A DNA stretch of 64,000 nucleotides from positions 1 to 64,000 of the forward strand of contig NZ_FNQK01000016.1 in the NCBI RefSeq assembly GCF_900107625.1, in the 5' to 3' direction. The stretch comes from Bizionia paragorgiae. GTDB lineage: Bacteria; Bacteroidota; Bacteroidia; Flavobacteriales; Flavobacteriaceae. Within the stretch, counting starts at the first letter, position 1. Every line of letters starts with the position of its first letter. Both the position numbers and the translations under genes were made by a program. The notes under the pieces were generated by a model. The model had not been told where the DNA came from, ran no database searches, and saw nothing but the letters and a program-made list of their open reading frames with translations. Below, piece after piece: positions 1 to 64,000 of the stretch.

Positions 1-190
1 CAACGGTCTTGTGTATGAAACGTAGCGTATAAATAAACACTAACTTTTCGGATTTTATACGAGGCGAATTTTTATTTTTTCTATTTATCTTTTAATTTCT
101 AAATATACAAAAATAAAAATTTGGCGGACTAAATAAATAAGCAAAAACCTCTCGGAAAGCCTATAATAGCTATGTTTTATACACGTTGTT
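1..190 (-). repeat. attC-like recombination site S1 (long form)
   Basis: Imperfect inverted repeat. The left arm begins CAACGGTCTTGTGTATG and the reverse complement of the right arm reads CAACAACGTGTATAAAAC; they pair with small bulges. An inner AT-rich stem and the motif TTGGCGGACT are shared with S4 but not with the shorter sites. It follows the retron cassette in reading direction; its right end carries that cassette's box GTTGTGCCAC. The window edge coincides with its left end. Confidence 0.75.
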
Positions 191-203
191 GTGCCACGTA
201 CTT

Positions 204-1301
204 TTATATCGGCCATTGTATTTTCTCAAATTCCTTGAAATATTGTATTCCTTTTTTTTCTTCTATTGAAAATACAAAACAGATATTACCATATAACCAA
301 TCTTTAAAATTTCGATTATTTATTTTCGCTGTTTTAATGTGATTTTCCACTCCATTTTCAATACAATGGAATAGGTGATGTTCTATTTCTTTTTTCTTTT
401 TTTTCGGTACTGTAGAAACATTATTCTGAATATTAAGTCCTGTCACAAGAAACTTTCCTCCAAGTTTTATGAATTTCGTTTTCGAGTAATTTGGGAATAA
501 GGATTCTTCTCTAATTATTCGATAAACGACTTTCTTGACTTTCTGCAATTGCTTAAAATTTCCCGAAAATGTTAAATCGTCAGCATAACGAGAGTAATTC
601 AATCCGTTTTTATTAGCTAATCCAGCAAGTCTTTTATCTAAATTGATTGTAATTAAATTTGATAATTTAGGACTTGTAGGCGAGCCTTGAGCAAGAATAC
701 CTTCATTTTTGGAAACAATATATTCTTTGAGTTCAGTTTCTTTTTTTCGGAAAGATGAAATAAACATTTCATCAGGAACAATTGTACAAATTTTAGCAAG
801 TGAAACTGCTAGATTTGGATGATAGCCCAAACTTTTAAATATCCCAAATATTCTCCTTTCATTAATAGAATCATAAAACCTTAATAAATCTAGTTTTAGT
901 AAGGCTTCTGATTTTAAATGTGTATCAGCATTATGTTTTATTGATGTGTTTTTGTCAAATCCTTTACAAGATGGGTGTGATGGAACTTTTTCTAGAATGT
1001 TCTTTAATATCCATCTTTGAAGATATTTTAATTCATCATTGGGTGTTTGGATAACCCTAAAACCACCTCTTTTCTTTTTTAATTTAAATCTCTTATAAGA
1101 TTCGATGCGATTAGATTTTGTTATTGTAAGTATTCGTTCAATATGAACTCCAGCAAGCAAACATAAATGAGGAACAGAATAAATAACGGGTAATCCTTTC
1201 TTTGCCAGTAAATCAGAATAAATTTTTATATCTTGATTGAATTCACTTGAATGGACAATTGGTTCCTGGTTTCTCTTTATATGATAAAATGGATAAGTCA
1301 T
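204..1301 (-). CDS. Retron reverse transcriptase
   Basis: 365 aa. The enzyme should copy part of the adjacent structured RNA (1302-1476) into branched msDNA. Directly visible retron hallmarks are NAxxH (NADTH, residues 124-128), the catalytic YADD (239-242) and VTG (286-288). Further RT motifs are GGFRVIQTPN (79-88), LDLLRFYDSI around 137-146 and QGSPTSPKLSN (205-215). No extra N- or C-terminal domain is present, which is the usual compact retron form. The ATG at 1301 directly abuts the a2 segment of the msr-msd RNA, so start and RNA end are physically linked. The stop lies about 7 bp before the cassette boundary box at 188-197. The effector gene is immediately upstream on the same strand. 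Known for the family: retrons with an effector act in phage defence by abortive infection; that role here is inference. Confidence 0.93.
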   Translation of the reverse strand: MTYPFYHIKRNQEPIVHSSEFNQDIKIYSDLLAKKGLPVIYSVPHLCLLAGVHIERILTITKSNRIESYKRFKLKKKRGGFRVIQTPNDELKYLQRWILKNILEKVPSHPSCKGFDKNTSIKHNADTHLKSEALLKLDLLRFYDSINERRIFGIFKSLGYHPNLAVSLAKICTIVPDEMFISSFRKKETELKEYIVSKNEGILAQGSPTSPKLSNLITINLDKRLAGLANKNGLNYSRYADDLTFSGNFKQLQKVKKVVYRIIREESLFPNYSKTKFIKLGGKFLVTGLNIQNNVSTVPKKKKKEIEHHLFHCIENGVENHIKTAKINNRNFKDWLYGNICFVFSIEEKKGIQYFKEFEKIQWPI

Positions 1302-1476
1302 AAAGGCAACTCGCTTTTAGAATAATGCGAAGCATTTACTACACGAACCTGACGTAGGAAGGTTTTGTGTAGTAAAAGTTGAAAAGATGCTTCAGTCCTA
1401 CATAAACTACTGTCTATGAGTTCTTGTCCTTCAAATGTTCTCACGAACACAAACTGACTCGAAATAGCTTGCCTTT
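1302..1476 (-). ncRNA. Retron msr-msd RNA
   Basis: Gap between effector stop and RT start, read on the minus strand. The a1 segment AAAGGCAA (1476-1469) is complementary to a2 TTGCCTTT (1309-1302), as retron ends require. A small perfect hairpin TGTTC-GTGA-GAACA occupies 1449-1436 (msr part). A long hairpin at 1393-1329 has an outer stem GAAGCAT/ATGCTTC and an inner stem TTTACTACAC/GTGTAGTAAA with a smaller stem AACCT/AGGTT at the tip (msd part). A guanosine directly follows a1 (position 1468) and is a candidate branching nucleotide. The a1 element overlaps the effector stop codon. The fold was read by eye, not computed. Confidence 0.85.
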
Positions 1477-2741
1477 TATGACTTTCCATTAAATATTCTT
1501 GGTATATAATTAGTTTCTTTTACTGCGAAATAATCAGCAGATTCATATTCAAAATTTCTATTTTTTCTTTTTATACATTTCTTTGCATCCTGATATATTT
1601 CTAGACCAAATAAGGTTAGATTATTTCCTTGATTGAAAAGCCCTCTTTGTTTTCCAATTTCAAGTATCTGTTCATAGTCTTTAGTTAAAATACCTAACTT
1701 TTGACAAATGTTAATTTCTGTAAACCCAGACCTCGATAGTTTTATTATTGCATAAATTGAGAAGTCTATTTTGCTTACAGAAGAAAAGCTTCTCTTTCCT
1801 TTTTTAATTTGATGAGTAAAAAATTCATTGTGTAAATTTTCACTTCCAAATTCCTTTAAAATTGATAGTTCATAAGAAATACTCTTTCTAAATTCTTTTG
1901 ATACACTTATTTTGTCAGAAAAGAAACGAGGTATTAATGGAAACCAATTATTTTTATTCGACCAGATTATTGGTAGAGTATTATTTGGACTTCCGTGGGA
2001 AAACGAAACTAATGCCTGACTATTTTCATAACCTAAAGCATTTATGAATTTTTCAGACTTATCTTTTCTAACTTTAGGACTAGTCAGTTTTATACCGTAT
2101 TTGAAACAAAATTCTCTATGTTGAATATAATTTCGATAACCAAAATAGCTTGCTTCACTAGAAAATGCTTTCTTAAAGATATTTGATTTAGGAATTTCTA
2201 TTCTGTCAAATATTGGATTTATTAATTCGACACCTTGTTTCATTCCTGCTACACCAACAAATAAAATTTCTTTGAAATTACTTTTTAATGAATCAATACT
2301 GTCTTCAAAATAGGTTTTAATGGAATTACCCGAACCTACAAAATCATCCAACAATACTAAAGAGTAATTTTTATCAGCTTCGGCAGTAAAATTCTGTACT
2401 GTTGGTAACATTATTATTTTCTTATTATGTTTTCTATGGAAATCTGTTTTTTGAAAAAAATAAGTTACCATACTACCACTTTTACCAAAATTCCCAATTG
2501 GGTTAATTATTATAATATCATTCGCTTCTAGTTTTGGAAATAAAATATTTAAACTAGAGTTGATTATTTCCTCAATTTCATAACTTGTATATACTGTTAA
2601 ATTAGAAGCTATATCTATTGCGTATTTTATTTCATTTTCCTCAAAATTGTTTAACCATTTTATAATATCCAAAGGACTAACAACATTTTTCAATCTTGCA
2701 GAAATTATATCTATGGTTATATTGTCAATTCTTTTTATCAA
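1476..2741 (-). CDS. Retron effector: phosphoribosyltransferase-like protein with C-terminal winged helix
   Basis: About 421 aa from a proposed TTG start at 2741. The open frame extends to 2879, but that part lies inside site S2, so a start inside the cassette is preferred; no ATG is available there. Visible features are a PRPP-loop-like motif VLLDDFVGSGNS (about residues 129-140), preceded by beta-rich segments typical of type I phosphoribosyltransferases, and a C-terminal stretch SIYAIIKLSRSGFTEINICQKL and following that looks like a winged helix-turn-helix. Ribosyltransferase-like effectors with a DNA-binding part are known partners of one retron group (Ec73-like). It is upstream of the msr-msd RNA and RT in the same cassette, so it is probably the toxic effector held in check by RT-msDNA. 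The enzymatic target is unknown. Confidence 0.8.
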   Translation of the reverse strand: MIKRIDNITIDIISARLKNVVSPLDIIKWLNNFEENEIKYAIDIASNLTVYTSYEIEEIINSSLNILFPKLEANDIIIINPIGNFGKSGSMVTYFFQKTDFHRKHNKKIIMLPTVQNFTAEADKNYSLVLLDDFVGSGNSIKTYFEDSIDSLKSNFKEILFVGVAGMKQGVELINPIFDRIEIPKSNIFKKAFSSEASYFGYRNYIQHREFCFKYGIKLTSPKVRKDKSEKFINALGYENSQALVSFSHGSPNNTLPIIWSNKNNWFPLIPRFFSDKISVSKEFRKSISYELSILKEFGSENLHNEFFTHQIKKGKRSFSSVSKIDFSIYAIIKLSRSGFTEINICQKLGILTKDYEQILEIGKQRGLFNQGNNLTLFGLEIYQDAKKCIKRKNRNFEYESADYFAVKETNYIPRIFNGKS

Positions 2742-2770
2742 TGTTTTCGGTCTGTTTGGGTATGTGGCAC

Positions 2771-2896
2771 AACGTGTTTGTATATGAAAAGTGCGTGTTT
2801 GTGTCAGCGGATTTTCGGAACGAAAATCGGATGAAAGCAAACACGTGCTTTCGTTTCGATTGAGCACTAAACTACGCATTTTTTATATACAGTGTT
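2771..2896 (-). repeat. attC-like recombination site S2
   Basis: Inverted repeat of about 126 bp. The left arm CAACGTGTTTGTATATG pairs with the reverse complement of the right arm, CAACACTGTATATAAAA. The apical palindrome is GATTTTCG-GAA-CGAAAATC. It separates the retron cassette (box GTGGCACAAC, 2764-2773) from the gene-poor cassette (box GTTGGCTTT, from 2894). Same subfamily as S3 and S6. Confidence 0.8.
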
Positions 2897-3258
2897 GGCT
2901 TTTAGTGCTTTTTTGTACGCTTAATAATTCTGTTTTGTGTTTTTTTTGGTCGGTTTTTAATTCCGTAAACTTGCTCAATTTCCTCAATATTTTTAATTCA
3001 GATTTGAGTGAGTAATTCCGCAAGAGTGATTTTCCACGTTCAGTTCGTTTTTTTTTTTTTTTATTGAGATCTCGATTCCGTAAACAAGCTAAAAAGTCAA
3101 ACGTAATTCTATTCAGAGTTTGAGTGATAATTCAGCGTATTTTTTAAAATTCGGCAACATAGTTTTTCGGTTTTTACTTACTTAAAATTCAAAAAAAATC
3201 CGAAAACCAAACCAGGCTTTTTTCATTCGCGCAAACTTGCTCCAGCATTAAAGCCAAC
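2894..3258 (-). other. Cassette without a convincing gene
   Basis: 365-bp unit with matching ends (GTTGGCTTT at 2894, AAAGCCAAC ending at 3258), so it is a proper cassette, but it has no open frame of useful length. On the minus strand there are only two tiny frames starting with ATG (14 and 15 codons, beginning MKKAW and MLPNF). The plus strand holds a diverged internal repeat: CCGTAAAC(TTG/AAG)CT followed by ATTCAGA-TTTGAGTGA recurs near 2962 and 3075, and the first part again near 3228. It could be a decayed gene, a promoter cassette or an RNA. Confidence 0.6.
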
Positions 3259-3379
3259 GTTTATGTATAAGAATAGTTGCGGGTTTGTATGCGAGGATTT
3301 TCCGAAGGAAAATCAGACGTTACAAACACGCAACGACCTTTGATTAAGCACTAAACCGCAATTATTTTTATACGGTGTT
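3255..3379 (-). repeat. attC-like recombination site S3
   Basis: The left arm CAACGTTTATGTATAAG pairs with the reverse complement of the right arm, CAACACCGTATAAAAAT. The stem continues with AGTTGCGGGTTTG against AATTGCGGTTT. The apical palindrome is GATTTTCC-GAA-GGAAAATC. It lies between the gene-poor cassette and the 206-aa gene cassette. Confidence 0.8.
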
Positions 3380-3393
3380 GTGCGTAGTTATTT

Positions 3394-4014
3394 TTAGAAG
3401 TCAGCTAAATCATCATTCTGATTATTCTTTTTTTCAATTTCAGCAATTCGTTCTTCAATTCGTTCTTGTATTTTCGGCAACATTGCTTCATTGAATTCCG
3501 CAATCTCTTTATTAATTAATGTAATTGTATTCTCTATTTTAGGAACCAATTCAGAAATCCAATTTTTTACTTCTTTTTTTAATGGTTCACTCAATTCTTT
3601 ACTTCCATATGTTGTATGATAGTAAATATGTAGTTTGGTAAGATTATCAACATCAACTAACACTTTTTCAAAACTGTGATTGCTTGGTGAGGAATATAAA
3701 AATTTTGAACTTTGTTTAATATTAAAACTCCAAACTACTCTTGCGCAAGAATAACTTTGATTTCTATTTACATCAGCTCCAGGTGGAAAAAATTTTCCAG
3801 AAATTTGAGTCATTTCAACGTTAGCCGATTTTTTTTCAAAATCCACTTCTAAAGGTTTTTCTTTATATTGATTGTAAACGTCATTTCTCAACTGTTCCAC
3901 ATTTCCATTGGTCAAGTTATATTCGTGTAAACCATCGACTTCATTTATTGCACTTTTGAAGGTTTTCTGTAGCCAATGATTTATATGATGTTCATTAAAT
4001 AATTTTATATTCAT
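3394..4014 (-). CDS. Cassette protein of unknown function, C-terminal coiled coil
   Basis: 206 aa, not recognised. No signal peptide or membrane segment, so probably cytoplasmic. The last third is rich in Glu, Lys and Ile (around residues 150-200, for example KIQERIEERIAEIEKK), which suggests an amphipathic helix or coiled coil. The N-terminal part contains FNEHHINHWLQK and a beta-rich middle with FFPPGADVN. It is the only gene in the cassette 3377-4049, whose ends GTTGTGCGTA/TACGCACAAC match over 10 bases. The ATG is about 30 bp inside the cassette start, as in neighbouring cassettes. Defence or stress roles are common among integron cassettes, but nothing in this sequence demonstrates one. 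Confidence 0.75.
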   Translation of the reverse strand: MNIKLFNEHHINHWLQKTFKSAINEVDGLHEYNLTNGNVEQLRNDVYNQYKEKPLEVDFEKKSANVEMTQISGKFFPPGADVNRNQSYSCARVVWSFNIKQSSKFLYSSPSNHSFEKVLVDVDNLTKLHIYYHTTYGSKELSEPLKKEVKNWISELVPKIENTITLINKEIAEFNEAMLPKIQERIEERIAEIEKKNNQNDDLADF

Positions 4015-4045
4015 CTTTTTTTGGTTTTGAGTGGTTAATTACGCA

Positions 4046-4232
4046 CAACGTGTTTGTATATGGCTCGTAGCGTGCAAATTAGCAATTAATTTTCGGTTAA
4101 TCACCAGCCAATTTTTTTAATTTTCTTATTATTTTTTTTATCAATAAGCCAAATTAAAAAATTTGGCGGACTTAGCAAATATGCCATAACTTCGATTAAA
4201 CAACCAACTAGCTATGAGCTATATACGGTGTT
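4046..4232 (-). repeat. attC-like recombination site S4 (long form)
   Basis: 187 bp. The left arm CAACGTGTTTGTATATGG pairs with the reverse complement of the right arm, CAACACCGTATATAGC. The inner region holds AT-rich complementary tracts flanking AAATTTGGCGGACT, as in S1. It separates the 206-aa and 231-aa gene cassettes. Confidence 0.78.
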
Positions 4233-4251
4233 GGCAAATCGTTTTTTTAAA

Positions 4252-4947
4252 TTATGGACCAAGCATTATTCTTTTAGCTAATTCCGCAGTTACACTAACA
4301 AAAATTTCTTTTATTACTTGTAATCCAGTTTTTTGAGCTCTTCCCCAAAATCTCGAAAGTCGAACCATTATCTTTTTTTTGGATTCAATCGTGAGAGCAT
4401 TTTTAATTTGCTCTGTTTCTTTCTCTAAAATCTCAATTTCAACAACTTTTTCAGGTGGTTGTTTTTCTTTAAGTTTCTTTAATTTTTCTTTTGATTCGTC
4501 AAGATATTGTTCAAGAAATATTTGTTGTTCCAAGTCGAAAGTTTCTTTATCTGCATTTTCGTCTATTATGTCGAATTTTTTAAAAAATCTTTCTGCATTT
4601 GACTTTAATACTGGGTCGTCAAAGAATGATTCCGTTGTCTCGTATTGGTCAAGAAGATTTAGCCAACTTTTAAATTGAGCTTCTAGATTTTTTATTTCAA
4701 TCCAGCCTCGATGGTTTCCGTTTTCATTTACATTTTTGGGTTTTCTGTCCATTAAGAACTGAAATGAACCGTTTTGCATTTTCTTATATTGTTCAATCTT
4801 AAAATAAAAATCTGAAGTATTATCAATATCTAAAACGTTTAGTAAATTGTCTTTTGGGTCAATTATTTTGAACTTTTCACCAGTCAGATTAACAAATGAT
4901 TCCAAAGATTTTAAAATCGTAATCGGTAATTTTTTCTTTTTGTTCAT
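4252..4947 (-). CDS. Cassette protein of unknown function, highly charged
   Basis: 231 aa, not recognised. It begins MNKKKKLPITILKSLESF and has no signal peptide. A long Lys/Glu-rich segment around residues 145-190 (KEKLKKLKEKQPPEKVVEIEILEKE) predicts helix or coiled coil. It is followed by a conserved-looking C-terminus (LSRFWGRAQKTGLQVIKEIF and a last hydrophobic-amphipathic helix AELAKRIMLG). The tail could contact a membrane or partner; no catalytic motif is visible. Sole gene of cassette 4230-4980 (ends GTTGGCAAA/TTTGCCAAC). Confidence 0.75.
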   Translation of the reverse strand: MNKKKKLPITILKSLESFVNLTGEKFKIIDPKDNLLNVLDIDNTSDFYFKIEQYKKMQNGSFQFLMDRKPKNVNENGNHRGWIEIKNLEAQFKSWLNLLDQYETTESFFDDPVLKSNAERFFKKFDIIDENADKETFDLEQQIFLEQYLDESKEKLKKLKEKQPPEKVVEIEILEKETEQIKNALTIESKKKIMVRLSRFWGRAQKTGLQVIKEIFVSVTAELAKRIMLGP

Positions 4948-4976
4948 ATTTTGTGCGTGATGTTCAAAATGTTTGC

Positions 4977-5101
4977 CAACGTTGTTGTATATGGTTTGTT
5001 GCGTGTTTTAAGCACCTAATTTAGCAAATACAAACCGAATAGAAAATCCGCGAGGATTTTCGTAAGTAGGCTAGAACTAGCAATAAATTATATACGGTGT
5101 T
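4977..5101 (-). repeat. attC-like recombination site S5
   Basis: The arms pair through GTATATGGTTTGTTGC (left) against GTATATAATTTATTGC (reverse complement of right). The apical palindrome is GAAAATCC-GCGA-GGATTTTC. Same subfamily as S7 and S8, sharing an ACCGAATAGAAAATC block with S8. Confidence 0.8.
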
Positions 5102-5112
5102 ACCTGCAGGCT

Positions 5113-5808
5113 TTATTCACGTTCTTTGTTCAGATATTGTTCAATTTTATCGTGTAAATTTTCTTTAATCCATTTATTCATTTCCGCTTTGTCTTTTCCA
5201 TCAGACGCATTCCACGGACTTTCCTCGTTTAAAATAACTTTCTCATTTTTTAGGTCGTAAAGAGAGTGATATAAATTCCCACGTTCCATTATTAAATAAT
5301 CATTTTTAATAAAAATTCGAATATTTTCCAAGTTTTTGCCAGCCTCATCATAATTCCACAATATTTTTTCAATATCATCATCGGTTTTTAATCTTTCTAG
5401 GTCTAATCGTTCTTCTCCTTTCCATTTTTCTTTTTTCCACTTAACAATATTCCATTCCATATCGTCAAATCCAGCCATTGTAAAATAGAGAACATAAAAA
5501 TTATTTTTATATTCCACTTTTTGTTGATATAAATAATCTTTGAAAAATTTCAGATAAATGTTCATTTTTATTTCTGAATATTTTTGAAATCCTTCGCTGT
5601 TAAGTCGATTACTTGTCGTGTCTTTAAATTTCTCCGCTATTGTTACACTATCAATTAAAATTTTCTGTTCTAATAATTCCGATAATTCTAATTCTCCAAT
5701 TTGCTCAAAATAATAATCTATTGTTCTGTCCTCAATCTTTTCAGTTTGGGATTTACAGCTTGTCGAACAAACTATTAATAAGATTATTGTCAAAATTTTC
5801 AAATTCAT
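5113..5808 (-). CDS. Cassette lipoprotein of unknown function
   Basis: 231 aa. The N-terminus MNLKILTIILLIVCSTSCKS is a clear lipoprotein signal with the lipobox cysteine at residue 18, so the mature protein is expected to be membrane-anchored in the periplasm or at the outer membrane. The mature part is rich in acidic, Lys and aromatic residues (for example GFDDMEWNIVKWKKEKWKG) with no recognised domain. Single gene of cassette 5099-5837, whose ends GTTACCTGCA/TGCAGGTAAC are perfectly complementary over 10 bases. The stop codon is about 10 bp from the cassette end. Confidence 0.78.
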   Translation of the reverse strand: MNLKILTIILLIVCSTSCKSQTEKIEDRTIDYYFEQIGELELSELLEQKILIDSVTIAEKFKDTTSNRLNSEGFQKYSEIKMNIYLKFFKDYLYQQKVEYKNNFYVLYFTMAGFDDMEWNIVKWKKEKWKGEERLDLERLKTDDDIEKILWNYDEAGKNLENIRIFIKNDYLIMERGNLYHSLYDLKNEKVILNEESPWNASDGKDKAEMNKWIKENLHDKIEQYLNKERE

Positions 5809-5833
5809 CCGTGATGTTTTTTCAGCTTGCAGG

Positions 5834-5959
5834 TAACGTTTATGTATAAGGAAAGTTGCGTGTTTGTGTGCGAGGATTTTCCGAAGGAAAATCAGATGCT
5901 AGCAAACGGGCAACTAACTTTGGTTTAGCTAAAACTAGCAATTTTTTTTATACGGTGTT
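5834..5959 (-). repeat. attC-like recombination site S6
   Basis: The left arm TAACGTTTATGTATAAGG pairs with the reverse complement of the right arm, TAACACCGTATAAAAA, continuing as AGTTGCGTG against ATTGCTAG. The apical palindrome is GATTTTCC-GAA-GGAAAATC. Its right end overlaps the stop codon of the next cassette gene. Confidence 0.8.
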
Positions 5960-6398
5960 AGCCACTGGTTTTATTTTTTATCAATCCGCTTATTATATTA
6001 ATCGGAAATATTATTTGTCCGACAACAGCAATCAACGTTATTGAATAAATTGCTAAAGTCAGATTGTCATTAAAATCAAATTCCACTATCGATTCTCGGT
6101 AAAGCTGCGACAAAACCCAGATTAATAAAATTCCGCCGAAAGTCAGCGCAATGTGAGCCAAATTCAGCCATTTGGATAGCTTTCTGTTTGTTTTTAGCAT
6201 AATCCAATATCCAAGTCCGATTATTGCAAAAAGAATTGAAATCAGAATGTTTAGGTCGGTCAGCGAAAAAACATAATAAGTGTCGTATTTATTAATAACC
6301 AAATTTTCTGTTGAACTTACAAATCCGCTTAACATTATTAACGGAATCGAAAGCCAAAAAATTAAATGTGGTTTATTGGTTATTCTGCTCATTTTCAA
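5958..6398 (-). CDS. Cassette four-helix membrane protein of unknown function
   Basis: 146 aa with four predicted membrane segments (roughly residues 11-29, 44-65, 76-97 and 110-138), short loops and no recognised motif. The reading frame ends ...KNKTSG and the TAA stop is formed inside the boundary box GTGGCTAAC, so the recombination box itself ends the protein. The start ATG lies about 13 bp inside the cassette start (box GTTAGCCAC, ending at 6411). Sole gene of cassette 5957-6411. Small membrane proteins in cassettes are sometimes toxins or immunity proteins; nothing here decides that. Confidence 0.75.
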   Translation of the reverse strand: MKMSRITNKPHLIFWLSIPLIMLSGFVSSTENLVINKYDTYYVFSLTDLNILISILFAIIGLGYWIMLKTNRKLSKWLNLAHIALTFGGILLIWVLSQLYRESIVEFDFNDNLTLAIYSITLIAVVGQIIFPINIISGLIKNKTSG

Positions 6399-6407
6399 CT
6401 TGTGGCT

Positions 6408-6530
6408 AACGGTCTCGGCTATGAGTAGTTGCGTGGGTTAGCACTCAACTTTACAAGTACACACCAAACTGAAAATCCGAGAGGATTTTCAGAAGTAGGC
6501 GAGAACAAGCAATTACTTATAGCCATTGTT
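6408..6530 (-). repeat. attC-like recombination site S7
   Basis: The left arm TAACGGTCTCGGCTATGAG pairs with the reverse complement of the right arm, CAACAATGGCTATAAG, continuing as TAGTTGCGTGGGTT against TAATTGCTTGTT. The apical palindrome is GAAAATCC-GAGA-GGATTTTC. It lies between the four-helix protein and GGDEF cassettes. Confidence 0.8.
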
Positions 6531-6543
6531 GTGCTTTCGTTTT

Positions 6544-7479
6544 TTATTCGTAATCTGTTTCATTAATTGTCATTACGTCGAACAGTTCTCGTGTTTCTTC
6601 ATAAATAGCAAGTTCCCATTTCTTATTTAGTTTTTGTTCAATTGTTATGGGATGCCAACAAATACTGAAATCGCCTTTTGCTTCTTTTGCTAAAATATAG
6701 CATTCATCAGATTTTCTTAATATGTCTTCAACTTCGTCTCTAGGGTCCATCTCAACAATTGCACAATGAAATGACAACTTTATTGATTCTCCGAGTATTT
6801 CTTTTGTTAAAGTTGAAAGTTTAGAAAAGTCATTTTTAACTAATCTATTGGCAAAACCCAAAGCGTCAGTTTGATTTCCTTGAATTATGAAAACAAATTC
6901 GTCTCCACCTGTATGAATTCTATAGAAATGTTCATTTTTTTCGTTTTTAATATTCATAGGATACTTATACATATCCTCATTTCTTCTCATCTTTTGATAT
7001 ATAGTTTGAGCAATAGTTCTAAGAAGTTTATTGGCTTTTAAAAAACCGTACTTATTATTTATTTTCTTAAATCCTTTTAGGTCAATTAAAATAAACTGAA
7101 GTTTCTTTTTGTGCTTACGTTTACTAAAGTGGATGTCAATATCTTTTTTTAGGCTTTGAAGATTGGGTACTCCTGTAATTATATCAGTTAATCTTTCATT
7201 TTCTGATATTTTGAGTAATTCTGCATAATTATCTCTTTCATATTGAGTTTTTTGATGATTTTCAAACTCTTTTTTCCATAAGTGATTCATTATAAACCAA
7301 ACAATAGTTGAAGTAATTACTACTATTATTAAAACAAACCTCCAATTCAAGAGTGTTCCATCTGGTGCGACTAATTTATAAAACTTGATTCCTTTTTCAA
7401 AAAATGCCAATAAAGCAAACACTAAAATTATCAGGGCGATAATCAGTCCATATTTATATTTTATCTCTATTGGTTTCAT
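6544..7479 (-). CDS. Membrane GGDEF protein (putative diguanylate cyclase)
   Basis: 311 aa. Two membrane segments (about 11-27 and 47-65) are followed by a short helical linker and a GGDEF domain. The active-site signature GGDEF is intact at 191-195, and LTDIITGVPN (97-106) matches the usual DxLTGLxN start of the domain; LIDLKGFKKIN (131-141) supplies the metal-binding Asp region. No RxxD inhibitory site precedes the signature, so product feedback is not expected. The likely reaction is two GTP to cyclic di-GMP, but several residues differ from classical cyclases and activity is unproven. Alone in cassette 6528-7511 with no EAL, PilZ or other effector beside it in the array. Confidence 0.83.
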   Translation of the reverse strand: MKPIEIKYKYGLIIALIILVFALLAFFEKGIKFYKLVAPDGTLLNWRFVLIIVVITSTIVWFIMNHLWKKEFENHQKTQYERDNYAELLKISENERLTDIITGVPNLQSLKKDIDIHFSKRKHKKKLQFILIDLKGFKKINNKYGFLKANKLLRTIAQTIYQKMRRNEDMYKYPMNIKNEKNEHFYRIHTGGDEFVFIIQGNQTDALGFANRLVKNDFSKLSTLTKEILGESIKLSFHCAIVEMDPRDEVEDILRKSDECYILAKEAKGDFSICWHPITIEQKLNKKWELAIYEETRELFDVMTINETDYE

Positions 7480-7507
7480 ATTTTATTAGTCTGTCTTAAA
7501 TGAAGCA

Positions 7508-7631
7508 CAACGTGTTTGTGTATGATTAGTGGCTTGGTTAAGCACGTAATTTAGCAAATAAAAACCGAATAGAAAATCCGCGAGGATTTTCGTAAGTAGG
7601 CGAGAACCAGCCATTAATTATACACGGTGTT
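7508..7631 (-). repeat. attC-like recombination site S8
   Basis: Clearest site. The left arm GTGTATGATTAGTGGCTTGG pairs with GTGTATAATTAATGGCTGG (reverse complement of right) with single-base bulges, as extrahelical bases do in attC. The apical palindrome is GAAAATCC-GCGA-GGATTTTC. The left box GCACAAC belongs to the GGDEF cassette, the right box GTTGCCC to the first cassette. Confidence 0.82.
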
Positions 7632-7649
7632 GCCCACAGTATTTTATTT

Positions 7650-8528
7650 TCAGAGTTCAATTCCGTGTTTTTTCAAAGTCGTATTGAACCAACCTTTTCG
7701 CTTTTTCCAAATTTCTTCTGTTCTTAATTTACTTATCGCAATTTTTTTAAATTCCTCGTTATTACTTTCCAATAATGTTTCAATATATGAATGCAAATAG
7801 AAAATTTCATTTTCGGTTTGAAATTTAGCTTTCGGAAAGTCAGTAGTCAAATATTTTTTCAATTTCTCGGAGTATTCGGACGGATAATATTTTTTTAAAT
7901 AATCAAATGCGTAAGAGTTGTTTTTCTTAAAAGCCAATTCCTCAATTCGTGGTAAATAACTGTCTTTGTGTTTTCTATTCTCAAAAACTCTGTCATAAAT
8001 TAGCCAATCAACATCTTTTTCTGAATAGATTATTACGCTATCCAATTTTTCCATAGTAAAGTCAGTCGCAACCGCTTTTTGCATTGCTAAATCTTGTTCG
8101 TAATTATTTCCATTAATTTTTCGTGAGGCTTCTAATCTGATTTTATTCCAATATTCGTGATAAATAATTGATGAAATCGGTTCAACATCCATTATGCAAC
8201 CCTCAAAAGTTTCAACCTTTTCATTTTTTTGCAATTCAGTTGATAATAATTCAAGAATGTTTCCTTTCCCTGATTGGATAAGTTCTTTGGAAGCATAAGT
8301 CCGAATTGTTGGATTTTCGTGTTTTGATAATTCGATTAGTTCTTTTTCGGATAGTTTTTTCTTTAATTTTTGAAATCTTGTGTATTGTGGACTTACCATA
8401 CAACCAATTCCAATACAATCAGATTCCACTCTATTTACTTTAATAATTGAATCAATCAGTTGTTCTTTTGTTTGCGAAAAACAAAGACTAATTGTCAAAC
8501 TAAATATTATCGTGAGCAGTTTTTTCAT
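7650..8528 (-). CDS. Secreted cassette protein with HEAT-like segment
   Basis: 292 aa. The N-terminal signal peptide MKKLLTIIFSLTISLCFSQT (likely cleavage after FS) predicts export. The segment ELIELSKHENPTIRTYASKELI (about 61-82) has the pattern of one HEAT-type helical repeat, and the remainder is helical with Tyr/Lys-rich stretches. Cysteines are few (a CIGIGC pair near residue 38, and one at about 112). No enzyme motif. It is the first cassette next to the recombinase (7629-8540, ends GTTGCCCACA/TGTGGGCAAC), so by the integron model it is the most recent arrival. Function unknown. Confidence 0.75.
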   Translation of the reverse strand: MKKLLTIIFSLTISLCFSQTKEQLIDSIIKVNRVESDCIGIGCMVSPQYTRFQKLKKKLSEKELIELSKHENPTIRTYASKELIQSGKGNILELLSTELQKNEKVETFEGCIMDVEPISSIIYHEYWNKIRLEASRKINGNNYEQDLAMQKAVATDFTMEKLDSVIIYSEKDVDWLIYDRVFENRKHKDSYLPRIEELAFKKNNSYAFDYLKKYYPSEYSEKLKKYLTTDFPKAKFQTENEIFYLHSYIETLLESNNEEFKKIAISKLRTEEIWKKRKGWFNTTLKKHGIEL

Positions 8529-8533
8529 ATTGT

Positions 8534-8582
8534 GGGCAACTGGTTATATGGCATCTAATATACACTTTTTTGGGTATTAGTA
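8534..8582 (-). other. attI-equivalent insertion site
   Basis: The first cassette ends here with box GGGCAAC (8534-8540). Beyond it there is no 125-bp repeat, only about 42 bp of unrelated sequence up to the stop codon of the recombinase. This is where an integron model places the primary insertion site. It lies at the 3' end of the recombinase gene, unlike class 1-type integrons where attI is at the 5' side. Location inferred from the array boundary. Confidence 0.6.
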
Positions 8583-9758
8583 TCAGGATAATAGGAAATT
8601 TTGTTCCGCTTTATCCGTCGTGCGTAAATGAGTTATGGCAAGATCCAATGGGCTCTTTATCTCCAGCAGGTCCTTTCTAGCTACATGTGTGTATATCATC
8701 GTTGTTTCCGGTTTAGCATGGCCTAAAAGCTCCTGAATATGCCGTAGTCCAACCCCGTTTTCTATTAAATGAGTTGCGTAACTGTGGCGTAAAGTGTGGG
8801 GCGTTACATGGCGTTTAATATGTGCCGCTTTACACGATTTAGTTAAAAATTTACGCACGCTACTCGCCGAGTACATACCGCCCTTGCTGCCCTCTACAAA
8901 ATACACCTCAGGCCTGTACGTTATTAAATAATTGTGAAGTAAAGGCAGAAAACTGTCCGCTAAAGTAACATAACGATCCTTTCGGCCCTTAGCAGTCCTA
9001 ATAAATACCTGTTTTCTCTGTATATTAATATGCTCTAATTTAAGCTGTATCAATTCACTAATGCGTAAACCACACGAGTAAATTAAAGCCAATACAGCAC
9101 GATGTTTTAGGTTTTTAGTGTAGCTAATAATCAGTAGCATCTCCTCTTGAGATAATACCGTGGGTAGTATGCGCGACTTCCGTGGTCGCGTTAATTCTAA
9201 ATCGCTAATCTCAGTGTTAGGGTAAAAACGACTAAACTGTTTTATCGCACTAATAAACTGCCGTTGTGTGCTTACCGAGTACTTACGCTTAATAAAAACC
9301 GATTCTATAAACAACTCCACATCGCGAACCGTTAAAGTGGTTAAGTCACGGCCGCTTTGGAACTCAATAAAGTCGGCAACAAAATAAAGGTAAGTGTCAA
9401 TAGTACTTTTACTATAGCGCTTGCCAACTAAGTACTTGTAAAAACCATTAAGTAATTGGCGTTGTTCTGGGCCCAATGTACGATTGCGTTTTACCGGAAA
9501 TGCCGCAGGTTTCTCTGCTGCCGCATCAAAGAGTTGGCTAGTATCTAATTGGGCAATGCCATTAAAAGCCTCGTGAATCACAGTTTCGTTCGTCGGACTG
9601 TATTTTAGATACCAAGCCCGTAACGTTTTACTCCATTTTGCACCTTCAATGCCGCGTAAAATGGTTATTAAATCCGTGTTATAAGGAAACCGTAAAACAA
9701 GTTGGCGCACCTTCTTGTGTTCAATTATAAAAAGTGAAATTACAGGAAGTTGCGCCAT
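8583..9758 (-). CDS. Tyrosine recombinase (candidate cassette integrase)
   Basis: 391 aa. Domains: an N-terminal extra region (1-80, including KWSKTLRAWYLKYSP), a SAM-like core-binding domain (about 95-185) and a catalytic domain (about 198-375). Catalytic residues are visible: R232 (CGLRISEL), K257 (AKGRKDR), H321 and R324 (HTLRH), H347 (LLGH) and Y356 (MIYTHV). The C-terminus Y-THV...KSPLD resembles the end of integron integrases, but the roughly 35-residue insertion that IntI proteins carry before the HTLRH box is absent; that interval is XerC/D-like in length. Its stop abuts the cassette array. It is co-directional with polA (46-bp gap) and no strong TTG-N19-TAnnTTTG promoter is evident in the gap, so co-transcription is possible. 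Role in cassette movement is inferred from position. Confidence 0.9.
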   Translation of the reverse strand: MAQLPVISLFIIEHKKVRQLVLRFPYNTDLITILRGIEGAKWSKTLRAWYLKYSPTNETVIHEAFNGIAQLDTSQLFDAAAEKPAAFPVKRNRTLGPEQRQLLNGFYKYLVGKRYSKSTIDTYLYFVADFIEFQSGRDLTTLTVRDVELFIESVFIKRKYSVSTQRQFISAIKQFSRFYPNTEISDLELTRPRKSRILPTVLSQEEMLLIISYTKNLKHRAVLALIYSCGLRISELIQLKLEHINIQRKQVFIRTAKGRKDRYVTLADSFLPLLHNYLITYRPEVYFVEGSKGGMYSASSVRKFLTKSCKAAHIKRHVTPHTLRHSYATHLIENGVGLRHIQELLGHAKPETTMIYTHVARKDLLEIKSPLDLAITHLRTTDKAEQNFLLS

Positions 9759-9804
9759 AGTGAAAAGATTAATTACTAAAGCTAAGTAAAAAACAGATTA
9801 AAAC

Positions 9805-12636
9805 CTAATGCGCTTCTAACCAGTTTATTCCAGTGTCCATTTCAACATCTAACGGAACATCTAAAGTAAATGCCCCTTCCATTTCTTTTTTAATAAGCAC
9901 TTTTAAAGCGTCCAATTCCGGTTTGTAAATATCAAAAACCAATTCATCATGCACCTGTAAAAGCATTTTCGATTTGTAATTACCAGCCTCCAAAGCCTTG
10001 TAAATAGCAATCATTGCAATCTTAATAATATCGGCAGCACTTCCTTGAATAGGCGCATTTACAGCATTCCTTTCCGCAGCACCACGAACCACACCATTCC
10101 TAGAATTAATATCTTTTAAATAACGACGACGCCCTAAAACCGTTTGCACATACCCATGGTCGCGAGCAAAATCTATTTGCCTGCTCATATACGCTTTTAA
10201 TTTCGGGTAGGTTTCGTAATACGTGTCTATTAAGCCCTTAGCCTCCCCACGCGATAAATTGGTCTGATTACTCAATCCGAAAGCCGAAACCCCGTAAATA
10301 ATACCAAAATTAACCGTTTTAGCCTGGCTTCGCTGCTCGCGAGTAACAGCCTCTAATGGCACATTAAAAACTTTCGATGCCGTACTAGCATGTATATCTT
10401 CACCGTTTTTAAATGCCGATATCATCGTTTCCTCCTGGCTTAATGCCGCAATAATCCGAAGCTCAATTTGCGAGTAATCGGCAGCTAGTAAAATATAATC
10501 GTCATTTCTTGGTATAAACGCTTTACGTACCTGGCGTCCGCGCTCCGTTCTAATAGGAATGTTCTGTAAATTCGGGTTGTTACTACTTAAACGCCCCGTG
10601 GCAGCAACCGTTTGCATATAATCGGTGTGCACACGGCCCGTAGAAGGTTCTATCTGGGTAGGTAACGCATCAATATACGTGCTCTTAAGTTTCGATAAAC
10701 CACGGTAATCCAATACATGTTGTATAATGTCGTGGTCTTTGGCTAAATACGATAAAATATCTTCCGAAGTCGCATATTGTCCCGTTTTGGTCTTCTTAGG
10801 CTTGTCAACCAACTTTAGTTTTTCAAATAAAATAATCCCCAATTGCTTTGGCGAGGCAATATTAAAAGTCTCCCCAGCAACCTCGTAAATTTTAGTCTCT
10901 AAAGCTAAAATGTCAGCATCCAAATCTGCCGATAACGATTTTAAAAACCCCTCGTCAAGATTTATACCCTCCAATTCCATAGCAGCCAATACCCGAACTA
11001 ACGGTATTTCAATGTCTCTAAACAATTCCGCCGTTTTAGCACTGCTTAATTCCGTTTCAAAATGCTGCTTTAGCTGTAGCGTAATATCCGCATCCTCAAC
11101 CGCATATTCCGTTTGCTGCTCTAACGGTACATCGCGCATAGTAAGCTGGTTTTTGCCCTTTTTACCTAAAAGCTCGGTAATGGCAATAGGCGTATAGTTT
11201 AAATATGTTTCTGCCAAAACATCCATATTATGGCGCATATCAGGGTTTATTAAATAGTGCGCTAGCATCGTATCAAATAAATGACCAGCAACCTTTATCC
11301 CGTATTTGTCAAGAACCTTAATATCGTATTTTAAATTCTGCCCCACTTTTTCAATGTGCTCAGCCTCAAAAAACGGACGGAGTAATTCTACAACCGCCTG
11401 TGCCTCGTCCTGGTCCTCAGGGATAGGTAAGTAAAACCCTTTGTTTACCTCCCAAGAGAAAGCAATACCCACCAAAGTGGCAGTTAAGGGGTTTAATCCC
11501 GTAGTTTCCGTGTCAAAACACACGCAGGTTTGCGCCATTAACTGTTTTAAAAATAACGTCGTCGCCATCCCCGGGGCTACACTCTGGTAAAAATGCGCGG
11601 TCGTCGCCAACGTGTTGCGCGTATACGTGGTGGATGGCGCTTGCGCGGAATTGTCCGCGGTAGCAAACAAATTAAATTGTCCTGCACCAGCTTCCTCGCT
11701 AGTAGTGGTTGCTTTTTTTGTTTCCGGTGCCGCTGCTCCGCTTTCCGAAGTGTCAACACTAAACGTCTTAACAAAATTGTCTATAAGGCGTCTAAATTCT
11801 AAATCCTGAAAAATCTCGGTGACCTTAGGAATATCAGGTTCCGATAATTCGAAATCTTTAGCATTAAAAGTAACCGGAACATCCAACATAATCGTCGCGA
11901 GCTGTTTCGATAATAACCCCAACTCTTTATTGGCTTCAATTTTCTCCTTCATCTTGCCCTTCAACTCATGCGTGTTAGCCAATAGGTTTTCCATACTACC
12001 ATACTTGGCAAGAAATTTCTTGGCCGTTTTTTCACCTACACCCGGTAACCCCGGAATGTTGTCCGATGCATCGCCCATCATCCCCAAATAATCAATCACC
12101 TGTAACGGATCCTCAACTTCAAATTTCTTTTGAACCTCAGGGATACCCCAAGTTTCATAACCGCCACCAAAAACAGGACGGTACATAAATATATTTTCAC
12201 TTACCAGCTGGGCAAAATCCTTATCCGGAGTCACCATAAACGTGGTGTAACCTTCCTTTTCCGCTTGCTTAGAGAGCGTGCCTATAACATCGTCGGCCTC
12301 ATAACCTTCCTTTACCATAATAGGAATATGCATCGCTTTTAATATCTCCTGAATATAAGGTACTGCAACTTTTATCGCCTCTGGAGTAGCATCACGATTG
12401 GCCTTGTAAGCTTCAAATAACTCCACCCGGTCCGCACTACCGCCCTTGTCAAAACAGACCGCCAAATGATCCGGTCGCTCGCGCTTGATTACATCTAATA
12501 GCGAATTCATAAAGCCCATAATGGCCGAGGTGTCTACACCTTTAGAATTTATTCGTGGGTTTTTTATAAAAGCATAATAACCCCTGAAAATTAAAGCATA
12601 AGCATCAACTAAGAAAACGCGTTTTTGATCTGACAT
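9805..12636 (-). CDS. polA: DNA polymerase I
   Basis: About 943 aa, full length. Start set at MSDQKRVFLVD (12636), because the preceding eight codons precede the conserved first strand of the 5' nuclease domain. Domains: 5'-3' exonuclease (1-290, with AYALIFRGYYAF and GDASDNIPGLPGVGEKTA), 3'-5' proofreading exonuclease with intact acidic residues (CFDTETTGLNP), and polymerase with motif A (DYSQIELRIIAAL), motif B (RSQAKTVNFGIIYG) and motif C (LLQVHDELVFD). It fills gaps in repair and removes RNA primers. The linker around residues 295-345 is Ala/Thr-rich and poorly conserved. Core gene marking the right border of the cassette region. Confidence 0.98.
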   Translation of the reverse strand: MSDQKRVFLVDAYALIFRGYYAFIKNPRINSKGVDTSAIMGFMNSLLDVIKRERPDHLAVCFDKGGSADRVELFEAYKANRDATPEAIKVAVPYIQEILKAMHIPIMVKEGYEADDVIGTLSKQAEKEGYTTFMVTPDKDFAQLVSENIFMYRPVFGGGYETWGIPEVQKKFEVEDPLQVIDYLGMMGDASDNIPGLPGVGEKTAKKFLAKYGSMENLLANTHELKGKMKEKIEANKELGLLSKQLATIMLDVPVTFNAKDFELSEPDIPKVTEIFQDLEFRRLIDNFVKTFSVDTSESGAAAPETKKATTTSEEAGAGQFNLFATADNSAQAPSTTYTRNTLATTAHFYQSVAPGMATTLFLKQLMAQTCVCFDTETTGLNPLTATLVGIAFSWEVNKGFYLPIPEDQDEAQAVVELLRPFFEAEHIEKVGQNLKYDIKVLDKYGIKVAGHLFDTMLAHYLINPDMRHNMDVLAETYLNYTPIAITELLGKKGKNQLTMRDVPLEQQTEYAVEDADITLQLKQHFETELSSAKTAELFRDIEIPLVRVLAAMELEGINLDEGFLKSLSADLDADILALETKIYEVAGETFNIASPKQLGIILFEKLKLVDKPKKTKTGQYATSEDILSYLAKDHDIIQHVLDYRGLSKLKSTYIDALPTQIEPSTGRVHTDYMQTVAATGRLSSNNPNLQNIPIRTERGRQVRKAFIPRNDDYILLAADYSQIELRIIAALSQEETMISAFKNGEDIHASTASKVFNVPLEAVTREQRSQAKTVNFGIIYGVSAFGLSNQTNLSRGEAKGLIDTYYETYPKLKAYMSRQIDFARDHGYVQTVLGRRRYLKDINSRNGVVRGAAERNAVNAPIQGSAADIIKIAMIAIYKALEAGNYKSKMLLQVHDELVFDIYKPELDALKVLIKKEMEGAFTLDVPLDVEMDTGINWLEAH

Positions 12637-12863
12637 AATAAAGTGTTTATAGAGTTTCAAAACTACAAAAAGTAAGCGTTTAAATACACTTTATTAATTG
12701 CCAATTTTAAAAAGGCTACCACAGCCTTAAACCATCATCAAAATTATAAAAAGAACACCCAAAAAGTAATCGTATTACAATACATGATAAAACTTAACAG
12801 TTTCATAAGATAAATATGAACCTAAAACCCGTAATTTTAACCTGTAAAACGCAATCACTTACC

Positions 12864-14105
12864 ATGTTACAATGGCTTATCTTTATTCTCGTATACCTCG
12901 TTATCGATTATTACGCCTTTCAATCCGTAAAAACGATAACTAAAAAACGCGTGGTTTATGCCCTATATTGGGTACTCAGCGGTCTTGTAATTGGAAATTT
13001 GTTCTACCAAATGGTATTAAATGCCGATGCTGCTGTGCGCGTACTAACGCCTATAAAAAGCTATGCTTTTGGGTTTGTACTTAGCGTGTTTGTGCCTAAG
13101 CTTATTCTTATTTTCTTTTTAATTGGCGAAGATGCTATACGCTTGCTGCGTGCACTATACCGTAAAATAGTTGGGGCTAAAACGCAACAGTCTGGTTTTA
13201 TAGCATCGCGAAGAAAATTTATTAGCCGCTTGGCACTAGGTATAGCAGCCTTGCCATTTGGAGCCCTCTTATACGGTATGTATAAAGGAAAATACAACTT
13301 TAAAGTGCTAACCTATACCTTAACGTTTAACGATCTTCCAAAGGCTTTCGATGGTTATAAAATTACACAAATTAGCGATGTGCATGCCGGTAGTTTCGAC
13401 GACCCAGAAAAAATAGACTACGCCATTAATCTTATTAATAAACAAAAAAGTGATGCTATTTTATTTACCGGAGATATGGTGAATAACTTCGCTAACGAAA
13501 TGCAACCTTGGGCACCCACCTTTGGGAAACTCCAAGCCAAAGACGGTATATTCTCCGTTTTAGGAAATCACGATTATGGGGATTATGTCGACTGGTCGTC
13601 TCAAGCTAAAAAAGAAGAAAACCTAAAAGAACTTATCACCCTACAAAAAAACATGGGCTTCGATGTCCTCCTTAACGAAAGTCGGTTTATAGAACGCCAA
13701 GGCGAACGTATCGCTATTGTAGGTGTCGAAAACTGGGGCGAAGGTGGGTTTAAAAAAGCAGGAGACCTTAAAAAGGCGAGCGCTGCCCTAAACCCTAATG
13801 ATTTTAAAATCCTATTAAGTCACGACCCCTCGCACTGGGAAGCTAAAGTGGTAGACGATCATTACCACTACCATTTAACGCTTAGCGGCCATACCCATGG
13901 TATGCAGTTTGGTATCGAAATACCAGGCTGGTTTAAATGGAGCCCTGCAAGCTTTAGGTACAACCAATGGGCAGGAATCTATAGAAAAAAAGAACAGTAT
14001 ATTAATGTAAATCGCGGTTTTGGATACCTAGCCTATCCAGGGCGCTTTGGGATATGGCCGGAAATTACCGTTATCGAACTTAAAAAAGGTGGGGTAGTGG
14101 CCTAA
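12864..14105 (+). CDS. Membrane-attached metallophosphoesterase (YkuE-like)
   Basis: About 413 aa from the ATG at 12864 (MLQWLIFILVYLV). An upstream in-frame ATG at 12816 would add 16 polar residues before the first membrane helix and is less likely. Three N-terminal membrane helices are followed by SRRKFISRLALGIAALPFGALL, a twin-arginine-like anchor, then the phosphoesterase domain outside. Metal-binding motifs are in order: QISDVHAGSF, FTGDMVNN, LGNHDYGDY, LSHDPSHW and SGHTHGMQFG. Members of this family hydrolyse phosphoester or pyrophosphate bonds of lipid-linked substrates; the substrate here is unknown. Transcribed away from polA. Confidence 0.9.
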   Translation: MLQWLIFILVYLVIDYYAFQSVKTITKKRVVYALYWVLSGLVIGNLFYQMVLNADAAVRVLTPIKSYAFGFVLSVFVPKLILIFFLIGEDAIRLLRALYRKIVGAKTQQSGFIASRRKFISRLALGIAALPFGALLYGMYKGKYNFKVLTYTLTFNDLPKAFDGYKITQISDVHAGSFDDPEKIDYAINLINKQKSDAILFTGDMVNNFANEMQPWAPTFGKLQAKDGIFSVLGNHDYGDYVDWSSQAKKEENLKELITLQKNMGFDVLLNESRFIERQGERIAIVGVENWGEGGFKKAGDLKKASAALNPNDFKILLSHDPSHWEAKVVDDHYHYHLTLSGHTHGMQFGIEIPGWFKWSPASFRYNQWAGIYRKKEQYINVNRGFGYLAYPGRFGIWPEITVIELKKGGVVA

Positions 14106-14240
14106 AACTCCGCTTGCGGTAGTCATTAAAAAAATGCGTATTTTTATAAATAGTACAACAAATAACCACAATTAAAAGAGAATTATGTACCTTATTACCT
14201 CATGCGATGGTAATGTATAGTTTAACCAACACGATTATAA

Positions 14241-14537
14241 ATGTCAAAATTTGGAGAATTAATAGATGTCGATATACCAGTGCTGTTAGATTTTTTTACA
14301 GAATGGAACGAGCAGTCCGTAGCCATGCATCCCGTGTTAAGAGATGTGGCAGCAGCCATGGGAGATAAAGCAAAAGTGATTAAAATTGATGTCGATAAAA
14401 ATAAAGCACTCTCAGAAGCCTTACGCGTAAAAGGCTTGCCAACACTTATTATTTATAAAGGCGGAGAGATGAAATGGCGACACAATGGCGAACAAGATGC
14501 CAATACCCTAATCGGGATTATTCAACAGTTTGTTTAA
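14241..14537 (+). CDS. Thioredoxin-fold protein lacking redox cysteines
   Basis: 98 aa. The fold is recognisable from FFTEW (18-22), KIDVDKN (48-54) and the cis-proline loop GLPTLIIYKGG (65-75). Where thioredoxins have WCGPC this protein has WNEQSV, and there is no cysteine anywhere, so it cannot do thiol-disulfide exchange. It may act as a structural or chaperone-like protein. The ATG at 14241 gives the usual thioredoxin length. Upstream lies about 135 bp of AT-rich spacer; it converges with the polysaccharide deacetylase gene 8 bp away. Confidence 0.88.
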   Translation: MSKFGELIDVDIPVLLDFFTEWNEQSVAMHPVLRDVAAAMGDKAKVIKIDVDKNKALSEALRVKGLPTLIIYKGGEMKWRHNGEQDANTLIGIIQQFV

Positions 14538-14545
14538 AAGTCTAA

Positions 14546-15193
14546 CTAAAACGATAAAGCTTTAAAGGTGTAACCGCGTTCCGAAAAATGCTTGAGTACC
14601 TCCGGTAATGCATGCATCATGTTTTTGGACGCCTTAACACTATCGTGAAACACGATGATGTTACCATCCTTAGTGTGCTTTATAGCGTTGTCTAAACAAC
14701 GCGCCTGGGTTAAGTAATCTTCCCAATCAAAAGTAATTACACTCCACATTATAATTTTATAACCCATCTGTAGTAATGCGCGGCCTTGACTCGGCTTTAT
14801 TTGGCCGTAAGGGGGTCTAAATAATTTGGTTGTAACCGGGGAGGGCGCATGCCTGTCTATAGCGTCCTGAGCTTTTAAGGTGTTTTCTATATACAAGGGC
14901 GTAGCCGTATTCCAACCCCGTAAATGATTTTGCGTGTGGTTGCCAATCGCATGGCCGCGAGCGATAACATCTCGAAAAAGTGACGGGTGCCTATTAATAT
15001 TGTCGCCAATACAAAAAAAAGTGGCCTTAGCATTATAAGTCTCCAAAACATCCAATACCCAAGGGGTGATCTCCGGGGTCGGTCCGTCGTCAAAAGTCAA
15101 GTAAATAACCTTGCTAGAAGACGAAAAATCCCAAACATAGTTTGGGAAAATTCGTTTTATAATGGACGGTATTTTTACAGGAACAAGTTTCAC
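14546..15193 (-). CDS. Polysaccharide deacetylase family protein (NodB domain)
   Basis: 215 aa, a single NodB domain. Motifs in order: TFDDGP (33-38; catalytic base and metal Asp), HTQNH (86-90; metal His pair), RPPYG (126-130), a tryptophan-containing SVITFDW near 150, and IIVFHDS near 185. The set is complete, so an active metal-dependent de-N-acetylase for a cell-wall or surface glycan is likely. No cleavable signal is obvious; the N-terminus is short and basic (KIPSIIKRIFPNYVW). The downstream neighbour on the same strand starts 10 bp upstream of it, so it is probably co-transcribed with the DUF2723 gene. Confidence 0.92.
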   Translation of the reverse strand: MKLVPVKIPSIIKRIFPNYVWDFSSSSKVIYLTFDDGPTPEITPWVLDVLETYNAKATFFCIGDNINRHPSLFRDVIARGHAIGNHTQNHLRGWNTATPLYIENTLKAQDAIDRHAPSPVTTKLFRPPYGQIKPSQGRALLQMGYKIIMWSVITFDWEDYLTQARCLDNAIKHTKDGNIIVFHDSVKASKNMMHALPEVLKHFSERGYTFKALSF

Positions 15194-15202
15194 AAGTAAC
15201 GC

Positions 15203-18200
15203 CTATTGTGGTAATTTAATACTGTCTAACCCCGGAATACTACTGTCTCGAGAAATAATATCGCGTTCGTCGGGTAGTGCGGTTTCAACCTGCTCTTCAA
15301 TACCATATAAGCCCGCAAAAAGTTTAATGTAATTATTAAAAATACTAAACTCCTTGTCAGCAAAAGATTCGTCGTGCTTTACTATCGTTTTTATTAACGC
15401 ATTGTAACGCTCTATATCCGTGTAAATTTCTACAATATTCTTTTCCTGGTTCTCACGGGTTAATTCACTGTAATATTTCAGGTTCTCCTGGTACTTTTCA
15501 GCAATATCAATAAATAATTGCTGTGCCTTCGCTTTGGCTCCCACCTCGTAATAAGCACCTAAATAAGGTTCTAGTAACGTGTAGTAACCAAATTTGTCTA
15601 CCGGCATATTAGTCATTGCAATATCTGCAATCTCCTCAGCCTTTTCAAGTTTCCCTTCATTGATTAAGGTTTCTATAAGTCGCGCTAAATTACCGCGGTA
15701 AGAAATAGAATTCTTACGGGTTTCTGGGTCGTGGTAGATGTCGTCACCGCTATTACCCCATTCCCAATTCTTAACCTTGTTATACATAAACTCACTGTCT
15801 ACACGTCCCATATCAAAAGGATTAGCGCGTTTTACAGGGGTGTGTATCGGTACCAGTTTATAAACCATACCATCCAACTGTAAGTAGTCTTTCATCCAGA
15901 TGTAATCATCTTCGCCAAAAGCACCGCCAGTAAAATAAATAGGACGCTTCCAATCGTTATTGGCAACAATATCTAGCATTAATAAACGCTGCTTGTAAAG
16001 CGCATTGCCTTCCAATTTAATATCTATATAAGGAACAATCTTATCGGCATCCTTCGCCTTAACAATACCATGCTTTAAAACATTATCCTTGTTAACAGGG
16101 ACCCTAATGTTTTCTACAGGGAAGTAATTGGTGTTTTTTAACTGTGCAGGGTAACGACTTAAATCTTCGCCCTGTAATTCTAAAATACGTTGGTACTTTG
16201 TTTTCGGGTTGTCGCTAGTTACAAAAGCCATAAAATCTTTAATAAGTAACGTGTCTCTATTATAAGTACGCTTGCGCTCCTCAGTATTAGGATCGTAATA
16301 CTCTAAGCTCTTCATAATATAATCGCGCGTACCATATTTATACTGGTCGTGAGTTAACGAGGAAGGAATAGGCTCGCTCTCGTAGGCTTGACGCTTCATC
16401 TGGTCTATATACCAATCCGTTTGAAATAAACTCGTGTTTATTATGCGCACATCGGTACGGTAACCTTCAATTTCTTGAGCATACCATAAAGCAAACGTGT
16501 CATTGTCTCCAATAGTAAATAAAATACCGTTTTCCTCACAGGAATCTAAGTACTTTTTAGCCATAGAGTTGGCAGTGTATTTCCCAGAACGATCGTGGTC
16601 GTCCCAGTTGTTAGAGATTAAAATCGTTGGTACCAATAGGAAACAAACAAGGGTGACTATAGGCGCTAACAACGGACTCTTAATTTTGTCGCGTAAGGCA
16701 TTGTAAATAGCAAAGACCCCAAAACCTATCCACATCGAAAAGACGTAGAACGAGCCAACCACCGAGTAGTCACGCTCTCGAGGTTCAAAAGGACGCACGT
16801 TCGTATACACCTGAATCGCAATTCCCGTAAAAAGGAAAAAGACCAAGAGTACCCAAAATAGCTTTTTGTCACGGTTAAATAAAAAGAACAAACCAACTAA
16901 TCCCAATAGGAATGGAAGGAAATAATAGGTGTTTCTACCCTTGTTGTTTTTTACGTCACTAGGTAAGTGGTCTTGAGACTGCCCAAGATGCCACGCATCA
17001 AAAGCCTTAATACCACTAATCCAATTCCCATGATTGTCATAACGCCCTTGAATGTCGTCTTGACGTCCCGTAAAATTCCACATAAAATACCTCCAGTACA
17101 TATAACCCAGTTGGTATTGAAATAAATAGGAAATATTACTCGCTAACGAAGGCTTTTCAATATCTAAATACTGCTGGCCAAATTGCTTTAAAAACAAATG
17201 GTAATCTTCATAATCAACATTGCCTTTAGCGACCTCATTTTTAAACTGAGTGATATAAGCAACATCTTGTCTTAAACGATCGTTTAAATATACCGATAGC
17301 TTGTCGCCGTAAACAGCCATAAACTGATCGTATTCCGACTCTGTTAATTCACCACTTTGGTAGTTTACAACAAACTCGTTTATCTTCTGTTCCGAAAACG
17401 GATCTAAGATGTATTCCGGTTTTAAATCGAAATTTAAAAAGCCCGTAAACATCATGTAATTCTCAGCGTTTTCAGCACTCCACATACGCGGTAAAATAGA
17501 GGCTTGCTCAGAATTGTAATTCTGCTTCGCGTCTTTATACGCGTTAACAATAACATATTTCCCTAAAGCTTCGTCTTTCTCGTACTTAGGCTTGTCGTCT
17601 ATATAAGGTTTCTTTTTATCTAAGCCTGTGTACTGCTCAGTAAACAACGGACCGTAAAATAGGTGAGTCTCCGGGTACTGCTCTAAATTATAATAGGCTA
17701 GTAACTCTCTGGCACTCGACGGGTTGTTTTCGTTAACCACCACATTAGCATTGGCACGAATAGGTAACATTAGCCACGTTGAAAACCCGATCACTACAAA
17801 AGTTACACATAAAATACCGGTGTTTATAAGAGCGTAGTTTTTTTGGTGGGTATAACGTAAACTAAAGTAAATGGCAGCAATCAATAAAATACCTGCTATA
17901 ATAGATCCCGAATTAAACGGCATACCAACAGTATTCACAAAGAAGATTTCTAAAACACTAAAATAACGGAGTATGTTTGGTGCTAGTAATTTAAAAACAA
18001 AAAGTAAAACAGCTACCGATACCACATTGGCAACGATAAAGTTTAAAGGGGTAATGGTTTTGTAATGTTTAAAATAATAAAGTAATCCTAAAGCAGGGAT
18101 AGTTAAAAGCCCCATAAAGTGAACTCCAAAAGAAAGACCGATAACAAAAGCTATGAGTACCAACCAGCGGTTTCCACGAGGAGTGTCCATATCAGCTTCC

Positions 18201-18691
18201 CAGCGTAAGCCTAAATAAAATAAAACAGCCATTATTAAAGTGGCCATTGCATAGACTTCTGTCTCTACAGCATTAAACCAAAACGAATCGGTAAATGCAA
18301 AAGCTAAACTCCCCACAAAGGCACTTCCTAATATAGCCATGGCAGACCCCGAAGTTAAAACATCAGTTTTTATAAGCTTCGGAAGAAGTAGGGTAAGACT
18401 CCAAAATAAAAATAAAATAGTAAATGCACTCGATACCGCACTTAACATATTCATCATTAAACCTATTTGAGAAGGCTCTAGAGCTAAGGTGGAGAATGTG
18501 GCTCCAATCATTTGGAATAATGGTGCTCCCGGTGGGTGTCCCACCTGCAACTTTGCAGCAGTTAAAATGTATTCTCCGGCATCCCAGTAACTAACAGTAG
18601 GCTCTACCGTTAGACTGTAAGTGATTAATGCAATTAAAAAAGCGAGCCAACCTACAATGTTGTTCCACTTTTTAAAAGTGATTGCTGTCAT
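15203..18691 (-). CDS. DUF2723 membrane glycosyltransferase-like protein
   Basis: 1162 aa. The N-terminal 400 residues and a block near 570-690 hold many membrane helices. The conserved start YSLTVEPTVSYWDAGEYI and GHPPGAPLFQ (about 25-60) identify DUF2723, a family with GT-C-like topology related to protein O-mannosyltransferases such as eukaryotic TMEM260. The acidic pair in DAGE is in the position of the catalytic loop of GT-C enzymes. The C-terminal third is soluble and ends in helical, TPR-like segments (around 1010-1110). A likely role is transfer of sugar from a lipid-linked donor to exported proteins, common in Bacteroidota, but substrate and activity are inference. Confidence 0.9.
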   Translation of the reverse strand: MTAITFKKWNNIVGWLAFLIALITYSLTVEPTVSYWDAGEYILTAAKLQVGHPPGAPLFQMIGATFSTLALEPSQIGLMMNMLSAVSSAFTILFLFWSLTLLLPKLIKTDVLTSGSAMAILGSAFVGSLAFAFTDSFWFNAVETEVYAMATLIMAVLFYLGLRWEADMDTPRGNRWLVLIAFVIGLSFGVHFMGLLTIPALGLLYYFKHYKTITPLNFIVANVVSVAVLLFVFKLLAPNILRYFSVLEIFFVNTVGMPFNSGSIIAGILLIAAIYFSLRYTHQKNYALINTGILCVTFVVIGFSTWLMLPIRANANVVVNENNPSSARELLAYYNLEQYPETHLFYGPLFTEQYTGLDKKKPYIDDKPKYEKDEALGKYVIVNAYKDAKQNYNSEQASILPRMWSAENAENYMMFTGFLNFDLKPEYILDPFSEQKINEFVVNYQSGELTESEYDQFMAVYGDKLSVYLNDRLRQDVAYITQFKNEVAKGNVDYEDYHLFLKQFGQQYLDIEKPSLASNISYLFQYQLGYMYWRYFMWNFTGRQDDIQGRYDNHGNWISGIKAFDAWHLGQSQDHLPSDVKNNKGRNTYYFLPFLLGLVGLFFLFNRDKKLFWVLLVFFLFTGIAIQVYTNVRPFEPRERDYSVVGSFYVFSMWIGFGVFAIYNALRDKIKSPLLAPIVTLVCFLLVPTILISNNWDDHDRSGKYTANSMAKKYLDSCEENGILFTIGDNDTFALWYAQEIEGYRTDVRIINTSLFQTDWYIDQMKRQAYESEPIPSSLTHDQYKYGTRDYIMKSLEYYDPNTEERKRTYNRDTLLIKDFMAFVTSDNPKTKYQRILELQGEDLSRYPAQLKNTNYFPVENIRVPVNKDNVLKHGIVKAKDADKIVPYIDIKLEGNALYKQRLLMLDIVANNDWKRPIYFTGGAFGEDDYIWMKDYLQLDGMVYKLVPIHTPVKRANPFDMGRVDSEFMYNKVKNWEWGNSGDDIYHDPETRKNSISYRGNLARLIETLINEGKLEKAEEIADIAMTNMPVDKFGYYTLLEPYLGAYYEVGAKAKAQQLFIDIAEKYQENLKYYSELTRENQEKNIVEIYTDIERYNALIKTIVKHDESFADKEFSIFNNYIKLFAGLYGIEEQVETALPDERDIISRDSSIPGLDSIKLPQ

Positions 18692-18868
18692 ATTTTATAG
18701 TGTAATATTAAACTGTGGCGAATTTAGTAATAATAATAAAAAGACACTAATCATTTAGTTAGTCTTAACATCAGGAGGTGGAAATAGCCTAAACAACTTG
18801 TAATGATAGGGTTAAGTTAGGGGCTGAAAAAAAAGTTCATTTTTTCCGAAAAATTTTTCAGAAAATGT

Positions 18869-18898
18869 TTGTGTAAATAAAAGTTTGTCTTAAATTTG
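18869..18898 (+). promoter_or_regulatory. Promoter of tRNA-Gln
   Basis: TTG at 18869-18871, 19-bp spacer, then TAAATTTG at 18891-18898. This is an exact match to the Bacteroidota sigma-A pattern TTG-N19-TAnnTTTG, 18 bp before the tRNA. Confidence 0.8.
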
Positions 18899-18916
18899 CA
18901 TCGCAGTTAGAAACAC

Positions 18917-18989
18917 TGGCCCATGGTGTAACTGGCAACACGTCGGTTTTTGGTACCGAAGAGTCTAGGTTCGAGCCCTAGTGGGCCAA
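18917..18989 (+). tRNA. tRNA-Gln (anticodon TTG)
   Basis: The cloverleaf can be drawn by hand: acceptor TGGCCCA/TGGGCCA (7 of 7 pairs), D stem GTGT/ACAC, anticodon stem TCGGT/ACCGA with loop TTTTGGT (anticodon TTG, reads CAA), and T stem around GTTCGAG. Discriminator A at 18989; the CCA end is not encoded. A single gene with its own promoter and terminator. Confidence 0.95.
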
Positions 18990-18995
18990 CAAGCA

Positions 18996-19026
18996 AACCC
19001 TAATTCTGAAAAGAGTTAGGGTTTTT
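18996..19026 (+). terminator. Terminator of tRNA-Gln
   Basis: Stem AACCCTAA / TTAGGGTT with a 12-nt loop, followed by a run of T, 7 bp after the tRNA. Confidence 0.85.
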
Positions 19027-19073
19027 TGGTTTTAGTCACTTTCGGGTGGTATAAAAGCGAAACACCAAAAATA

Positions 19074-19142
19074 CGCTACCACATAGATGCTCCATAGATA
19101 CCCTATAGATACCCTATGGATAGTGTATGAGTAGTGTATGGT
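19074..19142. repeat. Short direct repeats between tRNA-Gln and usp gene
   Basis: ATAGATACCCTAT occurs twice in tandem, followed by the related ATGGATAGTGTATG and AGTAGTGTATGG. The block starts CCATAG and contains CTATGG, giving a small inverted repeat. No gene is present between 18990 and 19195 apart from the terminator. Meaning unknown. Confidence 0.5.
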
Positions 19143-19195
19143 ATTAAATCTTGAAAAACAGACGTTTTTAAAACGCTTTCAATCGTAATTTCTGC

Positions 19196-20020
19196 TTAAA
19201 TTTTAAAGGTAATCACCGGTCTGTTGGCGTGATTTACCAAATCCTCACTAATACTTCCGCTTAAAAAATGTGATATACCTTGGCGGCCATGCGTGCTAAT
19301 ACCTATTAAATCTGCATTTATAATTTCAGAAAAATTTAAAATACCCTTTTCAACACTCTCGTCATTGTAAATGTTTGTAGTGTAATTGGTAAAAGTGTTG
19401 CCTTCAATAAATTCGTGAATGCGCACCTTAGCTGTAGCAGTAGTCGTAAAATTACTCATGGTATTAACCATTAATAAATGCATTCTAGCATCAAACAACT
19501 CGGCAAGTTTTATCGCCTGCTTATACGTGTCTTTGTTGTCGTTTTTAAAATCTGAAGCAAATACAAAATCTTCGATGTTGAAATCATCGTGTTTGTTTTT
19601 TATAACCAAGACCGGAACAATAGAGGTGCGAACAATCTTCTCGGCCGTAGAACCAATAAACATCTCCTTGAAACCATCGGCGCCATGAGACCCCATAATG
19701 ATTAAGTCAATACTGTTGTTCTTGCACGCGTCTAAAATACCCTGCGAAATCTCGTTAAAATCAACACTGTGGCTAATGGTTAACGACTGCAGATAGTCTT
19801 TTGCTAAAAGGTCTTCAAATTTTTTCTGAGCTAATTTCATAAAATAAACAGCCTCAGGTAAATCGGTGGGAGTGCCTAATTCGCTAATCTGCTGAAGTGG
19901 CAAATCGATAATGTGCAAGATTGAAAGTTCAATATTGTGCTTTTTGGCAAGTTGCGCAGCGACCTTTAATGCGTTTTCTGCCTCGGGAGAAAAATCGGTG
20001 GGAACAAGTATTTTTTTCAT
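19196..20020 (-). CDS. Universal stress protein, two UspA domains
   Basis: 274 aa from the start MKKILVPTDFS (20020); an upstream ATG at 20113 would add 31 residues in front of the conserved first strand and run through the intergenic promoter region. Two tandem UspA domains (about 1-145 and 150-274). Each ends with the nucleotide-binding pattern: first IMGSHGADGFKEMFIGSTAEKI, second GISTHGRQGISHFLSGSISEDL, both with G-x2-G-x9-G(S/T). Likely ATP-binding stress protein. Transcribed divergently from the rimP operon. Confidence 0.92.
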   Translation of the reverse strand: MKKILVPTDFSPEAENALKVAAQLAKKHNIELSILHIIDLPLQQISELGTPTDLPEAVYFMKLAQKKFEDLLAKDYLQSLTISHSVDFNEISQGILDACKNNSIDLIIMGSHGADGFKEMFIGSTAEKIVRTSIVPVLVIKNKHDDFNIEDFVFASDFKNDNKDTYKQAIKLAELFDARMHLLMVNTMSNFTTTATAKVRIHEFIEGNTFTNYTTNIYNDESVEKGILNFSEIINADLIGISTHGRQGISHFLSGSISEDLVNHANRPVITFKI

Positions 20021-20102
20021 AAAATTGGCGTTTTTGGTTGTTTTTCTAAAGTTAACTATAAAATTTGATATTTCAATAATTATGTAAATCAATAAAAATG
20101 TG

Positions 20103-20162
20103 TATATTTGCACCGTTGTAAGAAAAAATGGAAAGCGAGGGGACGTAAAGTCCCCTCTTTTT
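20103..20162 (+). promoter_or_regulatory. rimP-nusA-infB leader with attenuator-like hairpin
   Basis: A -7 element TATATTTG (20103-20110) is followed about 27 bp later by a perfect hairpin GAGGGGAC-GTAAA-GTCCCCTC (20137-20157, in slightly shifted form GAGGGGAC/GTCCCCTC) and five T residues (20158-20162). This is a complete intrinsic terminator shape 10 bp before the rimP ATG and inside the transcript leader. Premature termination in front of an operon that contains nusA, itself a termination factor, would allow autoregulation. Inferred from shape. Confidence 0.65.
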
Positions 20163-20172
20163 ATACTTAAGA

Positions 20173-20634
20173 ATGTTTATATCAAAAGTCAAAGAATTAC
20201 TGGAGGAAGCGCTATTAGAAAGAGAAGATCTTTTTTTAATAGATTTTTCTGTTACTGGAGAAAATAATATTAGTATTATTATCGATGGTGATCAGGGTGT
20301 TACGGTAGAAGACTGTATCTTTATTAGTCGCGCTATCGAACATAATATTGATAGAGAAGAACACGATTTTGCACTAGAAGTAGCTTCGGGAGGAGCAACG
20401 ACACCTTTGAAATTACCGAGACAATATAAGAAAAATATTGGCCGCGATTTAGAAGTGAAAACTGCAACTGAAACCATTACTGCAAAGTTGGTTTCTGCTT
20501 CAGACGAAGCAATAGAGTTAGAATGGAAAGCTAGAGAACCTAAACCCGTTGGTAAAGGAAAAGTGACCGTTCAGAAAAAAGCAAACATTGCCTATAATGA
20601 TATATTAGAGGCAAAAGTGATGATAAAATTTTAA
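20173..20634 (+). CDS. rimP: Ribosome maturation factor RimP
   Basis: 153 aa, usual length. An N-terminal alpha-beta domain with LFLIDFSVTGENNISIIIDGDQGVTVEDCIFISRAIE pattern (pieces at about 20-56), the conserved LEVASGGATTPLKLPRQYKKNIGR region (about 70-95), and a C-terminal SH3-like barrel. It binds the 30S subunit during assembly. First gene of rimP-nusA-infB, 13 bp before nusA. Confidence 0.95.
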   Translation: MFISKVKELLEEALLEREDLFLIDFSVTGENNISIIIDGDQGVTVEDCIFISRAIEHNIDREEHDFALEVASGGATTPLKLPRQYKKNIGRDLEVKTATETITAKLVSASDEAIELEWKAREPKPVGKGKVTVQKKANIAYNDILEAKVMIKF

Positions 20635-20647
20635 TTCAATAAGAGTT

Positions 20648-21880
20648 ATGGAGAATCTTGCATTAATTGAATCGTTTTCGGAGTTTAAAGACGATAAATT
20701 AATCGACCGTGTGACATTAATGGCTATTTTAGAAGATGTTTTTAGAAATGCCTTAAAAAAGAAATTTGGAGATGATGATAATTTTGATATTATTATAAAT
20801 CCAGATAAGGGAGATTTAGAGATATGGAGAAATAGAGTCGTAGTAGCAGATGGAGAAGTGGAAGAACCTAACCAGGAAATTTCATTATCTGAAGCACGAA
20901 AAATTGAGCCGGATTTTGAAGTTGGAGAAGATGTATCTGAAGAAGTAAAATTAATAGACCTAGGGCGTCGCGCTATTTTAGCATTACGTCAGAATTTAAT
21001 TTCGAAAATTCACGAACACGATAATACTAATATCTATAAGCAATTTAAAGATTTAGAAGGTGATTTATATACCGCTGAGGTTCACCATATTCGTCACCGT
21101 GCTGTTATTTTGTTAGATGATGAAGGCAACGAAATTATATTGCCTAAAGAAAAACAAATTCCTTCAGACTTCTTTAGAAAAGGAGATAACGTAAGAGGAA
21201 TTATTGATAGTGTAGAATTAAAAGGAAACAAACCGTCGATTATCATGTCGCGAACGTCTCCTAAATTCTTAGAAAAGTTATTTGAAGCTGAAATTCCAGA
21301 AGTATTTGATGGTTTAATTACGATTAAAAATGTGGTGAGAATTCCAGGTGAAAAAGCGAAAGTAGCAGTAGATTCTTACGATGATAGAATCGACCCTGTT
21401 GGAGCTTGTGTTGGTATGAAAGGATCGCGTATTCACGGTATTGTTCGTGAATTAGGAAACGAAAATATCGACGTTATTAATTATACAACCAACTTACAGT
21501 TATACATTACCAGAGCGTTAAGCCCGGCACGTGTAACGTCTATTAAAATAGATGAGGAAAATAAAAGAGCAGAAGCGATTTTAAAACCTGAAGAAGTAAG
21601 TAAAGCAATTGGACGTGGCGGACATAATATCCGTTTGGCAGGCCAGTTAACAGGTTATGAAATTGATGTGTTTAGAGAAGGTGCAGAAGAAGATGTGGAA
21701 TTAAGAGAATTCTCTGATGAAATTGAAGGATGGATCATATCCGAATTTAGCAAAGCAGGTTTAGATACAGCGAAAAGCGTATTAGAACAAGAGGTTGCAG
21801 ATTTAGTAAAAAGAACAGATCTAGAAGAGGAAACAATTCTAGATGTTATTAGAATTCTTAAGGAAGAATTCGAAGATTAA
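20648..21880 (+). CDS. nusA: Transcription termination/antitermination factor NusA
   Basis: 410 aa. N-terminal RNA polymerase-binding domain (1-130), S1 domain (about 135-200), then KH1 and KH2 (about 205-345; GACVGMKGSRIHGIVREL and KAIGRGGHNIRLAGQLTGYEI show the GxxG loops). It ends shortly after, without the acidic repeats of E. coli NusA, as usual in Bacteroidota. Binds RNA polymerase and nascent RNA. Start at MENLALIESF; second gene of the operon. Confidence 0.97.
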   Translation: MENLALIESFSEFKDDKLIDRVTLMAILEDVFRNALKKKFGDDDNFDIIINPDKGDLEIWRNRVVVADGEVEEPNQEISLSEARKIEPDFEVGEDVSEEVKLIDLGRRAILALRQNLISKIHEHDNTNIYKQFKDLEGDLYTAEVHHIRHRAVILLDDEGNEIILPKEKQIPSDFFRKGDNVRGIIDSVELKGNKPSIIMSRTSPKFLEKLFEAEIPEVFDGLITIKNVVRIPGEKAKVAVDSYDDRIDPVGACVGMKGSRIHGIVRELGNENIDVINYTTNLQLYITRALSPARVTSIKIDEENKRAEAILKPEEVSKAIGRGGHNIRLAGQLTGYEIDVFREGAEEDVELREFSDEIEGWIISEFSKAGLDTAKSVLEQEVADLVKRTDLEEETILDVIRILKEEFED

Positions 21881-21917
21881 CATATATTTGAGTAAAATTA
21901 AAGGTTAAAGGCAATTT

Positions 21918-24800
21918 ATGGCTGAAACGATTAGATTAAATAAAGTATTACGTGAGCTTAACATCTCTTTAGATCGTGCTGTAGAATTTTTAAATTCTAA
22001 AGGTATCGAGATCGAGAAGCGCCCAACAACGAAAATCTCCCAAGACACATATAATGTGCTCTCGGATGAGTTTCAGACGGATGCGAGCAAAAAAGTAAAA
22101 TCTCAAGAAGTTAGTGAAGCTAAGCAGAAAGAAAAGGAAAGCCTACGTATTAAACGTGAGCAAGAATTGGAAGCTAAGCAGAAAGAAGATGAGGAAAGAG
22201 AACGCGCTAGAAAACAAGAGGTTATTAAAGCTAATAAACCCCTTTCAGGTCCTAAACAGGTGGGTAAAATCGACTTAGATCCTAAAAAGGGTAAAGAGGA
22301 CGTGAAGCCTGTGGAGACGCCAAAAGTGGAAACACCTAAAGCCGAAACACCGAAAGTAGAAACGCCAAAAACGGAAGCTCCTAAAAAGGAAACGCCGAAA
22401 CCAGCTGTCGATACTAAAAAAGAAGCCGAAAAACCTGAGGTTAAAGCAGAACCGGTAAAACCTATAGCTGCAGCTCCTAAAAAAGAAGCTGTAAAAAAGG
22501 AAACACCTAAAGCTGCCGAAAAACCTGCAACTCCCGCTAAGGAAACTGCTAAGAAAACCGAAGCTCCTAAAGCCGAAGCCCCTAAAGTGGAAGCTGAAAA
22601 AGTAGAGGAAACAAAACCTAGCGAACCGGTAGAGGAAAAAGTAAAAACACAATATCAAAAGCTTTCAGGGCCAAAAATTGCTGGAGAGAAAATAGACCTT
22701 TCTCAGTTTAAAAAGCCTAAGAAAAAGAAAGACGATAAAAAAGATAACGATAGCGCCAATAAGAAAAAACGCCGTCGTATCTCTAAACCAGGAGATAATA
22801 AACCTGGAACTGCTGCTGGAAATAACAGAAGTAACGACCGATTTAAAGGTAAAAAACCTGGACAAGCACGTCGTAGCGTTGTTAAAGAAGAGCCTAGTGA
22901 AGAAGATGTTAAAAAACAAGTAAGAGAAACCTTAGAGAAACTTCAAGGGAAATCTAACAAAGGTCGTGGAGCGAAATATCGTAGAGATAAAAGAGACTCG
23001 CATAGAGACTTAACAGAAAAAACACTAGAGCAACAACAAGCAGAAAGTAAAATTCTAAAAGTAACCGAGTTTGTTACCGCTAGTGAAGTAGCAACGATGA
23101 TGGATGTTCCTGTAACAAAAATTATCTCTGCTTGTATGTCACTTGGTATGATGGTTACTATGAACCAACGTTTAGACGCTGAAACGTTAACCATCGTTGC
23201 CGATGAGTTTGGTTATGAAGTAGAATTTGTAACTGCCGATATTGAAGAGTCTATCGTAGAGGTAGAAGATAAACCAGAAGACTTAATTACCCGAGCGCCA
23301 ATCGTTACCGTAATGGGACATGTCGATCACGGTAAAACATCCTTACTAGATTACATCCGTAAGGAAAATGTAATCGCTGGAGAGTCTGGAGGAATCACAC
23401 AGCATATTGGTGCCTATGGGGTGCAATTGGAAAACGGACAAAAAATCGCGTTTTTAGATACACCAGGTCACGAGGCCTTTACAGCCATGCGTGCTCGTGG
23501 AGCTCAAGTAACCGATATCGCTATTATTGTAGCTGCTGCCGATGATGATATTATGCCACAAACAAAAGAGGCCATCTCTCACGCGCAAGCGGCAGGAGTA
23601 CCTATCGTGTTTGCTATTAATAAAATCGATAAGCCAACTGCTAATCCAGAAAAAATTAAAGAAGGCTTAGCACAAATGAACCTTTTAGTAGAAGATTGGG
23701 GAGGTAAAATTCAATCTCACGATATCTCGGCTAAAATGGGAACCGGTGTTAAAGAATTATTAGAAAAAGTACTACTAGAAGCTGAGCTTTTAGAACTTAA
23801 AGCGAATCCTAACAAACCAGCAGTTGGTACCGTAGTGGAAGCGTATTTAGATAAAGGTCGTGGTTATGTGTCTACAGTTTTAGTACAAGCAGGTACCCTT
23901 CGTATAGGAGATTATGTACTAGCAGGAAAAAACAGTGGTAAAATTAAAGCGATGCAAGATGAAAGAGGCCATGAGGTTCTTGAAGCTGGTCCATCGACAC
24001 CTGTATCTATATTAGGTTTAGACGGTGCGCCGCAAGCAGGTGATAAGTTTACCGTGTTTGCAGACGAAAGAGAAGCAAAACAAATTGCTACCAAACGTAT
24101 GCAGTTACAACGTGAACAAGATGTACGTACAACGAAAACATTAACGCTTGCCGAAATTGGAAGACGTATCGCTCTAGGTACCTTTAAAGAATTAAATATT
24201 ATCCTTAAAGGTGATGTTGATGGTTCTGTAGAAGCACTAACCGATTCATTCCAAAAATTATCGACCGAAGAAATTCAAGTGAATATCTTACATAAAGGTG
24301 TTGGTGCCATTACCGAAAGTGATGTGTTACTTGCAACAGCGTCCGATGCAATTATTATCGGATTTAATGTGAGACCTGTAGGTAATGCGCGTGTAATTGC
24401 CGATCGTGAAGAAGTGGATATCAGAACATACTCTATTATTTACGACGCGATTAACGATCTTAAAGATGCTATGGAAGGTATGTTGTCTCCAGAATTAAAA
24501 GAGGAGGTGACTGGTACTGCCGAAATTAGAGAAATCTTTAAAGTGTCTAAAATAGGATCTATTGCAGGGTGTATGGTAATGAATGGTAAAATATTCAGAA
24601 ACTCTCAAATCCGTTTAATTAGAGATGGTGTTGTAGTGTATACCGGTGAGTTAACATCGTTAAAACGATTTAAAGATGATGTTAAAGAAGTGTCTAAAGG
24701 ATACGATTGTGGTATGCAACTTAAAAACTTTAACGATATCAAAGAAGGTGACACTCTTGAAGCGTTCCACGAAGTTGAAGTGAAGAAAAAATTGAAATAA
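21918..24800 (+). CDS. infB: Translation initiation factor IF-2
   Basis: 960 aa. Long low-complexity N-terminal region rich in Lys, Glu, Pro and Ala (about 55-370), including degenerate repeats of the form [14 protein letters not shown]. Then the IF2 N-terminal small domain, the GTPase domain with [11 protein letters not shown] (about 468), DTPGHEAF and NKID, and domains II-IV to the end. GTP-dependent delivery of initiator tRNA to the 30S subunit. Last gene of the rimP-nusA-infB operon, followed at 24835 by a strong terminator. The repeat-rich N-terminus is normal for the family. Confidence 0.98.
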
Positions 24801-24834
24801 ATTCTACACCCCGTTGGGGTATATGATAACTATC

Positions 24835-24867
24835 AAAAAGCATCTATTGAAAAATAGATGCTTTTTT
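24835..24867 (+). terminator. Terminator after infB
   Basis: AAAAAGCATCTATT-GAAA-AATAGATGCTTTTTT, a 14-bp stem with GAAA tetraloop and T tract, 35 bp after the infB stop. Confidence 0.93.
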
Positions 24868-24883
24868 GTTTTAACGCGGTTTA

Positions 24884-26395
24884 GAGGCTATGAGCACTTT
24901 TCTGAATCTAAAACCGTGTTACTGTAAAACTATAGAGACGCACTTATACTTCTAAGGTGAAAACTAACAGCGACCCTGAGCTTTTTTATACGGAAAGGAG
25001 GTGTCGTTTACATGCTACATCAGACTATAATATAGCTAGAGCCGCTTGTTTTGTATCTTGTCATACTATGACCTGGGATGGTGTTCTCATATATTATGCT
25101 TTGTACGTTTCTACCACTAAATACTAGTTACTAAATACTAGTTACAAATTACTAGTACAACTGGTACTGTGTTATAGCTATAATGAGGCTATGAGCACTT
25201 TTCTAAATCTAAAACCGTGTTACTGTAAAACTATAGAAACGCACTTATACTTCTAAGGTGAAAACTAACAGCGCCCCTGAGCTTTTTTATACGAAAAGGA
25301 GGTGTAGTTTACATGCTACATCAGACTATAATATAGCCAGTGCCACTTGTTTTGTATCTAGTCATACTATGAACTGGAATGGCGTTCTCATATACTATGC
25401 TTTGTACGTTTCTACCACTAATTACTAAATACTAGCTACTAATTACTAGTACAACTGGTACTGTCTTATAGCTATAATGAGGCTATAAGCACTTTTCTAA
25501 ATCAAAACCGTGTTACTGTAAAACTAAAGAGACGCACTTATACTTCTAAGGTGAAGACTAACAGCGACCCTGAGCTTTTTTATACGAAAAGGAGGTGTAG
25601 TTTATATTCTACATCAGACTATAATATAGCCAGTGCCGCTTGTTTTGTATCTTGTCATACTATGACCTGGAATGGCGTTCTCATATACTATGCTTTGTAG
25701 GTTTCTACCACTAAATACTAATGACTAAATACTAGCTACTAGCTACTAAATACTAGTTACTAATTACTAGTACAACTGGTACTGTGTTATAGCTATAATG
25801 AGGCTATGAGCACTTTTCTAAATCTAAAACCGTGTTACTGTAAAACTATAGAAACGAACTTATACTTCTAAGGTGAAAACTAACAGCGACCCTGAGCTTT
25901 TTAATACGAAAAGGAGGTGTAGTTTATATTCTACATCAGACTATAATATAGCCAGTGCCGCTTGTTTTGTATCTAGTCGTACTATGACCTGGTTTGGTGT
26001 TCTCATATATTATGCTTTGTACGTGTCTACTACTAATTACTAAATACTAATTACTAGCTACTAAATACTAAATACTAGTACAACTGGTACAGTGTTATAT
26101 CTATAATGAGGCTATAAGCACTTTTCTAAATCTAAAACCGTGTTACTGTAAAACTATAGAAACGAACTTATACTTCTAAGGTGAAAACTAATAGCGACCC
26201 TGAGCTTTTTTATACGGAAAGGAGGTGTGGTTTACATGCTACATCAGACTATAATATAGCTAGTGTCGCTTGTTTTGTATCTAGTCATACTATGACCTGG
26301 AATGGCGTTCTCATATACTATGCTTTGTAGGTTTCTACCACTAAATACTAATGACTAATTTCTAGTTACTAAATACTAGCTACTAGTACACCTAG
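24884..26395. repeat. Five tandem copies of a ~300-bp non-coding unit
   Basis: Units start with GAGGCTATGAGCAC or GAGGCTATAAGCAC at 24884, 25185, 25479, 25800 and 26108; lengths are about 301, 294, 321, 308 and 288 bp. About 230 bp of each are nearly identical. The tail is a micro-repeat built from ACTAAATACTAGTT-like words whose number varies and explains the length differences. Most units begin next to the palindrome TTATAGCTATAA (broken to TTATATCTATAA before the fifth). Each contains AAAGGAGGTG followed by CTACATCAGACTATAATATAG; three of five have an ATG there. No open frame is conserved. No spacers, so not CRISPR. Confidence 0.92.
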
Positions 26396-26742
26396 TCTTG
26401 AAGATAGCTGCTAAATGCAGTCTTTGTGATACGTAAAATGTATATACACCAATTTACGTTTTCACGCTTTAAGAGCTTATCCTTGGTCGTGTGCTGTCTT
26501 CCGATTTGGTCGTTTAGGTCTTAATTGCATAGGCTTTTCCGGGTCTGATGTCACTACTAATTGTTGTGTTCTATATTGGTCAATACTTGGGTGTGGGGTA
26601 GTAGAGGATGGCGGAATTATTAGTGAGATCTTAATGCTGTTTTTGCCTGTAGCAATACACTAGAAACCGACGGACGTAGTATGTCGTAAATACAATAATT
26701 AAAGGTCATGTATTGGGTTTCAAACGGGAATTTCAAGCAAAG
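26396..26742. other. Non-coding stretch after the tandem repeats
   Basis: About 350 bp with no open frame of useful length on either strand and no further copy of the 300-bp unit. An inverted pair ACGTAAAATGTATATACACCAATTTACGT near 26431 is the only structure noticed. Confidence 0.5.
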
Positions 26743-26782
26743 AAAAAGCACCTGTATTGTAAACAATAGTGGTGCTTTTTTT
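26743..26782. terminator. Terminator between repeat region and SPOR gene
   Basis: AAAAAGCACC...TATTGT-AA-ACAATA...GGTGCTTTTT, a long near-perfect stem with A tract before and T tract after, so it can work in both directions. It lies 23 bp from the 3' end of the minus-strand SPOR gene. Confidence 0.88.
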
Positions 26783-26804
26783 ATAAGGATTTCTTGTGAA
26801 AGGC

Positions 26805-27197
26805 TTATTCTTTTTTTGGTTTTAAAGTAAAAGCGTTCGGGAATGTTTTTTTAATTCTAGCCAAAGCGCGATCAGCTTCTAAACGCGATCTGAAACTTCC
26901 CGCATAGATTTTGTAATTTGGTGTTTCATATTTAAGTGAAGTGTTCCAATCGGAGTACGCATGTCTAAACTTGTTACGCGCAGCCTCCGCACCGCTTAAA
27001 CTTCCAGAAAAAATATTGATGCGGTAACGCTCGTTATCGCTCTCATGTTTATTTATTTCTTTTTTTACTTCCAATAATTTGTTAATTTTAGAATCTTGAT
27101 TAATCACCAAGGAACCACTTTGTGAGTAACTATATAAACTGAAAGTAAATGTGAAAACGAGTATTAAACTGCTGTTTCTTAATGGTAATAATTTCAT
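26805..27197 (-). CDS. SPOR domain protein, exported
   Basis: 130 aa. Signal peptide (MKLLPLRNSSLILVFTFTFSLYSYSQ) and a C-terminal SPOR domain (about 57-125: YRINIFSGSLSGAEAARNKF, YKIYAGSFRSRLEADRALARIK). SPOR domains bind denuded peptidoglycan; the small size suggests a periplasmic binding protein. On the minus strand upstream there is a TACATTTG element (27225-27218), a possible -7 box. Transcribed divergently from the act operon. Confidence 0.92.
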   Translation of the reverse strand: MKLLPLRNSSLILVFTFTFSLYSYSQSGSLVINQDSKINKLLEVKKEINKHESDNERYRINIFSGSLSGAEAARNKFRHAYSDWNTSLKYETPNYKIYAGSFRSRLEADRALARIKKTFPNAFTLKPKKE

Positions 27198-27322
27198 AGT
27201 ATTATCTTTAGGTGTGCAAATGTATAGGTTATAAACGTAAAAATAATCGATTTTCTTATTTAGAATATCTCTAAATTAATAATTAAGACTTCTCTAACAT
27301 TTCTAAAATCGACTTTAAGTAT

Positions 27323-27330
27323 TACTTTTG
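27323..27330 (+). promoter_or_regulatory. Putative -7 element of the act operon
   Basis: TACTTTTG fits TAnnTTTG, with TTC in place of TTG 19 bp further upstream. Transcription from here would begin after the first in-frame ATG (27328), which argues for a later actA start. Confidence 0.5.
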
Positions 27331-27411
27331 CTTAGAATTTTTATAAGCGTATATTTCTTTCTGAATATGAAAAAACCGTACCAAAGTTTAGAAGATAATT
27401 TAACTAATAAT

Positions 27412-28701
27412 ATGAAACAGGTGATTCACCGTAAGTTAGACCGTAATATTCTACGATTAAGTCTGATTATTTTACTAGCATTCTCTACATCTCTTCACGC
27501 TCAAGAGGGCGATCCAGTAGCAGGTAAAGCATTGTTTAATACTAATTGTGCTGCATGTCACCAATTAGATAAAAAAATGACCGGTCCTGCATTGCGAAAT
27601 GTAGAAGCGCGTTTAGCGGACGAGGAAGGCTTAGACCGTGAATGGTTAAGCAAATGGATCCGTAATAGTGCAGGTGTAATCAAATCTGGTGACGCTTACG
27701 CTGTTAAGATTTTTGACGAGTATGGTGGTGCAGCAATGACCGCTTATCCGCAGTTATCCGATGAAGATATATCTAATATCTTAGCGTATACCGCCGAGGA
27801 GAAAAAAGAAGCTCCAGCTGCAGCAGCAGGTGGAGCCGTAGCAGCAAACCCTCAAAGTGATGGTGCGTCTAATACATTAATATTAGCAGGTTTAGCGATA
27901 CTTTTTGCTATCCTAGCTGGTGCTTTAGTATTAGTGAATAAAACCTTACGTCGCTTTGCAGATGAAAAAGGGATAGAGCTTAATCAAGGGCAAAAAACAA
28001 CACCGATCTGGAAAGCATTCGTTCAAAACCAATTCTTAGTATTGGTGTCTGTCGTTGTTTTAATGCTAGCAGGTGGATACTTCGTTTACGGTTACTTAAT
28101 GCAAGTAGGTGTTAACCAAGGGTACGAGCCAGTACAGCCTATACACTTCTCTCACAAAATACACGCCGGTGATAACGGTATCGATTGTAAATACTGTCAC
28201 TCTTCAGCACGAGTAAGTAAAACGTCTGGGATTCCATCTCTTAACGTATGTATGAACTGTCATAAATCTATTTATGAGTACAACGGGGAAACTACCGCTG
28301 AGTATTCTAAAGAGTTCTACGATGGTGAGATCAAAAAATTATACGATGCTGTTGGATGGGATGATGCCGAGCAAAAATATACAGGTGAAGAAAAACCAGT
28401 AAAATGGGTTAGAATTCACAACCTTCCGGACTTCGCTTACTTTAACCACTCACAACACGTTACAGTTGCTGGTTTAGAGTGTCAAACATGTCACGGACCG
28501 GTAGAAGAAATGGAAATCATGTCTCAACACTCACCATTAACAATGGGATGGTGTATTAACTGTCACCGTGATACTGAGGTGAAAGTGAAAGACAATCCGT
28601 ATTACACAAAAATTCACGAGCAGTTATCTAAGAAATATGGTGTTGAGAAATTAACAGCAGCTCAAATGGGTGGATTAGAATGTGGAAAATGCCACTATTA
28701 A
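27412..28701 (+). CDS. actA: Alternative complex III subunit A, multiheme cytochrome c
   Basis: About 429 aa from the ATG at 27412, chosen because it gives a standard signal peptide (basic N-terminus, LRLSLIILLAFSTS, cleavage near LHA-QE). ATGs at 27367 and 27328 are in frame but lengthen it. An N-terminal mono-heme cytochrome c domain (CAACH) is followed by one membrane helix at about 165-185, another near 215-235, and a pentaheme domain with CKYCH, CMNCH, CQTCH, CINCH and CGKCH. Six heme sites in total, so a fusion of a monoheme cytochrome with the usual pentaheme ActA. Transfers electrons within the quinol:cytochrome c oxidoreductase on the periplasmic side. First gene of the act-cox operon. 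Confidence 0.93.
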   Translation: MKQVIHRKLDRNILRLSLIILLAFSTSLHAQEGDPVAGKALFNTNCAACHQLDKKMTGPALRNVEARLADEEGLDREWLSKWIRNSAGVIKSGDAYAVKIFDEYGGAAMTAYPQLSDEDISNILAYTAEEKKEAPAAAAGGAVAANPQSDGASNTLILAGLAILFAILAGALVLVNKTLRRFADEKGIELNQGQKTTPIWKAFVQNQFLVLVSVVVLMLAGGYFVYGYLMQVGVNQGYEPVQPIHFSHKIHAGDNGIDCKYCHSSARVSKTSGIPSLNVCMNCHKSIYEYNGETTAEYSKEFYDGEIKKLYDAVGWDDAEQKYTGEEKPVKWVRIHNLPDFAYFNHSQHVTVAGLECQTCHGPVEEMEIMSQHSPLTMGWCINCHRDTEVKVKDNPYYTKIHEQLSKKYGVEKLTAAQMGGLECGKCHY

Positions 28702-28737
28702 GAAAATTAATTAAAGAAGTAAATTCAATTATATAAT

Positions 28738-31700
28738 ATGTCATCAAACAAGAAATACTGGAAAAGTGTTGAAGAGCTAAACGAAAATAGTTCTATTGTT
28801 GAGACGCTAAAACAAAACGAATTTGTTAACGAAATTCCAACTGACGAGTTTTTAGGTGATAAAGATAAGTTAGAAGGTTCTTCTACAACACGTCGTGATT
28901 TCTTAAAATATGTTGGTTTTAGCACAGCAGCAGCTTCTTTAGCAGCTTGCGAAGGACCAGTAATTAAGTCAATTCCTTATGTAGTACAACCGGAAACAAT
29001 TATTCCTGGTGTGGCTAACTATTACGCTACTACCGTAGCAGATGGTTTTGATTTTGCAAGTGTTTTAGTTAAAACCCGAGAAGGTCGTCCAATAAAAATT
29101 GAAAACAACTCATTAGCGACAACCGATGGTGGTGCTAATGCAAGAGTTAATGCCTCTGTTTTAGGATTATATGATAGCTTAAGAGTGAAGACTCCAATGA
29201 AAGGCGAAAGCGAAATTTCTTGGTCTACCTTCAACTCTGAAACTTCTCAAAAACTAGAGCAATTAGCAGGAGCTGGTAAACAAATTGTGTTATTAACACA
29301 AACGTATGCGAGTCCGTCGACAAGCAAACTGATTTCTGAATTTAAAGAAAAATATAGCACGGCAAACCACGTGGTTTACGATGCTGTATCAGAGTCTGCC
29401 GCTTTAGATGCTTTTCAAGCAAAATATAATGAGCGTGGTTTAGCAAGTTACAATTTCTCTTTAGCAACTACAATTGTGTCTGTTGCTGCCGATATCTTAG
29501 GGGATTGGCAAGGAGGAGGGTTCGACGCTGGATACTCTCAAAGTCGTGTTCCTGTAAATGGGAAAATGTCACGTCATATTCAGTTTGAGGCTAATATGTC
29601 TTTAGCAGGAGCTAATGCCGATAAACGTGTTGCAGTAACACCAAGTCAGCAAAAATTAGTTTTAGCTAAACTTCACAGTTTAATCGTAGGTAGTGCTTTT
29701 TCTAAAAGCTTACCAGCACACGTTGAAAAAGCAGTGCAAGCTGCCGCTTCTCAGCTTAAAAAAGCAGGTAGTACTGGTGTATTAGTTACCGGTGTTAACG
29801 ATGTAAATGCGCAAACTGTAGTTTTAGAAATCAATGAAGCTTTAAACAGCAAAGCCTTCGATCCTAAAACACCAATTAAAACAAGACAAGGTAATGATAA
29901 AGCCGTAAAAACATTAGTTGCTGATATGAAAGCAGGTAAAGTTGGTGCTATCATTATGAGTGGTGTTAATCCACTATATACATTGCCTAACGCAACAGAG
30001 TTTGCCGAAGGTTTAAAGAAGACTGAGTTATCAGTAACTTTCTCTATGAAAGTTGATGAAACGGCTTCAGTAACACAATATGTTGCAGCTGCACCTCATA
30101 ACTTAGAGTCTTGGGGAGATGTAGAATTAAGAAAAGGACACTTTGGTTTAATTCAACCGACTATCCGTCCGCTATTCAATACGAGACAATTCCAAGATGC
30201 ATTATTAATGTGGAATGGAAATGATGTTGTTTATAGCGATTATATCAAAACACTTTGGAAAAACGATATCTTAAACGGTGCGTCTTATAACCAAGCGTTA
30301 CACGATGGTGTATTTGTTTCTAAAGGGTCTTCAGTAATCGGAGATACTACTGTAGAAACAGAAGAGAATCTTGAAACTCCTTCAAGTAATGCAGCAAGTG
30401 TTTTAGCAGCTTCTGTAGCACCTAAAGGTATGGAGCTTACGCTTTATACTAAAGTAGGAATGGGAGATGGTCAGCAAGCAAATAACCCTTGGTTACAAGA
30501 GTTTCCAGATCCTATTACAAGAACGTCTTGGGATAACTACCTAACAGTTTCTGCTGCCGATGCTAAAGAGCTAGGTTTAGAAAACAAACACGTGGCAACA
30601 GGTGGTTTAGATGGTAGCTATGCAGATATTACTGTAAATGGTAAATCAATTACCGTTCCAGTGATTATCCAACCAGGTCAAGCTAAAGGTTCTGTAGGTT
30701 TAGCCTTAGGATACGGAAGAACAGCTGGTCTTAAAGATGAAATGAAAACTGGGGTTAATGGATACCCTCTATATAACAACTTTAATAATGTACAGTCTGT
30801 TACTGTAGCGAAAGCTTCAGGGATGCACGAGTTTGCTTGTGTACAATTACAGAACACATTAATGGGTCGTGAAGATATTATTAAGGAAACAACCTTAGAG
30901 ATCTTTAATACAAAAGATAAGAAACATTGGAACGCCGTTCCTGTGGTATCTTTAAATCACCAAGAGACGCCAGTAACGTCTCCAGAAGTTGATTTATGGG
31001 ATGAGTTTGACCGTTCTATCGGACATCACTTTAACTTATCTATAGACCTAAATGCATGTACAGGATGTGGGGCTTGTGTTATCGCTTGTCACGCTGAAAA
31101 TAACGTGCCTGTAGTTGGTAAAGAAGAAATACGTCGTAGCCGTGATATGCACTGGTTACGTATCGATAGATACTACTCTTCTGAAGATACTTTCGATGAA
31201 GATATTACTAAGAAAACAGAATTTTCTGGTTTATTTGGTGATAAAGGTTCATTATCAGGATTTGGTGAATTAGAGGTGGCTGCCGATAATCCACAAGTTG
31301 TATTCCAACCAGTAATGTGTCAGCACTGTAACCACGCACCATGTGAAACTGTTTGTCCAGTAGCGGCAACATCGCACGGTCGTCAAGGTCAGAACCATAT
31401 GGCATATAACCGTTGTGTAGGTACAAGATATTGTGCTAACAACTGTCCGTATAAAGTCCGTCGTTTTAACTGGTTCTTATACAATGGTAACGATGAGTTC
31501 GATTACCATATGAATGATGACCTAGGTAGAATGGTAGTTAACCCTGATGTAACAGTACGTTCAAGAGGTGTTATGGAAAAATGTTCTATGTGTATTCAAA
31601 TGACACAGAAAACAATTCTAGACGCTAAACGTGACGGTCGTGTTATTAAGGATGGTGAATTCCAAACCGCATGTTCTTCTGCTTGTAGCAACGGAGCAAT

Positions 31701-31842
31701 GGTCTTTGGTGACATCAACGATAAAGAGAGTAAAGTTGCAAAACTATTAGAAGACGATCGTATGTATCACTTATTAGAGTATGTAGGGACTAAACCTAAC
31801 GTTCAGTACCATACTAAAGTGAGAAACACATCAGAAGCTTAA
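28738..31842 (+). CDS. actB: Alternative complex III subunit B, iron-sulfur/molybdopterin-family protein
   Basis: 1034 aa. A Tat signal (TTRRDFLKYVGF, Arg pair at 52-53) ends in a lipobox (SLAAC, Cys 71), so it is exported folded and lipid-anchored. The large middle domain resembles molybdopterin oxidoreductases but is expected not to bind Mo cofactor in this family. The C-terminal ferredoxin part carries the cluster ligands: CTGCGACVIACHAEN, CQHCNHAPCETVCP, CVGTRYCANNCP and CSMC...CSSAC. Relays electrons to the heme subunits. Conserved order actA-B-C-D-E-F. Confidence 0.97.
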   Translation: MSSNKKYWKSVEELNENSSIVETLKQNEFVNEIPTDEFLGDKDKLEGSSTTRRDFLKYVGFSTAAASLAACEGPVIKSIPYVVQPETIIPGVANYYATTVADGFDFASVLVKTREGRPIKIENNSLATTDGGANARVNASVLGLYDSLRVKTPMKGESEISWSTFNSETSQKLEQLAGAGKQIVLLTQTYASPSTSKLISEFKEKYSTANHVVYDAVSESAALDAFQAKYNERGLASYNFSLATTIVSVAADILGDWQGGGFDAGYSQSRVPVNGKMSRHIQFEANMSLAGANADKRVAVTPSQQKLVLAKLHSLIVGSAFSKSLPAHVEKAVQAAASQLKKAGSTGVLVTGVNDVNAQTVVLEINEALNSKAFDPKTPIKTRQGNDKAVKTLVADMKAGKVGAIIMSGVNPLYTLPNATEFAEGLKKTELSVTFSMKVDETASVTQYVAAAPHNLESWGDVELRKGHFGLIQPTIRPLFNTRQFQDALLMWNGNDVVYSDYIKTLWKNDILNGASYNQALHDGVFVSKGSSVIGDTTVETEENLETPSSNAASVLAASVAPKGMELTLYTKVGMGDGQQANNPWLQEFPDPITRTSWDNYLTVSAADAKELGLENKHVATGGLDGSYADITVNGKSITVPVIIQPGQAKGSVGLALGYGRTAGLKDEMKTGVNGYPLYNNFNNVQSVTVAKASGMHEFACVQLQNTLMGREDIIKETTLEIFNTKDKKHWNAVPVVSLNHQETPVTSPEVDLWDEFDRSIGHHFNLSIDLNACTGCGACVIACHAENNVPVVGKEEIRRSRDMHWLRIDRYYSSEDTFDEDITKKTEFSGLFGDKGSLSGFGELEVAADNPQVVFQPVMCQHCNHAPCETVCPVAATSHGRQGQNHMAYNRCVGTRYCANNCPYKVRRFNWFLYNGNDEFDYHMNDDLGRMVVNPDVTVRSRGVMEKCSMCIQMTQKTILDAKRDGRVIKDGEFQTACSSACSNGAMVFGDINDKESKVAKLLEDDRMYHLLEYVGTKPNVQYHTKVRNTSEA

Positions 31843-31876
31843 AATAAATTAATTAACGAACAATTATAAAAGGATT

Positions 31877-33334
31877 ATGGCGTCTCATTACGAAGCACCT
31901 ATTAGAAGACCTTTAGTTACAGGTGAAAAATCATATCATGATGTAACTGTTGACATTGCTGCTCCCGTAGAAGGAAAAGCAAATAAACAATGGTGGATTG
32001 TCTTTTCAATCGCACTAATGGCATTTCTTTGGGGAATTGGTTGTATTATTTACACAGTATCAACGGGAATCGGTACCTGGGGTCTAAACAAAACAGTTGG
32101 ATGGGCTTGGGATATTACCAATTTCGTTTGGTGGGTAGGTATTGGTCACGCAGGAACATTGATTTCTGCAGTACTATTATTATTCCGTCAAAAATGGAGA
32201 ATGGCAATTAACCGTTCTGCAGAAGCAATGACAATTTTCTCAGTAATGCAAGCAGGATTGTTTCCTATTGTACACATGGGAAGACCTTGGTTAGCCTACT
32301 GGGTATTACCAATTCCAAATCAATTTGGTTCCCTATGGGTAAACTTTAACTCACCACTACTTTGGGATGTATTTGCCATCTCAACTTACCTATCGGTATC
32401 TTTAGTGTTCTGGTGGACAGGTTTACTTCCAGATTTCGCTATGCTTCGTGATAGAGCAGTGAGACCGTTCCAAAAGAAAATATATAGCTTGTTAAGCTTC
32501 GGATGGTCTGGTAGAGCTAAAGATTGGCAACGTTTTGAAGAAGTATCTTTGGTACTTGCAGGTTTAGCAACGCCATTAGTACTTTCTGTACACACGATTG
32601 TATCTTTTGACTTCGCAACATCTGTTATTCCAGGTTGGCATACCACGATTTTCCCTCCGTACTTCGTTGCAGGAGCGATCTTCTCAGGATTTGCCATGGT
32701 AAATACACTTCTTATTATTATGAGAAAAGTATGTAACCTAGAAGACTATATTACAGTACAACATATCGAGTTAATGAACATTGTAATCATGCTTACAGGT
32801 TCTATCGTTGGGGTAGCTTATATTACTGAGTTATTCGTAGCGTGGTATTCTGGAGTAGAGTATGAGCAATATGCATTCTTAAATAGAGCAACAGGTCCTT
32901 ACGCTTGGGCGTACTGGATGATGATGTCTTGTAACGTGTTCTCTCCACAGTTTATGTGGTTCAAGAAACTAAGAACAAGTATCATGTTCTCTTTCGCTAT
33001 CTCTATCGTAGTAAACATAGGAATGTGGTTTGAGCGTTTCGTAATTATCGTAACCTCATTACACAGAGATTACTTGCCATCTTCTTGGACAATGTTCTCA
33101 CCTACTTTTGTAGATATCGGAATGTTTATCGGAACAATAGGGTTCTTCTTTGTACTATTCTTATTATATGCAAGAACATTCCCTGTAATTGCACAAGCCG
33201 AAGTTAAGACCATTTTAAAGTCTTCTGGTGAGCGTTATAAAAACATAAGAGAAAGAGGCGAAAGTCTTGTAGGAACCGGAGCAGATGTAAGAACATCTGG
33301 AAGTCAAGTTAAACAATCAAATACAGAAGAGTAG
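31877..33334 (+). CDS. actC: Alternative complex III subunit C, NrfD-like quinol-binding membrane protein
   Basis: 485 aa, about ten membrane helices, of the NrfD/PsrC family. Visible landmarks are WGIGCIIYTVSTGIGTWG in the first helix, FVWWVGIGHAGTLISAVLLLFRQKWR and VVSLHRDYLPSSW late in the protein. It forms a membrane core that oxidises menaquinol and may take part in proton movement. The stop is 3 bp before actD. Confidence 0.96.
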   Translation: MASHYEAPIRRPLVTGEKSYHDVTVDIAAPVEGKANKQWWIVFSIALMAFLWGIGCIIYTVSTGIGTWGLNKTVGWAWDITNFVWWVGIGHAGTLISAVLLLFRQKWRMAINRSAEAMTIFSVMQAGLFPIVHMGRPWLAYWVLPIPNQFGSLWVNFNSPLLWDVFAISTYLSVSLVFWWTGLLPDFAMLRDRAVRPFQKKIYSLLSFGWSGRAKDWQRFEEVSLVLAGLATPLVLSVHTIVSFDFATSVIPGWHTTIFPPYFVAGAIFSGFAMVNTLLIIMRKVCNLEDYITVQHIELMNIVIMLTGSIVGVAYITELFVAWYSGVEYEQYAFLNRATGPYAWAYWMMMSCNVFSPQFMWFKKLRTSIMFSFAISIVVNIGMWFERFVIIVTSLHRDYLPSSWTMFSPTFVDIGMFIGTIGFFFVLFLLYARTFPVIAQAEVKTILKSSGERYKNIRERGESLVGTGADVRTSGSQVKQSNTEE

Positions 33335-33337
33335 CAT

Positions 33338-33868
33338 ATGGAAACTTCAAAAGTAATTCACGCTATTTATACAGACGATGATGTTTTAATGGCCGCTGTT
33401 AAAAAAGTAAAAGCCAACAAATATCATATTGGAGAAATTTACACACCATTTCCAGTTCACGGACTAGATAAAGCGATGGGCTTAGCGCCAACACGTTTAG
33501 CGATTACAGCATTTCTTTATGGATGTGTTGGGTTAATTGTCGCAACAGTAATGATGAACTATATTATGATCGAAGATTGGCCACAAGATATTGGTGGTAA
33601 ACCAAGCTTTAGTTATATTGAAAATATGCCCGCTTTTGTGCCTATTATGTTCGAACTTACCGTTTTCTTTTCAGCACACTTAATGGTTATTACCTTCTAT
33701 TTAAGAAGTAGAATGTGGCCGTTTAAAGACGCAGAAAACCCAGATCCTAGAACTACAGATGATCATTTCCTAATGGAAATTCCTGTAAGTGGAAACGAAA
33801 AAGAATTACATGATTTGTTAGTTGAAACTGGTGCAGTAGAAGTTAACCTAGTCAATAATACGCATTAA
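33338..33868 (+). CDS. actD: Alternative complex III subunit D (DUF3341)
   Basis: 176 aa. A soluble N-terminal part with a ferredoxin-like fold (IHAIYTDDDVLMAAVKKVKANKY...IYTPFPVHGLDKAMG) and two membrane helices at about 60-80 and 105-125. DUF3341 is diagnostic for ActD. It packs against ActC and ActF in the complex. Spacing: 3 bp after actC and 9 bp before actE. Confidence 0.95.
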   Translation: METSKVIHAIYTDDDVLMAAVKKVKANKYHIGEIYTPFPVHGLDKAMGLAPTRLAITAFLYGCVGLIVATVMMNYIMIEDWPQDIGGKPSFSYIENMPAFVPIMFELTVFFSAHLMVITFYLRSRMWPFKDAENPDPRTTDDHFLMEIPVSGNEKELHDLLVETGAVEVNLVNNTH

Positions 33869-33877
33869 TTATACACC

Positions 33878-34432
33878 ATGAATAGTATTTTTAAATTTAC
33901 AATAGTAGCTTTAGTTTTAGTGTCTTTTGTCTCTTGTCAAAAGAACTCTAGACCAAACTATGACTTTATGCCGAATATGTATGAGTCTGTTGGTTATGAA
34001 ACCTACCAAGAGTCGGACGCCTTTGCTAACGGAGTGGAAGCACAATTGCCAGTCGATGGTACCGTGCCAAGAGGTTATAAGCCATTCGATATTGATGGAA
34101 CTAACGAAGGGTATCTTTTAGCTAAAGAAACTTTAAAATCACCTTTGGATTCAACTCAGGTAGATTATGAAAGAGGAAAAGAGCTTTACGCAATTTACTG
34201 TGGTATTTGTCACGGTAATAAAGGAGCTGGTCAAGGGCAGTTAGTAAAGAACGAAAAGATATTAGGAATACCTAGTTATGCCGATGCAGGAAGAGCAATT
34301 ACCGCTGGTAGTATCTATCATACTATTTATTATGGTAAAAATACGATGGGTTCTTATGCAAACCAACTTAACGAAGAAGAGCGTTGGCAAGTAGTTGCTT
34401 ATGTTTTAAAGTTAAAAGCAGATTTAGAATAA
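33878..34432 (+). CDS. actE: Alternative complex III subunit E, mono-heme cytochrome c lipoprotein
   Basis: 184 aa. The lipoprotein signal MNSIFKFTIVALVLVSFVSC has its lipobox Cys at 20. A single heme site, CGICHG, sits at about residues 109-113, with downstream methionine candidates (TMGSYANQLNEEE) for the sixth ligand. It is a periplasmic exit point for electrons toward the oxidase. Confidence 0.95.
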   Translation: MNSIFKFTIVALVLVSFVSCQKNSRPNYDFMPNMYESVGYETYQESDAFANGVEAQLPVDGTVPRGYKPFDIDGTNEGYLLAKETLKSPLDSTQVDYERGKELYAIYCGICHGNKGAGQGQLVKNEKILGIPSYADAGRAITAGSIYHTIYYGKNTMGSYANQLNEEERWQVVAYVLKLKADLE

Positions 34433-34461
34433 TAAGATTTAGATAAAGTTTATATATAGAT

Positions 34462-35811
34462 ATGTACACATTTTCAAGTAGACTAAAAATAGCTTCTATT
34501 GCGCTAATGATCATCGGAGCATTAGGTATTGGATTTGGGTTTATGAATTCTCATAAATCGTTAGACGATGTTAAGACTATGCTTGCTCAAGAAGCTTCAG
34601 GTGGTCACGGAACAGATACGCATACTGCAGCCGCTCAAACTGAGGCTGGACACGGTGATGCTCATGCTGATGCCGCAAGTCACGCAGACGAACATGCAGA
34701 ACACGTTCAACACCAAATAGCAAATAGACCTTGGTCTGCTATTTATGTTGCCGCTTTCTTTTTTATGATGATCGCTCTAGGAGTATTAGCATTTTATGCG
34801 ATTCAATATGCAGCTCAAGCAGGTTGGTCTCCGCTATTACTGCGCGTTATGGAAGGTATAACAGCATACTTATTACCAGGAGCCCTAATCGTGCTTCTTA
34901 TTGCTGCTTTATCTCACTATATAGGACACAACAGTATCTTTATTTGGATGGACTCAGAAATGGTGAATCCGGATAGTGAAAAATACGATAAGCTCGTAGC
35001 AGGAAAACAAGGGTGGTTAAATGTACCTATGTTTTTACTTAGAGGTTTAATTTATATCGCAGGTTGGGCGCTTTACAGACACTTTTCAAGAAAGTTCTCT
35101 ATCGCTCAAGATAATGCAGACGATAATAGATATTTTAAAAAATCATTCCGTATCGCAGCAGCATTTTTAGTATTCTTTATCTATACAGAATCTATGATGT
35201 CTTGGGATTGGATTATGAGTGTAGATCCACACTGGTTTAGTACCCTATTTGGATGGTATGTGTTATCAGGTATGCTTGTTGCCGGGGTTACAGTAATTGC
35301 ACTAATTACAATTTACCTTAAAGCAAAAGGATTACTACCTCACGTTAACGATAGCCATATTCACGATTTAGCAAAGTTTATGTTCGGGTTTAGTATCTTT
35401 TGGACCTACCTATGGTTCTCTCAATTTATGCTTATCTGGTACTCTAACATTCCGGAAGAGGTAACGTATTTCGTGACGAGAATTGAAGACTATAACTTAC
35501 CATTCTTTGGTATGTTAATCTTAAACTTCTTATTCCCAATGTTATTATTAATGAATAGCGACTACAAACGTATTCCTTGGTTTGTTGTAATGGCAGGAGT
35601 TGTCGTTTTAGTGGGTCATTATGTTGATGTATTTAATATGATTATGCCTGCAACAGTTGGCGATAGATGGTTTATAGGGGTTCCTGAAATATTCTCAATG
35701 TTATTTTTCACTGGTTTATTTATGTTCATTGTTTTTACAGCATTAACAAAAGCACCTTTAACACAAAAGAGAAATCCGTTTATAAAAGAAAGCGAGAATT
35801 TCCATTATTAA
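34462..35811 (+). CDS. actF: Alternative complex III subunit F, membrane protein
   Basis: 449 aa, ten predicted membrane helices, related to ActC/NrfD folds. After the first helix there is an unusual His/Ala-rich periplasmic loop (GGHGTDTHTAAAQTEAGHGDAHADA, roughly residues 47-90), possibly metal-binding. The core includes SMMSWDWIMSVDPHWFSTLFGWY and TYLWFSQFMLIWYSN. Second membrane core of the complex, followed at 31 bp by cox2. Confidence 0.95.
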   Translation: MYTFSSRLKIASIALMIIGALGIGFGFMNSHKSLDDVKTMLAQEASGGHGTDTHTAAAQTEAGHGDAHADAASHADEHAEHVQHQIANRPWSAIYVAAFFFMMIALGVLAFYAIQYAAQAGWSPLLLRVMEGITAYLLPGALIVLLIAALSHYIGHNSIFIWMDSEMVNPDSEKYDKLVAGKQGWLNVPMFLLRGLIYIAGWALYRHFSRKFSIAQDNADDNRYFKKSFRIAAAFLVFFIYTESMMSWDWIMSVDPHWFSTLFGWYVLSGMLVAGVTVIALITIYLKAKGLLPHVNDSHIHDLAKFMFGFSIFWTYLWFSQFMLIWYSNIPEEVTYFVTRIEDYNLPFFGMLILNFLFPMLLLMNSDYKRIPWFVVMAGVVVLVGHYVDVFNMIMPATVGDRWFIGVPEIFSMLFFTGLFMFIVFTALTKAPLTQKRNPFIKESENFHY

Positions 35812-35841
35812 TAATAAATTAAGTAAAGAAGAACGACAACA

Positions 35842-36915
35842 ATGACGGCTTTATTAACAATTTTAGTTTTAGTATTTATTCTAGTTGCCATATGGCAAAT
35901 GGTGAAAATATTTGATTTGACTCAAGGTAACTCTCGAGGTGCTCACAATCAAATAGCAAACGATAAGGATAACAAGTATCAAGGGTATTTAATGTTAGGC
36001 TTCTTAGTCTTCATTTATGCGATTACGATATTTAGTTTTGTCGAGTATGGCGATTTACCATTGCTTTCTAATTCGGCTTCAGAACACGGTCCTGATGTAG
36101 ATCGATTAATGATTTTGTCACTAGTTGTAATCTTCATCGTACAAACAATAACGCAATTCTTATTGCACTATTTCGCTTTTAAGTATAGAGGTGAAAAAGG
36201 TAAAAAAGCGCTATTCTATGCCGATAACAATAAGTTAGAAGCTATATGGACGATCATACCAGTAATCGTTTTAGCAGCATTAATTATTCAAGGTTTATTT
36301 ACTTGGAATGATATTATGAATGTTAACGAAGATGAAGATCCTTTAGTTATCGAGTTATACGCTCAACAGTTTAACTGGACAGCGCGTTACGCAGGAAATG
36401 ATAATACCTTAGGTAAAGCAAACGTAAGATTAATCGATATCGATAAAGCGAACGTTTTAGGAGTTGATGAATCAGATCCTAATGCACAAGATGATATCAT
36501 TACTAAAGAAATTCACCTTCCAGTAGGACGCCCAGTTTTAATTAAAATGCGTTCTCAAGATGTATTACACTCAGCGTATATGCCTCACTTTAGAGCTCAA
36601 ATGAACTGTGTGCCAGGGATGATTACTCAATTTGGGTTTACGCCAACGCTTACTACAGCAGACATGCGTAATACACCAGAGATGATCGATAAAGTGGCTA
36701 ACATTAATCAGATTAGAGCTGAAAAGAGTGAAGAATTATTAGCTAAAGGTGAAGATGCCTTAGAACGCTATGAATTCGATTACTTAGTAATTTGTAATAA
36801 AATTTGTGGTACCTCTCACTACAATATGCAAATGAAAATTATAGTTGAAACGCAGGAAGAGTATGATGCTTGGATTAAAGACCAAAAATTATTCAAAGAC
36901 TCTCTTAATAAATAA
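35842..36915 (+). CDS. coxB: Cytochrome c oxidase subunit II
   Basis: 357 aa. Three N-terminal hydrophobic segments (one more than the usual pair, the first acting as anchor), then the cupredoxin domain. The CuA site is intact: a His in DVLHSAYMPHF and the motif CNKICGTSHYNM, giving the two Cys, His and Met ligands. The acidic surface loop NEDEDPLVIELYAQQFNWTARY is typical. Receives electrons from cytochrome c or directly from the neighbouring complex III. In the same operon as act genes, supporting a supercomplex. Confidence 0.96.
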   Translation: MTALLTILVLVFILVAIWQMVKIFDLTQGNSRGAHNQIANDKDNKYQGYLMLGFLVFIYAITIFSFVEYGDLPLLSNSASEHGPDVDRLMILSLVVIFIVQTITQFLLHYFAFKYRGEKGKKALFYADNNKLEAIWTIIPVIVLAALIIQGLFTWNDIMNVNEDEDPLVIELYAQQFNWTARYAGNDNTLGKANVRLIDIDKANVLGVDESDPNAQDDIITKEIHLPVGRPVLIKMRSQDVLHSAYMPHFRAQMNCVPGMITQFGFTPTLTTADMRNTPEMIDKVANINQIRAEKSEELLAKGEDALERYEFDYLVICNKICGTSHYNMQMKIIVETQEEYDAWIKDQKLFKDSLNK

Positions 36916-36942
36916 TACATAAAGATAAAAAGATATTAGATT

Positions 36943-38733
36943 ATGTCAGCACACGCAGATACTCACGCTCACGACGATCATGGTCACCATCATAAAGAAA
37001 CCTTTATAACTAAATACATCTTTAGTATAGATCATAAAATGATCGCTAAGCAGTATTTAATTACAGGTACTATCATGGGAATTATTGGTGTTTTAATGTC
37101 AATGATGTTCCGTATTCAAATCGCTTGGCCAGGTGAGCCAAACGTACTTTTCGAAGCGTTATTAGGAAAATGGGCACCAGACGGTGTTATGGATGCCGAT
37201 GTGTATTTAGCACTGGTTACCATTCACGGTACCATCATGGTATTCTTTGTACTTACCGCAGGTTTAAGTGGTACCTTTAGTAACTTATTAATTCCGTTGC
37301 AAATTGGAGCACGTGATATGGCCTCTGGATTCCTTAACATGGTGTCTTATTGGTTATTCTTTTTATCAAGTGTTATAATGGTGAGCTCTCTATTCGTAGA
37401 GGCAGGACCAGCAGCAGCAGGATGGACGATTTACCCGCCATTAAGTGCATTGCCAATGGCGCAAGGTGGTTCTGGATTAGGAATGACTTTATGGTTAATC
37501 TCTATGGCTATCTTTATTGCATCGTCATTATTAGGATCGCTTAACTACGTAGTAACCGTATTAAACTTAAGAACAAAAGGAATGTCTATGACAAGACTTC
37601 CACTTACCATCTGGGCGTTCTTTGTAACGGCTATTATCGGTATCGTTTCGTTCCCAGTTTTATTTGCTGCAGCGTTATTATTAATCATGGATAGAAGCTT
37701 TGGTACGTCTTTCTTCTTATCAGATATCTTTATCCAGGGTGAAGTATTACACTACCAAGGGGGATCACCAGTTTTATTCGAACACTTATTCTGGTTCTTA
37801 GGACACCCAGAAGTATATATTGTAATCTTACCTGCAATGGGTATCGTATCAGAAATTATGGCTGCGAATTCTCGTAAACCTATTTTTGGATACCGTGCGA
37901 TGATTACGTCTATTCTTGCTATTGCATTCCTTTCAACAATCGTTTGGGGTCACCATATGTTCGTTTCAGGAATGAATCCATTCTTAGGGTCTGTATTTAC
38001 ATTTACAACCTTATTAATTGCTATCCCATCAGCAGTAAAAGCATTTAACTGGATTACTACTATTTGGAAAGGTAATATTCAAATGAACCCAGCAATGCTA
38101 TTCTCTATTGGTTTCGTTTCTACCTTTATTACTGGTGGACTTACAGGAATTATTTTAGGAGATAGTGCCTTAGATATTAACGTTCACGATACGTATTTCG
38201 TTATTGCTCACTTCCACTTAGTAATGGGTATATCTGCAATCTACGGTATGTTCGCAGGGATCTATCACTGGTATCCAAAGATGTTTGGTCGTATGATGAA
38301 CAAAAAACTTGGATTTATTCACTTCTGGATTACAGCAGTAAGTGCTTACGGAGTATTCTTCCCAATGCACTTTATCGGAATGGCAGGATTACCAAGACGT
38401 TACTATACAAACAGTGCGTTCCCATTATTTGACGATTTAGCAAACGTTAACGTTGTTATTACAGTCTTTGCTTTAATTGGTGGACTAGCACAAATTATTT
38501 ATCTGTATAACTTCTTTGTAAGCATTTTCTACGGAGAAAAAGCAACTCAAAACCCATGGAGATCTACTACCTTAGAGTGGACGACTCCTGTTAAGCATAT
38601 TCACGGTAACTGGCCAGGAGAGATTCCTCACGTACACCGTTGGGCATACGATTATAGTAAGCCAGGTCACGATGTTGACTTTGTGATGCAAAACGTTCCT
38701 CTTAAGGAAGGTGAAGAAGAGCTTCAACACTAA
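36943..38733 (+). CDS. coxA: Cytochrome c oxidase subunit I
   Basis: 596 aa, twelve-helix heme-copper oxidase core. Ligand motifs: a low-spin heme His in VTIHGTIMVFF, GHPEVYIVILPAMG (CuB His with cross-linked Tyr), WGHHMFVSGM (CuB His pair), and HDTYFVIAHFHLVMG (heme a3 and low-spin heme His). The N-terminus is His/Asp-rich (SAHADTHAHDDHGHHH), possibly metal-binding. Reduces oxygen to water and pumps protons. Last gene of the act-cox operon, followed by a terminator. Confidence 0.97.
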   Translation: MSAHADTHAHDDHGHHHKETFITKYIFSIDHKMIAKQYLITGTIMGIIGVLMSMMFRIQIAWPGEPNVLFEALLGKWAPDGVMDADVYLALVTIHGTIMVFFVLTAGLSGTFSNLLIPLQIGARDMASGFLNMVSYWLFFLSSVIMVSSLFVEAGPAAAGWTIYPPLSALPMAQGGSGLGMTLWLISMAIFIASSLLGSLNYVVTVLNLRTKGMSMTRLPLTIWAFFVTAIIGIVSFPVLFAAALLLIMDRSFGTSFFLSDIFIQGEVLHYQGGSPVLFEHLFWFLGHPEVYIVILPAMGIVSEIMAANSRKPIFGYRAMITSILAIAFLSTIVWGHHMFVSGMNPFLGSVFTFTTLLIAIPSAVKAFNWITTIWKGNIQMNPAMLFSIGFVSTFITGGLTGIILGDSALDINVHDTYFVIAHFHLVMGISAIYGMFAGIYHWYPKMFGRMMNKKLGFIHFWITAVSAYGVFFPMHFIGMAGLPRRYYTNSAFPLFDDLANVNVVITVFALIGGLAQIIYLYNFFVSIFYGEKATQNPWRSTTLEWTTPVKHIHGNWPGEIPHVHRWAYDYSKPGHDVDFVMQNVPLKEGEEELQH

Positions 38734-38737
38734 AATA

Positions 38738-38809
38738 GAGTCTTGTAAAACACAAGATTCATTATAAATAAGCAAAGCCTTTCTGTACTTCAGAAAGGCT
38801 TTTTTTTTA
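38738..38809 (+). terminator. Terminator region after coxA
   Basis: Two hairpins in series: AGTCTTGT/ACAAGATT (38738-38760), then the strong AAAGCCTTTCTG-TACTT-CAGAAAGGCTTT with eight or more T (from 38774). Confidence 0.92.
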
Positions 38810-38879
38810 TATTTGTTTAAACACAAGTCATCATGTATGACTTTATTAATTATTACCTCCAAGAGATTGGTACGCACTT

Positions 38880-39902
38880 ATGAACGAAAACTTAGATCCA
38901 ACAAACGATAGTTTCTCACCTGAAGAATTTGATATCGAAAAAACTTTAAGACCCCTATCTTTTAGTGATTTTAGCGGTCAAGAACAGGTACTCGAAAATC
39001 TAAAGATTTTTGTTCAAGCGGCAAATCGACGTGATGAAGCTTTAGACCATACCTTATTTCATGGTCCTCCGGGCCTAGGAAAAACGACCTTAGCCAATAT
39101 TTTAGCCAATGAGCTTAATGTAGGAATTAAAGTGACCTCCGGTCCTGTGTTAGATAAACCAGGTGATTTAGCAGGTTTACTTACCAACCTCGATGATCGT
39201 GATGTGCTTTTTATTGACGAGATTCACCGATTGAGCCCCATAGTCGAAGAGTATCTGTACTCAGCGATGGAAGATTATAAGATTGATATCATGATCGAAT
39301 CAGGGCCTAACGCCCGAACGGTTCAAATTAATTTAAATCCGTTTACCCTAGTAGGGGCAACGACACGCTCGGGATTGTTAACAGCTCCTATGCGTGCACG
39401 CTTTGGTATCCAAAGCCGTTTGCAGTATTATGATACCGAACTATTAACAACCATTATTCAACGGAGTTCAGATATATTAAATGTCCCTATTTCCATGGAA
39501 GCGGCTATAGAAATCGCTGGTAGAAGTCGTGGAACGCCTAGAATTGCCAACGCACTGCTACGTCGCGTACGCGATTTCGCCGAAATTAAAGGGAATGGGA
39601 GTATCGATATCAGTATTGCAAAGTATGCCTTAGAAGCCTTAAATGTGGATGCTTACGGTCTTGATGAAATGGATAATAAGATCTTATCAACCATAATCGA
39701 TAAGTTTAAAGGCGGACCAGTAGGTATATCTACTATAGCAACGGCTGTAAGTGAAAGTACCGAAACTGTAGAAGAAGTTTACGAGCCCTTCCTAATTCAA
39801 CAAGGTTTTATAATGCGTACTCCTAGAGGTCGTGAAGTAACCGAACTTGCATACAAACACCTGGGTAAGACTAAAGGTCCCGTTCAAGGTGGATTATTTT
39901 AA
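38880..39902 (+). CDS. ruvB: Holliday junction branch migration ATPase RuvB
   Basis: 340 aa. AAA+ ATPase with Walker [10 protein letters not shown] (about 65-73), Walker B LFIDEIH, sensor region [18 protein letters not shown], and a C-terminal winged helix ending [17 protein letters not shown]. Motor for Holliday junction branch migration with RuvA. ruvA lies 3.3 kb downstream instead of adjacent. The following queG starts 28 bp later. Confidence 0.98.
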
Positions 39903-39930
39903 AAATCTATTAGCTCTTTAAAGCCTAATA

Positions 39931-40857
39931 ATGAACTCAAAAGCCAACTATACACAGTGGATTAAAACCGAAGCCAAACGCCTCGGTTTTTTGTCTTGTG
40001 GTATTAGTAAAGCCGAGTTCTTAGAAACCGAAGCGCCGCGTTTAGAAGATTGGCTTAATAAAAATAGAAATGGTGAAATGTCCTATATGGAAAACCATTT
40101 CGATAAGCGCTTAGATCCTACCAAATTGGTGGACGATTCTAAAAGTGTCATTTCGTTGTTATTAAATTATTATCCCTCGCAAACTCAAACGGATCCAGAA
40201 GCTCCAAAACTGAGTAAGTATGCTTACGGACACGATTATCACCATATTATAAAAGGGAAATTAAAAGAACTTACCCATTTTATACAAGAGGAAATCGGAG
40301 AGGTTTCAGGGCGTGCGTTTGTCGATTCAGCACCCGTATTAGATAAAGCATGGGCAGCAAAATCAGGCTTGGGGTGGATTGGTAAACACAGTAACTTACT
40401 AACCCAAAAAGTAGGCTCCTTTTATTTTATAGCCGAACTTATTATCGATTTGGACTTAGAGTATGATACGCCAACTACCGACCATTGCGGTACGTGTACC
40501 GCTTGTATTGATGCCTGTCCAACACAAGCCATTGTAGATCCCTATGTGGTAGATGGTAGTAAGTGTATTTCCTATTTTACAATAGAGCTAAAAGACCAAT
40601 TGCCCGAGGCTATGAAAGGGCAGTTCGACGATTGGATGTTTGGTTGTGATGTGTGTCAAGATGTTTGTCCGTGGAATAAATTCTCGAAGCCTCATAACGA
40701 ACCCTTATTTAATCCGCATCCAGACCTGTTGGCAATGACCAAAAAAGACTGGGAAGAAATCACCGAAGATGTGTTTAAAAAAGTCTTCCAAAAATCAGCA
40801 GTAAAACGAACCAAATTTTCAGGACTCAAAAGGAATATAGCCTTCCTAAAAGAGTAA
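39931..40857 (+). CDS. queG: Epoxyqueuosine reductase
   Basis: 308 aa. N-terminal cobalamin-binding part with [23 protein letters not shown], then two [4Fe-4S] motifs, [12 protein letters not shown] and [12 protein letters not shown]. Catalyses the last step of queuosine formation in the tRNA wobble position. The tRNA-Gln in this window is not a queuosine tRNA (those are His, Asp, Asn, Tyr). Probably co-transcribed with ruvB. Confidence 0.96.
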
Positions 40858-40906
40858 TTTCCAAGTTAAAAAACTTACATTTGTAAGTCAATTATAATCA
40901 AAGACT

Positions 40907-43204
40907 ATGAGTAAACAGAGCAGACGCAGAGAGGCATTAGTATACCATGCCAAACCTACCCCAGGAAAAATTAAAGTCGTTCCTACTAAAAAATATGCAA
41001 CACAAAGAGATTTGTCTTTGGCATATTCACCCGGTGTCGCGGAACCTTGTTTAGAGATTGAAAAAGATAAAGATAACGCTTACAAATACACCGCTAAAGG
41101 GAATTTGGTAGCTGTAATTTCTAACGGTACTGCCGTTTTGGGATTAGGTAATATTGGTCCGGAAGCCTCAAAACCAGTAATGGAAGGTAAAGGCTTATTA
41201 TTTAAGATATTTGCCGATATAGACGTTTTTGATATTGAAGTGGATACCGAAGATGTAGAAACCTTTATTCAAACCGTAAAAATGATTGCACCAACATTTG
41301 GTGGGATTAATTTGGAAGATATTAAAGCGCCAGAAGCATTCGAAATAGAAAGACGCCTAAAGGAAGAATTAGATATTCCGGTAATGCACGATGATCAACA
41401 CGGTACGGCAATTATTTCGGCCGCAGCCTTGTTAAATGCTTTAGAGCTTTCTGAAAAAGATATTAAAGAGGTTAAAATAGTGGTAAGCGGTGCAGGAGCA
41501 GCAGCAGTTTCTTGTACGCGTTTATATATGGCTTTTGGAGCCGCTCGCGAAAATATCGTGATGCTAGATAGTAAAGGGGTGATTAGAGATGATAGAGAAA
41601 ATTTATCGTCTCAAAAAGCGGAATTTGCAACCCACAGAAAAATAGATACCCTAGATGAGGCTATGGTCGATGCCGATGTGTTTATCGGGTTGTCGGCTCC
41701 CAATATAGTGTCTCCACCGATGCTATTATCTATGGCACCAAACCCTATTGTATTCGCTATGGCTAATCCAGATCCAGAAATCGAATACCAACTCGCTATC
41801 GATACGCGCGATGATATCATTATGGCAACAGGACGTAGCGACCATCCTAACCAAGTGAATAATGTGTTAGGGTTTCCATTTATCTTTAGAGGTGCTCTCG
41901 ACGTAAGAGCAACTAAGATTAATGAAGAGATGAAAAAAGCAGCCGTTATTGCCTTGGCAAACTTAGCGAAAGAAGTAGTCCCTGAGCAAGTAAATATTGC
42001 CTACGGCGAAACCCGCTTAACATTTAGTAAAGAATATATCATTCCGAAACCTTTCGATCCGCGATTAATTGCCGAAGTGCCCCCAGCAGTAGCAAAAGCT
42101 GCTATGGAGAGTGGAGTGGCTAAAGAACCGATTGAAGATTGGGAAAAATATAAAAATACCTTATTAGAACGTTTAGGATCGGATAATAAAATTGTACGCT
42201 TATTAATAAATCGTGCAAAAGTTAACCCTAAGCGTGTGGTGTTCGCAGAAGCAGATCAGCTTCGCGTTCTAAAAGCAGCGCAAATTGTATATGAAGATGG
42301 TGTAGCAATTCCTATTCTTTTAGGGCGTAGGGAAGAAATTGAACGCCTTAAAGAAGAGATTGAATTTGATGCCGATCTTTTAATTATCGACCCTAAATCG
42401 GATGACGCTATAGAGCAACGCGATAAATATGCAGAGGTGTATTGGAACCAACGTAAACGTCGCGGAGTGACCTTGTTTTCAGCAAAGAAAATTTTACGAG
42501 ACCGTAACTTTTTTGCCGCTATGATGGTTAATGAAGGAGATGCAGACGCTTTGGTTTCTGGATACTCGCAAAGCTACCCACTAGTGGTAAAACCTATGTT
42601 GGAAGTTATTGGAATGGCCGATGGATGTACCCGAGTTGCTACAACCAATGTGATGATGACGCAACGCGGACCGATGTTTTTAAGTGATACCGCAATAAAT
42701 ATAAACCCTACGGCTAGCGATTTAATAAAAATTGCGCAAATGACCGCAGGCGTAGTTAAAATGTTCGGCATTGAGCCAGTTATGGCTATGACCTCTTTTT
42801 CAAATTTTGGCTCTTCAAAAACGCAAACAGCTGTTAAAGTGAGAGAAGCTGTAATGTATTTACATCAAAGACATCCCGATTTAATTGTAGATGGTGAATT
42901 ACAAACCGACTTTGCATTAAATAAAGAAATGCTTCAAGAGAACTTTCCGTTTTCTAAATTGGCAGGACGTAACGTGAACACCTTAATTTTTCCAAATTTA
43001 GAATCCGCTAATATTACCTATAAGCTATTAAAAGAGCTTAATAACTCGGAGTCTATAGGACCAATTATGATGGGGTTACGCAAGCCTGCGCACATACTGC
43101 AATTAGGAGCTAGTGTTGACGAAATAGTTAATATGACCGCTATAGCAGTTGTCGATGCACAACAGAAGCAAAGACGCGCAGCGCAAGCCGCAAATAAAGA
43201 GTAA
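40907..43204 (+). CDS. maeB: NADP-dependent malic enzyme with phosphotransacetylase-like domain
   Basis: 765 aa. Residues 1-430 are the malic enzyme domain ([32 protein letters not shown], and the Rossmann motif [11 protein letters not shown]); residues about 440-760 are a phosphate acetyltransferase-like domain ([28 protein letters not shown]). Converts malate to pyruvate and CO2 with NADP+; the C-terminal domain is regulatory (acetyl-CoA binding) in the E. coli enzyme. A TACATTTG -7 element is at 40876-40883, just upstream, so it has its own promoter. Confidence 0.96.
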
Positions 43205-43254
43205 AATTTTATCCAATAATTTTATTACATTTGAGCGTTAACACGTTATTGTAA

Positions 43255-43836
43255 ATGATCACACACATAAAAGGTAAATTAGTAGAGAAAAATCCCACCG
43301 ACGTCGTTATCGATTGTAACGGCGTTGGTTATTTTATAAATATCTCACTTCATACATTTTCGCAAATTCCAGACCAAGAGAATATCTCATTATTTACGCA
43401 CTTGCATGTTAAAGAAGATGGGCACACCCTTTACGGATTTATAACACCAGGAGAGCGTGAAGTGTTTAGATTATTGATATCTGTAAGTGGTATTGGTACC
43501 AATACCGCACGAACTATGCTTTCCTCTCTAACACCAAAGCAAATTAAAGAAGGAATAGCTGGTGAAGACGTGGCACTTATACAATCGGTGAAAGGAATTG
43601 GTCTGAAAACCGCTCAACGTGTTATTATTGATCTTAAAGATAAGATTATAAAAATATATGATATTGATGAAGTTTCTATTAATAAAAACAATACCAATAA
43701 AGATGAAGCGTTATCTGCTTTAGAAGTACTTGGTTACGCCAAAAAACAAGCTGAACGTGTAGTGGATAAAATTGTATCAGCTACCCCAGAAGCTACCGTG
43801 GAAGATATTATTAAACAAGCTTTAAAAAAATTATAA
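43255..43836 (+). CDS. ruvA: Holliday junction helicase subunit RuvA
   Basis: 193 aa. OB-fold N-terminus (MITHIKGKLVEKNPTDVVIDCNGVGYF), two helix-hairpin-helix motifs (LLISVSGIGTNTARTML, LIQSVKGIGLKTAQRVI) and a C-terminal domain (EALSALEVLGY). Tetrameric junction-binding partner of RuvB. A TACATTTG element at 43226-43233 suggests a promoter. The stop is 6 bp before sprA, so the two are probably co-transcribed. Confidence 0.97.
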   Translation: MITHIKGKLVEKNPTDVVIDCNGVGYFINISLHTFSQIPDQENISLFTHLHVKEDGHTLYGFITPGEREVFRLLISVSGIGTNTARTMLSSLTPKQIKEGIAGEDVALIQSVKGIGLKTAQRVIIDLKDKIIKIYDIDEVSINKNNTNKDEALSALEVLGYAKKQAERVVDKIVSATPEATVEDIIKQALKKL

Positions 43837-43842
43837 AAGATT

Positions 43843-46800
43843 TTGAATACAACTAACCAGAAATTTCAAAAATCAATAAAAAAGTATGTATTAGTGCTCG
43901 TTCTTGCTCTAACAACCTCATTGGTTATAGCGCAAGACCCTCCAATTCCAGTAGTAGAACAAGACTCTACAAAAACGGGGTTTGTAATGAGCGATATTAT
44001 AATGCCTAACCCGCAAAGTATAGAATCTCAATATACCTACGACCCGAAAACAGATCGCTATATTTATACCGAAACTGTAGGGACCTTTACCATTAACTAC
44101 CCAACGATTTTAACGCCAGAAGAATATCAAGATCTTGTTTTTAAAGAAAATTTAAAATCATACTACAAAAATAAAATTGATGCTTTTGAAGGTAAAAAAG
44201 ATAATGCCGACGAGCAGCAGAAAAATTTATTGCCTGAGTTTTATGTGAATTCAGGATTTTTTGAAAGCATTTTTGGCGGTAATACCATCGAGGTGGTTCC
44301 TCAAGGGTCCTTAGAAATGGATCTGGGTGTTTTGTTTACAAAACAAGATAATCCGTCGTTCTCCCCACAAAACAGAAGTAACTTTACGTTCGATTTCGAT
44401 CAGAGAATTAGCTTAAGTTTATTAGGGAAAGTAGGAACACGTCTTCAAGTAACCGCAAACTACGATACAGAATCTACATTCGATTTTCAAAACTTAGTGA
44501 AATTAGAATATACGCCTACCGAGGACGATATTATTCAGAAAATTGAAGTAGGTAACGTAAGTATGCCATTAAACAGTTCTTTAATTTCTGGAGCACAGAG
44601 TTTATTTGGTGTTAAAACACAATTGAAATTCGGGAAAACAACGATTACAGGAGTCTTCTCGGAGCAAAAATCAGATTCTCAATCTGTAGTAGCACAAGGG
44701 GGAGGGACCCTTAGTGAGTTTGATTTCTATATTAACGATTACGACGAAAATAGACACTTTTTCTTAGCGCAATACTTTAGAAATAATTACGATAAAGCCC
44801 TGAGCAATTATCCGTATATAAACTCTAATGTTCAAATTACACGTGCCGAAGTATGGGTAACCAACAGAAGTAACCGTACCGAGAACGTTAGAAATATTGT
44901 AGCACTTCAAGATTTAGGAGAGTCGGGTGTTATTGGAAACCCTGGGGTTACAGTAACTGCAGGACCAAATGCCTTTCCGAGTAATAAAAATAACCGATTA
45001 GATCCTACAAATATTGGAGGTCCAGGCTCGCAATTAACGCCAGCGATTAGAGATATTGCAACCGTGCAATCGGGAGTAACAGTACCAGGATTTAACGAGG
45101 GCTTTGACTATGCGAAACTAGAAAACACAAGAAAATTAATAGAAGGTCAAGAGTATACTCTAAACACACAGTTAGGATATATTTCTTTAAATCAACGCTT
45201 AAATAACGATGAAGTCCTTGCTGTAGCATTCCAATTTACTGTAGGTGGAAAAGTGTATCAGGTAGGGGAATTCGCCAATGACGGTGTCGATGCGACCGAT
45301 GTGAATACTAATAGTGAAGGTGAAGTTACTAACGTTACCAATAATAACTTAGTCCTTAAATTATTAAAAAGTAGCATCACTAGTGTGTCTCAACCGATTT
45401 GGGATTTAATGATGAAAAACGTCTATAATACAGGCGCCTACCAATTAAGTCAAGAGGATTTTAAGTTAAATATCTTCTATAATGAAGCAGCACCTTTAAA
45501 CTATATTCGTCCAGTTGATGGAACCTCTTTTGGGACCGATTTTGAAGGTAATGTCATTGAAGAGACAACCTTGTTACAACTGTTTAATCTCGACCGATTA
45601 AATTATAATAATGACCCACAAAATGGTGGTGATGGTTTTTTTGATTTCGTACCTGGGATTACCGTAATCCCTCAAAACGGAAAAATTGTGTTTACCAAAG
45701 TAGAACCGTTTGGACGCTATTTATTTGATGTTTTGGATAATGATAATAATCCAGGGAATAATGCTACAGACTATGCTCAGGATACCTATGCCAACCCAAA
45801 CCAAGAAAAATACGTTTACGACCTGCTTTATAAAGGCACAAAAACAGCCGCTTTAGAAGAAAACGAAAAAAATAAATTCCAAATTAAAGGACGTTATAAG
45901 TCTGAAGGTGGTGAAGGTATTCCTATTGGAGGATTCAATGTGCCCCGTGGTTCTGTAAAAGTTACTGCAGGTGGTCGTGTGTTAGTCGAAGGTGTCGATT
46001 ATACCGTAAACTATCAGTTGGGACGTGTTCAAATTTTGGACCCTGCCTTACAAGCGTCAAATACCCCAATCCAAGTTACAACCGAGAATAATGCAATTTT
46101 CGGACAACAAACAAAACGATTTACAGGTTTAAATGTCGAACATCAGTTTAATGAGAATTTTATCTTAGGGGCAACCTATATCAACCTGAACGAACGACCA
46201 ATTACGCAAAAGGCAAACTACAATACCGAGCCTATCAATAATACCATGTTAGGTTTTAATGGTAACTATTCTACCGAAGTGCCTTTCTTTACAAGATTAG
46301 TAAACAAATTACCAAATGTCGATACCGATGCGCCTTCTAACCTATCGGTGAGAGGTGAGTTTGCATACCTATTACCAGGAGCTCCTAAAGGAACAGATTT
46401 TAATGGGGAAGCTACAGCTTATGTTGATGATTTTGAAGGTTCTCAAAACGGAATCGATTTGCGTTCGCAACAATCATGGTTCTTATCAAGTAGACCGCTA
46501 AATTTAGGACGTATTTATAGTGGAACATCAGCTTCTGAAGATGACAACGGATTGCAAAATGGCTACGATAGAGCACTGCTAAACTGGTACAATATAGATC
46601 CTATCTTTTATAGCAGTCAGCGACCAAGTGGTCTTACCGACGACGATGTGTCTAGCCTTTATACCTCGCGAGTTTTTATAAACGAGTTGTTCCCAGAGCA
46701 GGATATAGCACAAGGGCAAACCTCGGTGATTAATACCCTAGATTTAACCATCTATCCTCAAGAGCGTGGACCTTATAATTTTAAACCTGGAACAGAAGAT

Positions 46801-49800
46801 AATGTTATCGATACGCCTACCGAAAGTTGGGCCGGAATTACAAGAGGTTTAGCGTCTACAGATTTTGAACAAGCGAATGTAGAATATATTGAATTCTGGT
46901 TGCAAGACCCTTTTCAAGATAACCCTACAAACCCAGGAGGGAAGCTAGTCTTTAACCTAGGAAGTATCTCTGAAGATATTTTAAAAGACGGTAGGAAACA
47001 ATATGAAAATGGTTTGCCTAAAGATGGTAATGTTGCATTATTGCCGCAAACGGATTACGAAACTGTTGTACCACAAAATCAAGCCTTAATTTATGCGTTC
47101 GATTCTACGGGACAAGAGCGTGTTAATCAAGATGTAGGATACGACGGCTATAACGATGCAGAAGAAGCGGCTGTATTTGCTGCTTTTGGCGGATTGCCAG
47201 ATCCTGCGAACGATAACTACCAGTATTTTATCGATGCCGAAGGTGATGTTTTAGAACGTTATAAACGCTATAATAATGTTCAAGGGAACTCTCCTGATAC
47301 CTTTAGCGATACCAATCGTGGTTCGACTACACAACCAGATGTAGAAGATGTGAATAGAGATAATACCATGAATACTATCGATAGTTATTTTGAGTATATC
47401 CTAGAAATTACACGACCTAACCTACCTATCAATTCATTAAATGAAATAACAGCAAACAACCCGATAGGAGAGTTTATAAAAGATTTAAAAATTAGACCTC
47501 GTGTTATGCCTAATGGGGATACCGAGCAAGTGCGCTGGTACCAATTTAGAGTTCCAGTAAACGTGCCACTATCGACATTTGATGATCCTACAATTCCACA
47601 GTATAACAGACAAAATGGAATTACAGATTTTAGATCTATACGTTTTGCACGTATGTATCTTGAGAATTTTAGTGAGCAAACAACATTCCGTTTTGGGACA
47701 TTAGAGCTGGTTAGAAGTGATTGGAGACGTTATACAAAAGCATTAGATGAAAATGATGCGAGTCCAGACGATCCTCAAACCGATTTTTCTGTTGGTGCCG
47801 TGAGTACTCAAACTAACGATGGTAATTACGTGTCTCCTCCGGGTGTTGAGCCAGAACGTTTAAATAATAACAATACGATTGTCGACCAAAATGAGCAGGC
47901 TTTAGTGGTTAATGTCTGCGGATTAGAGACCGAAGATTCTAGGGCGGTTTATAAAAATATTAGTGTCGATATGAGACAGTATAAACGTCTGCGTATGTTT
48001 ATGCACGCTAGAGAAGGGGATATCCCTGGGCTTGGCGATAACGACCTGGTTGGTTTTATAAGAATGGGTAACGATTTAACTCAAAACTATTACCAAATAG
48101 AGGTGCCTTTATCGGTATATAATGGCGGGGGACAACCTGTAGATTATTGGCCGGAAAGTAATGAGATTAATATTGAATTAGAATTGTTACAACGTCTAAA
48201 ATCATTAGGAATAAGTGATGGCTCTTTATCGAATGAGGACGCTTCGTTTTACGATGTGGTAGGTAATGAATTAATACCAGTACCATTTGCCGATCAATAT
48301 CAAGGTTACGTTACCGGTCAGCACCGTGTGGCGATAAAAGGAAATCCTAATTTCGGAGCGATTAGAACCCTGATGGTAGGGGTTAAAAACGCTTCAGGTT
48401 TTGAGTCTTGTGGAGAGATCTGGTATAATGAATTGCGTTTGTCAGAAATGGATAACGAGGGCGGATGGGCTGCTGTTTTAAGCTTGGATACCAATATGGC
48501 CGATTTTGCAAATGTTAGTGCTACTGGGCGTATGTCTACCGCAGGCTTTGGGTCTATCGATCAAGGTCCAAATCAACGTAGTCGTGAAGATGTAAAACAA
48601 TACGATGTGGTCACCAATGTTAATATCGGTCAGCTATTACCAAAAAAATGGGGACTTCAAGTGCCTTTTAATTACGGTCAAGCCGAAGAGTTAATTACAC
48701 CACAATACGATCAGCAATACGAAGATCTGAAACTGCAAACACGTTTAGATGCTGCAGAAACAGAATCGGAGCGCGACGTGATTCGTGAGCAATCTGAAGA
48801 ATATACGAAGCGAAAAAGTATTAACTTTATTGGTGTTCGTAAAAATAGAACGGGTGAAGCGAAACCGCAACTGTACGATGTCGAAAACTTAACTTTAAAC
48901 TATTCTTATAACAAAGTAGAGCACCGTGATTTTGAAATAGAACGCTCGGTAGATAAACAGTTACGCGCCGGAGTAAATTATGCGTATAACTTTCAACCAA
49001 AAGTAATTGAACCTTTTAAAAAGAACGATTCGCTATTTACAGGGAAATACTGGAAACTATTAAAAGACTTTAATGTTAATTTACTACCAGCAAGTTTTAC
49101 GGTAAATACCGATGTAAACAGACAATTTAATCGTCAGCTCTTTAGAGAGGTAGAATTGGGAGGTAATAATATTGGATTAGAAGAACTGTACAGAAGAAAT
49201 TACACCTTCGATTTTCAGTATAACGTGAATTGGAATTTAACAAAATCATTAGCCTTTAATTTCTCGGCTTCCAATAATAATATTGTAAGAAATTATTTTA
49301 AGGAAGGAAATATTCGTGGCGAACAAGATCCTGAATTGGATGTGTGGGATGGTTTATTAGATTTTGGAGATCCCAATAGACAGTACCAATTGTTAGGGGT
49401 GAATTACGAAATCCCTATCAATAAAATCCCTGTGTTAAGTTTTATAAAAGCAACTTATGCTTATACCGGAGAATTTCAATGGCAAAAAGGATCTGATTTA
49501 TTTGGTGATATTGTTGGAGATGATGGGATATCTTACGATTTAGGGAACTCGATTTCTAATGGTAATACGCACAACATTAACTCGACCTTGGATATGAATA
49601 AACTGTATAAAGCAGTAGGGTTGGTTAAAAAGAGAAAGACGGGTCGTATAGGAAAAGTCAGCCGTTTTGATCGTAATCCAGCAGGTCCGCCACCGGGTGC
49701 CGAAGACAGTAAAACGAAGAAAAAGACCAATACGAAAACCAGCACTTTAGCTAATATTGGTATCGATGTGTTAACGGTAGTAAAACGTATTCAAGCGAAC

Positions 49801-51114
49801 TACTCGGAAACCAATGGTACTTATATTCCTGGGTATTTAAACACACCGGGTTTTGTGGGCACGTTAAAACCAACCTTAGGATATACTTTTGGAAGTCAAC
49901 GCGATGTGAGAGAGTTAGCAGCACGAAATGGATGGCTAACCGTGTTTCCTGATTTTAATGAGCAGTATACTAAAAATAGAACCGAGCAATTGGATTTATC
50001 GGCGAACTTAGAGCCGTTTAACGATCTTAAAATTGATTTAGTAGGCTTTAGAACCTATGCCGAAAACTACACGGAGAACTATAGAATTACCGATGGGCTT
50101 TACGAGTCTTTAACACCAAATTCCTTTGGGAACTTAAGTATTTCTACCTTCACTTTTCCTACCGCTTTTGGTAAAAGTAATGAGGTGAGTTCTGATGCGT
50201 TTAATGAGTTTAGAGCGAATCGATTGTTAATTGCTCAACGCTTGGCAAGAGAGCGAGGAGCAGACCCGAATGCTGTTGATGCTGATGGATTTCCTTTAGG
50301 ATTTGGTAAAACAAGTCAAGCCGTTTTATTACCTGCCTTTGTGAGTGCTTATACCGGTCAGGATGCTAAGAAAGCGAAATTAGGAGCCATTAAAAATGTG
50401 CCTATTCCTAACTGGGATATTAAATACACAGGATTGATGAAAATGAAATGGTTTAAAGAACGTTTTAAACGCTTCTCTTTAAGTCATGGGTACCGCTCGA
50501 GTTATACAATCAATCAGTTTAGAACGAATTTAGATTTTAACGGTATAGATTACGGCATAGATTATGCGAGTCAGCCAGCCGAAGATATTGATCAAGCCGG
50601 AAACTTTAAAAATGAAAACTTATATAGTAACGTTAATTTAACCGAACTGTTTAGTCCGTTAATCCGAGTGGATTTCGAAATGAAGAATTCGGTAAAAGTC
50701 TTGGCCGAGCTAAAGAAAGACCGCCTACTTTCACTAAGTTTTGATAATAATTTAATGACCGAAATTCAAGGTAATGAATACGTATTGGGCTTAGGATACC
50801 GTTTTAAAGATGTGAGAATAAAATCAAAATTAGCAGGACCTAAAAAATCTATTGTTAGTGATTTAATAATGGAAGCGAATATTTCGGTTCGCGATAATAA
50901 AACCATTATTAGATATTTAGATGTCGATAATAATCAAATTACTAACGGACAGACTATTTACGGATTTAAATACAATGCGAATTACTCGTTTAGTAAAAAT
51001 CTAACCGGTATTTTCTACTTCGATTATACGTTTTCTGAATATGCTATTTCAACAGCATTTCCGCAAACCACAATACGATCTGGGCTGACTTTACGATATA
51101 ATTTCGGTAATTAG
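43843..51114 (+). CDS. sprA: SprA, outer-membrane translocon of the type IX secretion system
   Basis: 2423 aa. The start is a TTG codon (43843) giving a signal peptide KKYVLVLVLALTTSLVIAQD; no ATG lies upstream in frame after the ruvA stop. SprA N-terminal repeats are visible twice: GSLEMDLGVLFTKQDNP followed by FDFDQRISLSLLGKVG, and later GFNVPRGSVKVTAGG-type segments. Many alternating hydrophobic strands follow, consistent with the very large 36-strand barrel known for this protein, and the protein ends in an aromatic-rich strand (SGLTLRYNFGN). Exports proteins with C-terminal T9SS domains and gliding adhesins. The largest gene in the window; an Asn/Asp-rich composition is normal. Confidence 0.97.
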   Translation: MNTTNQKFQKSIKKYVLVLVLALTTSLVIAQDPPIPVVEQDSTKTGFVMSDIIMPNPQSIESQYTYDPKTDRYIYTETVGTFTINYPTILTPEEYQDLVFKENLKSYYKNKIDAFEGKKDNADEQQKNLLPEFYVNSGFFESIFGGNTIEVVPQGSLEMDLGVLFTKQDNPSFSPQNRSNFTFDFDQRISLSLLGKVGTRLQVTANYDTESTFDFQNLVKLEYTPTEDDIIQKIEVGNVSMPLNSSLISGAQSLFGVKTQLKFGKTTITGVFSEQKSDSQSVVAQGGGTLSEFDFYINDYDENRHFFLAQYFRNNYDKALSNYPYINSNVQITRAEVWVTNRSNRTENVRNIVALQDLGESGVIGNPGVTVTAGPNAFPSNKNNRLDPTNIGGPGSQLTPAIRDIATVQSGVTVPGFNEGFDYAKLENTRKLIEGQEYTLNTQLGYISLNQRLNNDEVLAVAFQFTVGGKVYQVGEFANDGVDATDVNTNSEGEVTNVTNNNLVLKLLKSSITSVSQPIWDLMMKNVYNTGAYQLSQEDFKLNIFYNEAAPLNYIRPVDGTSFGTDFEGNVIEETTLLQLFNLDRLNYNNDPQNGGDGFFDFVPGITVIPQNGKIVFTKVEPFGRYLFDVLDNDNNPGNNATDYAQDTYANPNQEKYVYDLLYKGTKTAALEENEKNKFQIKGRYKSEGGEGIPIGGFNVPRGSVKVTAGGRVLVEGVDYTVNYQLGRVQILDPALQASNTPIQVTTENNAIFGQQTKRFTGLNVEHQFNENFILGATYINLNERPITQKANYNTEPINNTMLGFNGNYSTEVPFFTRLVNKLPNVDTDAPSNLSVRGEFAYLLPGAPKGTDFNGEATAYVDDFEGSQNGIDLRSQQSWFLSSRPLNLGRIYSGTSASEDDNGLQNGYDRALLNWYNIDPIFYSSQRPSGLTDDDVSSLYTSRVFINELFPEQDIAQGQTSVINTLDLTIYPQERGPYNFKPGTEDNVIDTPTESWAGITRGLASTDFEQANVEYIEFWLQDPFQDNPTNPGGKLVFNLGSISEDILKDGRKQYENGLPKDGNVALLPQTDYETVVPQNQALIYAFDSTGQERVNQDVGYDGYNDAEEAAVFAAFGGLPDPANDNYQYFIDAEGDVLERYKRYNNVQGNSPDTFSDTNRGSTTQPDVEDVNRDNTMNTIDSYFEYILEITRPNLPINSLNEITANNPIGEFIKDLKIRPRVMPNGDTEQVRWYQFRVPVNVPLSTFDDPTIPQYNRQNGITDFRSIRFARMYLENFSEQTTFRFGTLELVRSDWRRYTKALDENDASPDDPQTDFSVGAVSTQTNDGNYVSPPGVEPERLNNNNTIVDQNEQALVVNVCGLETEDSRAVYKNISVDMRQYKRLRMFMHAREGDIPGLGDNDLVGFIRMGNDLTQNYYQIEVPLSVYNGGGQPVDYWPESNEINIELELLQRLKSLGISDGSLSNEDASFYDVVGNELIPVPFADQYQGYVTGQHRVAIKGNPNFGAIRTLMVGVKNASGFESCGEIWYNELRLSEMDNEGGWAAVLSLDTNMADFANVSATGRMSTAGFGSIDQGPNQRSREDVKQYDVVTNVNIGQLLPKKWGLQVPFNYGQAEELITPQYDQQYEDLKLQTRLDAAETESERDVIREQSEEYTKRKSINFIGVRKNRTGEAKPQLYDVENLTLNYSYNKVEHRDFEIERSVDKQLRAGVNYAYNFQPKVIEPFKKNDSLFTGKYWKLLKDFNVNLLPASFTVNTDVNRQFNRQLFREVELGGNNIGLEELYRRNYTFDFQYNVNWNLTKSLAFNFSASNNNIVRNYFKEGNIRGEQDPELDVWDGLLDFGDPNRQYQLLGVNYEIPINKIPVLSFIKATYAYTGEFQWQKGSDLFGDIVGDDGISYDLGNSISNGNTHNINSTLDMNKLYKAVGLVKKRKTGRIGKVSRFDRNPAGPPPGAEDSKTKKKTNTKTSTLANIGIDVLTVVKRIQANYSETNGTYIPGYLNTPGFVGTLKPTLGYTFGSQRDVRELAARNGWLTVFPDFNEQYTKNRTEQLDLSANLEPFNDLKIDLVGFRTYAENYTENYRITDGLYESLTPNSFGNLSISTFTFPTAFGKSNEVSSDAFNEFRANRLLIAQRLARERGADPNAVDADGFPLGFGKTSQAVLLPAFVSAYTGQDAKKAKLGAIKNVPIPNWDIKYTGLMKMKWFKERFKRFSLSHGYRSSYTINQFRTNLDFNGIDYGIDYASQPAEDIDQAGNFKNENLYSNVNLTELFSPLIRVDFEMKNSVKVLAELKKDRLLSLSFDNNLMTEIQGNEYVLGLGYRFKDVRIKSKLAGPKKSIVSDLIMEANISVRDNKTIIRYLDVDNNQITNGQTIYGFKYNANYSFSKNLTGIFYFDYTFSEYAISTAFPQTTIRSGLTLRYNFGN

Positions 51115-51125
51115 TGATTTCTCAT

Positions 51126-51155
51126 TTGAAATACCGATTTGATTAAATACATTTG
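51126..51155 (+). promoter_or_regulatory. Promoter of gcvH
   Basis: TTG at 51126-51128, a spacer of exactly 19 bp, then TACATTTG at 51148-51155; the ATG follows 14 bp later. Perfect Bacteroidota sigma-A consensus. Confidence 0.8.
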
Positions 51156-51169
51156 TAAAAAATTAAATA

Positions 51170-51550
51170 ATGAATATACCATCAGAATTAAAGTATACTA
51201 AAGACCACGAGTGGGTTAAAGTAGAAGGAGACGTAGCAACTGTAGGAATTACAGATTTTGCACAAAGTGAATTAGGAGATATCGTTTATGTAGATATTGA
51301 CACGGTAGATGAAACTTTAGATATGGATGAAGTGTTTGGCTCTGTAGAAGCAGTAAAAACAGTTTCTGATTTATTTTTACCATTATCTGGAGAGGTTATC
51401 GCGTTTAATGAGGCATTAGAAGACGAGCCAGAAAAAGTTAATACTGATCCTTATGGAGAGGGCTGGATTATTAAACTAAAAGTCTCTGACGCTTCGGAAA
51501 TCGAAAAGTTACTATCAGATAGCGATTATAAAGCCCTAATTGGTGCTTAA
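51170..51550 (+). CDS. gcvH: Glycine cleavage system H protein
   Basis: 126 aa, usual length. The lipoylation motif is present in [15 protein letters not shown] (modified Lys at about residue 63). Carries the aminomethyl group between P and T proteins. The gcvP and gcvT genes are not in the window; in flavobacteria the H gene often sits alone beside the VanZ-like gene, as here. The last 11 bp overlap the next gene. Confidence 0.97.
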
Positions 51551-51920
51551 AAAAAGTTTATTTTTATTAAGTATCGCGTATACTCTTGTGTTACTTTTAG
51601 CGAGTTTGTTAAACGTTAATAGTATCACTCAAGGGTTGCCCTCTAATAGCGATAAAATTTTACACATTGTGGCTCATGTTATGTTAACAGGGCTTTGGTT
51701 TTTAACTTTTTTAAAGACGTTTACAATAAATAGCCTAAAATCAATGGCTTATGCTTCGGTAATAGCAGTTGGTTTAGGTGTGCTAATAGAAGTGCTGCAA
51801 GGTGCGTTTACGCAAAACAGGACAACAGACATAAATGATGTCTTTGCGAATGTTTTAGGCACAGTTATTGTTGTGTTAGTGATACTAGGCTTACGCTTTA
51901 GAGAATTAAAAAATAAATAA
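51540..51920 (+). CDS. VanZ-like membrane protein
   Basis: 126 aa from a TTG (51540) or 125 from GTG (51543); no ATG fits. Four membrane helices; [20 protein letters not shown] and [29 protein letters not shown] match the VanZ-like family (conserved His and the DxxDxxAN-type motif). Translation is probably coupled to gcvH through the overlap. Function in this family outside glycopeptide resistance is unknown; no resistance context here. Confidence 0.88.
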
Positions 51921-51982
51921 ACCTTTTGCTATTTTTATAAATAAATACTTAAATTAGCAATCAGGAAAAACAAATTTAATTT

Positions 51983-52702
51983 ATGGAACCTAAAAAAAAT
52001 CCGAAATCTAATGTAGGGAGAAACAGTTCTCTTTATTTTGCGGTTGGGATGGTGTTAATGTTACTATTAACAAATTATGCCATCAACTACAAAACCTACG
52101 ATAAGGAGACCGTTGACATTGCTCAGATTAATGTTGATGATGAATTGGAAGAGGAAATTCCAATTACAAATCAAGCACCACCACCACCACCTCCTCCACC
52201 ACCGCCACCAGCACCAGAAGTGATTGATGTTATAGAGGATGAGGAAGAAATAGAGGAAACGGTTATCGAATCTACAGAGACAAATCAGGAAGAAGAGATT
52301 GTTGAAGTTGAAGAAGTGGTAATTGAAGAAATTGAAGAAGATGTAGAAGTGTCTTTTGCTGTTATTGAAAACGTGCCAATTTTTCCAGGTTGTGAAAGTG
52401 GTTCGAATGCACAGAAAAAGAAGTGTATGTCTGATAAAATTAATCAGTTAGTCGCTAGAAAGTTTGATGCTGAATTAGGTTCTGAACTTGGTTTAAGTGG
52501 AAAACAAAAAATTAGTGTTTTCTTTACTATTGATAAAATAGGAAACATTGTAAATGTTAGAACTAGAGCACCGCACCCAAGATTAGAAAAAGAGGCGGAA
52601 CGTGTTGTAGGTTTAATACCTCAAATGAAACCAGGTAAACAAAGAGGGAAGCCTGTAAAAGTAACGTTCTTCTTGCCAATTTCATTTAACATTCAAGACT
52701 AA
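51983..52702 (+). CDS. TonB family energy transducer (polyproline form)
   Basis: 239 aa. N-terminal cytoplasmic stretch, one membrane helix (about 17-36), a periplasmic spacer with a run of about eleven prolines followed by a very acidic Glu/Val segment (about 78-125), then a C-terminal TonB domain starting near NVPIFPGCES. Two cysteines (PGCES and KKKCMSDK) could form a disulfide, a pattern common in Bacteroidota TonB proteins. Couples proton motive force to outer-membrane transporters. Followed by its own terminator. Confidence 0.93.
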   Translation: MEPKKNPKSNVGRNSSLYFAVGMVLMLLLTNYAINYKTYDKETVDIAQINVDDELEEEIPITNQAPPPPPPPPPPPAPEVIDVIEDEEEIEETVIESTETNQEEEIVEVEEVVIEEIEEDVEVSFAVIENVPIFPGCESGSNAQKKKCMSDKINQLVARKFDAELGSELGLSGKQKISVFFTIDKIGNIVNVRTRAPHPRLEKEAERVVGLIPQMKPGKQRGKPVKVTFFLPISFNIQD

Positions 52703-52731
52703 ATAAAACCTAGAGTTTTAAATCATATTTT

Positions 52732-52763
52732 AAATCCTGCTACATTGTGTAGCGGGATTTTTT
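52732..52763 (+). terminator. Terminator between the two tonB genes
   Basis: AAATCCTGCTACA-TTG-TGTAGCGGGATTT followed by T tract; one G-T pair in the stem. Confidence 0.85.
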
Positions 52764-52818
52764 GTTTGGTATACTTATTGGTGTTTTAATAATACATTAA
52801 CATTTAAACTTATGTATC

Positions 52819-53631
52819 ATGAAGAATTCAATACAAAAAATAAATAATACCTTAAAGATTAAGAGTTTTGTTGGTGAAAAAGGTAAGAAGGATACGGATT
52901 TAAGGTCAAATTCAACACTGTACTTTCAAATAGGACTGATTATTTGTTTGTTAGGGGCTTATTTAGCCTTGGAATCTAGAACAGAGGTTAAAAGCAAACG
53001 ACTAATTTTTCAAGACGTTCAGGTGACTGATGAATGGGACTACACCGAAAGTAACTTTGAAGTCTATACAATACCCGAACCCAAAATAGAAGCGGTAGGT
53101 GAAAAGGAAACCGTTGTTATTACCGATGATATTCGGGTTACTGATAACGAGGCTAAAAATGCTAAAGAAGATGTCGATTTTATTACCGAGCAAGAACAGC
53201 AGTTTAAAGGGGCTGCTAAGCAAGTGGTGCCTACTAGCGCGCGCGAGTTGGTCGTAGAAAAACCAGAAGAGCCTGTAAGTATTTTAGCAGTTCAGTTTGT
53301 TCCTGTGTATCCTGGATGTGAAAGTGAAACTACAAATTTAGGGCGACGTCAATGTATGTCTGATAAATTAAGAGAACATATTAGAAAACAATTTGATGGC
53401 GATATAGGTGCAGATCTTGGTCTTAATGGTCGCCAGAAAATAGATGTGCTTTTTAAAATCAATAAACAGGGAGAAGTTGTTATATTAAAAACAAGAGCGC
53501 CACGCCGTGAATTGGAGAAAGAAGCACAACGAGTGGTTTCAAAAGTGCCTACTATGCAGCCCGGAAAGAACGGGGATAGCGTGGTAGAAATCTTATACAG
53601 TTTACCGATTGTTTTTGATGTTCAAGACTAA
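52819..53631 (+). CDS. TonB family protein, paralogue without polyproline
   Basis: 270 aa. One membrane helix at about 37-55 (LYFQIGLIICLLGAYLAL), a charged spacer without the proline run of its neighbour, and a C-terminal domain (from about 160) closely similar to the upstream protein: VYPGCES...RRQCMSDKLREHIRKQFDGDIGADLGLNGRQKI against PGCESGS...KKKCMSDKINQLVARKFD. Clearly a tandem duplication. The spacer loss may give a shorter periplasmic reach. The ATG at 52819 follows a second possible ATG at 52812. Confidence 0.92.
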   Translation: MKNSIQKINNTLKIKSFVGEKGKKDTDLRSNSTLYFQIGLIICLLGAYLALESRTEVKSKRLIFQDVQVTDEWDYTESNFEVYTIPEPKIEAVGEKETVVITDDIRVTDNEAKNAKEDVDFITEQEQQFKGAAKQVVPTSARELVVEKPEEPVSILAVQFVPVYPGCESETTNLGRRQCMSDKLREHIRKQFDGDIGADLGLNGRQKIDVLFKINKQGEVVILKTRAPRRELEKEAQRVVSKVPTMQPGKNGDSVVEILYSLPIVFDVQD

Positions 53632-53830
53632 GTCCTAGGAAATAAGAGGATGTTCGGATGAGGTATATTTACTAAGCGATTAGTCTTTATCTTATTTGGT
53701 TGTTACCTCTAAAGCTTTTTTCTTTGCTTACTTAATCTATTATTAGTTTAATTCTAGATAAAAAGTTATTTTTAATATATTCCCATTTCGCTTAGGACTT
53801 AAAACAGACTTATTTAATTGGTGTTTTGAT
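53632..53830. other. Intergenic stretch before ctaB
   Basis: Nothing recognisable beyond AT-rich sequence; no open frame. The ctaB promoter follows it. Confidence 0.5.
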
Positions 53831-53860
53831 TTGTAGAATTACTTTTTCAAAGTATCTTTG
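53831..53860 (+). promoter_or_regulatory. Promoter of the ctaB operon
   Basis: TTG at 53831-53833, 19-bp spacer, TATCTTTG at 53853-53860. Exact consensus; 38 bp before the TTG start of ctaB. Confidence 0.8.
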
Positions 53861-53898
53861 CAGGAGCTAAAAAATAGCTTGTAAAGCAAAGCCATATT

Positions 53899-54792
53899 TT
53901 GAGTACAACAGCAACACCAATCGTAAAACACAGTTTACTTTCAGATTTTAAAGAAATCACAAAAATGCGACTCGCATTAAGTGTGGTGTTTTCTTCTATA
54001 GCGGGGTATCTCCTTGGGGTAGACGAAGTGAGTTTTAAAGTGTTGATCCTACTCGCTTTTGGTGGGTATTTTATGGTGGGCGCTTCAAATGCTTTTAATC
54101 AAATTATTGAAAAAGATTTAGATGCACTTATGCATCGTACTAAAAACAGACCGATTCCTTCGGGAAGGATGTCTGTTAAAACAGCATTTGTAATAGCAAC
54201 ACTTTTTACAGTTCTAGGTCTCGCTATTTTATATTCGATAAATAAGCAAACAGCAATGTTTGGGGCGATTTCTATTTTTCTTTACACCTGTGTGTATACC
54301 CCTTTAAAAACTAAAACACCCTTATCTGTATTTGTAGGAGCTATTCCTGGTGCGATCCCTTTTATGTTAGGGTGGGTCGCTGCTACCGATAACTTCGGTA
54401 TCGAACCTGGGACCTTATTCGCTTTACAATTTTTCTGGCAATTCCCGCATTTCTGGGCAATTGGTTGGTTTTTGTATACCGATTATAAGCGTGGCGGGTT
54501 TTTTATGTTGCCAACAGGTAAACAGGATAAAGGTACCGCAGTGCAAACCATAATGTATACCGTATGGACTATTTTAATCTCTATAGTTCCTGTACTGGGG
54601 ATAACTGGGGAGTTAAAACTATCTATCGTTGCAGCTATTATTGTATTCGCGTTCGGACTTTTTATGCTGTTCTACGCCATACAGTTGTTTAAAAAAATGA
54701 CAGAACAAGCAGCTAAGCAATTAATGTTAGCTAGTGTGTTATATATTACTTTAATTCAAATTGTCTACGTTGTAGATAAATTTATTCGATAA
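53899..54792 (+). CDS. ctaB: Protoheme IX farnesyltransferase (heme O synthase)
   Basis: 297 aa from a TTG start (53899), giving MSTTATPIVKHSLLSDFKEITKMRLALS. UbiA-family membrane prenyltransferase, about nine helices. The Asp-rich motif is NAFNQIIEKDLDALMHRTKNRPIPSG (NxxxDxxxD type, around 65-90); DYKRGGFFMLP supplies the second conserved region. Makes heme O for the aa3-type oxidase. Two bp before the next gene. Confidence 0.95.
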   Translation: MSTTATPIVKHSLLSDFKEITKMRLALSVVFSSIAGYLLGVDEVSFKVLILLAFGGYFMVGASNAFNQIIEKDLDALMHRTKNRPIPSGRMSVKTAFVIATLFTVLGLAILYSINKQTAMFGAISIFLYTCVYTPLKTKTPLSVFVGAIPGAIPFMLGWVAATDNFGIEPGTLFALQFFWQFPHFWAIGWFLYTDYKRGGFFMLPTGKQDKGTAVQTIMYTVWTILISIVPVLGITGELKLSIVAAIIVFAFGLFMLFYAIQLFKKMTEQAAKQLMLASVLYITLIQIVYVVDKFIR

Positions 54793-54794
54793 CT

Positions 54795-55376
54795 ATGGAC
54801 TTAACTCAGGGAACTCTCCAAGAAAAAAATAATAGAGCCAAGAAAATGATGCTATGGTTTGGTATCATTTCACTAATAATGACGTTTGCAGGATTTACAA
54901 GTGCTGTAATTGTTAGTAGCTCAAGACCAGACTGGTCGGCAGATATGCAATTGCCAAACGTATTTATTTATAGTGTGTTTGCAATTGTTATTAGTAGCAT
55001 TACCTTTATCCTTGCTAAACGCGCCCTTAAACAAGACGATAGAAAAAAGACTTCGATTTTATTATTGATTACTTTAGTATTAGGGAGTGTATTTATCACC
55101 TTACAGTTTGTCGGTTTCGGACAATTAATAGATGCAGGGTACTATTTAACGGGACCAACTAGTGATCCTAAGGCTTCTTTTGTCTTTTTAATCGCTTTTG
55201 TCCACATTTTACACGTGCTAGTAGGCCTTATTTGCCTAGTCGTTGTAATTTATAATCATTTTAAACAAAAGTATACAGCCACTAATATGCTAGGTATGGA
55301 ATTGGCCGCAACTTTTTGGCATTTTGTTGATATACTTTGGGTCTATCTCTTTTTGTTTTTATATTTCTTAAGCTAG
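54795..55376 (+). CDS. Cytochrome c oxidase subunit III family protein, short form
   Basis: 193 aa, five membrane helices. Family marks: SSSRPDW near residue 42, FVHILHVLVGLICL (about 136-149), and the terminal ELAATFWHFVDILWVYLFLFLYFL. Starts directly after ctaB. It is the first of two subunit III-like genes here; such pairs are usual in Bacteroidota cox loci. Confidence 0.92.
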   Translation: MDLTQGTLQEKNNRAKKMMLWFGIISLIMTFAGFTSAVIVSSSRPDWSADMQLPNVFIYSVFAIVISSITFILAKRALKQDDRKKTSILLLITLVLGSVFITLQFVGFGQLIDAGYYLTGPTSDPKASFVFLIAFVHILHVLVGLICLVVVIYNHFKQKYTATNMLGMELAATFWHFVDILWVYLFLFLYFLS

Positions 55377-55515
55377 TTTTCTATTTAAAACGAGCCCACT
55401 CATAGCAGACAATTACAAACATTTTAACCGGAATACAAATTTTAATCATGTACTGTTTCTTTAGAATAATAAAATGATTATTTTTGTGCCACATATTAAA
55501 AACTAATTACACTTT

Positions 55516-56514
55516 ATGGATACTACAGTTGCAACTACTGGAAAAGAAGGTAAATTATGGGGAGGTGGTAATGAACCACTAAAAGCCAGTTATGGTAAAA
55601 TGATGATGTGGTTTTTTATCGTATCAGATGCCTTAACATTCTCTGGGTTTCTAGCAGCCTATGGATTTTCAAGATTTAAATTTATTGATTCTTGGCCAAT
55701 TGCCGATGAGGTGTTTACACACGTACCGTTTTTTCACGGTAGCTATCCAATGATCTATGTAGCGTTTATGACGTTTATTTTGATTATGTCTTCAGTAACT
55801 ATGGTATTAGCCGTAGATGCAGGACACCACATGAATAAAAACAAAGTAACATGGTACATGTTCCTTACCGTGATTGGTGGTATTATCTTTATTGGTTCTC
55901 AAGCTTGGGAGTGGAATACTTTCATTAAAGGAGAATACGGAGCAGTTCAAACTAAAGGTGGTAATATCTTACAATTTGGTCAATATGAAACTGTAGACGG
56001 TAAAGAAACCTTTAAAAGGGTAGCAATAGCCGATTTCGCTAAAGCAACAAATCCTGATCGTGTATTACACGAAAGAAAAAATGGGCTGTGGTATGTAACC
56101 GAAGCACCTTTACCAGAATTTACTATTGAAGAGGTGTTAACAGGATTAAAAGCAAATCCAGAGGTTTTAGTAAGAACTCAAATGCTAACCGAAGAAGGAC
56201 ACAAAACAGTCTTATCTCGTGAAGAGTCTTTACAACAAATTGCAGAAAATGGTAAATTAGTTGTTCACGGTGCAAACCTTAAAGTGAATGAGTATGGTGC
56301 GCCGATCTTTGCAGACTTCTTTTTCTTTATCACAGGATTCCACGGATTCCACGTATTTACGGGGATTCTTCTTAATATTATCGTTTTCTTTAATGTCCTT
56401 TTAGGAACTTACGAAAGACGTGGTAGTTACGAAATGGTGGAAAAAGTAGGTTTATACTGGCACTTTGTAGATTTAGTATGGGTATTCGTATTCACATTCT
56501 TCTACTTAGTTTAA
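55516..56514 (+). CDS. Cytochrome c oxidase subunit III, long form
   Basis: 332 aa. Similar helices to the preceding gene, but with an extra soluble insertion of about 100 residues (roughly 145-250, between helices), then GFHGFHVFTGILLNII and the ending GLYWHFVDLVWVFVFTFFYLV. A TATTTTTG -7-like element lies at 55479-55486 in the 139-bp gap, so a second promoter is possible. The insertion is a Bacteroidota trait; its role is unknown. Confidence 0.93.
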   Translation: MDTTVATTGKEGKLWGGGNEPLKASYGKMMMWFFIVSDALTFSGFLAAYGFSRFKFIDSWPIADEVFTHVPFFHGSYPMIYVAFMTFILIMSSVTMVLAVDAGHHMNKNKVTWYMFLTVIGGIIFIGSQAWEWNTFIKGEYGAVQTKGGNILQFGQYETVDGKETFKRVAIADFAKATNPDRVLHERKNGLWYVTEAPLPEFTIEEVLTGLKANPEVLVRTQMLTEEGHKTVLSREESLQQIAENGKLVVHGANLKVNEYGAPIFADFFFFITGFHGFHVFTGILLNIIVFFNVLLGTYERRGSYEMVEKVGLYWHFVDLVWVFVFTFFYLV

Positions 56515-56536
56515 TTCATAATAAGAATATTTAAAA

Positions 56537-56917
56537 ATGGCACAAGAACACAATTTAGCAATATTTAGAGGTTTATTAAAATTTAAATCAAACACCCAAA
56601 AAATATGGGGCGTTTTAATCTTCTTATCTATAGTAACTGCAATCGAAGTTGTTTTAGGTATCTACAAACCGGAAGTTTTAATGACTCAGGTTTTAGGAAT
56701 GAAAGGATTAAACTGGATCTTTATAATTTTAACAATCGTTAAAGCATATTATATCGCTTGGGATTTTATGCACTTAAGAGACGAAACAACAGCTTTACGT
56801 AGAGTTATTGTTTGGACAGGTGTTTTCTTAATCTGCTACCTAATATTTATCCTTTTACAAGAAGGTGGATATGTAGAGGCAGTTTTTAGAAATGGCTTTG
56901 TAAAAAATACATTCTAA
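56537..56917 (+). CDS. Cytochrome c oxidase subunit IV family protein
   Basis: 126 aa, three membrane helices (about 23-43, 53-75, 92-110). VKAYYIAWDFMHLRDETTALR matches the bacterial subunit IV family. Structural subunit of the oxidase. 22 bp after subunit III and followed by a terminator. Confidence 0.9.
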   Translation: MAQEHNLAIFRGLLKFKSNTQKIWGVLIFLSIVTAIEVVLGIYKPEVLMTQVLGMKGLNWIFIILTIVKAYYIAWDFMHLRDETTALRRVIVWTGVFLICYLIFILLQEGGYVEAVFRNGFVKNTF

Positions 56918-56948
56918 GCACTAATTAATTTAGTGTTAAACATAAGGA

Positions 56949-56977
56949 AAAGGTGGTTTATTTAAACCACCTTTTTT
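56949..56977 (+). terminator. Terminator after cox subunit IV
   Basis: AAGGTGGTTTA-TT-TAAACCACCTT with T tract; a TATTTTTG element for the next gene begins directly at its end (56977-56984). Confidence 0.88.
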
Positions 56978-57011
56978 ATTTTTGTAAACTTATATAAACG
57001 ACCCGTTTGCG

Positions 57012-57740
57012 ATGGATATTAAACAAGTTAAAAAAACTTCAATACTTATTATATTATTTTTTCTGCCGGTTATTTTTTTACTGTTTTTATACCCTTCTAC
57101 TAATAACTACACCCCTTTAAATATCGTTAAGGAAAACGTTTTAGACGTTCAGAATCTACGATCTAATACCAATCCAGAGGTGGTGTTAGACGATCATATT
57201 TCGGTAATAGCATTTGTAGGTAACGATCCAGAATCAAGAATCAAGCAAATGTCTAACCTTAGAGAACTTATATACGATAAGTTCCAAGGGTTTAAAAAGT
57301 TTCAAGTAGTAGTCCTAGCGTCTAAAGGTTCTGAAGATTCTGCAAATCGCTTAAAGCAAGAATTAAGTAAGTATAACGAGTTAAAATATTGGCACTTTGT
57401 TTTTGTCGATAATGAAGATGCCCAAAAGCTATATAATAACTTGCGCTCTACCTCAAATTTAGATGCTACGTTTGCGTCCGATTATGTGTTTATTGTAGAT
57501 AAAGATCTTAATCAAAGAGGGCGTTTAGATGACCGTACAGATCGAGAAATTGAAAATAATGATCCTATTTACCCGTTAACTGCTTACGATTGTAATAAAA
57601 TAGCGGTCTTAAAAAACAAGATGGGAGCAGACGATTTACGTGTGTTATTTACCGAATATAGAGAAAAACGTAAAGGAGAATTTAACTCCTCTACCCGTCG
57701 TGCCAATGATTTAAATCCAGATTATGAAAAAGAAAACTAA
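57012..57740 (+). CDS. Membrane-anchored SCO/thioredoxin-like protein without cysteine pair
   Basis: 242 aa. One N-terminal membrane helix (about 9-28), then an alpha-beta domain with the order expected for a thioredoxin fold (SVIAFVGNDPESRIKQMSNLRELIYDKF, WHFVFVDNEDAQKLYNNL, YVFIVDKDLNQRGRLDDR). Where SCO proteins have CxxxC it reads GNDPES; the only Cys is in TAYDCNK. It cannot bind copper in the SCO manner. Its last 17 bases overlap the sco gene, so the two are translated together; it may serve in oxidase assembly as a partner protein. Confidence 0.8.
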   Translation: MDIKQVKKTSILIILFFLPVIFLLFLYPSTNNYTPLNIVKENVLDVQNLRSNTNPEVVLDDHISVIAFVGNDPESRIKQMSNLRELIYDKFQGFKKFQVVVLASKGSEDSANRLKQELSKYNELKYWHFVFVDNEDAQKLYNNLRSTSNLDATFASDYVFIVDKDLNQRGRLDDRTDREIENNDPIYPLTAYDCNKIAVLKNKMGADDLRVLFTEYREKRKGEFNSSTRRANDLNPDYEKEN

Positions 57741-58467
57741 TTATTCGTACATCGGAATAGCTTTTGTCGTATTGCTATTCGGAATTATTTTCGTTCCTAA
57801 AATTATTGATAGGATTCAAAATAACGATATCTCAAGAAGTGACCGCCTAAGTACCGGTCAAGACAATAATTTTTCTAGTGATGAGCCATTAGCTTTTATC
57901 GAGATTAATGGTAAGCGTAAAAAGGTGCCTAACTTTAGTTTTACGAATCAAGATGGAGAAACAATTACCCAAGAAGACTATAAGGGAAAAGTGTACGTTG
58001 TAGAATTCTTTTTTACAACCTGTCCAACGATTTGTCCGCGAATGAATGAAAACCTTGTGGAGATACAAAATGCCTTTAAAGGGAATGCTGACTTTGGGGT
58101 AGCTTCATTTTCTATTACTCCAAAACTAGATACTCCAGAGGTGTTAAAGGCGTATGCAGAACGTTACGGAATTACAAATCCAAATTGGAATTTATTAACC
58201 GGAGAAGAATCGGATATCTACGAATTAGCAAATACCGGATTTAATATCTATGTTGCCAAAGTAGATGATGAAGTAGGTTTTGAACATTCTGGTGATTTTG
58301 CATTGATAGATAAAAACGGATTTGTGCGTTCGCGCTATGATGCTTTTGGAAACCCTAAGATTTTCTATAAAGGGATTATTAGTGAAAAAGAAAAGTATGA
58401 CGAGGATGGTAATGAGCAGGAAATTACAATGCTTAAAGAAGACATTAAAAAGTTATTAAATGAATAA
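57724..58467 (+). CDS. SCO1/SenC family copper chaperone
   Basis: 247 aa. N-terminal anchor helix (about 8-25), then a thioredoxin fold with copper ligands intact: FFFTTCPTICPRMNENL (Cys 100 and Cys 104) and His 188 in GFEHSGDF. Delivers copper to the CuA centre of subunit II. Overlaps its neighbours on both sides (17 and 8 bp), so tightly coupled in an oxidase-assembly operon. Confidence 0.95.
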   Translation: MKKKTNYSYIGIAFVVLLFGIIFVPKIIDRIQNNDISRSDRLSTGQDNNFSSDEPLAFIEINGKRKKVPNFSFTNQDGETITQEDYKGKVYVVEFFFTTCPTICPRMNENLVEIQNAFKGNADFGVASFSITPKLDTPEVLKAYAERYGITNPNWNLLTGEESDIYELANTGFNIYVAKVDDEVGFEHSGDFALIDKNGFVRSRYDAFGNPKIFYKGIISEKEKYDEDGNEQEITMLKEDIKKLLNE

Positions 58468-59008
58468 TATCGAAAACCTAGAAAACGAAAAGAAGTATAA
58501 CAAATGGATTGTTGTGCTTTCTATTGTTATTCCTTTGGCGGTTGCCGCTCTTTTTGGGGTTAATCTAAGAGATTTAGGTTACGATGTCGAACCGCTTAGC
58601 TTTTTACCTCCCATTTATGCATCGGTTAATGCGCTAACATCAGTTATATTAATTATTGCCTTAATAGCTATACTAAAGAAGAATGCCAAGCTTCACGAGC
58701 GCCTAATTAAGTTTGCGATGATGCTATCGGTAAGTTTTTTATTGATGTATATCGCTTATCATATGACGAGTGATTCTACCAAATTTGGTGGTGAAGGGGC
58801 TATAAAATATGTGTATTACTTTATTTTAATTACTCATATTGTTCTTTCCGTGGTGGTTATACCATTCGTATTAATAACCTACGTGCGCGCAATCTCAGGA
58901 AATTTTGAACGTCACAAGAAAATTGCTAAAATTACGTTTCCTCTATGGTTATACGTGGCGGTTACCGGAGTGGTAATTTATATCATGATATCACCTTATT
59001 ACACCTAG
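58460..59008 (+). CDS. DUF420 membrane protein, likely oxidase assembly factor
   Basis: 182 aa, about five membrane helices. Conserved histidines occur in KLHERLIKFAMMLS and MYIAYHMTSDS and again in ITHIVLSVVVIPFVL and ERHKKIAKITFPLWLYVAVTGVVIY. DUF420 includes the Bacillus YozB/CtaM protein needed for aa3-type oxidase activity, which fits the context between sco and the small CxxC protein. Confidence 0.9.
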   Translation: MNNIENLENEKKYNKWIVVLSIVIPLAVAALFGVNLRDLGYDVEPLSFLPPIYASVNALTSVILIIALIAILKKNAKLHERLIKFAMMLSVSFLLMYIAYHMTSDSTKFGGEGAIKYVYYFILITHIVLSVVVIPFVLITYVRAISGNFERHKKIAKITFPLWLYVAVTGVVIYIMISPYYT

Positions 59009-59014
59009 TAGATT

Positions 59015-59242
59015 ATGAAAACCAAAGTTTTATTTTTTATCATGTCGGTATTCTTTTTTGTTAATACCAATGCACAGTGTGCCATGTGTCGCGCAGTATT
59101 AGAAAGTGAAGAAGGGCAGGGTGCTGCAAAAGGTATTAACAATGGTATCGTCTATCTTATGGCTGTACCCTATATACTAATCTTCGGATTAGCGTATTTT
59201 ATCTATAGAAAATATTTTACAAAACCTAAAAGTCAAGAGTAG
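59015..59242 (+). CDS. Small CxxC membrane protein
   Basis: 75 aa. Signal-like N-terminus (MKTKVLFFIMSVFFFVNTNAQ), then CAMCRAVLESEEG with a CxxC pair facing the periplasm, then one membrane helix (about 45-65). Found downstream of sco/DUF420 genes in many Bacteroidota. May carry copper or act as a thiol reductant for oxidase assembly; inferred from CxxC and context. Confidence 0.85.
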   Translation: MKTKVLFFIMSVFFFVNTNAQCAMCRAVLESEEGQGAAKGINNGIVYLMAVPYILIFGLAYFIYRKYFTKPKSQE

Positions 59243-59271
59243 TCTTGCCAAATGGTTATAGCATGTATTTA

Positions 59272-59307
59272 AAAGCTTCAAAGTGGTTTCACTTTGAAGC
59301 TTTTTTT
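59272..59307 (+). terminator. Terminator after the sco operon
   Basis: AAAGCTTCAAAGTG-GTTT-CACTTTGAAGCTTT with seven T; a 14-bp perfect stem. Confidence 0.93.
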
Positions 59308-59485
59308 GTTTGTCATACTGTTACCCTTTAACGTGTGGTGTTTTAATTATATGCTGTAGTAGAGTTGTTAAGGCGATCTGATTTCTTTTAACAGTTTTTT
59401 TAAAAAAAATATGTAACAATTTTTAAATCGTATAGTCTAATTACTATAATCAAGTATAAATCAGCAATCAAAAAAGTCAATACAT

Positions 59486-60187
59486 ATGCTAAAAATTAAC
59501 AAACTGCACAAGTCTTATCCCATAGGAGATTCGAGTTTACACGTTTTAAAAGGTATTGACCTCTCTGTAGATAGTGGAGAAATGGTTGCTATTATGGGGT
59601 CTTCAGGTTCGGGGAAATCTACGCTTCTAAATATTATTGGAATGCTTGACGAAGCTGATGAAGGGGAATACATTTTAGATAATGTTCCGATTAAAAATCT
59701 TACCGAGAAAAAAGCAGCTATTTATAGAAATAAGTTCTTAGGATTTATTTTCCAATCGTTCAACCTTATTAATTATAAGAACGCTTTAGATAATGTAGCC
59801 TTACCGTTATACTACCAAGGATTAAAACGTAAAGAACGTATTGAAAAAGGATTGTTTCACTTGGAAAAAGTGGGGCTTAAAGCTTGGGCAGAACACTTGC
59901 CAAATGAGCTGTCTGGCGGACAAAAGCAGCGTGTGGCTATTGCTAGAGCGCTTGCTGCCGACCCTAAGTTGCTCTTGGCCGATGAGCCTACAGGTGCATT
60001 AGACACGAAAACATCTTATGAGATTATGGCGTTTTTACAGCAGTTAAACGACGAAGGAAAAACCATTTTAATAGTTACCCACGAAGAAGATATTGCCGAT
60101 ATGTGTAAACGTATCGTGCGATTAGTAGACGGGGTAATTATGGAAGATAAATTTGTAGAACAAGTTAGAGCCTCACAATATGTTTGA
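59486..60187 (+). CDS. ABC transporter ATP-binding protein, MacB/LolD type
   Basis: 233 aa. Complete ATPase: Walker A GSSGSGKST (about 38-46), Q-loop FIFQSFNLI, signature LSGGQKQRVAIARAL, Walker B LLLADEPTGALD and the switch His in IVTHEE. Powers the two following permeases. The stop overlaps the next start by 8 bp. Upstream (59308-59485) is AT-rich without a perfect promoter match. Confidence 0.95.
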   Translation: MLKINKLHKSYPIGDSSLHVLKGIDLSVDSGEMVAIMGSSGSGKSTLLNIIGMLDEADEGEYILDNVPIKNLTEKKAAIYRNKFLGFIFQSFNLINYKNALDNVALPLYYQGLKRKERIEKGLFHLEKVGLKAWAEHLPNELSGGQKQRVAIARALAADPKLLLADEPTGALDTKTSYEIMAFLQQLNDEGKTILIVTHEEDIADMCKRIVRLVDGVIMEDKFVEQVRASQYV

Positions 60188-61409
60188 TAGAGACCTTTGG
60201 AGGGAAATATTTCAGAGTATAAATATGAATCGAACCAGAACACTACTTTCTGGTTTTACAGTCACCTTCGCAATTTTACTTTTTGCCATTCTTTTTGGAA
60301 TCACCAACGGGTTAACCAATACCTTTGATGATGCTTTTAAAGACGATGCTACCAATTCTATATTTATTATGTCTGGGCGCACAACTAAAGCTAATAAAGG
60401 TTTACAGGCAGGACGCCAAATTCAATTTAAAAATGAAGATTACGACTATATAAAAGAAGAGTTTGGCGAAAAAGTGCAATACATAACCGCTAGAATTTAT
60501 AAAAACGTTAATGCGTCTTTTCAAAACGAAAAAAATAGTTACTCCGTTCGTGCAGTTCACCCAGACCACCAGTATTTAGAAAATACTGAAGTCACTATAG
60601 GACGCTATATAAATCAGTTAGATTTAAATGAAAAGACTAAGGTAGTCGTTATTGGCCGCTTAGTAGAAAATGATTTGTTCCTTAAAACAACTGCCCTTGG
60701 TAAATATATAAACCTTAATGGTATTCAGTATAAGGTGGTAGGTGTTTTTGAAGATGACGGTGGAGATAATGAAGAGCGTTTAATCTATATGCCAATTACC
60801 ACAGCGCAGCAAATTTATGGGAATAACGATTATATCGATCAGATTAATCTAACCTATAACCCGAAAATGGGTTATGATCAAGCCATAGCTTTTAGTAGCC
60901 TGTTAACAAGAAAATTGAAAGACCGATTCTCGGTAGCAGAAAGTGATCAACGTGCGGTTCGCGTTAGAAACTTAGCCAATGAAGCAAAAGGGATAAATCA
61001 AATGACTAGTGGATTGGGAATGATTGTCCTAGTTATTGGCTTTGGTACACTCATCGCGGGCGTGGTTGGAATTAGTAATATCATGATTTTTATTGTAAAA
61101 GAACGGACTAAAGAAATCGGAATTAGAAAAGCTTTAGGAGCCTCTCCAAAATCTATAGTATCCATTATTTTAATGGAGTCTGTTTTAATAACCTTAATTG
61201 CTGGTTTTGTAGGCTTGGTTTTAGGAATGGGTATTCTTGAGTTGATAGGGCCAAGTCTAGAGAAGTTTTTTATTAAAGACCCTAAAGTAAGTTTAAACTT
61301 GGTTATTGGTGCAACTATTACCCTAATAGTAGCGGGTGGAATTGCAGGATATTTGCCGGCAAAGAAAGCATCGCGGATTAAACCTATAGTGGCTTTAAGA
61401 GATGATTAA
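60180..61409 (+). CDS. ABC transporter permease, MacB/FtsX type (first)
   Basis: 409 aa. One N-terminal helix (about 20-42), a large periplasmic MacB-like domain (45-280) and three C-terminal helices with the FtsX signature VKERTKEIGIRKALGASPKSIVSIILMES. Mechanotransmission-type permease, probably for efflux or envelope lipid/protein traffic. Paralogue of the next gene; the two likely form a heterodimer. Confidence 0.93.
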   Translation: MFDRDLWREIFQSINMNRTRTLLSGFTVTFAILLFAILFGITNGLTNTFDDAFKDDATNSIFIMSGRTTKANKGLQAGRQIQFKNEDYDYIKEEFGEKVQYITARIYKNVNASFQNEKNSYSVRAVHPDHQYLENTEVTIGRYINQLDLNEKTKVVVIGRLVENDLFLKTTALGKYINLNGIQYKVVGVFEDDGGDNEERLIYMPITTAQQIYGNNDYIDQINLTYNPKMGYDQAIAFSSLLTRKLKDRFSVAESDQRAVRVRNLANEAKGINQMTSGLGMIVLVIGFGTLIAGVVGISNIMIFIVKERTKEIGIRKALGASPKSIVSIILMESVLITLIAGFVGLVLGMGILELIGPSLEKFFIKDPKVSLNLVIGATITLIVAGGIAGYLPAKKASRIKPIVALRDD

Positions 61410-61475
61410 TAATAGCCATCAATTAAAACGAGAAACGAATAATAACACGAGTAAACAACCAATACGAACTAGCAA

Positions 61476-62717
61476 ATGAAATTTTTATTCGAAAGAGATA
61501 CTTGGCAAGAAGTTTACGACAGCTTAAGTAAAAACGTACTGCGAACAGCCCTTACTATGGTGGGTGTGTGGTGGGGTATTTTGTTACTTATTGGTTTGTT
61601 AGGATCGGCTAAAGGTATTGAGAATTCTTTTAATAGGTTGTTTGGTAGTTTTGCTACCAACAGCGTGTTTGTCTGGGGTCAAAGTACAAGCAAGCCGTTT
61701 AAAGGATTCCAAGAAGGAAAACAAGTGGTACTGACTTTGTCGGATGCTAAAAAAGTAGAAGAAAATGTCGATGGGATTGAGTTTGTAGTCCCTAGGAATC
61801 AGAATCAAGGTGTTGTAACCCGAAATTTTTTATCGGGTAACTTTGGTGTTAATGGAGATTACCCCTTATTAGACCGTGTTCAGAAGAAGAAAATGATTCA
61901 CGGACGATTTATTAACCAAAGTGATATCGATGACAATAAGAAAGTTGTTGTTATCTCAGAAGAAATCTATAAGCAGTTGTTTGAGAAAGATGCTGAAATG
62001 ATTGGCGAGTACATTCAAATTAACAGCATCAATTTTAAAGTGATTGGAATGTTCGAAAATGGGAACGTTAATATGGGACCGTCGAGCGATATTCATATTC
62101 CCTTTACTACTTTTCAACAAATTTATAACCAAGGTAATGATATTGGTTGGGTAATGATTACAGGGAAACCTGATGCCGATATTACTCAAATTGAAGCCGA
62201 TGCCAAACTTATGCTTAAAAACCTACATCGTATTCACCCGGAAGACGATCGTGCATTTGGAAGTTTTAACCTAGGAAAAGAATTTGCTAAAATCACAGGA
62301 TTTTTAACAGGCATGCAATTCTTAACCTGGTTTGTGGGTATTGCAACGTTAATAGCAGGCGTTTTTGCCATTGGAAACATTCTATTAATAACCGTTAAAG
62401 AACGTACTAAAGAAATAGGGGTACGTCGTGCCTTGGGAGCAACCCCCTTTGAAATAAAACGACAAATTATTGTCGAAGCGGTATTTATAACCCTTACCGC
62501 AGGTCTTTTAGGAATTATAAGTGGCGGATGGATCCTCATTCTTATAGATACCTTTTTGGGCCAGGGTGATGAGGCTATTTTTGTAAACGCATCCGTACCA
62601 ATTGCTGTCGTGTTTATTGCCTTGCTTATTTTAGTCGTCCTTGGGACTTTAATAGGGTTAATCCCTGCATTTAAAGCCACAAGCGTTAAGCCAATAGATG
62701 CCTTAAGAGAAGAATAA
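61476..62717 (+). CDS. ABC transporter permease, MacB/FtsX type (second)
   Basis: 413 aa. Same layout as the preceding gene: N-terminal FERDTWQEVYDSLSKNVLRT and helix, periplasmic domain, three C-terminal helices with VKERTKEIGVRRALGATPFEIKRQIIVEAV. The shared start motif (F-RD-WxE) and the conserved order support tandem duplication. 66 bp after the first permease. Confidence 0.93.
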   Translation: MKFLFERDTWQEVYDSLSKNVLRTALTMVGVWWGILLLIGLLGSAKGIENSFNRLFGSFATNSVFVWGQSTSKPFKGFQEGKQVVLTLSDAKKVEENVDGIEFVVPRNQNQGVVTRNFLSGNFGVNGDYPLLDRVQKKKMIHGRFINQSDIDDNKKVVVISEEIYKQLFEKDAEMIGEYIQINSINFKVIGMFENGNVNMGPSSDIHIPFTTFQQIYNQGNDIGWVMITGKPDADITQIEADAKLMLKNLHRIHPEDDRAFGSFNLGKEFAKITGFLTGMQFLTWFVGIATLIAGVFAIGNILLITVKERTKEIGVRRALGATPFEIKRQIIVEAVFITLTAGLLGIISGGWILILIDTFLGQGDEAIFVNASVPIAVVFIALLILVVLGTLIGLIPAFKATSVKPIDALREE

Positions 62718-62782
62718 TCTGAATATATAAACCATAAAAATTAAAGTACTTTTAAAACCAACGTCGTTAAATACATTAAAAA

Positions 62783-63901
62783 ATGAAAAAAGCATTAAAA
62801 ATAATTATAGGGTTAGGTTTACTAATCGCACTCGTATTCGTTCTTAAATATTTTAAGGATTCAAATTCTAAAGGCGTTGAAGACTTTAAAGTAGAAGAGC
62901 CTTTTTACACCTCTTTACGAACAAAAACAGTAGCAACAGGTAAGTTAAATCCTGAAGAAGAAATCGAATTAAAACCACAAATTGCCGGAATTATTGATAA
63001 GATTTTAGTGGAGGAAGGAGATATGGTTAAGAAAGGAGACCTAATTGCTACCATTAGAGTCGTGCCAAACGAGCAAAGTCTTGTGAGTGCCAATAGTCAG
63101 ATAAACTCTGCTAAGCTTTCTTATAACAATGCGAAAACCTTATATGATAGAAATAAAGTGTTATTTGATAAAGGCGTGATTTCTAAACAAGATTTTGAAA
63201 ACAGCCAGCTGTCACTTAATCAAGCTAACGAGTCTTTAACGCAAGCGCAAAATAATTACCAAATTATTAAACGTGGTAGTCTGTCTGGCGGTGGATCTGC
63301 CAATACGAGTATTACGGCTCAGATTTCGGGAACGGTATTAGAAATTCCTGTTCGTGAAGGGGATCAGGTGATCGAAAGTAATAGTTTTAATGCGGGAACA
63401 ACCATCGCAACTATTGCCGATATGAGCAAGATGATTTTTGAAGGAAAAGTCGATGAGGCTGAAGTGGGTAAATTGGAAGAAGGGAAAGATATTGTCGTGA
63501 TTTTAGGAGCGATTAACGAAAAGAAATTCCCTGCTAAATTAACCTTTGTTGCACCAAAAGGAAACGAAGAAAATGGAGCCGTTCAATTTACAATTAAAGC
63601 CGATGTTGATGTTGAAGAATCAACGCGTATTAGAGCAGGTTATAGTGCGAATGCTGAGATTGAAATGGAAAGTAAAGACAGTGTTTTAGTTATTAAAGAA
63701 GCCTTACTTCAGTTTAATCGTATTACTGAAAAGCCATTTGTAGAATTGTTAATAGGTGATGGTAAGTATGAGAAGAAAAATGTTGAATTAGGTATTTCGG
63801 ACGGGATTAACGTGGAAATTACCGAAGGTGTTAAAGAAGGAGATAAAATAAAAGTATGGAACAAAGCTTTAAAAGATAACAATGATGAGGAAGACAACTA
63901 A
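62783..63901 (+). CDS. HlyD/MacA-type periplasmic adaptor
   Basis: 372 aa. N-terminal anchor helix (about 5-22), split biotinyl-lipoyl domain (GKLNPEEEIELKPQIAGIIDKILVEEGDMVKKGDLIATI and later ITAQISGTVLEIPVREGDQVI), a helical hairpin between them (about 95-165, SAKLSYNNAKTLYDRNKVLFDKGVISKQDFENS) and a beta-barrel domain. Bridges the MacB-type transporter and the outer-membrane channel. The 3' end overlaps the next gene by about 20 bp. Confidence 0.93.
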   Translation: MKKALKIIIGLGLLIALVFVLKYFKDSNSKGVEDFKVEEPFYTSLRTKTVATGKLNPEEEIELKPQIAGIIDKILVEEGDMVKKGDLIATIRVVPNEQSLVSANSQINSAKLSYNNAKTLYDRNKVLFDKGVISKQDFENSQLSLNQANESLTQAQNNYQIIKRGSLSGGGSANTSITAQISGTVLEIPVREGDQVIESNSFNAGTTIATIADMSKMIFEGKVDEAEVGKLEEGKDIVVILGAINEKKFPAKLTFVAPKGNEENGAVQFTIKADVDVEESTRIRAGYSANAEIEMESKDSVLVIKEALLQFNRITEKPFVELLIGDGKYEKKNVELGISDGINVEITEGVKEGDKIKVWNKALKDNNDEEDN

Positions 63902-64000
63902 AATTATTTTCACTACAGTTTGTGCATTAGGTATTAGTGTTGCTGCTTTGGCGCAAGAGAAGAAATGGACGCTTCAGGAAAGTGTTAATCACGCGTTAGA
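63882..64000 (+). CDS. TolC-type outer-membrane efflux protein, 5' part
   Basis: Cut by the window end; about 39 codons visible from ATG 63882 (or the next ATG at 63885). Signal peptide RKTTKIIFTTVCALGISVAALAQ, then KKWTLQESVNHALE, the standard start of a mature TolC-family protein. Completes the tripartite efflux operon. Reading frame differs from the upstream adaptor, with which it overlaps. Confidence 0.88.
   Translation, partial: MMRKTTKIIFTTVCALGISVAALAQEKKWTLQESVNHAL

Follow-up and report, generated by a model that had tools for sequence, protein, structure and literature searches.

A stretch of 64,000 nucleotides of Bizionia paragorgiae DNA (NCBI RefSeq assembly GCF_900107625.1, contig NZ_FNQK01000016.1, positions 1 to 64,000; hereafter the window) very probably carries the integrase-bearing end of a chromosomal system of integron type that is run by a Xer/XerA-like tyrosine recombinase and not by IntI. 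The system appears to work like an integron, as judged for cassette capture from its anatomy and from comparative genomics, while its integrase departs from IntI in the I2 block and in model score. Gene-capturing integrons seem to exist without the I2 helix.

The array in the window comprises eight cassettes on the reverse strand, delimited by the complementarity between their two ends, and each is closed by an attC-like site on the same strand that was located by folding and by a structural scan. In all cassettes, GTT and the following 6-7 bases at the start exactly complement the left core of the cassette's own end site (8/8, over 9-10 nt), which is the expected trace of circular cassettes integrated via a folded attC. 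Cassette 1 (7511-8539, 10-nt complementarity) contains an ORF at 7650-8528 and ends in site S1 (7509-7631), with its AAC...GTT core. It is followed by cassette 2 (6410-7510, 9 nt; ORF 6544-7479; site S2, 6408-6530), cassette 3 (5837-6409, 9 nt; ORF 5958-6398; site S3, 5835-5959), cassette 4 (4980-5836, 10 nt; ORF 5113-5808; site S4, 4978-5101), cassette 5 (4049-4979, 9 nt; ORF 4252-4947), whose site S5 (4047-4232) has a long loop, and cassette 6 (3258-4048, 10 nt; ORF 3394-4014; site S6, 3256-3379). Cassette 7 (2773-3257, 9 nt; site S7, 2771-2896) fully encloses no ORF of at least 80 aa. Cassette 8 (4-2772, 10 nt), which ends in the long-looped site S8 (2-190) at the contig start, is a type III-A retron with an RT at 204-1301 (RT_III-A, 2.2e-139) and a PRTase ORF at 1476-2879 (PRTase_III-A, 1.4e-130). 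Because the profile matches the latter only from ORF residue 50, its true start probably lies inside the cassette. The 174-nt gap between the two retron ORFs (1302-1475) may be the place of the retron ncRNA. Rfam at gathering thresholds gave zero matches in window positions 1-12000. As for the other cassettes, the ORF of cassette 2 has a GGDEF domain (1.1e-21) and that of cassette 6 gave a match to PDC-S54 (6.4e-20), a candidate model for phage defence.

The recombinase gene (8583-9758, reverse strand) begins with ATG and encodes 391 aa with a Xer-like core. In a domain search, PF00589 covered residues 201-361 and the SAM-like core-binding domain PF13495 began at residue 102, which leaves ~100 residues ahead of the core and agrees with the extra N-terminal part described in an earlier note on this DNA. 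The full catalytic set read there (R232, K257, H321, R324, H347 and Y356) and the IntI-like C-terminus (T357-H358-V359, P370 and D372) were likewise borne out, all of these residues being unchanged in 18/18 aligned sequences, the window protein included. The interval that had been called Xer-length, with the IntI-specific helix missing, was also confirmed: K257 to H321 spans 65 residues, compared with 107 in 8/8 canonical Bacteroidota IntI, and the I2 and beta4-5 HH motif block is absent. The same span is 65-71 residues in the 17 relatives of that alignment and 71 and 73 in the host genome's own two Xer-type proteins.

The closest NCBIfam model is XerA (NF040815; 203.4 bits, below the cut-off of 220), and the models for IntI (TIGR02249; 198.1 bits, cut-off 265), XerC (TIGR02224; 180.4 bits, cut-off 335.15) and XerD (TIGR02225; 180.9 bits, cut-off 329.6) also scored below their cut-offs. 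The IntI match is split in two, its better part covering residues 104-278, and V. cholerae IntI4 matches the protein over 105-278 and 300-372. The predicted structure (pLDDT 82.5, pTM 0.48) aligned best with XerA (5hxy, 4a8e; Z 24.5 over 264 residues), at an rmsd of 14.0 that points to a differing domain arrangement, and second best with IntI4 (Z 20.9, rmsd 5.4). XerA is therefore nearest in both fold and model, but the window protein falls under the cut-off, lies beside cassettes and has an additional N-terminal domain. Some relatives carry the automatic NCBI label 'site-specific tyrosine recombinase/integron integrase'.

The attI site (8538-8562, reverse strand) lies 3' of the recombinase gene and has the form TATATT-N7-ATATAAC-CA then G^TT. 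The GTT of the first junction (8540-8538), 42 nt past the recombinase stop codon, follows this box directly in the context CA-GTTG and opens cassette 1, and the crossover would fall between 8540 and 8539; the 8534-8582 region, which had been put forward as the partner site, does contain attI. The recombinase gene thus stands 5' of attI and in the same direction as the cassettes. Using a pattern picked after inspecting the regions, an attI-type box was found before GTT in 32/37 distinct regions of group A (42% identity or more) versus a shuffled mean of 0.9, and a perfect palindrome with arms of at least 8 bp followed by GTT was found in 11/67 other regions (shuffled mean 0.1). An attI-like mark from a looser pattern was discarded because that pattern was too loose. 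The attI of several relatives (e.g. L061, L062, L066) contains a TATATTTG-like sequence. The promoter motif of Bacteroidota is TAnnTTTG, which we take TATATTTG to resemble, and the sequence is a possible candidate for a cassette promoter.

In the proposed mechanism, a circular cassette would present its folded bottom-strand attC site, and the recombinase would cut at G^TT and join the folded site to double-stranded attI. Incoming cassettes would be inserted beside attI, where transcripts arriving from the gene or arising at attI could express the first ones.

The association of the gene with the sites extends to its relatives. The recombinase was found at E <= 1e-60 in 67/198 genomes, including that of Bizionia paragorgiae, and stringent sites were detected in 37 of 45 loci chosen for fetching from among all recombinase matches; 150 of the 151 sites had the orientation expected and lay on the 3' side of the gene. 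Most of these loci include only ~1.4 kb of DNA ahead of the gene, so that the lack of upstream sites is read mainly from the window and from loci L034-L037 (Bizionia, Hanstruepera, Winogradskyella and Subsaximicrobium). No stringent site was present on the expected strand in 8/45 loci, some of which have covariance-model matches among the matches listed, and L053 and L071 had no clear array. A relaxed scan placed 10 of 173 matches on the opposite strand. At the genome level, and with kinship ignored, sites were present in at least 61/67 recombinase-bearing genomes versus at least 53/131 others, and within the host's family in at least 58/60 genomes with the recombinase versus at least 43/60 without it (kinship likewise ignored). 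Close relatives without attC-like arrays, which the earlier note named as the finding that would speak against it, were looked for in this way, and arrays were consistently found beside the relatives (the 37/45 loci above). Together with the IntI score and the missing I2 block, this agrees with the reading of the protein as a cassette recombinase other than IntI.

End complementarity recurs in the relatives. At 7 nt or more it was found in 83/114 adjacent versus 41/688 non-adjacent pairs, and undetected sites are the likely explanation for the 31/114 adjacent pairs without closure at 7 nt. Similarly, further arrays (in G114, G102, G070 and the Bizionia paragorgiae genome) closed in 43/68 adjacent versus 51/799 non-adjacent pairs. 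A covariance model which, like the structural scan, was built from the window sites gave 361 matches in 47 sources, and with at most 13 candidates scored per genome it found matches in at least 114/198 genomes. The Bizionia paragorgiae genome (G000) has 43 matches over nine contigs, with clusters off the recombinase contig on C8, C15, C27, C6, C22, C29, C2 and C13 (C8 and C6 being short), and these suggest a larger array that is fragmented or dispersed. Among the sites listed, the distance from the gene reaches ~70 kb in three genomes, measured from gene to site.

Further relatives were found in phages, for which 80 viral loci (L110-L189) were gathered with a profile of the recombinase family. 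The phage recombinases are shorter (~270 aa), with a core 30-45% identical, and the N-terminal domain was absent in 4/4 that were checked. Fifteen phage proteins, aligned as part of 20 of the 30 first-chosen sequences, had at most 2 columns beyond the window length and hence no insertion of I2 size. Stringent sites were present in 45/80 loci (89 sites in total), and they share the attC type of the window. They lie on the other side of the gene, however: 87/89 share one strand and lie on the 5' side of the recombinase gene. This is the divergent layout of classical integrons, opposite to that of the chromosomal loci. Sites 5' of the gene were found in 40/71 distinct phage loci. Closure at 7 nt was found in 15/36 adjacent versus 9/102 non-adjacent pairs. 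The first detected site has a partner of at least 9 nt in 29/40 loci by hand count, and a TATATA-type box ~3 nt before GTT and within 100 nt of the ATG was seen by eye in 10/40 phage loci. G.T pairs occupy stem pair 21 in 76/76 phage sites and pair 16 in 46%. Taken together, the phage loci are apparent phage-borne integrons of classical layout. Neighbouring genes in three of them include a phage-type DNA polymerase, an exonuclease, a homing endonuclease and an RNA ligase.

The isolated Polaribacter phage P12002L (L284) contains six sites of the window type according to the structural scan, and was absent among the nine phage records that matched the window recombinase at 1e-30. A published study reports attC clusters in this phage, of CALIN type without an integrase and in virulent phages (PMC9892861), so that P12002L resembles the window in its sites and differs in being described as integrase-free. 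One P12002L attC, not necessarily among the six scanned sites, is reported there to be active under IntI1 and on the bottom strand only, and section 3.4 of that paper describes no I2-less integrase (PMC9892861).

The earlier note had further proposed that the additional N-terminal residues replace the function of I2. In this unlikely reading, the N-terminal domain (residues 1-77; 9528-9758, reverse strand) would be a functional substitute that senses mismatches or branches in folded attC DNA, for which the two G.T pairs conserved in its stem would offer a target. Structure prediction, Foldseek and VIA-align describe a bb-a-bb-a-b domain, predicted on its own at pLDDT 89.6, with a weak resemblance to the XPB N-terminal and HARP folds. 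The fold common to HARP and the XPB domain binds DNA in a structure-specific manner. SMARCAL1 HARP was the best PDB match of a profile made from five N-domain sequences (E = 0.0095), yet a 35-sequence profile gave no HARP match. XPB and HARP chains filled the first four Foldseek rows, but with E-values of 0.15-0.33, and MutS chains came only at ~0.8-2.2. In VIA-align, XPB ranked best (Z 6.6, 1.8 Å over 57 residues), at a level where Z < 8 may be background and where eIF1-type chains tie with it (Z 6.1-6.4). Pfam gave no domain over residues 1-100 common to most members, and HARP was not among the matches listed for 18 members (25 of 28 Pfam families).

The distribution of the domain also speaks against the substitution, which the analysis did not support. 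Phage recombinases that lack the domain occur with the same site type, including the G.T at pair 21. In addition, the domain was not found in L240, L246, L248 and L252 even when the upstream DNA searched was widened (best E 0.26), and L252, a 308-aa open frame, nevertheless has attI together with a single closed cassette whose hairpin stem is good. In L246 the core closes but the stem is poor, and L240 has only an attI-like sequence before the contig ends. Judging from the phages and the domain-less loci, the N-terminal domain is probably an accessory and not a general replacement for I2.

The sites themselves consist of an AAC/GTT core, a 6/3-nt unpaired spacer, a ~16-bp stem with two G.T pairs and a variable loop. 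Folded on the + strand, which is the bottom strand of the cassettes, they contain 98.2% standard pairs as compared with 32-49% in slid controls, a comparison that favours the fold because it was derived from these same eight sequences. The top-strand fold gave 85.0%; as G.T was scored as a pair, the advantage of the bottom strand partly restates G.T. Double-change cells in the bottom-strand fold numbered 21 versus a shuffle mean of 5.8. The structural scan (AAC, 6 nt, 16-bp stem, 3 nt, GTT) returned exactly the eight sites on the + strand and none on the - strand, and gave no matches either in window positions 12000-64000 or in shuffled phage sequence totalling 1.53 Mb.

Among 270 distinct sites, selected for at least 14/16 standard pairs with G.T allowed, G.T was found at pair 16 in 79% and at pair 21 in 93%, compared with 21% at pair 17 and 0-2% at the remaining positions (T.G up to 10%). 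The frequencies at pairs 16 and 21 were 80/95% in group A, 80/88% in group B and 30/70% in the 10 scanned sites of group C. G.T pairs become A.C on the top strand and hence mark the strand; the better fold was on the bottom strand in 76/80 sampled sites. A single bulged G past pair 25 occurred in 82/270 sites and a bulge-free continuation in 105/270. The G.T pairs and the spacer asymmetry are the likeliest candidates for what marks the correct strand.

These features also bear on the possibility that the cassettes recombine as double-stranded Xer-like sites, with the hairpins being terminators or relics. The Xer-like core of the enzyme, with XerA as its nearest solved relative, and the palindromic attI in some distant relatives (the 11/67 regions above) are in line with such a reaction. 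We nevertheless give it little credence, since double changes keep the pairing in a stem of variable sequence, and better on the bottom strand than on the top, and since the start/end complementarity gives a paired core only in a circular cassette.

A very improbable explanation treats the array as a CALIN-type cluster that owes its movement to a canonical IntI, present or past, with the Xer-like gene beside it as a bystander. It would account for the sites in at least 53/131 genomes that lack the recombinase at E <= 1e-60, and for the activity of IntI1 on one attC of P12002L, a phage with window-type sites (PMC9892861). Canonical IntI does occur elsewhere in the phylum, where TIGR02249 exceeded its cut-off in 105/395 genomes, none of the host's family being among the matches listed. 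However, the same model at its cut-off found IntI in 0/198 genomes, including Bizionia paragorgiae and the copy-bearing G016, G114 and G102; the control genomes of this search were negative as well, and the 395-genome phylum search serves as its positive control. Moreover, the attI box follows the gene in 32/37 group A regions, and the orientation of the array is fixed relative to the gene, in the phages too, on the other side. In each of the genomes G212, G351, G293 and G473, an I2-less relative (K-to-H span 66) was observed alongside a canonical IntI.

Comparisons within genomes show that segments have moved. G016 contains 1428-bp and 978-bp segments that are 100% identical between places ~half a megabase apart and a further 707-bp segment that is 100% identical between two other places, while G114 has a 1229-bp copy and G102 four copies of a 643-bp segment (all at 100% identity). 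The test examined left flanks and omitted pairs with missing or alike flanks, right ends were checked for two pairs, and the listing of 51 rows counts most pairs twice. In the two pairs inspected at both ends, the identical stretch runs up to the AAC core or to no more than 5 bases from it, and the arms beyond differ. The exact copies show cassettes moved between arrays, with the recombinase as the presumed enzyme. Homologous recombination between the repeated sites, which as ~125-bp repeats are good substrates, is extremely improbable as their source because crossovers within repeats would scatter the breakpoints over the arms, whereas the two inspected pairs end at or next to the core with differing arms.

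The phylogenetic comparison that had been suggested was run as a quick tree of 96 hand-chosen rows, with a divided outcome. Group A (97) and canonical IntI (100) each formed a clade, with A outside the IntI clade, yet tree tests did not reject a grouping of A with IntI (p = 0.119). IntI joined L248, L252 and L256 (99) on a long branch. The K-to-H span of these three is 66-68, and hence they are without the I2 block; L256 has two closed cassettes and L252 one. This placement of IntI with I2-less proteins suggests that cassette recombination predates I2. The description of the enzyme as a new type of integrase suits the protein, but not a single lineage, as several lineages share the trait and A, B and C as one clade were rejected (p = 0.005). 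A broader scenario is offered as a speculation that may well prove wrong: integrons would have preceded I2, with I2-less Xer-like enzymes running capture in several Bacteroidota lineages and in their phages, the phages retaining the classical divergent layout and possibly being the older home; canonical IntI would be one derived branch that added I2, and strand choice in the I2-less systems would be made by fixed G.T pairs in the attC stem.

Sedentary chromosomal integrons, such as those of Vibrio, resemble the window array in their cassettes with attC hairpins, the AAC/GTT core, the start/end complementarity, the better fold of the bottom strand, apparently long arrays and the occurrence of an ORF-less cassette. 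The window differs in having an integrase without I2 and the HH motif and with an extra N-terminal domain, a gene 5' of attI in the direction of the cassettes, two G.T pairs and a 6/3 spacer. In Treponema integrons, the integrase gene also points in the cassette direction, as in the window, but the enzyme is a canonical IntI.

Published accounts assign the I2/beta4-5 block a role in IntI (PMC7790495 and PMC3053210), I2 being presented as the acquisition that enabled integrases to recombine single-stranded attC (PMC7790495), and an IntI-specific domain has been treated as a defining trait (PMC9668308). Bacteroidota are counted among the integron-bearing phyla in earlier papers (PMC9668308 and PMC8618304). 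According to a section of the IntegronFinder 2.0 paper, Bacteroidetes were earlier represented by In0 alone and have one complete integron, that of Salinibacter ruber, with those of Chlorobi and Ignavibacteriae also named (PMC9024848). For one Polaribacter phage, related attC sites are already published (PMC9892861), while I2-less integrases are seemingly undescribed: a search of titles and abstract openings, with preprints outside its range, found no description of an I2-less integron integrase.

With I2-less cassette systems, direct tests of how integrons arose and whether they need I2 would become possible. Sites in at least 101/120 genomes of the host-family sample indicate a large cassette reservoir. 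Cassettes may also spread by way of phages, given the loci there with the same site type, and the cassette bearing the type III-A retron ties this spread to phage defence. Relatives of 39% identity were also observed on two Chryseobacterium plasmids (NZ_CP041688.1, 16041-17072; NZ_CP094530.1, 38327-39343), and 50 of the 68 matching records in the plasmid collection came from Acinetobacter.
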